Assembly: GCA_019931185.1 (NCBI GenBank)
Contig: JAINDK010000058.1
Span: 1 to 44,141 of the forward strand
From: Bryobacter sp. CoA8 C33
GTDB taxonomy: Bacteria; Acidobacteriota; Terriglobia; Bryobacterales; Bryobacteraceae
Direction of reading: 5' to 3'
DNA: 44,141 nt
A program made the translations under genes and the position numbers. Shown piece by piece: positions 1 to 44,141 of this stretch (positions are counted from its first letter, which is position 1; the number at the start of each line of letters is the position of its first letter). The notes under the pieces were generated by a model. It had not been told where the DNA came from. It did not search any database and worked only from the letters and a program-made list of their open reading frames with translations.

Positions 1-95
1 TCGGCGACCCGGACCTGAGACTTACGGCCGTTGGCCCACGCCTCCAGGGTCGTTCGCTGTTCAGCGGAGAGTTCAATTGGCGGAGCAATGCGCAT
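1..95 (-). CDS. IS630-family transposase, N-terminal 31 residues (cut by window edge)
   Basis: Reverse complement of 95..1 starts with ATG and reads MRIAPPIELSAEQRTTLEAW, then ANGRKSQVRVA. The pattern 'I.Ls.eqr..Le.wa.gr' is the typical beginning of the helix-turn-helix region of IS630-type DDE transposases. A GAGG about 12 bases before the ATG is a possible ribosome site. The catalytic DDE domain is beyond the edge. It is related to, but not a copy of, the transposase start at 44069 (about 13 of 24 residues identical). Confidence 0.75.
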   Translation of the reverse strand, partial: MRIAPPIELSAEQRTTLEAWANGRKSQVRVA

Positions 96-145
96 GAAAG
101 TCCAGCACCTCAATTGTAGAGGCGTCGGAAATTCGATACTGATTA

Positions 146-165
146 CCATTAGCGAAGCACTACAC
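146..165 (-). repeat. Terminal inverted repeat of the left IS630-type element
   Basis: Read on the minus strand it begins GTGTAGTGCTTC immediately after CTA of a CTAG. It matches the right-hand repeat at 43998-44017 at 15 of 20 positions, including an uninterrupted TAGTGCTTC core. Shared orientation relative to each transposase start supports it being the element end. Confidence 0.7.
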
Positions 166-236
166 TAGCAGCCGGGCAACAAAGGCGCGGATAAATCGAG
201 TGACAGGGTGCAGGGGTAAGAGTTTAGCCTGGGAGG

Positions 237-755
237 ATGCGGATTGTGTTTCCTTCGAACCTCATGGGAGATGAAAAGAGCATAGAACTGATTGAGATGA
301 TGGTGGCGGAGACGCGAGAACCGTTTTCCAGGAGACAGTTCAATCCAGGTCATGTGACAGCGACCGGGTTGGTATTGCATCCGGAGGGCCGGGCGATCGC
401 GATGGTTTTGCACGGACGGCTGAAGCGTTGGCTTTTGCCGGGGGGACATGTGGAAGAAGAGGATGGGACGGTGATTGCGGCAGCGGCGAGAGAGGTGGCC
501 GAAGAAACGGGCTTGGTAGTGGAGGGTGGGGAAGTGATTGGAGCCGATGTGCATGGGATTCCGGCGAAGCTGAAGGACGGCAGGGAGGTGGAACCCTACC
601 ATTTGCATCACGACGTGCTGGTCTGGTTTCGTGCGCGCGGCAAGGAGCTGCGAGCGAGCGAGGAGAGCGAGGATGTGCGATGGGTTTGGCCGGAGGAGTT
701 TGATCTCCACGCGGTGCCAGCGAATGTGCGGCGGGCCTATGGCCGGATCAGGTAG
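237..755 (+). CDS. Nudix hydrolase
   Basis: 172-residue Nudix-fold protein. The Nudix box is visible around residues 65-95: GGHVEEED, then a short linker, then REVAEETGLV, giving the RE..EE.G metal-binding core for hydrolysis of a nucleoside-diphosphate-linked substrate; the substrate cannot be predicted. The box carries one extra residue and Asp where the first Glu is usual, a variant common in 'GGHVE'-type Nudix proteins. Start is uncertain: ATG 237 directly abuts a GGGAGG (231-236) with no spacer, while in-frame GTG 246 would be 9 bases from it and ATG 264 has no obvious ribosome site. Its 3' end overlaps the convergent aminotransferase by 8 bases. Probably cytoplasmic, since no signal peptide is seen. 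Confidence 0.88.
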   Translation: MRIVFPSNLMGDEKSIELIEMMVAETREPFSRRQFNPGHVTATGLVLHPEGRAIAMVLHGRLKRWLLPGGHVEEEDGTVIAAAAREVAEETGLVVEGGEVIGADVHGIPAKLKDGREVEPYHLHHDVLVWFRARGKELRASEESEDVRWVWPEEFDLHAVPANVRRAYGRIR

Positions 756-1617
756 CAGGCAGGCGGCTGGCGCGCGCGAGGCAGTATTGATCGAGGTAAT
801 GCTGGAAGGCCCGGTTGAGCCGTTGGCGGACCGAGTCATCGTCATGGATGCTGAGAGTGTCGATGGAGGAGACGGCGAGGAGATCGCGGGTGGAACTCGT
901 GATGAAGAGACCGTCGGCACGCTCAAGGTCGGAGAGCTGGAGCGGAGCTTCGCGCACGGTGATGCCTGGAACGGAGATTTCCTCAAGCAGGAGGGCGCGC
1001 GTGATGCCGGGCAGGCAACCGGAGGACAAGGGGGGAGTGAGCACTTCGCCGCCGAAGACGGCGAAGAGATTGGCCGAAGTGAGTTCGGAGACCTCGTGGC
1101 GTTCGTTGAGCAGGACGACTTCGTCGAATCCCTGTTCCTGAGCCCTTTCGTACATGCAGAGATTGAAGGACCAGGAAAGCATCTTGGCGCCGGCGAATTC
1201 ACAGGCGGCATGGCGGGCCTGAGCAACGAGACCGAGGCGCACGCTTGAGCCCCAATTCTTGAGTCCGGTGGTGAAGGCGTAGAGGTCCCAGGGGCGGGTG
1301 ATGCCGGGACCTTCCCACATGCCGCCTTTGTTGCGCAGGACAATTACGCGCAGCGTAGCTTCGGGGCACTGGTTCGCCGCGATCAGTTTGAGCAATTGTT
1401 GCTCGAACCAGCCGGATTCAGCGGGGAAAGGAATGCGGAGCCGGGCAGCATCGTTGGCCATGCGCTGGTAGTGGCGGGGCCAGGCAAAGAGCGCGCCGTG
1501 GTGGACGCGGAGAGTGGAAAAGACGCCCCAGCCATTTACGGCGCCGACCTGGCCGGGAGTCATGGTGCGGGAAGTAGCGGGAAGCACTTCTTCGTTGACG
1601 AGCAGGAATTCGTGCAT
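748..1617 (-). CDS. Class IV PLP-dependent aminotransferase (branched-chain aminotransferase / aminodeoxychorismate lyase type)
   Basis: 289 residues, normal family length. Seen: the PLP lysine in GAKMLSWSFN (K145) and the family signature near the C-terminus, E178 in HEVSELTSANLF followed by TPPLSSGCLPGITR, which binds the cofactor phosphate. Known of the family: branched-chain aminotransferases (IlvE), D-amino acid transaminases and 4-amino-4-deoxychorismate lyases (PabC) share these motifs; the sequence alone does not separate them, so no symbol is given. ATG start at 1617. It is divergent from the flavoprotein at 1639 with only 21 bases between, so both promoters must overlap coding or start-proximal DNA. 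Convergent with the Nudix gene. Confidence 0.88.
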   Translation of the reverse strand: MHEFLLVNEEVLPATSRTMTPGQVGAVNGWGVFSTLRVHHGALFAWPRHYQRMANDAARLRIPFPAESGWFEQQLLKLIAANQCPEATLRVIVLRNKGGMWEGPGITRPWDLYAFTTGLKNWGSSVRLGLVAQARHAACEFAGAKMLSWSFNLCMYERAQEQGFDEVVLLNERHEVSELTSANLFAVFGGEVLTPPLSSGCLPGITRALLLEEISVPGITVREAPLQLSDLERADGLFITSSTRDLLAVSSIDTLSIHDDDSVRQRLNRAFQHYLDQYCLARASRLPAT

Positions 1618-1638
1618 GAAAGCTTTATTCTAAAGGGA

Positions 1639-2460
1639 GTGATCGAGATCGTGGGCGGAGGCCTGATTGGGCTGAGTTGTGCATGGGAGTTGGGACGGCG
1701 TGGCTATGAGGCCGTCGTGTATGACAAGGATTTGACCTGTCGCGGGAGCGCGAGTTGGGCGGGAGCGGGAATGCTGGGGGCCTGGAGCGAGACGTTTCCG
1801 GATGAAATTTGGCGGCAGCGGGCGAGGGAATCGGCGAGGCTTTATGGAGAATTTGTCCGGGGAGTAGGCGGAGATATTGATTTCGTGGAAGGCGGGGCGG
1901 AGAGGGAAGGGTATGTGGATCCCCGGGACCTGATGCGGGAGTTGGGCCGGCGCGTCCGGGTGGTGGAGCGGGAGGTGGAGAATTTGGAGGAACTGGATGG
2001 GGAACAGGTTGTGGTGGCCACGGGAGCATGGTGGCTGAGGGGGGCGGGGCTGCCGGAGGTGGAGCCGGTCAAGGGCTACATCCTGGCTTGGGACGGCATT
2101 GAACCAGGGCGGTTGAAAGGGATTGTTCGCGATGGGCATACCTATCTACTGCAGCGGCGGGGAGGGCGGGTAATTGTGGGTTCGACCGAGGAGCGGATTG
2201 GATTTGACCGGAAAATGGATAGGGGGCAGATCGGTGATTTACAGCGCCGGGCGGAGCGGCTGTGGCCCGAGTTGACCGGCCGGACGCCGACTGAGGTCTG
2301 GTTTGGCTTCCGACCGGCGGCGCGCGGGGATGTGCCTGTTCTGAAGCGTTGGAACCCCCGAGTGGTTCTGGCCTATGGGCATTACCGGAACGGAATTTTA
2401 CTGGCGCCGTGGACGGCGCAATGGGTGGCGGATGAAGTTCAGCGCCAGTTGGGGAAGTAA
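1639..2460 (+). CDS. FAD-dependent amino-acid oxidase, glycine oxidase (ThiO)-like, compact
   Basis: 273 residues from GTG 1639. Seen: a Rossmann dinucleotide fold at the very N-terminus (EIVGGGLIGLSCAWELGRRG), an acidic residue at the end of strand 2 (VVYDKD), then SASWAGAGMLG, which matches the FAD-contact loop of the D-amino-acid oxidase/glycine oxidase family, and C-terminal RPAARGDVPVL and YGHYRNGILLAP, the usual FAD-binding C-terminal signature. Expected reaction: oxidative deamination of glycine or another small amine, as in thiamine thiazole synthesis, but no other thiamine gene is near. Oddity: family members usually have 350 or more residues, so the substrate domain is shortened. 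The frame stays open upstream to 1396, but that part is the antisense of the aminotransferase; GTG 1612 is an alternative start. It overlaps the convergent kinase by 22 bases. Confidence 0.8.
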   Translation: MIEIVGGGLIGLSCAWELGRRGYEAVVYDKDLTCRGSASWAGAGMLGAWSETFPDEIWRQRARESARLYGEFVRGVGGDIDFVEGGAEREGYVDPRDLMRELGRRVRVVEREVENLEELDGEQVVVATGAWWLRGAGLPEVEPVKGYILAWDGIEPGRLKGIVRDGHTYLLQRRGGRVIVGSTEERIGFDRKMDRGQIGDLQRRAERLWPELTGRTPTEVWFGFRPAARGDVPVLKRWNPRVVLAYGHYRNGILLAPWTAQWVADEVQRQLGK

Positions 2461-3287
2461 TGAGGAAACTTGTGGCGAACGGCCTCGATGAGAGCAGGGA
2501 CTTTGCCGCGCCGGGCCATGAGGCGGTCGAGCAGGGCGGGCAGTTCGTCTTCATCCCGAGGGGTGAGCCAGGCACGCGGTAATTCGTGCAGGGCTTTGTC
2601 GAGAATGGAGGCGGGAAAGGATCGGATGCGCTCGAGCCAGGGTTCAAAGTCAGAGCCGCCGCGGACCCGGCGATACACCTCCGGGCGGTAATAAAGACCG
2701 TAGCCAGGAGCATCGGGATAATCCCAGTAAATGCCGTTGAAGCAATAGCCATGGTCGATCATGGAGGTGACGAGACCGCGCGGTGCGAGATCGGGACCGG
2801 AACTGGAATCTTCCTCCGGCAGGACATCGGCGAGCCGGGCGCGGTAGAAAATGCTCTGGCGGGAATCGGCATTGGCGGCCCACTTGTCGAAAGCAAGGAT
2901 CGCGGGGAAGTGGTGAATGTTGCGGCAGGAGGCCAACTGGATGTCGGGCAGGACATCGTAGACGGCGAGCAAGTTGGGGTCACCGGGAAAGCGAGAGCCG
3001 AAGTGCCAACCAGGGGGAGGGGGGTGAAGGACTTGTCCGCGCAGGATTCCGACGCGGGGGGATTGCGCGAGGAATTCAGCCGAGAGGTGGATGATCTCGA
3101 CGGCGGGGCAGGGGATGCGCAGGTAGTTGAGGATGCGCTGGGAGATCCATTCGTTGACCAGGGTACGGAGGCCTTGGGGGTTGGAGGAAAGCTTCACCAC
3201 ATAATGATGGCCGTCGGCGGCTTTGATCAGATGGGTTTGGGAGCCGCCGCGGAGGTTGCGGATCCAGGCCAAGGCGTCGACTGGCAT
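2439..3287 (-). CDS. Stand-alone HipA-like kinase domain protein
   Basis: 282 residues. Seen: a lysine-bearing N-lobe strand (GHHYVVKLSS, K32), a conserved NEW motif after it, a catalytic-loop-like FDKWAANADSR (D134), and a later IDHGYCF resembling the metal-binding loop of HipA-type kinases. This pattern fits the single-gene 'HipA-like kinase' family (HipA_2 type, PF20613 from memory) rather than canonical HipA: there is no HipB-like DNA-binding partner next to it. The residue after NADSRQ that should be the metal-binding Asn is not obvious, so activity is uncertain. Divergent from the small gene at 3315 (27 bases between). Confidence 0.65.
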   Translation of the reverse strand: MPVDALAWIRNLRGGSQTHLIKAADGHHYVVKLSSNPQGLRTLVNEWISQRILNYLRIPCPAVEIIHLSAEFLAQSPRVGILRGQVLHPPPPGWHFGSRFPGDPNLLAVYDVLPDIQLASCRNIHHFPAILAFDKWAANADSRQSIFYRARLADVLPEEDSSSGPDLAPRGLVTSMIDHGYCFNGIYWDYPDAPGYGLYYRPEVYRRVRGGSDFEPWLERIRSFPASILDKALHELPRAWLTPRDEDELPALLDRLMARRGKVPALIEAVRHKFPHYFPNWR

Positions 3288-3314
3288 GAGTAAAGAGCTA
3301 CACTGTATCTAGTT

Positions 3315-3530
3315 ATGGCTGAGCAAGCAACAAATAAGAGTGAGAGCGCATTGAAAGCGGAGGAAATCTCGCTGGAAATGATGAAGTTTATCGCGGTGCA
3401 AACGGGCTATGGGAAGTCGAGCGGATCGACGGCGGGGTTTGGCGCCAAGGGGGCCAATACTCCGGAAGTTCATGCCGAGGCACTGCTTGAATTGTTTCAA
3501 CGGTGTCTCAAGGTGGTGAAGGCAGACTAA
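3315..3530 (+). CDS. Small conserved-looking protein of unknown function (71 aa)
   Basis: ATG 3315, stop 3530. I do not recognise a family. It has an N-terminal amphipathic helix (about residues 10-32, rich in K, E, M, L), a Gly/Ser/Ala linker (GYGKSSGSTAGFGAKGA) and a second predicted helix at the end (TPEVHAEALLELFQRCL). No signal peptide or membrane segment. No convincing ribosome site precedes the ATG, so it could be translated leaderless from the 27-base divergent gap. Its stop TAA is shared with the stop of the opposing basic-tail gene (CTAA at 3527-3530). Reality is supported by the neat fit between neighbours, not by homology. Confidence 0.6.
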   Translation: MAEQATNKSESALKAEEISLEMMKFIAVQTGYGKSSGSTAGFGAKGANTPEVHAEALLELFQRCLKVVKAD

Positions 3531-4021
3531 CGCTTCATTTTTGGCTTGGCGGCCTTCTTGGCCGCCTTGCTGGCGACCGCTTTCGGGGGAGCGGACTTTT
3601 TCGCAACTGACTGGTTGGCTACCGGCTTTATAGCGGTTTGTTTTCCGGGTGCCGGTTTTGAGACCGCGGACTTCTTCGTGAGCGGAGCTTGTTTCTTGGC
3701 AGGGGAGGCTTTCTTTGCCGGTGCGGGAGCTTTTGCTGGGGGTGCTTTCTCGACAGTCCGCGCCGGTTGGGACGATTGGACCTTCTTGCTTGCTTTGACT
3801 ATCTCGACGGCCGGTTCCACGATGGGTTCGACAACGGCGGGAGGGAGAGGAGAAGTGGAGAAAGCGAAGGAGGCGAGGGTGATTGCAGCGGCTTGATCGT
3901 CGCTGAAGTCATCGTCCTCATCGTCATAGCCATATGCGGACATTTCGTTTCCCAAGATGCCGTCCTGGATGGGATCATCGAGATCTTCATCGGGGGAAAC
4001 ATAGCGGATGCGATCGAGCAT
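3527..4021 (-). CDS. Low-complexity protein with acidic head and Lys/Ala/Pro-rich histone H1-like tail
   Basis: 164 residues from ATG 4021, chosen because GGAG lies 8 bases upstream; the frame is open further to 4330 but without support. Head (residues 1-50) is acidic, with YDDEDDDFSDDQ. From about residue 75 it is a Lys/Ala/Pro/Ser-rich tail with repeated 'KKxAPxKK'-like units ending in KAAKKAAKPKMKR. Such tails occur in bacterial H1-like nucleoid proteins and in DNA- or RNA-binding extensions; here the fold of the head is unknown, so DNA or RNA binding is inference. No Tat or Sec signal. It overlaps the convergent small gene by 4 bases and is divergent from the RidA gene (84 bases). Confidence 0.7.
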   Translation of the reverse strand: MLDRIRYVSPDEDLDDPIQDGILGNEMSAYGYDDEDDDFSDDQAAAITLASFAFSTSPLPPAVVEPIVEPAVEIVKASKKVQSSQPARTVEKAPPAKAPAPAKKASPAKKQAPLTKKSAVSKPAPGKQTAIKPVANQSVAKKSAPPKAVASKAAKKAAKPKMKR

Positions 4022-4105
4022 GAGAAGAACTCCGTGCACATAGCATATCGCGTGCGGAAGTGAGTGCAAGTGTAATCGCGGAAAAATTGTGAAAGACTGA
4101 CAGGC

Positions 4106-4561
4106 ATGACAAGAACACGTTTTTATCAGGCGGCCGCTGGGGTACTGGCGGGATGGTTGGCGACGGCGGCGACAGCTCTCGCGCAGGCAAGCGGAGGGGT
4201 GGAGAAAAGAGTGCACCGGCGGGGGCCGAAACCGGCGCGCACACCCTTGTTCAACGGAGCCGTGAGCTACGGCAACCTGCTGTTTATCGCGGGTAAGGGG
4301 GCGCACTATCCGGGCGACATCAAGGCGCATACAGAGACGGTGCTGAAGGAGATTGAAGCCGAATTGTTGGCCGCGGGCAGCAGCATGGACAAGGTGCTGA
4401 AGTGTAACGTTTACCTGGACAACCTCAAGGACTATGCGGCGATGAATTCAGTCTTTCAGGGCCGGTTTGGAGAAAACCCGCCGGTGCGCACGACGATCGC
4501 GGCAGCCGGCGGAATTCCGGGAAACAGTCTTGTGGAGATTGACGTGATCGCCTACATTTAG
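4106..4561 (+). CDS. Exported RidA (YjgF/YER057c/UK114) family protein
   Basis: 151 residues. Residues 1-27 form a signal peptide (hydrophobic AAAGVLAGWLATAATALAQA), so the mature protein should be periplasmic, unusual for RidA. The RidA domain follows: LLFIAGKGAH, then NVYLDNLKDYAAMN, then PPVRTTIAAAGGIPGNSLVEI with the substrate-carboxylate arginine (R128). Known: RidA proteins hydrolyse reactive enamine/imine intermediates released by PLP enzymes. Context fits, since the convergent neighbour is a Tat-exported PLP enzyme; the two genes share 4 bases at their stops (TTAG, 4558-4561). The ribosome site (ACAGG one base before ATG) is weak. Confidence 0.85.
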   Translation: MTRTRFYQAAAGVLAGWLATAATALAQASGGVEKRVHRRGPKPARTPLFNGAVSYGNLLFIAGKGAHYPGDIKAHTETVLKEIEAELLAAGSSMDKVLKCNVYLDNLKDYAAMNSVFQGRFGENPPVRTTIAAAGGIPGNSLVEIDVIAYI

Positions 4562-5745
4562 ACGGCGGCCTTGAAGATTTCGGAGAGGCGGCGGGCGACC
4601 AGTTCCGCCTCACCGGGCTTAAGCATCCAAACCGTCATGACGAGCTCTTCCTTGTTCGTGGATGGGGTGACTTCGATGGAGGGTTCGCCCTCGAGCATCT
4701 GTTTCTTGACATCGAGCGGGCTGAGCTTGATCTTCGATTGATCCCAGCGCAGTTTGAGGTGCGGGGTGTGATTGGCAATCTCGGGGACATCGATCGCGGA
4801 GGTGACCGAGGGGAATTTCTTGGCGGCCTTGGTGATGAGATCGACGCGGCGGTCCCATTCGCGGGCTTCGGCGGCGTGGTCGCGCTTGAGGTACTGTTCG
4901 AGGGCGACGAGCATGCCGAGCATCTCTTCCTTGTTTACCTTAAGGCCGCGGGCCACGGTGTCGGAATAGGGGCTGGTGTTGAGACGGGCGGCTTCGATGA
5001 GGTCCTTGCGGCCCATGAGAATGCCGGCGGACTGGGGACCGCAGAGCGCTTTGCCACCGGAGAAGGTGACGAGATCGAAGCCCATCTTGTTGTACATGCT
5101 GAGGCGCTCGACCGGAAGGCAGTCGGCGGAGGCGTCGTTGAAGGTGGGGACGTTGTGCTGTTTGCCGAGCTTGACCCAGCCCTTGTCGTCGATCTGTCCC
5201 TTTTTGTTGTTGTCGTTGAAGAAGAGGGCCATGGCTGTCCGCGGACCGGCGGCACGGTGGAAGTCCTCTTCGGTTTCAATCTCGACCATTTTGACGCCGA
5301 CGGCGCGAACGGCGTGATCGTAGCCATAGCGGTGAGACTTCTGAACGAGGACCTCGTTCTTGAGGCCCGTGAGGTCGGGAAGTTGGAGGATCGCCTTTTG
5401 ATCCTTGCCCGTGATGCAGCCGGCGGTGCCGACAGTCATCGCGCCGGCGGCGCCGGAGGAAACCATGGCGGACTCAGCCGAGAGCAGTTGGGCGATACGG
5501 GCGCCAACGGCGTCCTGGAGCTTGGTGAGGTGGACGAAGTGCTTGGAGGCATACTCGATGGCGTCCATCGTCTCCTGGCTCATCAGGGAAGCCGTAAGCA
5601 TGGTGTATGTGCCGGCGGCATTGATGAAGGGGCGGACGCCCAGGTCGCGGAAGTAGTCGGGAGTTTTGAGCTTAGTGGTTTTCGCGGCCGAGGCAGCGAA
5701 GGGGAGGGCAGCAGCGCTGCCCATGAACTTGCGGCGGGAAGACAT
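4558..5745 (-). CDS. Tat-exported SelA-like PLP-dependent lyase/aminotransferase
   Basis: 395 residues from ATG 5745, supported by AAAGGAG 11 bases upstream. The N-terminus SSRRKFMGSAAALPFAAS is a twin-arginine leader, consistent with export of a folded, cofactor-loaded enzyme. The rest is a fold-type I PLP enzyme of the selenocysteine synthase (SelA)/D-glucosaminate-6-phosphate ammonia-lyase-like group: RPFINAAGTYTML at the start, VSSGAAGAM for phosphate binding, FNDASADCLP as the cofactor aspartate region, and TFSGGKALCGPQSAG with Schiff-base lysine K232. It is not expected to act in selenocysteine synthesis (no selC or selB nearby, exported); an amino-acid or amino-sugar lyase is more likely, substrate unknown. 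It follows the CocE hydrolase gene by 16 bases on the same strand, so probably one operon. Confidence 0.82.
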   Translation of the reverse strand: MSSRRKFMGSAAALPFAASAAKTTKLKTPDYFRDLGVRPFINAAGTYTMLTASLMSQETMDAIEYASKHFVHLTKLQDAVGARIAQLLSAESAMVSSGAAGAMTVGTAGCITGKDQKAILQLPDLTGLKNEVLVQKSHRYGYDHAVRAVGVKMVEIETEEDFHRAAGPRTAMALFFNDNNKKGQIDDKGWVKLGKQHNVPTFNDASADCLPVERLSMYNKMGFDLVTFSGGKALCGPQSAGILMGRKDLIEAARLNTSPYSDTVARGLKVNKEEMLGMLVALEQYLKRDHAAEAREWDRRVDLITKAAKKFPSVTSAIDVPEIANHTPHLKLRWDQSKIKLSPLDVKKQMLEGEPSIEVTPSTNKEELVMTVWMLKPGEAELVARRLSEIFKAAV

Positions 5746-5761
5746 GATTGATGTTACTCCT

Positions 5762-7531
5762 TTAGGGGTTCGAGACGATAGGGAGGATGATATGGCTGGG
5801 ACGGGGTCCGCCATGGAAGATGGTTTGCAGGGCGATGCGCGTTTTGCTGGCGGAGCCGAGCGGCTCACCGGTGTTGGGGTTACGGTCGAACTGCGGGAAA
5901 TTGCTCGAGGTGATGTCGATGCGGATACGATGGCCGGGCAGGAAAGTATTGGCCGTGCCGGCCAGATCGACGGTGAACTCATAGGGGGTATTGGGGGTGA
6001 GCAGCTTCGGCTTGTCGAGGCCGTCGCGGAAGCGGGCGCGCAGGATGCCTTCCGCGACCGGGAAGCCGAAGCCATTGGGGTACACGTCGACGAGCTTGAC
6101 CATCCAATCGGTATCCGGACCGTCGGTGGAGGCGTGGAGCTTCATTTTGACCGGGCCGGCGATGGTGAGGGGTTCCTTGAGGAATTCGCTCGTGTAGACG
6201 AGGACGTCGTCGCGCTGTTCGATGGGGCGCTGGTCCTTGGGGCCGGCCAGCGTAGGAGTGCCACAGCAGTTGTTGCCGCCGAGGGTCATGACCGGCTGCT
6301 GGGGATCGTAACGGTATTGGTCCTTACTTTCGGAAGCCGCCTGGTCGAAGGTGAGCGTGCCACCGCCGCGCACGGAGTTGGCCGGAGATTTGGCGTGCAG
6401 GTATAGGTTGCGGAAGTTTGTATTCGGGATGGGCCAGTCGGCTTCGGTGCGCCATTTGTTGATTCCCATGTAGAAAATTTTGACCGGCAGGTTGTTGTCG
6501 AGACCGTTCTTGATGCCTTTCAGGTGGAAGTCAAAGAAGCGGAGTTCTTCCTCGAACTGATCGTTGTAGGCGTCGGGGCCGAAGTCAACATCGCCGTACT
6601 TGCGCGTGGGACCGTGGCCCCAGGGGCCGATGATCATGCGGGTGTGCTTGCGGGCATGCTCGGTGGCCGCCTTTTGCTTCATCATCGTGTAGCCGTTGAT
6701 GGTACCGGCCAGGAAGATATCGAACCAGCCGCCGGAAACCTCGGCGGGGACTTTCATCTTGTCCATGCGCTCTTCGTCGGAGATGGTCTTCCAGTAATCG
6801 TCATAGGAATCGTGGGCGAGCCAGTCGCGATAATGCTTGACGGCGTAGCTGGCGCTCTTGAGGTCGCCGGAATTAAGAGGGAGATGCCAGAGGATGTTTT
6901 CGTATTTGAGCTCTTCCGGGGTATAGGGTTCCGTGTGCCAGTACTGGGGCAGCATGATGCGGTTGGGCATGCGGACGACGCCCCAGCCAAAGTTAAAGCT
7001 GAGCCGGAAAGCGCCGCCGTGCGTGATCCAATTCGCATAAATGTTGGTTGAGGCGAGAGAAGGGAAAATGGCTACGAGGCTGGGGGGCTGCTGGCTGGCG
7101 GCGGCCCACTGCACGTGGCCGAGGTAGGAGCCGCCCTGGGTGGCGACTTTGCCATTGGAGAAATCCTGTTTGGCGGCCCATTCAATGGTGTCGTAGCCAT
7201 CCTTGGCTTCGAAGCGGAAGGGATCCCAGTCGCCGCTTGATTCATAGCGTCCGCGATTGTCCATGAAAACGACGGAATAGCCGCGTTGGGCGAACTTGAT
7301 CATGGTCTCGTGCCCGCCATCGCGTTGAACGCCGTAGGGAGTGCGGACGATGATGGTCGGATACTTGCCGGGGGCAGCTGGGCGATAGACATCGGCATAA
7401 AGTGTTACCCCATCGCGCATGGGTACGGCTTTGTGGCGTTCAATTCGAATTTCGTTGAGATAAGGTTTGCCGCCAGGCTCGGCAGCGAAGGCGAGCACGG
7501 CAAAGAGAGCGAAAGTAGATAGAGCTTTCAT
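5762..7531 (-). CDS. Secreted CocE/NonD-family (X-Pro dipeptidyl-peptidase S15-type) hydrolase
   Basis: 589 residues from ATG 7531, chosen because it gives a signal peptide (MKALSTFALFAVLAFAAEPG); an in-frame GTG at 7564 lies further up but would nearly touch the divergent start. Alpha/beta-hydrolase domain: PMRDGVTLYADVYRP, MDNRGRYESSG, nucleophile serine S135 in QGGSYLGH, and a later IIGPWGHGP carrying the catalytic His. The C-terminal 200 residues (LPGHRIRIDITSSNFPQFDR) match the jelly-roll domain of this family. Members cleave N-terminal X-Pro dipeptides, acyl-amino-acid amides or esters such as cocaine; the substrate here is open. Probably cotranscribed with the exported PLP enzyme just downstream. 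Confidence 0.88.
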   Translation of the reverse strand: MKALSTFALFAVLAFAAEPGGKPYLNEIRIERHKAVPMRDGVTLYADVYRPAAPGKYPTIIVRTPYGVQRDGGHETMIKFAQRGYSVVFMDNRGRYESSGDWDPFRFEAKDGYDTIEWAAKQDFSNGKVATQGGSYLGHVQWAAASQQPPSLVAIFPSLASTNIYANWITHGGAFRLSFNFGWGVVRMPNRIMLPQYWHTEPYTPEELKYENILWHLPLNSGDLKSASYAVKHYRDWLAHDSYDDYWKTISDEERMDKMKVPAEVSGGWFDIFLAGTINGYTMMKQKAATEHARKHTRMIIGPWGHGPTRKYGDVDFGPDAYNDQFEEELRFFDFHLKGIKNGLDNNLPVKIFYMGINKWRTEADWPIPNTNFRNLYLHAKSPANSVRGGGTLTFDQAASESKDQYRYDPQQPVMTLGGNNCCGTPTLAGPKDQRPIEQRDDVLVYTSEFLKEPLTIAGPVKMKLHASTDGPDTDWMVKLVDVYPNGFGFPVAEGILRARFRDGLDKPKLLTPNTPYEFTVDLAGTANTFLPGHRIRIDITSSNFPQFDRNPNTGEPLGSASKTRIALQTIFHGGPRPSHIILPIVSNP

Positions 7532-7565
7532 TTGGCTTCGTTTGATTTTATAGAATCGAGGCACG

Positions 7566-9914
7566 ATGGTGCTGCTATTTTTGCTGATTGCCGCGGAGAC
7601 GGAACTGGCGGAGAAGGCCCTAGGAATTCTGAACCGGAATTGCTACAGCTGTCACGGTAGCGCGGCGATGGCCGGGTTGCGTCTGGACCGGCCGGAGGGT
7701 CTGGAGGACGCCATTGTGGTGCCGGGCAAGCCCGATCAAAGCCGGTTGTGGCTGATGATGAACGGGAAGGGGCGGGCGATGATGCCTCCGACGGGAAAGT
7801 TGGCGCCGGGGGATCTGGCGGCGGTGCGGGAGTGGATCAAAGCGGGGGCGAAGTGGCCGGTCGCCTCCGGCAAGGCGCCACTGGCGAAGTGGTGGGCGTT
7901 TGAGCCGGTAAAGAGTTTTTCAGCGCCCGGCAGGGGAGAAGGTTGGGCCCGCAATGAGGTGGACCGGTTTATCGCGGCCAAGCTGGAGGAGAAGGGCTTG
8001 AAACCGGCTCGCGAGGCGGACCGGCGGACGCTGGTGCGGCGGGTGAGCTTCGATTTGACGGGGCTGCCGCCGGCGCGGGCTGAGGTAGAGGAATTTGAGC
8101 GGGACGAAAAGCCGGGGGCCTATGAACGCATGGTGGAGCGGTACCTAAGCTCGAAACATTATGGGGAAAAGTGGGGCAAGCATTGGCTGGATCTGGTGCG
8201 TTACGGAGATACAGCGGGGTTTGAACAGGATCCGTACACGTTGTATGCGTGGCGGTACCGCGATTATGTAATCGAGAGTTTTAATGCGGACAAGCCGTAC
8301 AACGTTTTCGTCAAGGAGCAGTTGGCGGGCGATGAATTGTTTGAAGACCCGCAGCAACAGCAGGGGACGGGATACTTCGCCGTGGGGCCGAACCGGGACA
8401 TGCTGTACAAGGTGGAAGACATCAACCGGATAGAGAGCCTGACGGACTTTACGGATACGACAGCGAGCGTTTTTCTGGGCCTGACGGTGGGATGCGCGCG
8501 CTGTCATGATCACAAATACGATCCAATCCCGCAGCGGGACTATTACCGGCTTCAGGCTGTCTTTGCGCCGTTTCAGAAGACGCGCATCTTTCTGCACTAT
8601 AACAACGCGCGAAGCCATGACCTCGGCGAGGTGACCCGGCAATTCAAGCAATATGACATTGGCGCGGAACTGATCCGGCTCAAGACTCCTTACTTTGAGC
8701 GCATGAAGGCGGAGCGGCTGTCGCGGCTGAGTGCGGCGGTACAAGAGGCGTTCGCGGCGCCGGAAGAGAAACGGACAGCGGAACAAAAGGCGCTGCACGA
8801 TGCGCACATGAAGGAAGTAAACCCGACAGATGGAGAGATCTGGAAGGTACTCGATGACCGGGACCGGGACAAGCTGGAAGCGCTGAAGAACCGGCTCTTG
8901 GGAATGTATGCCAACTATGGGCCTGGGCCTTTTGCCCCGGGGGTGACGGATGTGGGGCGGGAGGCGCCACGAACCTATGTGCCGGGAAAGGGGACGGCCT
9001 ATGGGGAGGAGGTGAAGCCCGGCTTTCTGACGGCGCTCGGCGGTGGTGAGATTGCTGAGCCGCCGCTTGATTCCGCGACGACGCGGCGCCGGGCAGCATT
9101 GGCCGAATGGATTGCGCGGGGGGAAAATCCCCTGACGGCGCGGGTGATGGTGAACCGCATCTGGCAATATCACTTTGGCCGGGGCATTGTGGCGACGGCA
9201 AGTGATTTTGGCATGCGGGGCAGTGAGCCGACACATCCGGAGTTGCTGGATTGGCTGGCGGGTGAATTTGTGAAGCGGGGTTGGAGTGTCAAGGCGATGC
9301 ACCGCCTGATGCTGCATTCGGCTACTTACCGGCAGGCCTCAAATCGTGGGGATGGCCCAAACGAGTATCTTTCGGGGTTTAACCGCCGGAGGCTCGAGGC
9401 CGAAGAGGTCCGCGATGCGATGTTGCAGGTGGCGGGCACGATGAACCCGAAGATGGGAGGCAAACCCGTGGTTCCTGAATTGTCGAATGAGGAATTATAC
9501 GGAATGAGCCAACCGGCGGGAAATGCCTGGCCGGTAACAATGGACCGCGCCGAGCATGCGCGGCGCAGTATTTACATGCTTGCCAAGCGGACTTACCGTA
9601 TGCCGATGCTCGAGGTGCTGGACCGGCCGGAAGGGGTGCTGAGCTGCGCGCGGCGGGAGAGTTCGACGACGGCGACGCAGAGCCTGGGTTTGTTGAACAG
9701 CAAGTTTACGGTGGAGCAGGCGGAAGCGTTGGGGAAGCTCGCGCCGGAACGAGGCTGGCAGAGCGTGTTTCAACGGGAGATGACCGGGGAAGAAGCGGTG
9801 ATGGTGAAGGAATTCCTGGCGCGGCAGACCGAGCTGTTGGGAAGCGAGCAGAAGGCCCGGCGGGAGTTGATGCGGGGATTGCTCAACACAAATGAGTTCC
9901 TATATGTCGACTAG
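7566..9914 (+). CDS. c-type cytochrome DUF1549/DUF1553 (PSD1-type) protein, module 1
   Basis: 782 residues with a short signal peptide (MVLLFLLIAA). Domains in order: PSCyt1-type cytochrome region with heme motif CYSCH at about residues 21-25 and a possible distal Met in MMPPTGK; DUF1549 (about 130-340) with a second CxxCH in GCARCHDHKYDP; DUF1553 (about 500-760) with RVMVNRIWQYHFGRGIV. Known: these periplasmic proteins are abundant in Planctomycetes and some Acidobacteria, are nearly always followed by a DUF1501 gene, and have no established reaction. The DUF1501 gene follows after 16 bases. The start is 34 bases from the divergent hydrolase; TATAGA at 7549-7554 could be a -10 box, but no good -35 is seen. 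Confidence 0.9.
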   Translation: MVLLFLLIAAETELAEKALGILNRNCYSCHGSAAMAGLRLDRPEGLEDAIVVPGKPDQSRLWLMMNGKGRAMMPPTGKLAPGDLAAVREWIKAGAKWPVASGKAPLAKWWAFEPVKSFSAPGRGEGWARNEVDRFIAAKLEEKGLKPAREADRRTLVRRVSFDLTGLPPARAEVEEFERDEKPGAYERMVERYLSSKHYGEKWGKHWLDLVRYGDTAGFEQDPYTLYAWRYRDYVIESFNADKPYNVFVKEQLAGDELFEDPQQQQGTGYFAVGPNRDMLYKVEDINRIESLTDFTDTTASVFLGLTVGCARCHDHKYDPIPQRDYYRLQAVFAPFQKTRIFLHYNNARSHDLGEVTRQFKQYDIGAELIRLKTPYFERMKAERLSRLSAAVQEAFAAPEEKRTAEQKALHDAHMKEVNPTDGEIWKVLDDRDRDKLEALKNRLLGMYANYGPGPFAPGVTDVGREAPRTYVPGKGTAYGEEVKPGFLTALGGGEIAEPPLDSATTRRRAALAEWIARGENPLTARVMVNRIWQYHFGRGIVATASDFGMRGSEPTHPELLDWLAGEFVKRGWSVKAMHRLMLHSATYRQASNRGDGPNEYLSGFNRRRLEAEEVRDAMLQVAGTMNPKMGGKPVVPELSNEELYGMSQPAGNAWPVTMDRAEHARRSIYMLAKRTYRMPMLEVLDRPEGVLSCARRESSTTATQSLGLLNSKFTVEQAEALGKLAPERGWQSVFQREMTGEEAVMVKEFLARQTELLGSEQKARRELMRGLLNTNEFLYVD

Positions 9915-9930
9915 GGAGGAGATCAGAGCG

Positions 9931-11310
9931 ATGAGCGCGACGCGACGACAGTTCTTTCTCGATGCTGGCAAGGGTTTCGGCTCGCTGGCCTTGGCCAGCA
10001 TGGTAGCGGGCGCGGCCGAGCAGGCGCGGGCCAAGCGGGTGATCTATTTGTTCATGCATGGCGGGGTGAGCCACGTGGATACGTTCGACCCGAAGCCGGA
10101 GTTGACGAAACGAAGCGGGGAAGTGTTGCCGGGTAGTTTCGGGCAGGGCTTGATTACGAGCCGGATTGACTTTCGCAAGGCGCTGATGCGGGGCAGCCCA
10201 TGGAAGTTTGAGCGGGCTGGCGAAGGGGGCCTGGAGATCAGTGATCTGTTTTCGCATATCAGAAAGCAAGCCGACAAAATTGCCGTGATCCGGAGTTGCC
10301 ATGGGGACGCATTTGACCATGCGCCGGCGATTTACTTGCGAACGAGCGGCAGTCAGTTTCCGGGACGTCCGTCGCTGGGGGCCTGGAGTGTGTATGGGCT
10401 GGGGAGCGAGAATGAAAATCTGCCGAGTTTTGTTGTGATGAGCGACGGAGCGATGAAGAGCGGGGCGGGCGCCTATGGCAGTGGATACTTGCCGGCGCGC
10501 TATCAAGGGACGGTCTTTCGCAGCGGAGCAAGCCCGGTGTTGCACCTGGAGGCGCCGGAGGGAGTGTCGCGGGAGGCACAAAAGACAACACTCGAGCTGA
10601 TTGGCAAGATGAACCGGGGCTATGGTGCGAACCGGGAGGGAGATTCGACGCTGGAGGCGCGGATGGCGAGCTACGAGCTGGCCTACCGGATGCAGGCCGA
10701 GGCGCCGGAGGTAGTGGATCTCGCAAAAGAGTCGGCGGCGACCAAGAAGCTATACGGGATTGGGGAGCCGATGACGGATGACTTCGGCCGGAAGTGTCTG
10801 CTGGCGCGGCGGTTGGTGGAGCGCGGCGTGCGATTTGTGCAACTGTATAGCGGCACGAATTTGGGGGACGACTGGGACGACGCGCATAACGATTTGTTGG
10901 GGAGCCACAACAAGATGGCGAAAAAGAGCGACTTGCCGGTGGCGGGACTGCTGGCGGATCTGGCGGGAAGGGGATTGCTCGACAGCACGCTGGTGGTGTG
11001 GGGCAGCGAGTTTGGACGGACGCCGTTGGCCGAGGGCAAGAACGGGCGGGATCATCATCCGTATGGGTTTTCGATGTGGATGGCGGGGGCGGGCATTGTG
11101 GGTGGCCGGGCGCTGGGGGCCACCGACGAGTTTGGGCTGCGGGCCGTCGAAGACAAAAAGGACGTGCATGATCTACACGCGACGATGTTCCGGCTGCTCG
11201 GCATGGACCATACGGAGGTGACATATCGTTTTCAGGGGCGGGATATGCGGTTGACGGATGTGCACGGGCAGGGCGAATTCACGGCCTGGCTGAGAGGCGG
11301 AAGTAAGTAG
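9931..11310 (+). CDS. Tat-exported DUF1501 protein, module 1
   Basis: 459 residues from ATG 9931; the start is fixed by GGAGGA at about 9915-9920, 10 bases upstream. Twin-arginine leader (SATRRQFFLDAG). DUF1501 is an alkaline-phosphatase/sulfatase-superfamily fold; the metal-site-like motifs are visible: FMHGGVSHVDTFDPKP, VVWGSEFGRTP, and GRDHHPYGFSMWMAGAG. No sulfatase formylglycine motif is present. Partner of the cytochrome protein just upstream, same operon; the pair is presumed to act together in the periplasm, function unknown. The 3' end overlaps the convergent membrane-protein gene by 32 bases, the longest convergent overlap in the window. Confidence 0.92.
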   Translation: MSATRRQFFLDAGKGFGSLALASMVAGAAEQARAKRVIYLFMHGGVSHVDTFDPKPELTKRSGEVLPGSFGQGLITSRIDFRKALMRGSPWKFERAGEGGLEISDLFSHIRKQADKIAVIRSCHGDAFDHAPAIYLRTSGSQFPGRPSLGAWSVYGLGSENENLPSFVVMSDGAMKSGAGAYGSGYLPARYQGTVFRSGASPVLHLEAPEGVSREAQKTTLELIGKMNRGYGANREGDSTLEARMASYELAYRMQAEAPEVVDLAKESAATKKLYGIGEPMTDDFGRKCLLARRLVERGVRFVQLYSGTNLGDDWDDAHNDLLGSHNKMAKKSDLPVAGLLADLAGRGLLDSTLVVWGSEFGRTPLAEGKNGRDHHPYGFSMWMAGAGIVGGRALGATDEFGLRAVEDKKDVHDLHATMFRLLGMDHTEVTYRFQGRDMRLTDVHGQGEFTAWLRGGSK

Positions 11311-12535
11311 CGGTAACGGCCAACAGGTCGGTGAAAATTTGAAACAGGTAAAGGTGGCGCGCTGTCTCGAGGGCGTCAGCGAGGGTGGCGATGGCGAATT
11401 CGCTGAGGGCGGCGGCTGCGAGCAAATAGAGAATGGGTTGGCGGCGGACCCAGAGCAAGGCGAGAAAGGCGAGCGGGGTGGTGAGGAGGCGGAGAAAGCT
11501 CCAGGGGCGGAAGCCGCCGGTCTGGGCGCGGGGGGCATGCCCATGGCCGGGTTGGCGCCAACCGAGGCCGGGGTCTGGCTGGACGCCGGCGTGGGTGCGC
11601 CAGGCGAGCCAGAGGGTCTTGAGCACGAAGGCGGGGTGAGTGGTGTACCAGAGGGCGATGCGGGACAGGGAAGTGTGCTGGAGAAATTCGCGGGACCAGG
11701 CGGGATCTTCCATCGGGGAGCCGGGACTGTAGGCATGCATGCCGGCATAGCGGGCGTATTGAGGCGGCAATCCCATCCCATCGCCGGTGGGGGCGATGCG
11801 GTAAAAGGTGAGTGTGAAGACGGGGATGGCGGCGTAGTGTTCGGGTGTTTCGCGGAACATGAAGCCGCCGAGCAGGCCGAAGAAGGCGGCTGGGAGGAGG
11901 AGCAATCCACGACGATGGCGCCAAGCGAGCCAGCACAGGGCGAGGGCGAAGAGAAAAGCCAGGGGAGCATGTTGGGCTTTGCTCAGGGTAAGGCCGGTGG
12001 CGGAAACCGCCGCGGGCAGGGCCGCGAGAGTTACGCCCCGGTGACACCAGAGCAGGGAAGCCACCAATGACAAGGTAAACAGCAGGGCCGCGCTGTCCAT
12101 GTAGAAACCAGGCAGGCAGGTGAGCAAGCTGGCGTCGCTGGCAACAAGCGCGGCGAGCACGATGGCCGGCCAACTGGATTGCAGCGCGAAGAGCAGGGCA
12201 GCGCTGGCCGACCAATACCAGATGAGCTTGACGGCGGCGAGAGTCAGCAAGGAAAAGGATTGCTTGCCGAAGATCAAACGGCTGAGTTTGACGGCGGGCC
12301 AGGTGAAGACGTGCTCGCTCGAGAGGAGGCCGCTGCGATAGGAATTACGGTCGGAGAAGGCGTAGCCGGGCAGATAGTATTCGCTTTCGTGAACGCCCCA
12401 GCCGGCCGTGGGAGCCAATTTGTAATAGCCGGAGACCTTCGAGAAATCTCCATTGTTGGACAGGCCGAGTTGGAGGGGAAAAAACAACTGGAAGATTGAA
12501 GCGAGGATGACGCAAGCCAGGGCGAACCACTTCAT
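11279..12535 (-). CDS. Polytopic membrane protein, GT-C glycosyltransferase-like
   Basis: 418 residues with about 9-10 hydrophobic segments spread along the chain. After the first transmembrane helix comes GLSNNGDFSKVSGYY; an Asp in this first periplasmic loop is typical of polyprenyl-phosphate-sugar-dependent GT-C enzymes, so it may add sugars to an envelope glycan. Identity beyond this is not recognised. A Gly/Pro/His-rich hydrophilic loop (residues about 325-345) precedes the last three helices. Its ATG overlaps the stop of the lytic transglycosylase gene (ATGA, 12532-12535), indicating an operon and translational coupling, which favours a cell-wall or envelope role. Confidence 0.7.
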   Translation of the reverse strand: MKWFALACVILASIFQLFFPLQLGLSNNGDFSKVSGYYKLAPTAGWGVHESEYYLPGYAFSDRNSYRSGLLSSEHVFTWPAVKLSRLIFGKQSFSLLTLAAVKLIWYWSASAALLFALQSSWPAIVLAALVASDASLLTCLPGFYMDSAALLFTLSLVASLLWCHRGVTLAALPAAVSATGLTLSKAQHAPLAFLFALALCWLAWRHRRGLLLLPAAFFGLLGGFMFRETPEHYAAIPVFTLTFYRIAPTGDGMGLPPQYARYAGMHAYSPGSPMEDPAWSREFLQHTSLSRIALWYTTHPAFVLKTLWLAWRTHAGVQPDPGLGWRQPGHGHAPRAQTGGFRPWSFLRLLTTPLAFLALLWVRRQPILYLLAAAALSEFAIATLADALETARHLYLFQIFTDLLAVTATYFRLSARP

Positions 12536-14043
12536 CGGGGGGAGGGCTTGGTGCGCTTGGCGGGAGCGGGGGTGGGCTTCTTGGGAGTGGCGCGGGTGGC
12601 GGGCTTCTTGAAACTGCCGGGCATATTGCCGGCGGGGCGGGCCATACGCGTGGGCGTCGTGCGTTTGGAGGCGGATCGCACGGCTGGGGTGCGGCCGGGC
12701 TTCGGCTTGGGGGTCATTTGCGGGACCACCACGAAGGCAGCCTCGGCGAAGTTGGGATTGGCTTGGACGAGGACGGACTGATTGAGGCGATAGGTGCGGG
12801 CCAGGGTGTCGAGGCTATCGCCGGGTTGGAGGCGATGGAGCCGCCAGACATCACGCTTGTCGGGGGGAATCAGCTCAAGCGCGGCGGTCACGCCGGCGGC
12901 GCTGCCCTTGGGGATCCGGAGGAAGTAGCCGGCGGGGACGACACCGCGCAGAATGGCGGGGTTGAGCTCCTGCAATTGCGAGAAGGATGTCTGGGCGGCA
13001 TCGGCGGCGAGTTGGAGGCTGGTATTGGAGTAGACTTCGATGGTGTCGTAATCGAGGGGCTCTTCCATTTCGAGGTTGGCGAGGCCGTAATCGGCCGGGT
13101 TCTTCATGATGATGGTGAGCGCGAGGATGATAGGGACGTAATTGGTGGTCTCGATGGGGACGGCGTTGCGGTTGCGGAGTTCCCAATAGTCGGCAAAGGC
13201 GGTGCGCTGCACGGCGCGGTCGACGCAGCCGGGGCCGCAATTATAGGCGGCGAGGGCGAGATGCCAATCGCCGAATTCGTTATAGAGATCCCGGAGGTGT
13301 TTCGCGGCGGCGCGCGTGGAGCGTTCGGGATCGAGGCGGTCATCGGTCCAGGGGCCCTGGAGGAGGCCATAGGTCTGACCGGTTTGCTTGATGAATTGCC
13401 ACATGCCGACGGCGGCCTTATAGGAAACGGCCCGGGGCAGGAAGCCGCTCTCGGCTTGCGCGAGATAGATGAGCTCGGGGGGGACGCCCTCCTCGGCGAG
13501 GATTTTGAAGATCATCGGGCGGTAGCGCCCGGAGCGGCGGAGGGCGAACTCAAGGGTTTTCCGGCCTTTGCCGTTGGCGAAGTAGTTGATGAAGCCGAGG
13601 ACGGTGTCGTTGACGACCAGGGGGAGTTGCGAGGTGGTGAGTTCGATTTCCTGGCGGACTTTGGATTTCATGCGCGGGTCGATAGGGAAGGTCATTTCGC
13701 GGATGTCGTCGAGGGGGCTTTTGTCGAAGCGAATGTCGTCGAGGGCGCGGGCAGCGCCGAGGCTTTCGATGTCGATGGTGTAAATCTCTTCGGTGATGTT
13801 TTGGAGGTAGCGCTCGATTTTGTCGCGGTCGGGGTCGTCTTCGGGGGTTTCGAGCAAATGATCGATGGCCTGGTCAAAGAGGCGGCGGGCGCGCGCGGCG
13901 TCATCGGCGGCAAGAGAGGCGCGGCCCTCGGTGATGAGGCGCTCGGCTTGGCGGACACGGGGATGGTTGGCGATGGCAGCTATTTGGCTGCGTTGGGCTG
14001 GCAGCAGAGCCACGGCCAGGAAGATGACGAGAAGCAAATGCAA
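12532..14043 (-). CDS. MltD-like lytic transglycosylase with LysM domain and basic tail
   Basis: About 503 residues if started at TTG 14043; no ATG or GTG exists between there and the divergent gene, and the TTG start gives a signal peptide (LHLLLVIFLAVALLPAQ). A helical N-terminal region (about 20-150) is followed by a GH23/SLT domain around residues 175-300: the catalytic Glu in LAQAESGFLP, then AVGMWQFIKQTGQTYGL and LALAAYNCGPG. A LysM-like peptidoglycan-binding repeat follows (RLQPGDSLDTLARTYRL). The last 70 residues are Pro/Lys/Arg/Thr-rich, like the basic tail of the protein at 3527, and may contact wall polymer. Cleaves peptidoglycan glycan strands, releasing 1,6-anhydro ends. Upstream gene of a two-gene operon with the GT-C-like protein. 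Confidence 0.85.
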   Translation of the reverse strand: MHLLLVIFLAVALLPAQRSQIAAIANHPRVRQAERLITEGRASLAADDAARARRLFDQAIDHLLETPEDDPDRDKIERYLQNITEEIYTIDIESLGAARALDDIRFDKSPLDDIREMTFPIDPRMKSKVRQEIELTTSQLPLVVNDTVLGFINYFANGKGRKTLEFALRRSGRYRPMIFKILAEEGVPPELIYLAQAESGFLPRAVSYKAAVGMWQFIKQTGQTYGLLQGPWTDDRLDPERSTRAAAKHLRDLYNEFGDWHLALAAYNCGPGCVDRAVQRTAFADYWELRNRNAVPIETTNYVPIILALTIIMKNPADYGLANLEMEEPLDYDTIEVYSNTSLQLAADAAQTSFSQLQELNPAILRGVVPAGYFLRIPKGSAAGVTAALELIPPDKRDVWRLHRLQPGDSLDTLARTYRLNQSVLVQANPNFAEAAFVVVPQMTPKPKPGRTPAVRSASKRTTPTRMARPAGNMPGSFKKPATRATPKKPTPAPAKRTKPSPR

Positions 14044-14064
14044 GTTATCAGTATAAGATTGTGA

Positions 14065-17000
14065 ATGAGTATGAAGAAAATCCCATGTTTCATCCTGGTG
14101 GCGGGCGTTGTCTGGGGAGCTGACAACGTGGACTTCCGGCGGGAGGTGAGGCCGATCCTGAGCGATCAGTGTTTTCATTGTCATGGGCCAGATAAAGATT
14201 CGCGAATGGCGGGATTGCGGTTGGACGTAAAAACGGATGCCTTTGCCGCGCGCAAGAATGGGACACCGATCGTTCCAGGCAAGCCGGAAGAGAGTTTGAT
14301 TCTAAAGCGGATCCTGCACGAAAAGGCTTCGCTCAAGATGCCGCCGCCGAGTTCGCACAAATCCGTGACGAAGGCGCAGGTGGAAACGCTGCGGAAATGG
14401 ATCGCGCAGGGTGCGCCATGGCAGGAGCACTGGTCGTTCACGGCGCCGGTGAAGGCGGCACCGCCGGAGGTGAGCGAAGCGGCCTGGAGCAAAACGGCGA
14501 TTGACCGGTTTCTCTATGCGCGGCTGCAGCGGGAGGGTTTGACGCCGGCGGCGGAAGCGGACCGCCGGACGCTGGCGCGGCGCGTGGCGCTTGATGCCAC
14601 GGGGCTGCCGCCGGAGCCGGCCGAGGTGGAAGCGTTTGTAAAGGATACGCGGCCGGACGCCTATGAGCGTTATGTCGATAAGATGCTGGCGAGCGTGCAT
14701 TACGGTGAGCACCGGGCGCGCTACTGGCTCGATGCGGCGCGCTACGCGGACACGCACGGCCTGCATGTCGACAATTACCGCGAGATGTGGCTGTACCGGG
14801 ACTGGGTGATTCAGGCTTACAACAAGAACCTGCGTTTTGATGAATTCACGCGGGATCAACTCGCCGGGGATTTGATACCGAACCGCACCAAGGAGCAATG
14901 GATTGCTTCGGGGTTCCACCGCAACAACGTGACGACGAATGAAGGGGGAGTGATTGAAGAAGAAGTGGAGGCGATGTACGCCAAGGACCGGGTGGACACG
15001 ACGGGAACCGTGTTTCTGGGTCTGACGGTGGGTTGCGCGACGTGCCACGACCATAAGTTCGATCCGATCACGCAGAAGGATTTCTACTCGATGGCGGCGT
15101 TCTTTCGCAATACGACCCAAAAGCCGCTGGATGGCAATATCAGCGATACGCCACCGGTGCTGTTCAATCCGCTGCCGGGGGATGTGGCCCGGTGGGGCCA
15201 GGTGGATGAGGATCTGATCCGGCTGAGGGGGCTGCGCGGGGCGCGTGCCGACGAACTGGCGGGGAAAGGGAAGCGGGATTTCAAGCTGCCGAAGAGTTAC
15301 CAACCGGTCTGGTCGCTCGACAAGATCGAGTTTGGCCCCGATGGCGGGCTAAAGGAAGAGAAGGGTTTCAACCGGATCCAGGCCGACAAGCCCTTTACGG
15401 TCGCGATGTGGGTGTACTATCCCAAGCCGGACGATAACTGGACACTGCTCAGCCAATACAACAGTAAAGAAAAGGACGGCAGCACGGTTCGTGGCTGGAC
15501 GATTGACATACAGGGCCGACAGCCGCTGATGAAGATGATCGGCGAGCGAGGGCAGCCGATTACGGCGCGGGGCGGAAACGCGGCCAAGATGACGCCAGGG
15601 AACTGGTATCACGTGGCCTTCACCTATGACGGCAGCCGAAGAAAGAAGGATAGTTTTGAGCTGTATTTCAACGGTATGAAGATCGCACACGACGGGCGGC
15701 AGGAGACGGCCCGGCCGCAGCTCGACGGTTCGATTGTGAATCAGGAACCGCTGCGGATTGGCGGGGACGGCAACAAGCGCAGCTTCAAGGGAGGAGCACT
15801 CAAGGATGTAAGGATCTACGACCGGGTCCTGTCGAGCGAGGAGATTGGCGTGCTTGAGATGCTGCCGGCGGCGCGGGAAGGCAAGACGGTGGAGTTGTCG
15901 CGGGTATGGTCGGCGATCGGTGATGGAAAGACGAAGAAGCTATTGCAACAGATCGCCAGCGTCGAGCAGGAGCGGAAGATGATTCTGCGGCGTGGCGCGG
16001 TGACGCACATCATGGTGGAGCGGATGGACCAGAAGCCGATGGCGAACATTCTTTACCGCGGCATGTATGACCAGAAGCGGGATGCCGTTGAGGCGGATGT
16101 TCCCGCGGTGCTTGGCGGACTGGGTGCCGGCCTCGACAAGAACCGCCGCGGCTTGGCGGAGTGGCTGTTGAAGGAGGAAAACCCGCTTTTTGCGCGTACC
16201 GCGGTGAACCGTTACTGGCAGGAGATCTTTGGCACGGGCCTGGTGCGGACCAGCGATGACCTGGGTAGCCAGGGAGAAGCGCCGAGTCATGCGGAATTGC
16301 TGGACTGGCTGGCGGTGGACTTCCGCGAGAACGGCTGGGATGTACGGCGGCTGATGAAGCAGATGATGATGACGGCGGCCTACCGGCAGCAATCGGTGGC
16401 GACGGAGGAAAAACTGCGGAAGGATCCGGACAACCGGTTGCTGGCCCGCGGACCGCGCTTCCGCATGGATGCCGAGGTGGTTCGGGATTATGCATTGGCG
16501 TCGAGCGGATTGCTGGTGCGCAAGGTGGGTGGACCGAGCGTGAAGCCGTACCAGCCGGAAAAGATCTGGGAGACGGTGGCGATGGAGAGTTCCGATACGC
16601 GTTTTTATCAGCAGGATAGCGGCGAGGGTTTGTACCGGCGCTCGCTTTATACCTTCTGGAAGCGGAGCGCGCCGCCGCCGGCAATGGATATCTTCAACGC
16701 GCCGACGCGCGAGGTTTGCACGGTGCGGCGGGAGCGGACGAATACGCCGCTGCAGGCGCTGTTGACGATGAACGATGTGCAATTTGTCGAAGCGGCGCGG
16801 CATCTGGCGCAGAGGGCGATGGAGACGCACAAGAACGATTTTGATCAGCAATTGGACTTCCTCACCGAGCGTCTGGTGAGCCGCCGCTTTGAGGCCAAGG
16901 AACGGGATATCGTGCGGGCGAGCTACCGGGACTTCATGCGGCATTATGACTCCAATCCGGCCGATGCGCGCAAGCTGGTGGCGGTGGGAGAATCGAAGGC

Positions 17001-17088
17001 GAACCCGAAGCTGCCGGCAGCGGAATTCGCCGCGCTGACGATGGTGACCAACGAACTGATGAATCTCGATGAGGTACTGAACAAATGA
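14065..17088 (+). CDS. c-type cytochrome DUF1549/DUF1553 protein with LamG insertion, module 2
   Basis: 1007 residues with a signal peptide ([18 protein letters not shown]). Cytochrome region with CFHCHGPD at about residues 37-44 and MPPPSSHK as possible distal-Met segment; DUF1549 with a second heme motif [13 protein letters not shown] (about 325); then a LamG/concanavalin-like domain of about 180 residues (roughly 425-605) with [29 protein letters not shown] and [16 protein letters not shown]; then DUF1553 with [15 protein letters not shown]. The LamG insert is a carbohydrate- or protein-binding module known in some planctomycete homologues and suggests docking to a polymer. The last four bases ATGA are shared with the next gene. 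Confidence 0.92.
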
Positions 17089-18518
17089 AAATCCAGAGAC
17101 CGGAACGGGATGCCGTGATGCTCGAGACCCGGCGCCAACTGCTGAGCCGGGGGGCGATGGGAGTGGGGGCGCTGGCGCTGAACAGTCTGATGGCCAACGA
17201 GCGGGGATTGCCGCATTTCGCGCCCAAGGCGAAACGGGCGATTTACTTGCACATGGTGGGCGCGCCGCCGCAAATGGATCTGCTGGATTACAAGCCGAAG
17301 ATGAAAGAATGGTTTGACAAGGATCTGCCGGAGAGCATCCGGCAGGGGCAGCGGCTAACCACGATGACGAGCGGGCAAAGCCGGTTTCCGATTGCTCCGT
17401 CGGTGTTTCAATTTGCTCAACATGGTAAGAGCGGGGCGTGGGTCAGCGAACTGTTGCCGAACGTGGCGAAGATGGTGGACGACATCGCCATCATCCGGTC
17501 GATGCATACGGATGCGATCAACCACGAACCGGCAATCACGTTTATCCAGACCGGAAACCAGATCGCGGGGCGGCCGTGCATTGGCAGCTGGTTTGCGTAT
17601 GGGTTGGGGAGCATGAACCAGGATTTGCCGAGCTTTGTGGTGCTGAACGCGAACCACACGCATCCGAAGGCGAACGTGCAGGCGATTTCGGCGCGGCTAT
17701 GGAGCGCTGGGTTTCTGAGCGCGCAGTACGCGGGAGTGAGTTTGCGCAGCGCGGGCGACCCGGTGCTGTATGTGAAGAATCCCGATGGGGTGCCGGTGGG
17801 GGTGCGGCGGAGGATGCTCGATGCCCTGGGGGAGTTGAACGGGATCACACAGGACAAGTACAGCGACCCGGAGACGAAGACGCGGATTGCGCAGTATGAG
17901 ATGGCCTTCCGGATGCAGGCGAGCGTGCCGGAATTGACGGATTTGTCGAAAGAACCGGAGAGCACCTACCAGCTTTATGGCGAGGAGGCGCGCAAGCCGG
18001 GCACCTTCGCCAATCAGGCATTAATGGCGCGGCGGCTCGCCGAGCGGGGCGTGCGCTTCGTGCAGTTGTATATGCGCGGCTGGGACGTACACGGGCTGCT
18101 GCCGGAGGTGCTGCCGGCGCAGTGCAAGGATGTGGATCAGGCGCTGCATGGGCTGATTCAAGATTTGAAGCAGCGGGGGATGTTTGAGGATACGCTTGTG
18201 ATCTGGGGCGGGGAATTCGGCCGGACGATCTATTCACAGGGCAAGCTGACAGACACAGATTACGGAAGGGATCATCACCCTCGGTGCTTCTCGCTCTGGA
18301 TGGCGGGGGGTGGAGTGAAGCCGGGCGTGGTGTGGGGGGAAACGGACGATTTCAGCTACAACATCACCCGCGATCCGGTGCACGTGCGTGATCTGCAGGC
18401 CACCATGCTGCACCTGTTCGGCATCGATCACGAACGGTTCACGTATAAGTATCAGGGCCTTGATCAGAAGTTGACAGGGGTCGAGAAGGCTCGTGTCGTC
18501 AAGGGGTTATTGGCCTGA
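17085..18518 (+). CDS. Tat-exported DUF1501 protein, module 2
   Basis: 477 residues from ATG 17085, which overlaps the upstream stop (ATGA); in-frame ATG 17118 begins closer to the twin-arginine leader ([20 protein letters not shown]). Phosphatase-superfamily motifs: [17 protein letters not shown] (the usual HGG replaced by VGAPP), [11 protein letters not shown], and [18 protein letters not shown]. No formylglycine site. Tightly coupled with the LamG-bearing cytochrome protein. The gene ends at 18518, inside the apparent start region of the 2Fe-2S protein gene, making a probable three-gene unit. Confidence 0.92.
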
Positions 18519-18535
18519 GCGCGCCACAGGGCTGG

Positions 18536-19429
18536 TTGGCGGCCGTCGATGCCGTGGCCCGCGAGACGCACGAAATCGACCGGGATGCCTTGCGGGTGTG
18601 GTTTGCGATCTGGCCGGAGTTGGTGCGCGAATTGACGGCGCCGGGCGAGGACCAGCAAAGGCGCTTGCAGTTCTTTCAGATGAACGGGGGCTACCGGCTG
18701 GAGGCAAAGACCGATTCCTCGCATCGATTTCTTTACGGGCACCGTTACTGGCCAGCGATCAAGCGAGCGATGGGTGGGGTGAAAGCAGCGGAGCGGTGGG
18801 AGCGGCTGCAGGAGTGCGCATCGGCAAGCGGGGCGCCACGGAACTTCGGGTTGGCGATGGCGGCGATCGCGCAAATGACGCTGGAGCAGTGCGGGCCGGA
18901 TTTTCTGAAAACTGCTTACGAGCCGAAGCTAGTAGCGGAGAGTCCCGAGGAGATGAGCAGGAGGAGGGCGAGATCGGGAAAGCCATCCTTGTTGGCGCGG
19001 CTGACGGGGGCGGCCGGGGGAGACCGGGTGGTATTCGACGAGCAGAAACCGGAAGCGTGGTTTCCGATTCTGGCGACGCAGGAGATTACGACGGCCGCCG
19101 AGGCGGACAAGCGGCCCTATCATGAGCAGGATGAGCGTTGCTATGAGGGGATGGGACCGATTCCGGTCGATTGCCGCAGCGGATCCTGCGGGACTTGCTG
19201 GGTGGGGGTGATCGGGGGGAATGCGAATCTGGATCCGGTGGAGGAATTTGAGCGGAAGCGGATGGAGTATTTCGGGTATTGGGACAGTGGGTTTGTGGAT
19301 GGGCAGGGGGAGAGGCCGCTGGTGAGGCTGGCGTGTCAGGCGCGGGCCAACGGGAGTGTGACGATTGTGATTCCACCTTGGAATGGCGTGTTTGGACGGT
19401 CGCGGCGGGAACGGGAATTAGGGGACTAG
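18536..19429 (+). CDS. Protein with C-terminal plant-type 2Fe-2S ferredoxin domain and unrecognised N-terminal domain
   Basis: About 297 residues. The C-terminal 90-100 residues carry a ferredoxin-type iron-sulfur site, CRSGSCGTC followed by LACQA: C213, C218, C221 and C267 in the order C-x4-C-x2-C-x45-C. The first 180 residues, rich in W, F and R with no signal peptide or membrane segment, match no family I know. Start is uncertain: TTG 18536 has no ribosome site, while CTG 18515 sits 8 bases after AAGGGG and would overlap the upstream stop. It should be a cytoplasmic electron carrier or sensor, although its two upstream partners are periplasmic. It overlaps the convergent VWA gene by 12 bases. 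Confidence 0.75.
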   Translation: MAAVDAVARETHEIDRDALRVWFAIWPELVRELTAPGEDQQRRLQFFQMNGGYRLEAKTDSSHRFLYGHRYWPAIKRAMGGVKAAERWERLQECASASGAPRNFGLAMAAIAQMTLEQCGPDFLKTAYEPKLVAESPEEMSRRRARSGKPSLLARLTGAAGGDRVVFDEQKPEAWFPILATQEITTAAEADKRPYHEQDERCYEGMGPIPVDCRSGSCGTCWVGVIGGNANLDPVEEFERKRMEYFGYWDSGFVDGQGERPLVRLACQARANGSVTIVIPPWNGVFGRSRRERELGD

Positions 19430-20407
19430 GTACTGTCGGCGGCCGTGAGCGGTGGCGCCGGGGAATCGAGCTTTGCCGGATGGGGAGAGGGTGGCGGAGA
19501 CCTTGCGTTCCTTGGCCGGAGAATCGGGCGGGGGATAGTAAAGTGTGTAGCGAGAGCGGATGCGCGTGAGCATTTCGGCGAGAATCCTGGGAGAATCATC
19601 AAAACGCATCACTTCACCGGAGGTCTTTTGGGCCAGGTCTTCGACGCTGGCATCGAGGACAACGGAGTAGGGCTTGAGGATGCGGTTGGCAATCTGGATG
19701 CCGCGAAGAGTACGAGAAGGGCGCATGAGTATGGCGTTAAGAGTGGTGTCGGCCTCCCACAGTTGCTTCAGCACCGTATTGGAACGCGTACCTTTTTCGC
19801 CCACGCCATCGGTGAGGATGAGGATGGCGCGACGGCGAGCCGGAGAGGCGGCGCTGCGCAATTGCTGAGCGGCCCGATGGATGGGAGTATTCAGCGTCGT
19901 ACCGCCGCCGAAGTTTTTCTTCCGCACAAGTGCATTGAGGGCGGCTTCAACGGAGGAAAAATCCGCACTCAGGGGATGTCGCCAGCGCGAGCGATGATTG
20001 AAGCTCAGCAGCGCAATGCGATCGCCGGGCCGCAGAGCGGAGAGAGCGGCATGAGCTCCGCCGGCGATTCGCGAGATGTTGGAGAACATGCTGCCCGAGG
20101 TGTCGATCACGAGCACGAGGTCGAGAGGAAGTTCGTCACGGGCGATCTGAGAGGGTGTGAGCGACACATCATTTTCGGTGATGAGGAAGTCTTCAGGGGT
20201 GAGTGAAGCGAGTGGCTTGCCGTCGGCCGCATGGGCACTCGCCTCGATAAGCGCGAGCCTGGTGGAAGCGGTAAATTGGGCTTCCTGGGCGGCGACGGGA
20301 GCGCAGAAGAGCAGGAGCGCTAGCGCCAGTCGATGACGGCCTTGAGGATGCCCGAGGAGGGATCGGTCCAGATGGGGAAGCGCTGGGGGGCGGAGTCTAC
20401 GGGGCAT
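19418..20407 (-). CDS. Exported VWA-domain protein (Acidobacteria type)
   Basis: Up to 329 residues from ATG 20407; that start overlaps the upstream dehydrogenase by 88 bases and leaves a 25-residue charged stretch before the signal peptide (LALALLLFCAPVAAQ). CTG 20329, 10 bases after AAGG, would start the signal peptide directly and overlap the upstream stop by 10 bases; this may be the true start. An N-terminal beta domain (ASLTPEDFLITEND) is followed by a VWA fold with complete metal-ion site: DTSGSM (D102), GGGTTLNT and LILTDG. Proteins of this shape are strongly expanded in Acidobacteria, are secreted, and their partners are mostly unknown. Same operon as the alcohol dehydrogenase. Confidence 0.85.
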   Translation of the reverse strand: MPRRLRPPALPHLDRSLLGHPQGRHRLALALLLFCAPVAAQEAQFTASTRLALIEASAHAADGKPLASLTPEDFLITENDVSLTPSQIARDELPLDLVLVIDTSGSMFSNISRIAGGAHAALSALRPGDRIALLSFNHRSRWRHPLSADFSSVEAALNALVRKKNFGGGTTLNTPIHRAAQQLRSAASPARRRAILILTDGVGEKGTRSNTVLKQLWEADTTLNAILMRPSRTLRGIQIANRILKPYSVVLDASVEDLAQKTSGEVMRFDDSPRILAEMLTRIRSRYTLYYPPPDSPAKERKVSATLSPSGKARFPGATAHGRRQYLVP

Positions 20408-21327
20408 AGTTCGCTGACCCAGGGTTTGGTTTGAATGCGGCCGGATTCGACGGCTTCGAGAATGAATTGGTGTTCTTGGGGGACGGCATTGCGTGAGCTG
20501 AGAATGGTGAGCTCCCGGCGGTGAAACGGATCGGGGTCGTGGAAGGTTACATCCCCAACAAAGAGCCCAACGAGGACGAGTTTACCGCCGGGGGCAGTGT
20601 ACTGGAAGGCGGCTTCCATCGAAGCTTTGTTGCCGGTGCAATCGAAGACCAGTGTAGGGAGTTCCGGCGTTTGATCAAGCACGGACTCGGCGGATTCGTG
20701 CAGTCGGGCCGGACCGAGGTGCGCGGCGGCGAAGGCGCGGCGGGACGGGGAGAGATCAAGTGCTTCGTAGCTGAGGCCGCGGAGGCGGAGGAATTCCATC
20801 ACGGTGCAGCCGATCGGGCCGGCGCCGACGACGAGGGCGCGCTCCCCGGCTCGAGGGGCCGCCCGGTTGACCGCATGACAACCAATGCCGAGCGTCTCAA
20901 TGAGGGCAAGTTCTTCGAGTGTTAATTTCTTTGAGGGGTAGAGGTGCGCGGCGGGCAGGATCATTTCCTCGCGCATCCCGCCGTCGGTGTGAACACCGAG
21001 CACCTTGAGTTGGGTGCAGCAGTTGGTCTTGCCCTGGCGGCAGGCGATGCAGGCGCCGCAATGGAGGTAGGGATTGACGGCACAAAGATCGCCGGGGGAG
21101 ATATGCTCGACCCCAGTTCCGGCGGAGAGCACTTGGACGCCCAACTCATGGCCAAGGATGCGTGGATAGGAAAAAAATGGTTGCCGTCCCTTATACGCAT
21201 GAAGGTCTGTACCGCAGACGCCAACGGTGCGAATGCGGACCAGGGCTTCGCCTGGGCCGGGGGCGTTCGCGGCGGGGAGTTGGGTCCATAGGAAATGACC
21301 AGGCTGGTGGAGGGAAAGAGCACGCAT
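20320..21327 (-). CDS. Zinc-dependent medium-chain alcohol/polyol dehydrogenase
   Basis: 335 residues, normal length. Catalytic zinc ligands C38 (GVCGTDLH), H60 and E61 (LGHELG); structural zinc site C90, C93, C96, C104 with canonical spacing; Rossmann motif VVGAGPIG for NAD(P). Oxidises a secondary alcohol or sugar alcohol (sorbitol/threonine dehydrogenase-like group); substrate not predictable. Cytoplasmic. ATG 21327, divergent from module 3 by 33 bases. The stop at 20320 lies within the start region of the VWA gene, suggesting coupling, though the two functions do not obviously fit together. Confidence 0.9.
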   Translation of the reverse strand: MRALSLHQPGHFLWTQLPAANAPGPGEALVRIRTVGVCGTDLHAYKGRQPFFSYPRILGHELGVQVLSAGTGVEHISPGDLCAVNPYLHCGACIACRQGKTNCCTQLKVLGVHTDGGMREEMILPAAHLYPSKKLTLEELALIETLGIGCHAVNRAAPRAGERALVVGAGPIGCTVMEFLRLRGLSYEALDLSPSRRAFAAAHLGPARLHESAESVLDQTPELPTLVFDCTGNKASMEAAFQYTAPGGKLVLVGLFVGDVTFHDPDPFHRRELTILSSRNAVPQEHQFILEAVESGRIQTKPWVSELCPVDSAPQRFPIWTDPSSGILKAVIDWR

Positions 21328-21360
21328 AAGCTACATTCTATGGTGATAAGTTAATGGTTG

Positions 21361-23517
21361 ATGCGAAGTTTGATAGCTGGTTGGTTGTTCGGGACAGCGC
21401 TGGTGGCGGGTGCGGACTTTGTGAACGATGTGCACCCCATTCTTGCCTCACGGTGCTATGGGTGCCACACCGGAGTGAAGGCGCAAGGGGGTTTGGATCT
21501 AACCTCAAGGGAAGGAGCAGCGCGGGTCTTGGCGGGGGACGACCCGTTGTTGCTGCGCAAGGTGGAAGGTCGCGCCGGGCGGGTGATGCCGCCGTCGGGA
21601 AAGCCGCTTGAGGCGGGACAGATTGCGTTGTTGCGCGAATGGCTAGCGAGCGGGGCGCGGTGGGTGGATGTGCGGGCCAAGGGGCCGGGGGACTGGACTC
21701 CGCCGCTCGAGACGAGGAATCCGCCGGCGCCGCCGGGGACGGGTGAGGAGATCGACCGGTTCTTGGGCCGGCCGGCACAGGGGGTGGTGGGAGATGCCGG
21801 GTTTGCGCGGCGGGTTTACCTGGATCTGTGGGGGGTGCTGCCGTCGCCGCGGCAGCTCGAGGCCTTCCTGCGCGACGGGGCGGCGGAAAAGCGGCGGCGA
21901 TTGGTCGCCAGTCTGCTGGCCGAGGAGCGCCGCTACACGGGACACTGGATCAGCTGGTGGAACGACTTGTTGCGCAATGATATCGGCGTGGTGTACCACG
22001 GCGAACGCAAGTCGATCACGCCGTGGCTTGAGAGGGCGCTGCGGACGAATCTGCCCTATGACGAGATGGTGCGGGAATTGTTGAATCCGATTGGAGCGGA
22101 TTCGCCGGAGGGCTTTCTGATCGGGGTGAACTGGCGGGGGGAGGTGAACGCGAGCCAGACGCCATACATGCAGGCGTCGCAGAATACGGCGCAGGTGTTT
22201 TTGGGGATCAACCTGAAGTGCGCGAGTTGTCATGACAGTTTCATCAACAAATACAAGTTGAAGGAAGCTTATGGTCTGGCGGCGCTGTTTTCACCCGAGA
22301 GCCGCCTCGAGTTGGTGCGGTGCGACAACCGGACGGGGGTATACCAGGAGGCGGAATTTCTCTGGAGCGAGTTAGGGAAGATCCCGGAGGGCTTGAGCGC
22401 GAGCGAGAGGCGGTATTGGGCGGCGAAGTTGTTTACGAGTCCGAAAAACGGGAGGCTGGCGCGGACGATTGTGAACCGCTACTGGCAGAAGTTGATGGGT
22501 AAGGGATTGGTGGAGCCGGTCGATGACATGGACGCCAAGCCGACGAATCCCGATCTGCTTGATTGGTTAGCGGCCGACTTTGTGACACATGGTTATGATC
22601 TGAAGCGTCTGCTGGCCAAGATCCTGGCTAGCGAAGCCTATCAGCGTGCCGATGCCACACCGCGCCGTATTAGCGCCGAACAGTTCAGCGATACCTTGAG
22701 CGCGATCACGGGGGAGTGGCGGGTATTGCAGACGGGGAATAGCGACCGTGGGCTGCTGGTGCGGGACTGGCAGATGAAGAGTACACCGTTATCGCGAGCG
22801 CTGGGGCGGCCGATCCGTGATCAGGTTTACACGACGCGGAATGAGGAAGCCACCACGTTTCAGGGATTGGAGTTAGCCAACGGAGCGACGCTGGCGACGA
22901 TGATCCAGCGGGGGGTCATGCGGCTGATGGGGGAGATGCCGGTGGCGCCGGAAGCGCTGTTTGATTCCCTGGCGATGCGGCAGGGGGAGAAGGCCGTGGA
23001 GGTGAATGTTAAGGGAACAAAACAGGTGTATCTATTGACGGAAGACGCGGGGACCTATGACCCCGACCGGGCGGAAGTCGGCTGGAAGGATATCGAACTG
23101 GTGGGGCCGGCGGGGGTGAAGCGTGTGGAGGGAATGGTGAAGACAGCGCCGGGAACGCGGCGGGTGTTCGAAGTCGAAGCGGGTTATGAGAGGCTGCGGG
23201 CGAAGGCCTGGATCAGTGAAGCGTCGCGGGCAAGCGACATCAATGCGAGCGTACGGTTTTTTGTATTCGGGGCCGAGCCGGACCGGCGGAGGCTGGTGAA
23301 GGCTCCTGGGGAGAGCCCTTGGGAGGCGCCGCCGGTGGTGCGAACGGTTGAGGAAACCATCGAATACCTCTGGACGGCAGTGTTGGGGCGCAAGCCGGCT
23401 GCCGGGGAAGTGGAGACCGCGCGGAAACTGTTTCCCGGTGGGAAGATGGTGAGAGAGGGTGTGGAAGATTTATTGTGGAGCTTGATGATGCATCCGGAGT
23501 TTCAGTACATATGGTGA
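21361..23517 (+). CDS. c-type cytochrome DUF1549/DUF1553 protein with NPCBM-like tail, module 3
   Basis: 718 residues from ATG 21361 (TTG 21358 precedes it in frame). Signal peptide MRSLIAGWLFGTALVAGA. Heme motif CYGCHTG near residues 31-37 with VMPPSGK downstream; DUF1549 with second CxxCH in LKCASCHDSF, lacking the 'HDHK' of modules 1 and 2; DUF1553 part with RTIVNRYWQKLMGKGLV. Residues about 540-650 look like an NPCBM-type jelly roll (TKQVYLLTEDAG, YERLRAKAW, ASVRFFVFG), a carbohydrate-binding fold; this assignment is tentative. The final 40 residues repeat the usual DUF1553 end (MMHPEFQYIW). Overlaps the next start by 7 bases. Confidence 0.88.
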   Translation: MRSLIAGWLFGTALVAGADFVNDVHPILASRCYGCHTGVKAQGGLDLTSREGAARVLAGDDPLLLRKVEGRAGRVMPPSGKPLEAGQIALLREWLASGARWVDVRAKGPGDWTPPLETRNPPAPPGTGEEIDRFLGRPAQGVVGDAGFARRVYLDLWGVLPSPRQLEAFLRDGAAEKRRRLVASLLAEERRYTGHWISWWNDLLRNDIGVVYHGERKSITPWLERALRTNLPYDEMVRELLNPIGADSPEGFLIGVNWRGEVNASQTPYMQASQNTAQVFLGINLKCASCHDSFINKYKLKEAYGLAALFSPESRLELVRCDNRTGVYQEAEFLWSELGKIPEGLSASERRYWAAKLFTSPKNGRLARTIVNRYWQKLMGKGLVEPVDDMDAKPTNPDLLDWLAADFVTHGYDLKRLLAKILASEAYQRADATPRRISAEQFSDTLSAITGEWRVLQTGNSDRGLLVRDWQMKSTPLSRALGRPIRDQVYTTRNEEATTFQGLELANGATLATMIQRGVMRLMGEMPVAPEALFDSLAMRQGEKAVEVNVKGTKQVYLLTEDAGTYDPDRAEVGWKDIELVGPAGVKRVEGMVKTAPGTRRVFEVEAGYERLRAKAWISEASRASDINASVRFFVFGAEPDRRRLVKAPGESPWEAPPVVRTVEETIEYLWTAVLGRKPAAGEVETARKLFPGGKMVREGVEDLLWSLMMHPEFQYIW

Positions 23518-24908
23518 GCAGACGCGAGTGGATGAAGGCCGCGACGATGGCGGCGCTGGCGGGTGGGCAAGCGCGCCTGGTGGCGGCTCCGAAGAAGATT
23601 GAAGCAAAAGCCGATGCGATGATCCTGATCTGGATGGCGGGAGGCATGGCGCAGACGGAGACATTTGACCCGAAGCAATATACGCCCTATGAGACGGGGC
23701 TGGAGAGCAAGAAGGTGCTGAGCACGTTTGAGTCGATTCCGACGGTGCTCGATGGGGTTCGGCTGTCGAAGGGGCTGGAGAGGACAGCGAAGGTGCTAGA
23801 CCGGGGAACCCTGCTGCGTTCGCACCGGGTGGGGGATTTGGGATTCATTTTGCACTCGCGGCATCAATTCCACTGGCATACGGGGTATGAGCCGCCGCAA
23901 AGCGTGGCCGTGCCGCATATTGGGGCGTTTCTGAGCAGGACATTGGGGCCCAAGAACCCGGACATTCCCGCATTTATCGATATTGGACAGAACCTGGAGA
24001 TTGGGGCGGAGAGCGACAGCCTGAAGGCGTTCCACACAGCTGGTTTTTTGGGTGGCGAGCATGCGCCGTTCTTGATTACGGATCCGCGGGAAGCAGTCGC
24101 ATCGACGCGGCCGAGCGAGTTTCTTGGTATGGGCCGGTTTGAAAACCGGTACCGAATTTACCGGGAACTGGTTGCGAAGTCGCCGCTGGAAAAATTGGGG
24201 AGCGAGTATCACAAGGAAAGCCTGATGCGGGGATTCGAGAACTCGCACCGGTTGCTGACAAGTCCTGCGGCGAAGGCGTTCGATCTCAGTTTGGAGAAGC
24301 CGGAAGTGTCGGCGCGATATGGAGGCAGCCGCTTTGGGCAAGGATGCTTGCTGGCGCGGCGGCTGGTGGAGGCGGGGGCGCGCTTCATCGAAGTGACTAC
24401 GGAGTACATTCCGTTTCGCTTCTGGGACACGCATGAAAACGGGCACAAGCGGGCGGCGGATATGAAGGAAATGATTGACGGTCCGTTGTCGCAGTTGATT
24501 CTCGATCTGGAGGAGCGCGGCTTGCTCGAGCGGACGCTGGTGGTGCTGGCCAGCGAATTTGGCCGCGACATGATGACGGAGGGCAAGCCGGGCCAGGAAG
24601 TAAAGAATCAAGTAACGGTCCCGGATATCATGACGGAGCCGAAGCATTACGGGATGCACCGGCACTTTACGGAGGCTTCGAGCGTGTTGTTGTTCGGCGG
24701 GGGGATCGCCCGGGGGAAAGTCTATGGGGAAACGGCGCCGGAGCGGCCCTGCCGCATCGTGAAGGACCCGGTGACGATCACGGATTTGCATGCGACGCTG
24801 TACACGCTGATGGGAGTGGCGCCGGATACCGCTTATGAAGTGGAGCGGCGGCCAGTGTATGCGACCAAGGACGGGAATGGAAAAGCGGTCAGCGGATTGA
24901 TAGGCTGA
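23511..24908 (+). CDS. Tat-exported DUF1501 protein, module 3 (divergent)
   Basis: 465 residues from ATG 23511 (ATGGTGA overlap with the upstream stop; GGAG about 12 bases before). Twin-arginine leader VSRREWMKAATMAALAGG. The first motif is WMAGGMAQTETFDPKQ and the central one LASEFGRDMM, both as expected, but the GRDHHP motif of modules 1 and 2 is replaced by KHYGMHRHFTEAS, moved after an insertion (EVKNQVTVPDIM). The metal site may therefore be rearranged, and this copy belongs to a separate subfamily. Same operon as the NPCBM-bearing cytochrome protein. Confidence 0.88.
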   Translation: MVSRREWMKAATMAALAGGQARLVAAPKKIEAKADAMILIWMAGGMAQTETFDPKQYTPYETGLESKKVLSTFESIPTVLDGVRLSKGLERTAKVLDRGTLLRSHRVGDLGFILHSRHQFHWHTGYEPPQSVAVPHIGAFLSRTLGPKNPDIPAFIDIGQNLEIGAESDSLKAFHTAGFLGGEHAPFLITDPREAVASTRPSEFLGMGRFENRYRIYRELVAKSPLEKLGSEYHKESLMRGFENSHRLLTSPAAKAFDLSLEKPEVSARYGGSRFGQGCLLARRLVEAGARFIEVTTEYIPFRFWDTHENGHKRAADMKEMIDGPLSQLILDLEERGLLERTLVVLASEFGRDMMTEGKPGQEVKNQVTVPDIMTEPKHYGMHRHFTEASSVLLFGGGIARGKVYGETAPERPCRIVKDPVTITDLHATLYTLMGVAPDTAYEVERRPVYATKDGNGKAVSGLIG

Positions 24909-24948
24909 TTGAGAGCGGCTGGCGGCGCGAAATTGTCATAATGTGGGA

Positions 24949-27246
24949 ATGCGAATTGTTCCGGCCTGCCTGCTGATTGTGATTGCGTCCTGGGGACAGA
25001 CTACAAAACAAAGTCTTTCCGATAAGTTCCGGCAGTTGGAGGAGATTTTGCCGACGCCGAACGAGTACCGGGCGGCTTCGGGAGCGCCGGGCCATCGCTA
25101 CTGGCAGCAGAAGGTGGATTACGACATCAAGGTGGAGATTGATGACGTGAACCAGCGGTGCATTGGAGCCGAGAAGATTACCTACAGGAACAATTCGCCG
25201 GACACCCTTACCTATCTTTGGCTGCAGTTGGATCAGAACATCTTCGAGCCTGGCAGTGATTCGAACCTGACAGTGACATCGCCGGATCTGTCGCGGATGA
25301 GCTATGCGGGGGTATCGATGTTGATGCAGGATCCATTTCCCGGGGGATACAAAATCACGAGCGTGAAGGATGCGCTGGGGGCGCCCCTGCCGTTCACGGT
25401 GGTGAAGACGATGATGAGGATTGATTTGAAGAAAGCGCTTGCGCCGGGGGAAGTGACGAGCTTTTCCGTGGATTGGAGTTTCAACATCGTGAACGCCAAG
25501 AAGACCCGGGCGCGGAGCGGGTACGAGTACTTTGCCGAGGACAAGAACTATATCTATGAGATGGCGCAGTGGTTTCCGCGCATGGCGGCCTACTATGACG
25601 TCTTTGGCTGGCAGCACAAGCAGTTTCTGGGGGCGGGGGAATTTACGCTTGAGTTTGGCGATTACAAAGTAGCGATTACGGTTCCCGATGACCATATTGT
25701 GGCTTCTACCGGAGTGCTGCAAAATCCGCAACAAGTGTTAACGGCGGCGCAACGGGCGAGGCTGGCGGAAGCCGATAAGGCGGCCAAACCGGTGTTGATT
25801 GTCACCGAAGCCGAGGCAACGGCAAACGAGAAGAATCAGCCGAAAGGCAAGAAGACCTGGGTTTACCATGCCGAGAATGTCCGTGATTTTGGTTTTGCGA
25901 GTTCGCGGAAATTCATTTGGGATGCGCAGGCGCATACGGTCGACGGACACAAGACGCTGGCCATGAGCTATTACCCGAAAGAAGGCAATCCGTTGTGGGA
26001 GCGTTATTCGACAGCCGCGATTATTCACACGTTGAACGTGTACTCGAAGTATTCTTTCACCTACCCCTATCCGATTGCGATCAGCGTGAACGGGCCGGTG
26101 GGTGGGATGGAATACCCGATGATCTGCTTCAACGGGCCCCGGCCCCTGAAGGATAAGACCTATTCGAGCCGCACGAAATACGGGCTGATCAGCGTGGTGA
26201 TACACGAGGTGGGACACAATTACTTTCCGATGGTTGTGAACTCGGATGAGCGGCAGTGGACTTGGATGGACGAGGGGATCAACACATTTCTGCAATACCT
26301 GGCGGAGGTGGAGTGGGAAGAGAACTATCCGTCGCGGCGAGGAGAACCGAGATACATTGCCTCTTATATGGCCGGCGATACGCATGACGCAATCATGACG
26401 AACTCGGAGAGCGTAGTGGATCTGGGGGCGAACGCGTACGCGAAAACGGCGACGGGATTGAACATACTGCGGGAAACAATTCTGGGGCGCGAGTTATTTG
26501 ATTTCGCCTTCCGGGAGTACTCACGGCGCTGGAAATTCAAGCGGCCGACGCCGTCGGATTTCTTCCGGACGATGGAGGACGCCTCGGGAGTGGACCTGGA
26601 CTGGTTCTGGCGTGGTTGGTTCTACTCGACTGACCATACGGATATTGCGATTGAAAAGGTGCGACTGTTCCAGTTGGATACGAAGAATCCTGAACTGGAA
26701 AAGCCCTCGCGGCGGGAGCAGAAGAAGGACGAGCCCGTAACCTTGAGTGAGCAGCGCAATAAAGCGCTGCCCAAGCTCGTCGATGCGCGGCCGGAGTTGA
26801 AGGATTTCTACAACAGCTATGATCCACTCAAGGTCACCGAGAAAGACAAGGAGGATTACCAGAAGCTGCTGGCGGATCTCGAGGAGGAAGAGCGCACGGC
26901 TCTGAAGGGGGGAGCGAATTTCTATGTGATTGATCTGCGCAATGGGGGGGGGCTGGTGATGCCGGTAATCCTGGAGATTGAATACAAGGACGGCAAGAAG
27001 GAAGAAATGCGGATTCCAGCCGAGATCTGGCGGCGGAATAACCAACGGGTTTCCAAGCTGCTGGTGACGCCGAAGGAAGTGGTGAGCATCAGGCTTGATC
27101 CGCACCTGGAGACAGCAGACACGGATCTGTCGAACAATCACTGGCCGGCGCGGCCGGTCAAGACGCCCTTCCAGTTGTTCAAGGAAAAAGAGGTTCCGAA
27201 TCCGATGCAACTCGAGAAGAAGGCCGGAGGCCCGAGCGGGAATTAG
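24949..27246 (+). CDS. Exported M1-family (gluzincin) aminopeptidase
   Basis: 765 residues from ATG 24949 (GTG 24943 is alternative); signal peptide MRIVPACLLIVIASWGQ. M1 core: exopeptidase motif VGGMEYPM near residue 385 (GAMEN equivalent) and zinc site HEVGH at 419-423 with the third ligand E442, exactly 18 residues later, in WMDEGIN. The C-terminal 200 residues are charged, with a coiled-coil-like KDKEDYQKLLADLEEEE and a beta-rich end. Removes N-terminal residues from peptides in the periplasm. The DUF6702 gene follows after 4 bases, a combination also common in Bacteroidetes and Acidobacteria. Confidence 0.92.
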   Translation: MRIVPACLLIVIASWGQTTKQSLSDKFRQLEEILPTPNEYRAASGAPGHRYWQQKVDYDIKVEIDDVNQRCIGAEKITYRNNSPDTLTYLWLQLDQNIFEPGSDSNLTVTSPDLSRMSYAGVSMLMQDPFPGGYKITSVKDALGAPLPFTVVKTMMRIDLKKALAPGEVTSFSVDWSFNIVNAKKTRARSGYEYFAEDKNYIYEMAQWFPRMAAYYDVFGWQHKQFLGAGEFTLEFGDYKVAITVPDDHIVASTGVLQNPQQVLTAAQRARLAEADKAAKPVLIVTEAEATANEKNQPKGKKTWVYHAENVRDFGFASSRKFIWDAQAHTVDGHKTLAMSYYPKEGNPLWERYSTAAIIHTLNVYSKYSFTYPYPIAISVNGPVGGMEYPMICFNGPRPLKDKTYSSRTKYGLISVVIHEVGHNYFPMVVNSDERQWTWMDEGINTFLQYLAEVEWEENYPSRRGEPRYIASYMAGDTHDAIMTNSESVVDLGANAYAKTATGLNILRETILGRELFDFAFREYSRRWKFKRPTPSDFFRTMEDASGVDLDWFWRGWFYSTDHTDIAIEKVRLFQLDTKNPELEKPSRREQKKDEPVTLSEQRNKALPKLVDARPELKDFYNSYDPLKVTEKDKEDYQKLLADLEEEERTALKGGANFYVIDLRNGGGLVMPVILEIEYKDGKKEEMRIPAEIWRRNNQRVSKLLVTPKEVVSIRLDPHLETADTDLSNNHWPARPVKTPFQLFKEKEVPNPMQLEKKAGGPSGN

Positions 27247-27250
27247 GCCG

Positions 27251-27724
27251 ATGTGGGGTGCGCTGTGGTTGGCTTGGTTCTGGCACGGCGTGCACTTGAG
27301 CACGGCGACGGTCGACTATCAGACGGCGAGCAAGCGGCTGGAAGTGATGATCACGCTGTCGGCGGATCATCTGGAGGAGGTGCTGCGGCGGAAGTCAGGC
27401 CGGGAAATTGAGTTGGACCGGACGGCGGAAGCTGAAACATGGGCGCGTGAATATGTTTTGGAACGGTTTGATCTACGGTATGGTGGCGGGCGGAAGCTGC
27501 CGCTCAAATGGGTAGGCTGGGAGATCAAGGGCGGCTCCGTCAACCTCTACGTGGAAGCGGACTGGGACGGAGCGGGTGACCTGAAGCTGCGCAATGATCT
27601 GTTGCTCGACTGGCAGCGCGACCAGGTAAATCGGGTCTTGCCGAAGCGGGACGGTAGGGGCAAGCCGCCGCAGTTGATGTTTTGGGTGGGAACGCGGGGG
27701 GAGTTTCAGGCATTGGGCGTGTGA
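27251..27724 (+). CDS. DUF6702-like exported protein
   Basis: 157 residues from ATG 27251. A short hydrophobic start (MWGALWLAWFWHGVHLS) may be a signal peptide. The strand pattern STATVDYQTASKRLEVMITLSADHLEEVL is typical of DUF6702 ('LEI...F.dDlE'), a small beta-sandwich-like family usually next to M1 peptidases. Later GWEIKGGSVNLYVEAD and LMFWVGTRGEF fit the same fold. Function unknown; a periplasmic accessory of the aminopeptidase is the simplest guess. Same operon as the peptidase. The frame is open upstream to 27095, but that part overlaps the peptidase gene. Confidence 0.75.
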   Translation: MWGALWLAWFWHGVHLSTATVDYQTASKRLEVMITLSADHLEEVLRRKSGREIELDRTAEAETWAREYVLERFDLRYGGGRKLPLKWVGWEIKGGSVNLYVEADWDGAGDLKLRNDLLLDWQRDQVNRVLPKRDGRGKPPQLMFWVGTRGEFQALGV

Positions 27725-27752
27725 ACCGTGTGGACCTAGCTCCGTGCTGTGG

Positions 27753-27820
27753 GGAAAGGAAGTGTTACACTCACGCTATAGCACGTAGTTTGTGCTTTAC
27801 TTTCCGCCGGAAGGAGGTGA
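27753..27820 (+). promoter_or_regulatory. rpsU leader with two mutually exclusive pairings around the Shine-Dalgarno
   Basis: The SD is AAGGAGGTGA at 27811-27820. CTTTCC (27800-27805) can pair with GGAAGG (27809-27814), a 6-bp stem (one U-G) with loop GCC that hides half the SD. The same CTTTCC pairs perfectly with GGAAAG at 27753-27758, which would free the SD; a small stem (AGCAC 27780-27784 with GTGCT 27792-27796) lies between. This looks like a possible translational switch or ribosomal-protein autoregulation, but the stems are short and chance is possible. Confidence 0.4.
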
Positions 27821-27826
27821 ATGGAA

Positions 27827-28024
27827 ATGGCTGAGATTATTCTCCAGGATGGTGAAACTTTGGAAGCGGCATTGCGCCGGTTTAAGCGCAAGGTGCAACA
27901 AGAGGACATCATCAAGGAAATCAAGAAGCATTCGTTCTACCTGAAGCCGGGCGAAAAGAAGCGTGTAAAACAGGCGCTGGCCCGGAAGCGGAACCGCAAA
28001 AAGCGGCGCGGCGATATGGAGTAG
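27827..28024 (+). CDS. rpsU: 30S ribosomal protein bS21
   Basis: 65 residues from ATG 27827 (MAEIILQDGETLEAALRRFK), placed 9 bases after AGGAGG; ATG 27821 is only 3 bases from it and would add Met-Glu. The whole bS21 signature is present: a helical N-terminus, then IKKHSFYLKPGEKKRVK and the very basic end KRNRKKRRGDME. bS21 sits near the anti-Shine-Dalgarno end of 16S rRNA and helps initiation. Transcribed as its own small unit: about 100 bases separate it from the DUF6702 gene and a strong terminator follows. Confidence 0.96.
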   Translation: MAEIILQDGETLEAALRRFKRKVQQEDIIKEIKKHSFYLKPGEKKRVKQALARKRNRKKRRGDME

Positions 28025-28047
28025 ATTTCCTGATCATGATTGGAAAG

Positions 28048-28076
28048 ACCACCGGGCAACCGGTGGTTTTTTCTTT
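28048..28076 (+). terminator. Intrinsic terminator after rpsU
   Basis: Perfect 8-bp stem ACCACCGG / CCGGTGGT (28048-28055 with 28060-28067) closed by a GCAA tetraloop (GNRA type), followed by TTTTTCTTT. It is the only textbook rho-independent terminator noticed in the window. Confidence 0.93.
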
Positions 28077-28097
28077 CGAGCGGGATAGAATCAGGCT

Positions 28098-29006
28098 ATG
28101 TCAACACTCGATGTGGTCTTGAATGGGTTGATGCGGCGGTATTCGGAGCGAGTTCCGGATGTTGGCAGGATCTTGGGCGCGATGGAAGCCGAGGGCCTGG
28201 TGGGTAGCCGAGCGGATATTGAGAACGATCACATCGCATTTCGCACGATGGGTGTCCCGCAGTTGGGGCTGCGGAGTTTCGAGAAAATCTTTCTTCACTA
28301 TGGTTATCAGAAGCGCGACCCCTATTTCTTTGCTTCAAAGAAGCTGGATGCCTTCTGGTACGCCCCGCCGGGACCCCAGTACCCGCGGATCTTTGTATCC
28401 GAGTTACGCGTGGGCGATTTAAGCGAGCAAGCACAGCGAATCATCCATTCCTACACGGACGAGGTGCAGCATGATCCAGTTGATGATTTGGATCTCGATG
28501 ACGGGGAAGCGGTGGACCGGTTCTTGCATTCTGGATTGTGGCGGCTACCGAGTTGGGAGCACTATAGCCGGTTGCTCGAAGAGAGTGAATACGCGGCCTG
28601 GGTAATCTACAACCGCTACTATCTGAATCACTTTACGATCAGCGTGCACAACCTGCCTGCGCCCCATCACACTGTCGAGGGCTTCAATGTTTTCCTCGAA
28701 CGGCTTGGGGTAAACCTGAACGATTCGGGCGGCAAGATCAAGGTAAGCCCGGACGGCTTGCTGCTGCAAAGCTCCACGGTAGCCGAGACGGTCGATGCCG
28801 AGTTTTCCGGAGGCGACCGGCACCGGATTGCCGGCAGCTACGTGGAGTTTGCCGAAAGGCGGGTCTTGCCGGAGTTTGTTGGATTGGAAAGGATTGAGAG
28901 ACGGCACCGGCGCGATGGCTTTGAGGCTGGGAATGCGGACAAAATTTTTGAAAGCACTTTCCGAAGTCAACTGGGGCGCGTGGAAACCAGCGACGGGGGC
29001 ATGTAA
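28098..29006 (+). CDS. DUF1338-family protein (2-oxoadipate dioxygenase/decarboxylase HglS-like)
   Basis: 302 residues, ATG 28098. The metal triad of the DUF1338/VOC-fold family is visible: H45 in NDHIAFRT, H178 in YLNHFTISV and E250 in AGSYVEFAER. Known: characterised members (HglS) are Fe(II) enzymes converting 2-oxoadipate to 2-hydroxyglutarate in lysine catabolism; other members are unassigned. An arginine for the substrate carboxylate (FRT) is also present. Cytoplasmic. It starts 20-30 bases after the rpsU terminator, so has its own promoter or relies on readthrough, and precedes the chimeric kinase gene by 3 bases. Confidence 0.85.
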   Translation: MSTLDVVLNGLMRRYSERVPDVGRILGAMEAEGLVGSRADIENDHIAFRTMGVPQLGLRSFEKIFLHYGYQKRDPYFFASKKLDAFWYAPPGPQYPRIFVSELRVGDLSEQAQRIIHSYTDEVQHDPVDDLDLDDGEAVDRFLHSGLWRLPSWEHYSRLLEESEYAAWVIYNRYYLNHFTISVHNLPAPHHTVEGFNVFLERLGVNLNDSGGKIKVSPDGLLLQSSTVAETVDAEFSGGDRHRIAGSYVEFAERRVLPEFVGLERIERRHRRDGFEAGNADKIFESTFRSQLGRVETSDGGM

Positions 29007-29009
29007 TCG

Positions 29010-29573
29010 ATGTCTGGCCCCAGCACAGCGCCGATGACGGACGAGTTTCCGGGCGGCATGTTGGGCCACTATCGGGTCGAACAGTTGCTGGGAATTGGCG
29101 GAATGGGCCGTGTCTATGCTGGCACGGACACGAAGCTTGGCCGGCGCGTTGCCATTAAACTGCTACTTCACGAGGGAGTGGATGACGGGACGAGGGCGCG
29201 CTTTGAACGCGAGGCGCGAATGGTGTCTTCGTTGAATCACCCCCATATTCTCACCGTCTATGACGCGGGAGTGCATGGGTCGCGGCCTTATCTGGTGACG
29301 GAGTTTGTGGATGGCAGGAAACTGGTATTGTGGAACGGGGATGGCGAATCGGAGTTTAGCCGGACGATGCGTGCTGCGGATGTAGGCATTACGAAGGGCA
29401 ATCGGAATCTCGTGTTGGAGATGGGCAGGATGGGTTTACCGGCCATCACAATCGACTACGGGGTGAATCAGATCGACAGCTTTCGGGTACGGCAGTGCCC
29501 GTGGAACCAAACAATTCAATATGAGGAATTGACGGTGGAGAGATTGGAGGGAGCCCTGCGATTGGCGATATAA
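29010..29573 (+). CDS. Chimeric ORF: Ser/Thr kinase N-lobe joined to an unrelated C-terminal fragment
   Basis: 187 residues. Residues 20-103 are a clear PknB-type N-lobe: YRVEQLLGIGGMGRVYAG (glycine loop), VAIKLL with K50, FEREARMVSSLNHPHIL, and the hinge PYLVTEFVDG. Then the kinase stops: no HRD catalytic loop, DFG or C-lobe. From about residue 104 (near 29319) the sequence changes to AADVGITKGNRNLVLEMGRM and GLPAITIDYGVNQIDSFRV, reminiscent of the C-terminal nucleotide-sugar domain of GT-B/PseG/MurG-type proteins, though this is only a resemblance. The fusion cannot be an active kinase. Most likely a deletion or recombination scar with a still-open frame. The sulfatase gene follows after 3 bases. 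Confidence 0.6.
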   Translation: MSGPSTAPMTDEFPGGMLGHYRVEQLLGIGGMGRVYAGTDTKLGRRVAIKLLLHEGVDDGTRARFEREARMVSSLNHPHILTVYDAGVHGSRPYLVTEFVDGRKLVLWNGDGESEFSRTMRAADVGITKGNRNLVLEMGRMGLPAITIDYGVNQIDSFRVRQCPWNQTIQYEELTVERLEGALRLAI

Positions 29574-29576
29574 TAT

Positions 29577-30875
29577 ATGTTATCAGAAGCACTGCATGGC
29601 TTGAGATTGAGCAGGAGGCGGCTGCTGGCGAGTCTAGCGCCGCCTTTGCGGCAGCCCCATGTTCTGATCCTGCAAAGTGACGACCAGCGGGCGGACACCA
29701 TTGGGGCGCTGGGAAATCCCTGGATTGAGACGCCCAATCTGGATCGTCTGGTGAAACGGGGCACGGCCTTTCGAAACTGCTACAACCAAGGCGGACACCA
29801 GCCGGCGGTTTGTGTGGCAAGCCGGGCGATGCTGCTGAGTGGAAAGAGCTTGTGGCGAGCTACGGCGGCGGCTGGTCTGAACGGACCGCTGATGCCGGAG
29901 AGATTTGCCGAGGCGGGATACGAAACTTTTTTTACCGGTAAATGGCATCTGGGCGCAGAATTGCTGGAGAGGAGTTTTCAGATGGGGGGCGGGGTGCATT
30001 TAGGGGGAATGGCGCCACAGGTTCAGCCCTCCTTCAGTCTTTTCCGACAAAGGCAGTCGAAACCAATACCGAATCGAGCAACCCCTTATTTTACAGATGG
30101 TTTTCTAGATTATCTCGCAAATCGGAAGAAGCATCAGAAGCCATTTTTTGCTTATTGTGCTTACACTGCGCCCCACGATCCGCGGGAGAGCGCAGGAGAG
30201 TATCTGGCGCGCTATCGCGAGAGGGAAATTCCACTTCCCCGCCCCTGGTCGGCCAGTCCGATTTATGACCAGGGAGAGACGAGGATTCGGGACGAAATGG
30301 TGGTTCCGGCACCCCGTTCGCGAGCGCAATGTCAGAAGGAACTGAAGGATTATTACGCGTTGATTACGGAGATGGATGCGCAGATCGGGCGCATCCTGGC
30401 TGTTTTGGAAGCAAAGAATGAACTTGAGAATACGATTATAATCTTCTGCTCAGACAATGGTTTAGCTATGGGGGCACACGGCTTGATGGGAAAGCAGTCG
30501 ATGTATGAGCACTCCTTGCGGGTTCCGCTGGTGGTGGCGGGGCCGGGGATTCGCCGCGAGAAGCAGCCTGCGCCGATGTACTTGTATGAGTTGTATAGCC
30601 GCTTGTGCCGTTGGGCAGGACTGAGTGTGCCGGGTGGGGTAGAGAAGCCAGGGGCACCCCTGTATTTCGGTTATCGGGATTTTCAGCGAGCAGTACGAAT
30701 TGGAACGCGAAAAATGGCATGGAGTGCAAAGACATTGGAGCAGTATGACTTAGGAGCAGATCCTCACGAAGAACTGAACCTCGTTGGAACCGCCAAAGCT
30801 TGGCCGGAAGCGGAGTTCCGTACAGCCGCCAGAGAAGCGCAAGAATGGTTTGCTGACCCGGTGGGATTACGATGA
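29577..30875 (+). CDS. Sulfatase (formylglycine-dependent, S1 family)
   Basis: 432 residues. Seen: N-terminal metal ligands in LILQSDDQRADTIG, the formylglycine site C79 in VCVASRAML (C-x-A-S-R form), TGKWHLG, APHDPRES, and the second metal site IIFCSDNGLAMGAHG with lysine in MGKQSMYEHSLRVPLV. Hydrolyses a sulfate ester; substrate unknown. The start has an arginine run (LSRRRLLASLAPP) like a weak Tat leader, so export is possible. The maturation enzyme (FGE or anSME) is not in the window. Base composition dips here (30061-30120 is about 38% GC), unlike its neighbours. The stop overlaps pxpB (ATGA, 30872-30875). Confidence 0.9.
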   Translation: MLSEALHGLRLSRRRLLASLAPPLRQPHVLILQSDDQRADTIGALGNPWIETPNLDRLVKRGTAFRNCYNQGGHQPAVCVASRAMLLSGKSLWRATAAAGLNGPLMPERFAEAGYETFFTGKWHLGAELLERSFQMGGGVHLGGMAPQVQPSFSLFRQRQSKPIPNRATPYFTDGFLDYLANRKKHQKPFFAYCAYTAPHDPRESAGEYLARYREREIPLPRPWSASPIYDQGETRIRDEMVVPAPRSRAQCQKELKDYYALITEMDAQIGRILAVLEAKNELENTIIIFCSDNGLAMGAHGLMGKQSMYEHSLRVPLVVAGPGIRREKQPAPMYLYELYSRLCRWAGLSVPGGVEKPGAPLYFGYRDFQRAVRIGTRKMAWSAKTLEQYDLGADPHEELNLVGTAKAWPEAEFRTAAREAQEWFADPVGLR

Positions 30876-31540
30876 CCTTCCGTGAGGCGAGTGAGCGGGC
30901 GGTGCTCGTTGAGTTTGCTTCACCCTGGGAGTCGGAGATCCACGCGGATCGAGTCGAACGGATTCACCGCCTGGTCGCTCTGCTCGACCGCGCGCAACTT
31001 GCGGGCATTCAGGAACTGACTCCCGCCTACAATAGCTTGCTGGTGGAATACGATCCGTCTCAGCTTTCCTGCAGAGACCTAATTGAACACATTCTCTTTT
31101 GTGCAGAAACGATTGTTGAAATTGGACTTACGGCACATCCAAAAATTGAGATTCCTGTTTTTTACGGAGGAGATTATGGGCCTGACCTGCTGTGGTGCGC
31201 GGAACGCTTGGGCATGACGGTTTCGGAAATGGTGGAGGCTCATTGCGATGCCGTTTATCGGGTTGCGTTTTTCGGATTCCTACCCGGATTCGCTTATTTG
31301 TCGGGATGGCCAGCGAAGTGGAGTTTGCCGCGATTGGACAGTCCGCGAACGAAGGTGCCAGCCGGTAGCGTTGCCTTGGCGGGAACTCAGGCGGGGATCT
31401 ATCCGATGGATTCTCCGGGAGGTTGGAGAGTTTTGGGCAGAACCCCCCTGTCCATGATAGAGCCGGGAAAGGTACCGTTTGCCCGGCTGGAGTTGGGGGC
31501 GACGATTCGGTTTTACCCGTCGAGTCCCAGCGCATGGTGA
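30872..31540 (+). CDS. pxpB: 5-oxoprolinase subunit B
   Basis: 222 residues, usual length. The KipI/allophanate hydrolase subunit 1 signature is plain: FFGFLPGFAYLSG, then PRTKVPAGSVALAGTQAGIYP and SPGGWRVLGRTP. Known: PxpB with PxpC forms the ATP-dependent part of bacterial 5-oxoprolinase, which opens pyroglutamate to glutamate together with PxpA. ATGA overlap with the sulfatase upstream and ATGGTGA overlap with pxpC downstream show a translationally coupled operon. Cytoplasmic. Confidence 0.93.
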   Translation: MTFREASERAVLVEFASPWESEIHADRVERIHRLVALLDRAQLAGIQELTPAYNSLLVEYDPSQLSCRDLIEHILFCAETIVEIGLTAHPKIEIPVFYGGDYGPDLLWCAERLGMTVSEMVEAHCDAVYRVAFFGFLPGFAYLSGWPAKWSLPRLDSPRTKVPAGSVALAGTQAGIYPMDSPGGWRVLGRTPLSMIEPGKVPFARLELGATIRFYPSSPSAW

Positions 31541-32439
31541 AGGTAGTCGATCCTGGTATGCTCTCCACGATACAGGACTTGCCACGCTTTGGATTGGCGC
31601 GCTTTGGACTGAGCGAGGCAGGCGCCATGGCGCCGGAAAGTTTTCGGGAAGCGAATTGGCTGGCAGGGAACGATCAGGAACTCCCGTCGATTGAAGTGAC
31701 GATGAAAGCGCCGAGGCTGTTGTTTCTTGCCCCAGCCATAATTGGGTTAGGGGGAGCGGATTTTGGCTGGCGGTTGGACGGCAAGGTTACTCCTCGTGGG
31801 GAAGGGTTCTCGGTTCGCGCCGGAGCGATGCTGCAAGGGGAATACTGCCGCCAGGGACTGAGAGGGTATATTGCATTTGGAGGCGGATTGGCGGTGAAGC
31901 GGTGGTACGGGAGCGCGGCGACACAGGTGCAAGCCCAGATGGGGGGGCAAGTGCTGCGCAAGGGAGATGAATTGAGTTGGATTGGGGGAACGGCGGCGCG
32001 GCGGTGCCAGGAGACCTTTGCCGGGCCGGCTTACCGTGGCAGCTACAAGATCTTGCGTGTGGTGGAGGGGCCTCATCCGGAATTGTTTGGGCCGGAAGCC
32101 TTTGCGCTGTTGACGGCGGGTTTATATCGGATCACGGAGAAGTCGACGCGTACGGCAGTGCGACTGGAGGGCTTGGCAATTCCCTGCCCTGCTGAGCCGA
32201 TGGTCAGCGCGGGGGCCTGGTATGGCGCGATTCAGGTGCCGCCGAGCGGCATCCCCCAGATTTTAGGTCCAGACCATCCAGCAACGGGGGGATATCCGAT
32301 TGTGGGGTCGGTGATCGCGGCAGACTTTGAGGTGATGGGACAGCTGCGGCCGCGGGAAGAGGTGCGATTGGGGCGAGTGAGCCGGGAGACAGCGCGGCAA
32401 CTGTGGAAACGGCAGCAAGATTGGTGGAGTGCGCGATGA
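31534..32439 (+). CDS. pxpC: 5-oxoprolinase subunit C
   Basis: 301 residues from ATG 31534 (the frame is open upstream to 31423 inside pxpB). KipA/allophanate hydrolase subunit 2 motifs: VVDPGMLSTIQDLPRFGLARFGLSEAG would normally read 'D.G..ttvQD.GR.G....Gv...G'; later IKVPPSGIPQILGPDHP is seen as QVPPSGIPQILGPDHPATGG, and PIVGSVIAAD. Acts with PxpB. Slightly shorter than the usual 310-330 residues but with no missing block. Overlaps pxpA by ATGA. Confidence 0.92.
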   Translation: MVKVVDPGMLSTIQDLPRFGLARFGLSEAGAMAPESFREANWLAGNDQELPSIEVTMKAPRLLFLAPAIIGLGGADFGWRLDGKVTPRGEGFSVRAGAMLQGEYCRQGLRGYIAFGGGLAVKRWYGSAATQVQAQMGGQVLRKGDELSWIGGTAARRCQETFAGPAYRGSYKILRVVEGPHPELFGPEAFALLTAGLYRITEKSTRTAVRLEGLAIPCPAEPMVSAGAWYGAIQVPPSGIPQILGPDHPATGGYPIVGSVIAADFEVMGQLRPREEVRLGRVSRETARQLWKRQQDWWSAR

Positions 32440-33128
32440 AGTGGAATTGCGATCTGGGCGAAAGCGAAGCGATGGTGAAGAACGGGGAGCAGCGGGCCTT
32501 TCTCGGGTTGGTGGAGATGGCGAATGTTTGCTGCGGCGCTCATGCGGGGAGTTTAGAATTGACCGAGCTGACGATGAGGCAGGTGGCGGAGGCGGGGGTA
32601 AAGGCGGGGGCTCATCCGGGCTACCCGGACCGGGAGCATTTTGGCCGAAGACTGTTGTACGGAACAAGGTTTGGCGCCGGGGAGATCGTGGAACTCGTGG
32701 CGGAACAGGTCGCAGCGGCGCAGGAGGCAGCCCGGAAGGCGGGATTGGAACTGTATCATGTGAAGCCACACGGGGCTTTGTACAATGAAGCGGCCCGGCT
32801 CGAAGCGGTGGCGGAAGCAATTGCCGAGGGAGTGAGGCGCGTGGCGCGGTATGTCTTTCTGGTGGGCTTAAGCGGGACAGTGATGGTGAACGTATTTCGG
32901 CGGCAGGGCTTTGTGGTGTTGCGGGAGGCCTTTGCCGACCGGCGGTACACGGCGGACGGGCAATTAGCGCCGCGGATGGAGCCGGGAGCCTTGATTCTCG
33001 ATCCGCTTGTAGCGGCGGCGCAGTTGCGAAGGATGAGGGGGAGTTACGAGACGGTTTGTGTGCACAGTGATTCACCGGGGGCGCTGCCGCTATTGGAAGC
33101 GTTGCGGGGGCTGGAAGGAGAGGACTGA
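32436..33128 (+). CDS. pxpA: 5-oxoprolinase subunit A (LamB/YcsF family)
   Basis: 230 residues from ATG 32436. Family motifs: NCDLGES, NVCCGAHAGS, GVKAGAHPGYPDREHFGRR, YHVKPHGALYN and FADRRYTADGQLAPR. Two substitutions at well-conserved spots: AGD is AGS, and the terminal 'CLHGD' is CVHSD; the protein is also about 15 residues shorter near the end than E. coli PxpA. These may change activity or only mark a divergent lineage. Last gene of the sulfatase-pxpB-pxpC-pxpA operon; its stop lies 1 base from the stop of the convergent acetyltransferase-like gene. Confidence 0.92.
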   Translation: MKWNCDLGESEAMVKNGEQRAFLGLVEMANVCCGAHAGSLELTELTMRQVAEAGVKAGAHPGYPDREHFGRRLLYGTRFGAGEIVELVAEQVAAAQEAARKAGLELYHVKPHGALYNEAARLEAVAEAIAEGVRRVARYVFLVGLSGTVMVNVFRRQGFVVLREAFADRRYTADGQLAPRMEPGALILDPLVAAAQLRRMRGSYETVCVHSDSPGALPLLEALRGLEGED

Positions 33129-33129
33129 A

Positions 33130-34215
33130 TCAGGCGCCGAGTGGCCAGAGACGGCCGAGGGTGCTGCGCAAGCCAGGCCATTCGCCACGGTCATAGCGAA
33201 CCTTAAGCTCGGAGAGGAGCACCATGAGGGCAATGACGGCAGCGGTTAAAAAGGTGGTGTGCCACAGATTGAGGGCCTCTCGCCAGAAGGCCAGCCAGCG
33301 GCCATAAACCAGCTCAATATGAACCCAGTAAACGAGCAGGCTATGCTGGCCGAGGAGGGCAACCCAGGAAGAACGGCCCTGCGAGTAGGTCATCCAAAGG
33401 TAGCCCATGGCAGTCAGGCAGAGCACGACACCGGTCTTGATCAGGATGAGCCCGGGGGAGTCGAGCCAAAAGTCGCTCTTCCGGTAGAGCGAGTAAGGAA
33501 CGCTGCTGGCGAAATTGGCCAGCAAGATCAGGCCGAGGCCGCAGAGCATGGACCATTGCATCATCTTGCCGTAATCCCCGGTGGGCACGAGGCGAAAGAC
33601 GCTGCCGGCCGAGACTCCAAAAGCCAGAAAAGCGCCCCAGGGAAAGAGCGAGAAGTTGTTGGTGTCCGGGCGGAGATAGTGGCGGAGGAGTTCTGGAACG
33701 CCAGTCCAATCGGCTTGTGTCACCAGGGGCGACAAGCAGGCGATGAGCAGACCGCTGGTGGCGGCATGCAAAACCCTTTGGCGCGTATCGAAGACAACGA
33801 GCCAACTCAAGACGGCCACGGTCAGCCCCATGCAGTTCAGGATATCGACACGCCAGATATCGGAGAAATGGGAGTGAGGATAACTGAACAGCCACAATTG
33901 GAGGCGAAATAAGAGGGCGATGACGATGAGATAGCGCGCCCGCAGCAAAGCGGCCAGAAGGCGGGAACCCCGGTTCGGCTCCTTGCGGCTCAGGCTATCC
34001 ATAAGGAAGCCGAGCGTGACGCCGGTGAGGAAGAGAAAGAAGGCGGGAGGCATTCCGCCGATGAACTGACTGAGGATAAAAGCAGAGGACTCACGCAAGT
34101 CCCGGCTCATGAAGCTGTGCGTAACATGCCCCTGAAGCATGATCAGGGCTCCAAAGCCGCGGGTCCAATCGAGAAAGCCCAGCCGGCTTTGAGACGCATG
34201 CACTCGCTCTGCCAT
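33130..34215 (-). CDS. DUF1624 / heparan-alpha-glucosaminide N-acetyltransferase-like membrane protein
   Basis: 361 residues with about 9-10 transmembrane segments. The N-terminal RLGFLDWTRGFGALIMLQGHVTHSF is the usual start of the HGSNAT/DUF1624 and acyltransferase-3-like group: 'R...lD..RG....M...H', with the histidine thought to carry acetyl transfer across the membrane. Later FFLFLTGVTLGF and LLVYWVHIELVYG fit. Probably acetylates an exported sugar or glycan. Last gene of a minus-strand operon, one base after the LolA-like gene. Confidence 0.8.
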   Translation of the reverse strand: MAERVHASQSRLGFLDWTRGFGALIMLQGHVTHSFMSRDLRESSAFILSQFIGGMPPAFFLFLTGVTLGFLMDSLSRKEPNRGSRLLAALLRARYLIVIALLFRLQLWLFSYPHSHFSDIWRVDILNCMGLTVAVLSWLVVFDTRQRVLHAATSGLLIACLSPLVTQADWTGVPELLRHYLRPDTNNFSLFPWGAFLAFGVSAGSVFRLVPTGDYGKMMQWSMLCGLGLILLANFASSVPYSLYRKSDFWLDSPGLILIKTGVVLCLTAMGYLWMTYSQGRSSWVALLGQHSLLVYWVHIELVYGRWLAFWREALNLWHTTFLTAAVIALMVLLSELKVRYDRGEWPGLRSTLGRLWPLGA

Positions 34216-34216
34216 T

Positions 34217-34900
34217 TTACTTGGCGGGGTATTCCTTCTTCACGTCTTTCGGCAAATCAAGCCGGAAGTCTTTCTCATCGATGGAGGGATTGATTTTAAG
34301 TTCCGAGTAGGTGGCTTGTGTATAGTCTCCGGCGCCTTGGTGGAGCTTTTGACGAATGGGATATCCGTCGGAGTGGGCCAGCCAGACCTCAATCTTCTTG
34401 ACCTTCATCAAAGCGGAGTCACCTTTGGGGGTGAGTTCGATCCGGGTGGCAGCCTTTCCATTGACAGCTTCCTCGCCGCTGACTTTGAGGCTATAGGATT
34501 TCTGCAATTCACGAGCGGTGGTACCGAAGCCAATCAGGATTCCCTGGCTGATCAGACTGTCGATTTTGCCGACATCCACAATTTGAACCGTGTTGATTTT
34601 CGGCAAGTAGGACTGAACCTTTTTGTCGGCGTAGCTGATCTGCTTGGAGTCGGGAGACGTGAAGTCGATACGCATTTCGACGGAACCGTTCTTCTTCTTC
34701 AACAGACGGATTGAGCCCGTCTCGCGGGTCGTGTCCTTGATCACGGCGGTATAGTCAAGCCGCTCGAGTTTGGCCGCCATGGACCGGAAACTGGCTGCGT
34801 TCTGGTCGAGGCGGGCGCTGATCTCAGCCAGGGTCAACGGCGCGGGATGGGCCGCGATTGCGGTCACCAGGAGGACGAAACTAACGTTTAGCGTATGCAA
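34217..34900 (-). CDS. LolA-like outer-membrane lipoprotein carrier family protein
   Basis: 227 residues from TTG 34900, with AAAGG 5 bases before; no ATG is available. Signal peptide HTLNVSFVLLVTAIAAHPAP. The rest is a LolA/LppX-type half-barrel: ISARLDQNAASFRSMAAKLE, repeated beta strands such as IRLLKKKNGSVEMRIDF and QSYLPKINTVQIV, and IEVWLAHSDGYPIRQKL. Acidobacteria carry several LolA-like proteins that are not the general lipoprotein chaperone, so the cargo is unknown. Overlaps the upstream small membrane gene by 20 bases. Confidence 0.82.
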   Translation of the reverse strand: MHTLNVSFVLLVTAIAAHPAPLTLAEISARLDQNAASFRSMAAKLERLDYTAVIKDTTRETGSIRLLKKKNGSVEMRIDFTSPDSKQISYADKKVQSYLPKINTVQIVDVGKIDSLISQGILIGFGTTARELQKSYSLKVSGEEAVNGKAATRIELTPKGDSALMKVKKIEVWLAHSDGYPIRQKLHQGAGDYTQATYSELKINPSIDEKDFRLDLPKDVKKEYPAK

Positions 34901-35216
34901 GGAAGCCTTTTACCTCGTTTTCGGCGTCAAAAAGGGTTTCCAGACGAGTGACTTGCCAACTTTCCTTGTACTTTTGGGCAATCATGAGGGTTGCTTCGGA
35001 CTTACGGCGATCCTCTTCGAAGCGGGCGAGAAGATGAGGGTCGATATAAAAGACGTAGTTGCCGTCAGCCGCGGGTACCATGACAATGCTCGACGCCCGG
35101 GGTTGGTCGCGAAACCATTCCCTCGGGGCAAAAAAGATGAAGGCCAGCAAGAGAGCAACGACAAGGTCGTACTGCCAGCTGGCACGGGGAAAATCCCAAA
35201 AGATCAAGCGGCGCAT
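34881..35216 (-). CDS. Small single-pass membrane protein of unknown function
   Basis: 111 residues. One transmembrane segment (YDLVVALLLAFIFFAP, about residues 16-31) with an Arg/Trp-rich cytoplasmic start, then a soluble 80-residue outer part with NYVFYIDPHLLARFEED and a Lys/Glu-rich helix. I do not recognise a named family. It lies between the DUF362 gene (30 bases upstream) and the LolA-like gene (20-base overlap), so likely belongs to the same envelope operon. Confidence 0.75.
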   Translation of the reverse strand: MRRLIFWDFPRASWQYDLVVALLLAFIFFAPREWFRDQPRASSIVMVPAADGNYVFYIDPHLLARFEEDRRKSEATLMIAQKYKESWQVTRLETLFDAENEVKGFLAYAKR

Positions 35217-35246
35217 AGCCCAGAATCTTATTCTAACTGTTTTGGT

Positions 35247-36227
35247 TCAGCTCAGGCGGAGGGAAGCGAAGTCGTCGATGACGGCAAACGGACGGGCAAG
35301 AGAGGAGATCTGTTCTCCGCGCTGGTCGACAGCGGACTCCTCGATCGCGCCGAGACCGGGCAAACCGAGCGTCGCGGCATCTTTGAGGTAACGCATCTTG
35401 AATGGATCGAGGCGCATGAGGCGGGCACAAGTGGCGTCCACGGCGACGAGGTCGCGGCCGAGCACGATAAGGCCGGCAGAGACGGGCGTGCCTTGGATGG
35501 GCCCATTGCCTTCCATGGCGACAATGCCATCGACGATGGCGAGGGTTTTCCGGACCAGACGGTTAAGCTCCACGATGGAGTTATCGATGCCTTTGTAATG
35601 CAGCAGGTTCTTCGGCCATCCATAAATCGAACTGGGTACAATACCAAAAAAATTCTTCATGCTCAGGGTGGCCCCGGCCCAATGGTGAGTCTTCATCTTG
35701 GCGATGCTCACCACGAGATCTGCATCGAGGACGGTGCGGGGCAGATAAAGATCCATCGAATTGCCGAAGGCCCGCACGGGCCGCACGTCGTCCAGGTTGA
35801 GGTCGACAAACCGGTCATCAAAGCCGGCAATGAATTTACGGTATCCGGCCTGGTCAGTTAGATCCCAAGTGTCACGGCGGTGGCCGGGACCCTCACCAAT
35901 CCAGACCTGCTGGGCGCCGAGTTTGAGGAAGAGATCGCGGGCCGCCAGAACGAGCCGGGGGTCGGTATTGATGCAGGTGTGGGAATCGAACTCAACCAGG
36001 TTGGGTTTGAGCAGGATGTTCTTACCGCGAAGAGCAGTCGCCGCATCGGGCCAGACTTCTGCGAGCCCACGCTCGAGAATGGAGAAAAGGTCCTGTTCAT
36101 AACTTGCGGCACGGAGAATGGAAACGGGGGATTTCTGCATGGGAACTCGGATTGGTTGATCTTGGGGTTGTCGGCTGCAGGAGATGCTGGAAAGGGCAGC
36201 ATCCGCCAGCAAGGTCCGTCGATTCAT
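35247..36227 (-). CDS. DUF362-domain protein
   Basis: 326 residues. The N-terminus MNRRTLLADAALSSISCSRQ combines a double arginine with a cysteine that could be lipidated, suggesting export. DUF362 motifs follow: LLKPNLVEFDSHTCINTDPRL, WIGEGPGHRRDT, MKTHHWAGATLSMKNFFGIV, DGIVAMEGNGPIQG and VAVDATCARLM. No ferredoxin cysteines are present, unlike the Fe-S-carrying members. Biochemical role unknown. ATG overlaps the upstream toroid gene's stop (ATGA, 36224-36227). Confidence 0.88.
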   Translation of the reverse strand: MNRRTLLADAALSSISCSRQPQDQPIRVPMQKSPVSILRAASYEQDLFSILERGLAEVWPDAATALRGKNILLKPNLVEFDSHTCINTDPRLVLAARDLFLKLGAQQVWIGEGPGHRRDTWDLTDQAGYRKFIAGFDDRFVDLNLDDVRPVRAFGNSMDLYLPRTVLDADLVVSIAKMKTHHWAGATLSMKNFFGIVPSSIYGWPKNLLHYKGIDNSIVELNRLVRKTLAIVDGIVAMEGNGPIQGTPVSAGLIVLGRDLVAVDATCARLMRLDPFKMRYLKDAATLGLPGLGAIEESAVDQRGEQISSLARPFAVIDDFASLRLS

Positions 36228-37105
36228 GGCAGGAAGTCCTCGCGTCTGGCCTGCAGAGCAAGAATCTCAAGGGAGGTGAGCATGAGATTTCGGCTGGGGT
36301 GAACGGAAGCATTTTCTGGCGAATAGGAGGGATTACGGCCATGCAGACGAAGCGCCAGGGCCAGCAAAGCACGGGCATAAGCGCCATGGAAAGAGTTCAG
36401 TCCAGCTTCGGCGCGAACGATGCTAGGCTGCAAGGTCTCCGCCAGATTCGTGCCGGCGGCGGCCAGACCGATCAGACCGATCGCGGTCGTTTCCGGATAG
36501 GAGGGAAGCACCACGCCCAAAACACGTTTGTTGCCGTAATTCCAACCGCCATCCTCGCAACGGCGGTCGAGGAGCATGCGGACGGCGAGGTCGCGCCGGT
36601 AAGTGATCGCCGCCGGCGGCCCGATGCCATCCATCGACCCGAGGGCGATGAGCCCCCAAGCGGTCGGCTCGACCCAGGAGCTATTTTCGGGGCGCCAAGG
36701 CCAACCCTTCAGGCGTGGATTTTGATCCGCCTTAGCCTTGCCGAGCGTGTGAAGGATTCGCTGAAGAAAACTGTCTTCGGCACCCTGAGTGGAGACTATC
36801 CAATCCGCTGCTGCTTCGAGAACCTGGTTGCTCACACCAGCTTTGCGCAACAGCGGAAAAGCGAGTTGTGTCACCCAGGTGGCGCCGGGAACGGAAGGAC
36901 AGGGCGCCAACCCGCCCGAGCGATCCTGCCGCGAGACAAGAAACCGGATTGCCGGCGTGCCGGGGTTGATTTCTCCGGCTAAGGCGCGCAAAGCGTAAAC
37001 GGTGGATTCCACGCGGCTCTCGCGACCTGGAAAATAGCCCCAACCCCCATCTGCATTTTGATTGGCACGCAAGAAATCAAGCCGCGGCGAGACTAAATCC
37101 CTCAT
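36224..37105 (-). CDS. Prenyltransferase/squalene-cyclase-like alpha/alpha-toroid repeat protein
   Basis: 293 residues without a signal peptide. QW-type repeats typical of alpha/alpha barrels: RANQNADGGWGYFPG, SRQDRSGGLAPCP, DRRCEDGGWNYGN and the helix starts ESTVYALRAL and PETTAIGLIGL. It is less than half the length of squalene-hopene cyclases and lacks the DxDD acid motif, so it is not a terpene cyclase; probably a binding or protease-inhibitor-like toroid. Coupled to the DUF362 gene by a 4-base overlap. First gene of the minus-strand run 37105 to 33130; 52 bases from the divergent sulfatase. Confidence 0.8.
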   Translation of the reverse strand: MRDLVSPRLDFLRANQNADGGWGYFPGRESRVESTVYALRALAGEINPGTPAIRFLVSRQDRSGGLAPCPSVPGATWVTQLAFPLLRKAGVSNQVLEAAADWIVSTQGAEDSFLQRILHTLGKAKADQNPRLKGWPWRPENSSWVEPTAWGLIALGSMDGIGPPAAITYRRDLAVRMLLDRRCEDGGWNYGNKRVLGVVLPSYPETTAIGLIGLAAAGTNLAETLQPSIVRAEAGLNSFHGAYARALLALALRLHGRNPSYSPENASVHPSRNLMLTSLEILALQARREDFLP

Positions 37106-37157
37106 CCATTGAGAATATCGTCCGCTTCAAGGGAAAGCTTTAATACACTTGTAGGCC

Positions 37158-38495
37158 ATGAAGCGAAGAGATTTTCTGGCGAGTAGTGGCATGACGGCGA
37201 TGGCAGGGCAAAACCGCCCCCTGAACTTTGTATTCCTGATCTCGGATGATCATACGGCAGCGGATCTGGGCGCTTATGGCAATCAGGCGGTGACGTCGCC
37301 GAACCTGGACCGGCTGGCCCGGGAGGGAATGCGCTTCGAGCGGTGTTTTGTGACAAGCCCGCAGTGCAGCCCCAACCGTTCGGCAATCTTAACGGGAGCG
37401 ACGGCGCACACGATCGGGACAAGCCGGCTGCATGTGCCTCTGCCGCCTTGGGAGCCTACCGTGCTGGATGCTTTGGCTGGGCACGGCTATCACACGGGGC
37501 TTTACCGGAAACATCACATGGGAGCGGATTTTCAACGCAAGCTCGGCTTTTATGGAGATGCAAGAACTTCCTTTCGCGCGTTCTTCGAGAAACGGCCGAA
37601 AGACAAGCCCTTCTGGCTGCAGATCGGCTTCACGGACCCGCATCGCCCCTACCGGCCGGGCGCCTTCGAGCCCCCGCATGATCCGGCAAGGGTAATCGTG
37701 CCGAAGTGGCTGCCGGACTGGCCCGAGGTACGTCAGGATCTGGCCCATTACTACGATTTCATTGCGCGAATGGACGCCGAGGTGGGTCAGTTGATGGATC
37801 TGCTGCACACACAAGGATTGGCGGAGAACACAATGGTGATCTTCACCGGCGATAACGGCATGCCCTTTCCCCGGGCCAAGGGGACACTATATGAAGCAGG
37901 AATCCATGTGCCGCTGATTGCCTGGATGCCAGGACGAATTGCGGCGGGCGCCGTCCAGCGCGAAATGATCTCGCATGCCGATCTGGCGCCAACTTGGCTG
38001 GATGCCGCCGGCCTTGCGCCCGGCCCCAAGATGCAAGGGCGTTCGTTTCTGCCGCTGCTCCTGGGCCAGACCTATCAAAGTAGAAAAGAAGTTTTCAGTG
38101 AACGGAATTGGCATGACACATTCGACCCGATGCGGGCCCTTCGCACGGAAAGCCATAAGCTGATTTTCAACGCCGCCCCACATTTCCCGTACCGTCCGCC
38201 ATCGGACCTCGAAGGCAGTCCTACCTGGCAGGCCATGCTCGAGAAAAGGCGCTCGGCGACTCCACTACACTTGCGCCAGTTGTTCAGCCCCAGCCGGCCC
38301 GTTCTGCAGTTGTTCGACATCGCAGCAGATCCGCTTGAGTTACACAATCTCGTGGAGAGCCCTGAACACAGGGAAATCCGCCAGGATCTCGAGCGGCGGT
38401 TGTCGGACTGGATGAATGCGACCTATGATTTTCTGCCGCCCGGGCTGGGCGCGGCGAATGATCCGCTGGCGAGGAGCTGGCCGTTCACGCTTTGA
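37158..38495 (+). CDS. Sulfatase (S1 family, heparan N-sulfatase-like subgroup)
   Basis: 445 residues. Short Tat-like leader MKRRDFLASSGMTAMAG. Metal ligands in FLISDDHTAADLG, formylglycine site C70 in PQCSPNRSAILTG, YRKHHMG, GFTDPHRPY, and second metal site VIFTGDNGMPFPRAKGTLYEAG. The C-terminal RALRTESHKLIFN and FDIAADPLELHNL are standard. The CSPNRS form and HxxY/RP layout resemble N-sulfoglucosamine sulfohydrolases and related enzymes; substrate remains inferred. Not related closely to the other sulfatase at 29577. Convergent with, and overlapping by 11 bases, the Gfo/Idh gene. Confidence 0.92.
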   Translation: MKRRDFLASSGMTAMAGQNRPLNFVFLISDDHTAADLGAYGNQAVTSPNLDRLAREGMRFERCFVTSPQCSPNRSAILTGATAHTIGTSRLHVPLPPWEPTVLDALAGHGYHTGLYRKHHMGADFQRKLGFYGDARTSFRAFFEKRPKDKPFWLQIGFTDPHRPYRPGAFEPPHDPARVIVPKWLPDWPEVRQDLAHYYDFIARMDAEVGQLMDLLHTQGLAENTMVIFTGDNGMPFPRAKGTLYEAGIHVPLIAWMPGRIAAGAVQREMISHADLAPTWLDAAGLAPGPKMQGRSFLPLLLGQTYQSRKEVFSERNWHDTFDPMRALRTESHKLIFNAAPHFPYRPPSDLEGSPTWQAMLEKRRSATPLHLRQLFSPSRPVLQLFDIAADPLELHNLVESPEHREIRQDLERRLSDWMNATYDFLPPGLGAANDPLARSWPFTL

Positions 38496-39504
38496 GAGAA
38501 ACGGAGCGGCCGGAGCGGGCGCTTTCCCGCGCGGCGACGAGAATCTCGGTGGCGATTAGATTGTTTTCGAGGCTGGACAAACCGGCGGGTTTCAGTTTGC
38601 CGCGAGCGATGGCCATGAGGTAGGAGAGGGAATCGGCTTGCTCCGCAGGCAGATCGGGCGGGGAAACCCGTTGTTCGGAGACCTCACCGGCGCGGCGGCG
38701 CCGCAGGGAACTGGCGCCGTAGGCGTGGGCATAAGCGGTCTCGCCGTAGACCTCAAAATCCTTCCGGCTGAAGGGCCAGTTCCAGGAAGCCTGGATGATG
38801 CCTTGAGCTCCTGGGTAGTCCACCAGGATAGTGGCTTCGTCATCGACGCGCGAGTAAATTTCCGGCTTGTTTTGCTTCGTTGAAGCAGTAACACGGACGG
38901 GCCGGGCGTTGTCCATCAGCCAAGTCATGAGATTGGCGCCGTAACAGCCGAAATCGAATAAGGCCCCGGCGCCGTTGCGCGCCGGGTCGGTAAGCCAGGA
39001 CAGAAACTCCGGGCCGACGCCGATTTCTTTCGGGCCCGCGTGGCCGTCCATGGCGACCATTTTTCGAATCCTTCCCGCGGCCTGGTTGTCCTGTTTGAAG
39101 AACTGCCAAAGCGCGGCGTGGCTGGGATACCAGGTGGTCTCGAAATTCACGAATACCGCTGTGCCGGTCGAGCGGGCCAGAGCAGCGATCTGCCGGGCGT
39201 GGTCATTGGAGATGGCGAGGGGTTTTTCCATCATTGTGGGCAGGCGGAGGGAGGTGCATAACCGCACCGCTTCGAGGTGCCGGTCCGTGGAAGTAAAGCA
39301 GGCAACGGCATCGGGCCGCAGGGAAGCCAATTGCGAGCGGTCTTCCCAGGCGAGAGGGCCGAGTACCTCGACACCAGGACGGCTCCTTGCGTCCTTGGCA
39401 AAGCGCGTCACATGGCCGTGCTCGGAGCCGAGGATCGCGAGGCGGAACATGCTTTGGGCGAGAAGGAAGGGTGGACAAACGAGAATGCCGCGGCGGGAAA
39501 GCAT
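38485..39504 (-). CDS. Gfo/Idh/MocA-family NAD(P)-dependent oxidoreductase
   Basis: 339 residues from ATG 39504 (the open frame extends to 39591). The first 18 residues (LSRRGILVCPPFLLAQS) resemble a short signal; ATG 39450 would instead start directly at the Rossmann strand FRLAILGSEHGH. The catalytic EKP motif is present in TMMEKPLAISNDHAR, and the C-terminal alpha/beta domain has GALFDFGCYGANLMTWLM. Oxidises or reduces a sugar or inositol derivative; export via the N-terminal signal is known for some Acidobacteria/Planctomycete members but is unproven here. Confidence 0.87.
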   Translation of the reverse strand: MLSRRGILVCPPFLLAQSMFRLAILGSEHGHVTRFAKDARSRPGVEVLGPLAWEDRSQLASLRPDAVACFTSTDRHLEAVRLCTSLRLPTMMEKPLAISNDHARQIAALARSTGTAVFVNFETTWYPSHAALWQFFKQDNQAAGRIRKMVAMDGHAGPKEIGVGPEFLSWLTDPARNGAGALFDFGCYGANLMTWLMDNARPVRVTASTKQNKPEIYSRVDDEATILVDYPGAQGIIQASWNWPFSRKDFEVYGETAYAHAYGASSLRRRRAGEVSEQRVSPPDLPAEQADSLSYLMAIARGKLKPAGLSSLENNLIATEILVAARESARSGRSVSLKA

Positions 39505-39556
39505 GGCAACAATTCTACAGGTTTCAAGAAGTTTTGCCGATAATCTCCATGCTGCC

Positions 39557-40684
39557 ATGCTATTGACAAGAATTTTCGCCGGACTGGTCACAATCGCGAT
39601 GCTTCTGGGGGCGCAAACGGATTACCGTTTTGCCTTTCCTCAATCCGAGATCCTGATGGGAATGGACGTGAAGTGGCTCTTGAAGAATCCGCTCGTGGTT
39701 GACATGCTGCGCAACCGGAATCCGAATGAGGAATGGGGCGATTTGGGAGTCTTGAGTGCTCTGCTCGATTCAATCGACACGGTGCATTTGTCCACCATAA
39801 CGAAGAGTAAGGGCGACAGCGATCTGCTGTTGCTGGTTCAAGGCCGCTTTGAGACTCAACGATTGATTCAATTGGGAGTCAGCAATGGGCTTCGGACTGA
39901 GCAATGGGGGAAGGTAACGGTATTAGTGCCCGCCAAGAAAAAGGTGAGTCCGCGGCTCGGGAGAAAGGCGGCCTTCCAGCAGGTGCAATTCCAAATGCAG
40001 AAGTCACAAGCCAAACCTTCTTATGCCTTGCTTGATTCCCGGCGGGTGCTGGTGGGAGAAGAACCGATCTTGCGTGTTGCCATCGAGAGACTGGAAACGG
40101 GCCTGACGCCGCAGGCCAACCCGCTGTTTGAGCGCGCAAGGGATCTCGAGGCGGCTTATGATCTTTGGATGGTCGGCAGTGCGGCGTCCCTGAATCAGAA
40201 CTTGGGCGGGATGGACGAAGGCAATCCTCTGACGAAAGCAATCAGTCAGGCGCGTAACTTCTCCATGGGCATGGCGCTGCGGCGCGACTTCAAGCTGGAT
40301 CTGAGTATGCAAGCCAATTCCGCTAAAGCGGCTGCAGAAATCGTGGATCTCGCCAAGGGAGCGCTTGTACTGGCGAAAATGTCCCCCACCCCCGACGGTC
40401 AACCCAAAATCGATTGGGACAAGATGTTTGAGGTGAACTCCAACAGCAACCTGGTGAAACTATTGATCACCATGGAACAGCAGGATGTGACGAGGCTTGT
40501 CAAGTCATGGACAGGAATGCAGCCACCGCTGGTAATGAACTCCCGGGAACCAAAGCAACAAGCAAGCGTCAAGGCTGAAGCGGAAAGGGCGGCAGCCGTT
40601 ATTGCAAAGCCCGCCGCTCCAACGAGAAAGACAGTCCTGATTTATGGCTTGCCCGGGGGACCGAAAGAAGTGCCGATTAACTGA
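39557..40684 (+). CDS. Exported protein of unknown function
   Basis: 375 residues from ATG 39557, which gives a signal peptide (MLLTRIFAGLVTIAMLLGAQ); a longer open frame upstream to 38975 lies antisense to the oxidoreductase and is rejected. Repeating alpha/beta pattern with ILMGMDVKWLLKNPLVVDML, DTVHLSTITKSKGDSDLLLLVQGRF, and a similar second half (LVGEEPILRVAIERLETG, KLDLSMQANSAKAAAEIVDL), which suggests two copies of one domain. The end is Lys/Ala-rich, then GLPGGPKEVPI. This two-lobed 'DVxWLL...' layout is seen in uncharacterised Acidobacteria proteins. No function can be given. Confidence 0.75.
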   Translation: MLLTRIFAGLVTIAMLLGAQTDYRFAFPQSEILMGMDVKWLLKNPLVVDMLRNRNPNEEWGDLGVLSALLDSIDTVHLSTITKSKGDSDLLLLVQGRFETQRLIQLGVSNGLRTEQWGKVTVLVPAKKKVSPRLGRKAAFQQVQFQMQKSQAKPSYALLDSRRVLVGEEPILRVAIERLETGLTPQANPLFERARDLEAAYDLWMVGSAASLNQNLGGMDEGNPLTKAISQARNFSMGMALRRDFKLDLSMQANSAKAAAEIVDLAKGALVLAKMSPTPDGQPKIDWDKMFEVNSNSNLVKLLITMEQQDVTRLVKSWTGMQPPLVMNSREPKQQASVKAEAERAAAVIAKPAAPTRKTVLIYGLPGGPKEVPIN

Positions 40685-40691
40685 GAGTCCC

Positions 40692-41099
40692 TCAAATACC
40701 GGGCCCGTTTTCCCTCGCCTTCATCTTTTCCTCCCGCTCACGCTCGAGTTTTTGAAACTCCGCAACCTGCTCCGGACGAAGAAACCTGAGGATTTTCGCG
40801 ACCTGATCTTGATGGATTTTTTCCATTTGCGGGCGATAGATCTGCCGCAGCAAACGATACTCAACACGCGTTTCGTCAAGCGTTTCATTGAGTTGTTTCA
40901 TTTGCGCCTCGTCCATGCGGAGACGGGTGCGCATGCTTTCGAGATAGCGCTGGCGCCAGTCATCATTGCTGCGGGAGGGGGTAGCCTTGGCGCTGACGGT
41001 CTCGGTGGAAGAGAGCCGTTCGGCCATGACACCAGCGGCGATGCCAGCAGAGAAAATCAAACCCATATAGACAAGGATGCGGAGACGGGAGAATTGCAT
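40692..41099 (-). CDS. Spy/CpxP-like periplasmic protein
   Basis: 135 residues with an N-terminal membrane anchor or signal (LRILVYMGLIFSAGIAAGVMA). The remainder is long, charged helix: RLRMDEAQMKQLNETLDETRVEY and FLRPEQVAEFQKLEREREEK. The 'L.l...Q...l......' and 'LrPEQ...f' pattern is that of the LTXXQ/Spy/zinc-resistance-associated family, which bind unfolded proteins or sense metals in the envelope. Its ATG shares one base with the anti-sigma candidate's stop (TAATG at 41097-41101), so it is translated in the sigma operon. Confidence 0.72.
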   Translation of the reverse strand: MQFSRLRILVYMGLIFSAGIAAGVMAERLSSTETVSAKATPSRSNDDWRQRYLESMRTRLRMDEAQMKQLNETLDETRVEYRLLRQIYRPQMEKIHQDQVAKILRFLRPEQVAEFQKLEREREEKMKARENGPGI

Positions 41100-41425
41100 T
41101 AACGGCCCTTGTTGGAAGATGCCTGCGCGAGATAGGCGGCTTCGAGGAAGTGGTCTTCGCTGATCTCATCAGTCAGCTTTTCAATATAGGCGCGCTGCGG
41201 AAGCGGCTGAGGTTGTTGATAGAGCAAGAGACCCAACAGGAGGACGACCGCCGCGGCGGCCCCGGCAAATGAGTTCGCCCAACGGTAGAAAACTGCTTCC
41301 GCTCTTCGGCGGGCCTCGATACGCGCCCACAACCCAGGCATAAAACTCCTGCCCGGCTCCACCTCCGGGCATGCGGCGCGGTAGGCGGCGAAGACTTCAT
41401 CCAGTTGCGAATCGTGGTTCGACAT
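41099..41425 (-). CDS. Membrane anti-sigma factor candidate, no zinc motif
   Basis: 108 residues from ATG 41425 (an upstream ATG at 41434 would overlap the sigma stop). A cytoplasmic head of about 55 residues (DEVFAAYRAACPEVEPGR, LWARIEARRRAE), one transmembrane helix (SFAGAAAAVVLLLGLLLYQ) and a short outer tail (ISEDHFLEAAYLAQ). Position directly after an ECF sigma gene, 1 base away, and this topology are typical of anti-sigma factors. The HxxxCxxC zinc site of the ZAS class is absent; only one Cys is present. Assignment rests on context. Confidence 0.65.
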   Translation of the reverse strand: MSNHDSQLDEVFAAYRAACPEVEPGRSFMPGLWARIEARRRAEAVFYRWANSFAGAAAAVVLLLGLLLYQQPQPLPQRAYIEKLTDEISEDHFLEAAYLAQASSNKGR

Positions 41426-41426
41426 T

Positions 41427-41999
41427 CTAATCATTCTTCTCTTTCGACTTCTCAAAAGCCTTCAATACGCGTTGGCGGGCCCGAAACAGTCTGACTTTCA
41501 AGGCGCTTTCGTTGGCTCCGTAGATTTCCTCAAGTTCCCTGATCGAAAGACCCTCGACTTCTTTCAGAAGCAAAAGGATCCGATCCTCCTCATTGACCCC
41601 GCTTAAGAGCCAGTGTACAAAATCGCGCAGTGATGATTGGCGCTCATCGGTCTTGCCTTGGCGCTCGCCGGCCAAGGCATCGGCCATCATCATTTGAGCC
41701 TCGCTGAGGTCGGCCATGCGGCTTTCCTTGCGTCGCCGGGCCTTGCGCATGTAGTCGTAAGCCGCGTTCACCGTCAGGCGGTAAAGCCAGCGGTCGAACA
41801 ACTCAGCGTTCGACAGTTGGTTGAGTGAGTAGAAGAGGCGAAGAAACACATCCTGGGCTACATCCTCAACATCCTCTGGTTTGCCGATCAGCCGGGAGAC
41901 GATCGACAGGACTCGTTTGCGACTGAGACCCACGAGCTGGTTAAAAGCCGCCTCGTCGCCGGCTTGGGCGCGCGCGACGAGCTGTGGATCCAGAATCAT
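41427..41999 (-). CDS. ECF RNA polymerase sigma factor
   Basis: 190 residues. Sigma region 2: DEAAFNQLVGLSRKRVLSIV, then EDVEDVAQDVFLRLFYSL and FDRWLYRLTVNAAYDYMRK. Region 4: RILLLLKEVEGLSIRELEEI and the recognition helix ESALKVRLFRARQRVLKAF. A short linker rich in M and K separates them. Heads a three-gene overlapping operon with a membrane anti-sigma candidate and a Spy-like protein, suggesting control of an envelope response; target promoters are unknown. The TonB-receptor gene lies 43 bases upstream on the same strand and may be cotranscribed. Confidence 0.93.
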   Translation of the reverse strand: MILDPQLVARAQAGDEAAFNQLVGLSRKRVLSIVSRLIGKPEDVEDVAQDVFLRLFYSLNQLSNAELFDRWLYRLTVNAAYDYMRKARRRKESRMADLSEAQMMMADALAGERQGKTDERQSSLRDFVHWLLSGVNEEDRILLLLKEVEGLSIRELEEIYGANESALKVRLFRARQRVLKAFEKSKEKND

Positions 42000-42042
42000 A
42001 GAACTAGGCGCTGCCGTGAGTGTACACGTTACTACAGCTTGA

Positions 42043-43932
42043 CTAAATTCCTCCCATCCAGCGCAAACCGATGCGGAAGAGGCGGAGAGCTCCGGTTTGG
42101 GGAAAGGGAGTAAAGCCGGTCAGGATCTCCCGGTTCGCCAGGTTTTCGACGGCGAGAGTCGCCACCAAGCCCTTGTGGAGCGTTTGGCGGGCGGTGATCT
42201 GAAAGAGAGCGAAGCCGGGCAGCAGCAGGGAGTTGCGGTCATCCTCGAACTGGAGGCCGGAAGCGCGCATGCTAGCGGTGAGGAGGGTCTTTCGTCCGTA
42301 CCAGGTAAGTTGAGCGCTGCCCTGATGGCGGGGAACCTGGGGGAGGCGCTCGCCGGTAACGAAGCGGGAGTCGGCCATGAGGTAGGAGGACTCGAAGCGG
42401 AACTGTTTGTAGCGTTTTTGAAATTCGATTTCGATGCCGCGGACGGTAGCCGACGCGGCGTTGCGGCGCTGCCGGACAATTTGAGCCGGAGTTTGCGACA
42501 GGGTGACATTTGCAATCAGATTGGCCACTTCCTTGTAGAAGCCGCCAATCCGGGCTTCAAAGAGTTCTCCGCGGTAGTCCAGGCCGGACTCGACGGCCCA
42601 GAGTTTTTCCGGCCGGAGATCGGGGTTGGCTTGGGTGACGGCATTGCCAGCGCGGAACTCGCGAAACAACTCATTGAGAGTGGGAGCGCGGAAGCTGCGA
42701 TAGGCGCTGGCCCGGTAGCGGATGGCCCCGAGCTCGAGGGCGAGCCCGCCGGAGGGTTGGTAGAAGTTCCCTGCCCTGCCGGAAAACTGTCCGCGCGATC
42801 CGTAAAACAATTGCAGTCGGCCGAAGCGGGCATCGCCTTGTCCGAACAGACCGGTTTGGCGCTGGTCGCCAGCGCCGATGCGCAAACCGGTGGGGATGAC
42901 GGTTTCGCGGCTGGCTCCATTGACGTATTGCAGGTCGTTGCCGGCAGTGAAATTAAAGCGGGAGGGGCGGCGTTTCCAAAACAGTCCGTAGCCAGTGGCT
43001 TCGGAGGGAACACTTTGGAAACTGGTGAGGCGTTCAGAGTTGCGGTCGGCGGCAAGAGCGGAAAAGGACTGATGGTATTGCTGGCGCTGGTGGTAGAGGA
43101 TGGCGCCGAGGCTGGCGAGGCCGAAGTCACGCGAGTAATTGGCGCTGAGCGCGCCGAGGCTGGTGGAGTTGGTCTGAAGCGGGGTGCCGTTGGCTCGCTC
43201 TTCGGCGAGGATGTCAAGCTTGAGGCTCAGCCGGTCCCGCGGGGCGAGATAATCGAGCTTAATGGCGCCGGAGGCGAAGCGGACCGCGGCGGGTGTGTCG
43301 ATGCGTCCGGCGCGATTGGCTGGAACGATGAGGTAGCCGTCGGTGTCAAAAGCACGAAAAAAGGTGCTAACGGCGAGGCGTTTGAAGAGGTGGCTGAATC
43401 CGGCCGAAGGCTGCAGCGTCCCCAGATTGCCGCCCTCGAGCCCGAGGCTGAGGCGGCGGGGTTCGGCCGGGCGGGTGAACAGGGCCACGCTTCCGCTCAT
43501 GGTTCGGTCGCCGAAGAGGCTGGTGGTGGCCCCGCGGGTTATCTCGGCGCGGTCGACTTCCTCGGCGGGGACTCGCGTCCAATAGATCCAGCCGCCGAAA
43601 GGATCATTGAGCGGAATCCCGTCCCAAATGACGAGTGTGCGGCTGGCGCCGCTCGAGCCGAGACCGCGCAGGCTGACTCCCTGGGTGGTGGGGTTGGCGG
43701 CGAGACTGGAATTGCGGCGAAACAGGGAGAATCCCGGCACGAGACGGAGCCGGTCGTCAAGATTGACGCCGGGCGCCTTGGCGACATCAAGCTTGTCGAG
43801 AGTGGTGATCGCGGCCGGGGTTTCCTGCTCGATGCGTTCAAGGACGGTCAAGGAAGTGCGAACCGGCGGCGGTTTTTCGGTTTGCTCCTGCGCAAAGCCC
43901 AAGGCGAGGAGGACACCAGCGGAAAACAGCAT
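42043..43932 (-). CDS. TonB-dependent outer-membrane receptor
   Basis: 629 residues. Signal peptide MLFSAGVLLALGFAQ. TonB-box-like start (PPPVRTSLTVLERI), then the plug (LRLVPGFSLFRRNSSLAANP, QGVSLRGLGSSGASRTLVIWDG, VDRAEITRGATTSLFGDRTMSG) and a 22-strand barrel with repeated aromatic strand ends, finishing ...FRIGLRWMGGI. The plug motif 'RG....gasRtLVliDGiPlNDPfGGw' is shared with cobalamin/siderophore-type receptors; the ligand is not deducible. No B12 riboswitch is seen upstream. The right IS630-type element begins 65 bases before the start and may have replaced or separated the native promoter. Confidence 0.92.
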   Translation of the reverse strand: MLFSAGVLLALGFAQEQTEKPPPVRTSLTVLERIEQETPAAITTLDKLDVAKAPGVNLDDRLRLVPGFSLFRRNSSLAANPTTQGVSLRGLGSSGASRTLVIWDGIPLNDPFGGWIYWTRVPAEEVDRAEITRGATTSLFGDRTMSGSVALFTRPAEPRRLSLGLEGGNLGTLQPSAGFSHLFKRLAVSTFFRAFDTDGYLIVPANRAGRIDTPAAVRFASGAIKLDYLAPRDRLSLKLDILAEERANGTPLQTNSTSLGALSANYSRDFGLASLGAILYHQRQQYHQSFSALAADRNSERLTSFQSVPSEATGYGLFWKRRPSRFNFTAGNDLQYVNGASRETVIPTGLRIGAGDQRQTGLFGQGDARFGRLQLFYGSRGQFSGRAGNFYQPSGGLALELGAIRYRASAYRSFRAPTLNELFREFRAGNAVTQANPDLRPEKLWAVESGLDYRGELFEARIGGFYKEVANLIANVTLSQTPAQIVRQRRNAASATVRGIEIEFQKRYKQFRFESSYLMADSRFVTGERLPQVPRHQGSAQLTWYGRKTLLTASMRASGLQFEDDRNSLLLPGFALFQITARQTLHKGLVATLAVENLANREILTGFTPFPQTGALRLFRIGLRWMGGI

Positions 43933-43997
43933 CTAACCCTAAGTTATCGCAATCCCCTGAACAGAAATGATTTTCCGCGAATCGCCAGCGCCGACTA

Positions 43998-44017
43998 GTA
44001 TAGTGCTTCATAAATAG
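43998..44017 (+). repeat. Terminal inverted repeat of the right IS630-type element
   Basis: Begins GTATAGTGCTTC directly after CTA of CTAG (43995-43998) and matches the left repeat (146-165, minus strand) at 15 of 20 positions. Its place upstream of a transposase start in the same relative orientation as on the left supports it as an element end. Confidence 0.7.
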
Positions 44018-44068
44018 CGACCACAATCAGGATTGGCGCATCTTTATAATCGAGGAGCCGGATTCCCG

Positions 44069-44141
44069 ATGCGAGTTGCGCCCCAAGTTGAACTGACCAC
44101 CGATGAAAAAGCGACGTTGGCGGCCTGGGCCACCGGGCGCA
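44069..44141 (+). CDS. IS630-family transposase, N-terminal 24 residues (cut by window edge)
   Basis: ATG 44069 reads MRVAPQVELTTDEKATLAAW followed by ATGR and the edge. Same helix-turn-helix start as the transposase at 1-95, with about 13 of 24 residues identical, so the two elements are relatives rather than copies. GAGGAG 11 bases upstream of the ATG is a plausible ribosome site. Confidence 0.75.
   Translation, partial: MRVAPQVELTTDEKATLAAWATGR

Follow-up and report, generated by a model that had tools for sequence, protein, structure and literature searches.

Predicted export of a SelA-like PLP enzyme together with RidA in Bryobacter and its relatives: a candidate extracytoplasmic amino acid lyase

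A SelA/DgaE-like PLP enzyme and a RidA-like protein with export-type leaders are encoded next to each other in Bryobacter sp. CoA8 C33. Because this pair co-occurs and is linked far beyond the window (the 44,141-nucleotide stretch of DNA analysed), an extracytoplasmic lyase combined with enamine clearance is the best reading. A preliminary description had placed a RidA, a SelA-like enzyme with Lys232 and a CocE hydrolase, each with an export-type leader, at 4106-7531. This is confirmed by profile scores and leaders:

4106..4561, + strand: Rid-family protein (RidA-like), 151 aa, with N-terminal leader (PF01042, 69 bits, cut-off 27.3)
4106..4183, + strand: RidA leader MTRTRFYQAAAGVLAGWLATAATALA, Sec-like by eye, twin-arginine in most orthologues (sequence)
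4558..5745, - strand: SelA/DgaE-like fold type I PLP enzyme, 395 aa, with Tat leader, SRRKF (PF03841, 43.3 bits, cut-off 22.8)
5050..5052, - strand: codon of Lys232, the predicted PLP Schiff-base lysine (alignment with lysine 213 of chain 7lc0)
5762..7531, - strand: CocE/NonD (S15) hydrolase, 589 aa, with Sec-type leader MKALSTFALFAVLAFAA (TIGR00976, 480.1 bits, cut-off 66.3)

The genes for RidA and the SelA-like enzyme run towards each other, with an overlap of 4 bp. CocE precedes the SelA-like gene on the same strand with a gap of 16 bp, and from this arrangement both look like one operon. Since RidA is convergent to both, it lies outside this operon.

The position of Lys232 is occupied by K in 97/97 distinct homologues. 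The AlphaFold model of the SelA-like enzyme has a mean pLDDT of 92.2, and all segments with pLDDT <50 fall within residues 1-21. The best match is DGL both by fold (7lc0) and by sequence (113.1 bits). The scores lie below the cut-offs of the DgaE models TIGR01437 (161.5 vs 385.3 bits) and NF047797 (145.9 vs 600 bits) and of selenocysteine synthase SelA TIGR00474 (43.3 vs 267.9 bits); the broader Pfam SelA model PF03841 is passed. The window enzyme does not belong to fold type III, as it matches DGL and SelA, which we take to be fold type I. In DGL, Arg301, Arg332 and Arg346 contact the phosphate, Arg226 the carboxylate, and His163 is the proton donor (PMC9529869). The three phosphate-binding residues are replaced by H329, T360 and W373 in the window, and R is found at these positions in 1/97, 17/97 and 0/97 relatives, respectively. 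The Arg226 column contains R in 73/97 and K in 14/97. The His162-His163 pair is absent from the window lyase, which has N179-N180. In the exported-lyase alignment, which was not deduplicated and includes some loci twice, His occurs in 0/101 rows at the His163 and in 2/101 at the His162 column; at least one lyase of the wider set (locus L176) has His163. DgaE/DGL and the window lyase share fold type I (TMq 0.82) and the PLP lysine; the carboxylate Arg is mostly kept. The Tat leader, the missing His pair, the loss of phosphate residues Arg301/Arg346 and the RidA neighbour set the window lyase apart. Two DgaE loci (11.9 and 15.1 kb) comprise KDGP aldolase and PTS-type genes, retain His163 and contain no RidA.

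The window RidA is assigned to the Rid superfamily by its PF01042 score and a conserved Arg. With 66.2 bits, it stays below the cut-off of the RidA subfamily TIGR00004 (106.25 bits). This Arg (R128), which we take to be the catalytic residue, and Glu E144 are retained, and each is invariant in 69/69 aligned exported-type RidAs. Compared with PH0854, the SGQ-type loop is shorter and Tyr is replaced by Phe. The 5.05 Mb window genome encodes one close RidA of the exported type; its other Rid matches are 28-38% identical. A RidA start at GTG codon 32 was rejected, as only 2/7 close orthologues have Val at this position and the leader evolves like a coding stretch.

Export of all three proteins is predicted from their leaders. 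That of the lyase (MSSRRKFMG...) contains a twin-arginine motif. Leader pN/pS is 0.25 for RidA (7 orthologues), 0.43 for the SelA-like enzyme (6) and 0.53 for CocE (4), and the remainder of the proteins is tighter (0.13, 0.18 and 0.13, respectively). The leaders change in the way translated sequence does. TatC was found in the window genome and is present in 6/6 genomes searched. A regular expression combined with a hydrophobicity threshold detected a strict twin-arginine leader in 92/95 lyases and 58/67 distinct exported-type RidAs, missing three and nine, respectively. Among controls, 0/18 weaker Rid matches and 1/13 cytosolic-type lyases scored, the latter a false positive of the regular expression. 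Seven of the nine RidAs without RR are that of the window, which has R-x-R, and those of its closest kin; the close kin have lost RR in RidA only. Since the window RidA lacks RR, its export route may differ from that of the lyase. Exported lyases form one group (support 100/99; four intended rows are absent from this tree), and so do exported RidAs (98/96, 29 rows), in whose tree the label for Tat export needs two changes because two L176 rows fall under the identity cut used for labelling.

In 150 genomes of the window's order, including that of the window itself, lyase and RidA are both present in 96, only the lyase in 17, only RidA in 2 and neither in 35 (Fisher 5.7e-19; thresholds 1e-40 for the lyase and 1e-25 for RidA, with best-E exponents rounded). 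The 17 of 113 lyase-bearing genomes without exported RidA include 11 from a single genus (g54), which weighs against the pairing model. In 198 Bacteroidota genomes, lyase (E up to 1e-40) and RidA (E up to 1e-20) are found in the identical four (Fisher 1.6e-8); without the sampling centre G150, which belongs to this sample, 3/197 are left (Fisher about 8e-7). An exported-type RidA is located within 8 kb of the lyase in 39/83 distinct loci and in 28 of the 54 whose flanks span 10 kb or more; the 83 comprise up to ten loci (L164-L173) chosen for genomes without exported RidA and three (L174-L176) chosen for having both, and many of L003-L031 carry only ~1.5 kb of flank. Among plasmid-record matches, 9 regions from 296 and 6 from 230 were examined. 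Co-occurrence and the 8-kb counts rule out a chance neighbourhood of lyase and RidA. The co-occurrence of signal-bearing RidA with Tat-bearing SelA-like enzymes, for which the preliminary description had suggested a survey, thus extends in linked form over two phyla. Its expectation that the neighbours are conserved together holds for lyase and RidA, but not for CocE as a general partner.

CocE belongs to the CocE/NonD family (480.1 vs 66.3 bits), and alignment with cocaine esterase 1ju3 places its motifs GGSYLG, GWFDI and GPWGHG at the Ser, Asp and His regions, which presumably provide the catalytic triad. The S15/CocE hydrolase had been regarded as the substrate supplier. As a general role this was not borne out: CocE is found within 8 kb of the lyase in only 10/83 loci, compared with 39/83 for RidA and 22/83 for an amidohydrolase/deacetylase, and was rejected as a core partner. 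The commoner hydrolase partner is an exported amidohydrolase/deacetylase; in this genus and a few relatives, CocE comes in addition. It is rather doubtful that CocE is integral in this genus and releases the amino acid by cleaving an ester or amide, as proposed earlier. The 16 bp distance in the window and the adjacent, co-oriented CocE and SelA-like genes in six close loci (L032-L034 and L003-L005; five distinct, as L003 is the L033 contig) would fit such a role; the low overall count and the divergent orientation of CocE in L035 and L007 argue against it.

From families, active-site lysine, leaders, linkage, co-occurrence and groups, all of which were computed, we infer localisation, substrate, reaction and the action of RidA on the lyase product. 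We lean, with slightly more confidence than doubt, towards an extracytoplasmic ammonia-lyase that acts on an unphosphorylated 2-amino acid, likely a 2-amino-aldonate (glucosaminate), with RidA clearing the enamine/imine. The SelA-like enzyme would be exported folded via Tat, probably with bound PLP, and RidA would be exported beside it, probably by Sec in the window and by Tat in most relatives. Once in the periplasm, the lyase would catalyse an elimination across C2-C3. The likeliest substrate would be a 2-amino-2-deoxy-aldonate, e.g. D-glucosaminate, derived from N-acetyl amino sugars via oxidation and deacetylation, and the free amino acid would usually be supplied by the exported amidohydrolase/deacetylase. 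The released enamine/imine would be hydrolysed by RidA to a 2-keto-3-deoxy acid and ammonia.

As the window contains no linked gene for a deacetylase, lactonase or dehydrogenase, the argument on the substrate relies on relatives. The window genome encodes an exported amidohydrolase/deacetylase unlinked to the lyase (at C86 and C100) as well as GSDH-like and RraA-type genes. Nine Bacteroidota clusters contain an amidohydrolase (9), a GSDH-cytochrome c (6), the aldolase RraA (6), a lactonase-type protein (6) and an SBF symporter of the Na+ type (5). CBM9 and SusC/SusD genes are also carried by Bacteroidota clusters. These neighbours make an amino-sugar acid likelier than a plain amino acid. The proposed amino acid breakdown outside the cytoplasm is supported as regards the exported lyase and RidA and is modified as regards the substrate. 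Tentatively, and with more doubt than confidence, the whole non-phosphorylative amino-sugar route could be extracytoplasmic in Bacteroidota and Acidobacteriota. C1 would be oxidised, the lactone opened and the acetyl group removed; the PLP enzyme would then eliminate ammonia and RidA act as the hydrolase. Aldol cleavage would follow, and the cell would take up nothing but keto acids.

Alternatively, the exported pair might act on an ordinary D-amino acid that stems from peptidoglycan or peptides, such as D-serine or D-threonine. This is unlikely. Alphaproteobacterial relatives adjoin ABC importers that we presume to be oligopeptide-type, and the PDB relatives of CocE include alpha-amino acid ester hydrolases. 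Furthermore, the functional analogue OngC is reported to deaminate D-serine and D-threonine as well (PMC9537276). However, the GSDH-type sugar dehydrogenase, lactonase, CBM9 and SusC/SusD of the Bacteroidota clusters, a glucuronate isomerase within 8 kb in 8/83 loci and glucosaminate-6-phosphate as substrate of the closest characterised lyase favour an amino-sugar acid. It is quite improbable that the SelA-like protein works like Cap15, with O2 and PLP, and that RidA clears an imine from oxidation. Cap15 (8t7j) ranks second by fold (TMq 0.81) and sequence (107.4 bits), and its fold is barely more distant than that of DGL (0.82); the deacetylase and RraA neighbours and the ong/dga parallels fit a lyase.

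Vestigial leaders, with lyase and RidA working in the cytoplasm, are very improbable. Although the R-x-R of the window RidA and the weaker constraint on the leaders would be compatible with such decay, the leaders, taken as a class, are kept in both phyla, Acidobacteriota and Bacteroidota, and change like translated sequence, cytosolic-type relatives have none, and TatC accompanies them in all genomes searched. The idea that RidA is needed since the lyase lost His163 does not hold in general: 7/7 alphaproteobacterial His-His lyases have a RidA within ~1 kb, so this loss was dropped as the cause. It may still underlie enamine release in the exported group.

The exported lyase-RidA set is best read as a new take on the DgaE/ong theme. 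The ong cluster of Pseudoalteromonas prydzensis encodes the deacetylase OngB, the lyase OngC and the RidA protein OngD and makes KDG; OngD is essential, its role being left open (PMC9537276). The combination of deacetylase, PLP lyase and RidA that converts an unphosphorylated amino-sugar acid to KDG is the common feature; by contrast, OngC is described as fold type III, and OngB and OngC are predicted to be cytoplasmic (PMC9537276). In seven of seven alphaproteobacterial loci examined, five of them with an annotated amidohydrolase/deacetylase, a related lyase is located beside RidA. However, no leaders were seen there, the lyase has His-His, RidA belongs to another Rid subfamily, and the ABC importer suggests cytoplasmic use. 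PvdN of Pseudomonas is a Tat-exported PLP enzyme of pyoverdine maturation; we know of no RidA partner for it. A RidA-type protein beside an exported imine-forming enzyme is described for the periplasmic LAAO of Chlamydomonas and for lao-cccA-ridA of Gluconacetobacter (PMC5053998). LAAO, however, is an FAD oxidase, not a PLP enzyme. Among the open-licence PMC matches listed, none reports a SelA-like enzyme together with a RidA exported by Tat.

RidA is understood mainly as a guard of cytoplasmic or organellar PLP enzymes. In two phyla, a conserved and mostly Tat-exported RidA lineage accompanies a PLP enzyme that is itself exported by Tat. This suggests that clearing enamines is of importance outside the cytoplasm, too, or that RidA acts there as a true enzyme of the pathway. 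It bears on why growth on an oxidised chitin sugar requires the RidA protein OngD (PMC9537276). The set also constitutes a candidate route for the use of oxidised amino sugars by soil and marine bacteria. Should the whole extracytoplasmic route prove true, PLP chemistry and defence against reactive enamines would take place in the periplasm.

The three genes singled out in the preliminary description are real. They lie in the window as follows:

4106-4561, + strand: RidA
4558-5745, - strand: SelA-like PLP enzyme (the lyase)
5762-7531, - strand: CocE/NonD hydrolase

RidA and the SelA-like gene are convergent and overlap by 4 bp. CocE is co-oriented with the SelA-like gene, from which 16 bp separate it, and AAAGGAG is found upstream of the SelA-like ATG. 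The genome comprises 5.05 Mb in 138 contigs; among the named relatives found, a Bryobacter MAG comes closest, with 86% identity in the lyase. Next to CocE, in divergent orientation, come a PSCyt1-DUF1549-DUF1553 gene and then a DUF1501 gene (7566-11310); both are also retained beside CocE at L032-L034. A protein rich in lysine, alanine and proline, without Pfam or NCBIfam match, is encoded at 3530-4081 (- strand). Elsewhere, the genome encodes a second RR-bearing SelA-like paralogue (G000:C134:64706-65866; L002, L090), which branches apart, in a subgroup that also has Granulicella and Bacteroidota members.

The structure model of the SelA-like protein (mean pLDDT 92.2, input alignment of 51 sequences) matches best, among solved structures, the DgaE ammonia-lyase DGL (7lc0, TMq 0.82) and the O2-dependent PLP enzyme Cap15 (8t7j, 0.81). 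SelA itself ranks after both (~0.6). The PLP lysine is predicted to be Lys232; K occupies this position in 97/97 distinct homologues. R246 is the counterpart of the DGL carboxylate arginine R226. The phosphate-binding arginines 301, 332 and 346 of DGL are replaced by H329, T360 and W373, and its His162-His163 pair by N179-N180 (residue roles according to excerpts of PMC9529869). These losses, together with a predicted extracytoplasmic location, fit an unphosphorylated substrate.

Under a strict criterion applied to distinct proteins, a twin-arginine leader is present in 92 of 95 SelA-like proteins and 58 of 67 exported-type RidAs. In the controls, it was detected in none of 18 weaker Rid matches and in one of 13 cytosolic-type lyases, a regex false positive within the domain. 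The window and its closest kin account for seven of the nine RidAs that failed; here MTRxRFYQ (in one case MTRTGFYQ) takes the place of the RR motif, and this RidA is probably exported via the Sec route, as judged from its leader sequence. All three leaders change in the manner of coding sequence (pN/pS 0.25 for RidA, 0.43 for SelA-like, 0.53 for CocE), though under looser constraint than the remainder of each protein. TatC was found in all six genomes searched.

The window RidA is a Rid protein, and its active-site Arg and Glu are kept in 69/69 exported-type sequences. Compared to PH0854, the protein has a shortened loop and Phe instead of Tyr, and its score falls short of the RidA subfamily model's cut-off.

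Partners within 8 kb were counted at 83 distinct lyase loci, at most 10 of them picked for the absence of RidA and three for its presence. Exported-type RidA was found at 39, an amidohydrolase/deacetylase at 22, a DUF362 protein at 11, CocE at 10, and glucuronate isomerase and RraA at eight each. Among 198 Bacteroidota genomes (the phylum of Pricia antarctica), four encode the lyase (E <=1e-40) and the same four, one being the sampling centre, the exported RidA (E <=1e-20); in each, the nearest pair lies within 2 kb. For the window's order (150 genomes), the tally is 96 with both, 17 with only the lyase, two with only RidA and 35 with neither. It counts against the model that 11 of the 17 lyase-only genomes belong to one genus, g54. 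Its lyases (L164-L167, L172, L173) bear RR, exported RidA was not found in the g54 genomes searched, and none of the sought partners lies within 8 kb at the six loci fetched. At L164, a 3-keto-disaccharide hydrolase and a DctP-type binding protein flank the lyase.

In the lyase tree, 44 exported enzymes form one side of a branch (support 100/99) opposite 13 cytosolic rows. The exported RidAs constitute one group of 29 rows (98/96). It includes two L176 proteins labelled 'other' through an identity cut, one with a Tat-type and one with a near-Tat leader. The RidAs that accompany alphaproteobacterial lyases fall into a different Rid subfamily, as does a second YjgF protein with a Sec leader at three Bacteroidota loci. 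This pattern suggests that different Rid proteins became paired with this superfamily of lyases, and it speaks for a functional link.

Nine Bacteroidota loci (L061-L064, L066, L068, L174-L176) were inspected gene by gene. Each contains an amidohydrolase/deacetylase with a hydrophobic leader, together with between one and three lyases (RR leaders throughout, except in one at L068) and one or two RidAs whose leader is Tat or near-Tat. A GSDH-type dehydrogenase with cytochrome c, an RraA aldolase and a lactonase- or SGL-type protein each occur at six loci, an SBF-family symporter at five, and SusC/SusD and CBM9 genes at some; by eye, the dehydrogenase leaders often end in Cys. The names PQQ and COG3964 apply to genes of these clusters. 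The Granulicella row reads RraA, lyase, RidA, second lyase, deacetylase, lactonase, BBE-type FAD oxidase. At seven alphaproteobacterial loci, an ABC importer accompanies a RidA and a lyase that have no leader; the deacetylase is also present at five of them. The DgaE loci of Bartonella and Lacticaseibacillus contain a KDGP aldolase and no RidA, and no RidA adjoins the inspected haloarchaeal, Mesorhizobium and two Sinorhizobium relatives. On two Sinorhizobium plasmids (L114, L119), SelA-like genes cluster with PEP mutase, as in phosphonate metabolism. At many Acidobacteriota loci (L057, L077, L081, L092-L095), a DUF362 protein adjoins RidA or the lyase; those inspected carry a Tat-type leader. 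In the genera g10 and g11 (L073, L074, L076, L078, L079, L084), the neighbours of the lyase include glucuronate isomerase, a PIG-L deacetylase and a protein of ~484 aa that has no Pfam match.

The nearest precedents for the proposed mechanism are DGL, whose His163Ala form lets the enamine go (excerpts of PMC9529869), and the cytoplasmic ong pathway, which converts GlcNAc1A to KDG via deacetylase, PLP lyase and an essential RidA (excerpts of PMC9537276). Exported imine-forming oxidases with adjoining RidA-type proteins have been described (excerpts of PMC5053998), so that an extracytoplasmic Rid has precedent; no report of RidA combined with an exported PLP lyase stood among the papers listed by searches of the open-licence PMC literature. 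The most likely reaction of the exported lyase would be a C2-C3 elimination on a free 2-amino acid that bears a 3-hydroxyl, and the resulting enamine/imine would then be hydrolysed by RidA. The periplasmic amino-acid breakdown from CocE via the lyase to RidA proposed in the preliminary description is supported in part: the hydrolase partner is reassigned, and the substrate class shifts toward amino-sugar acids.
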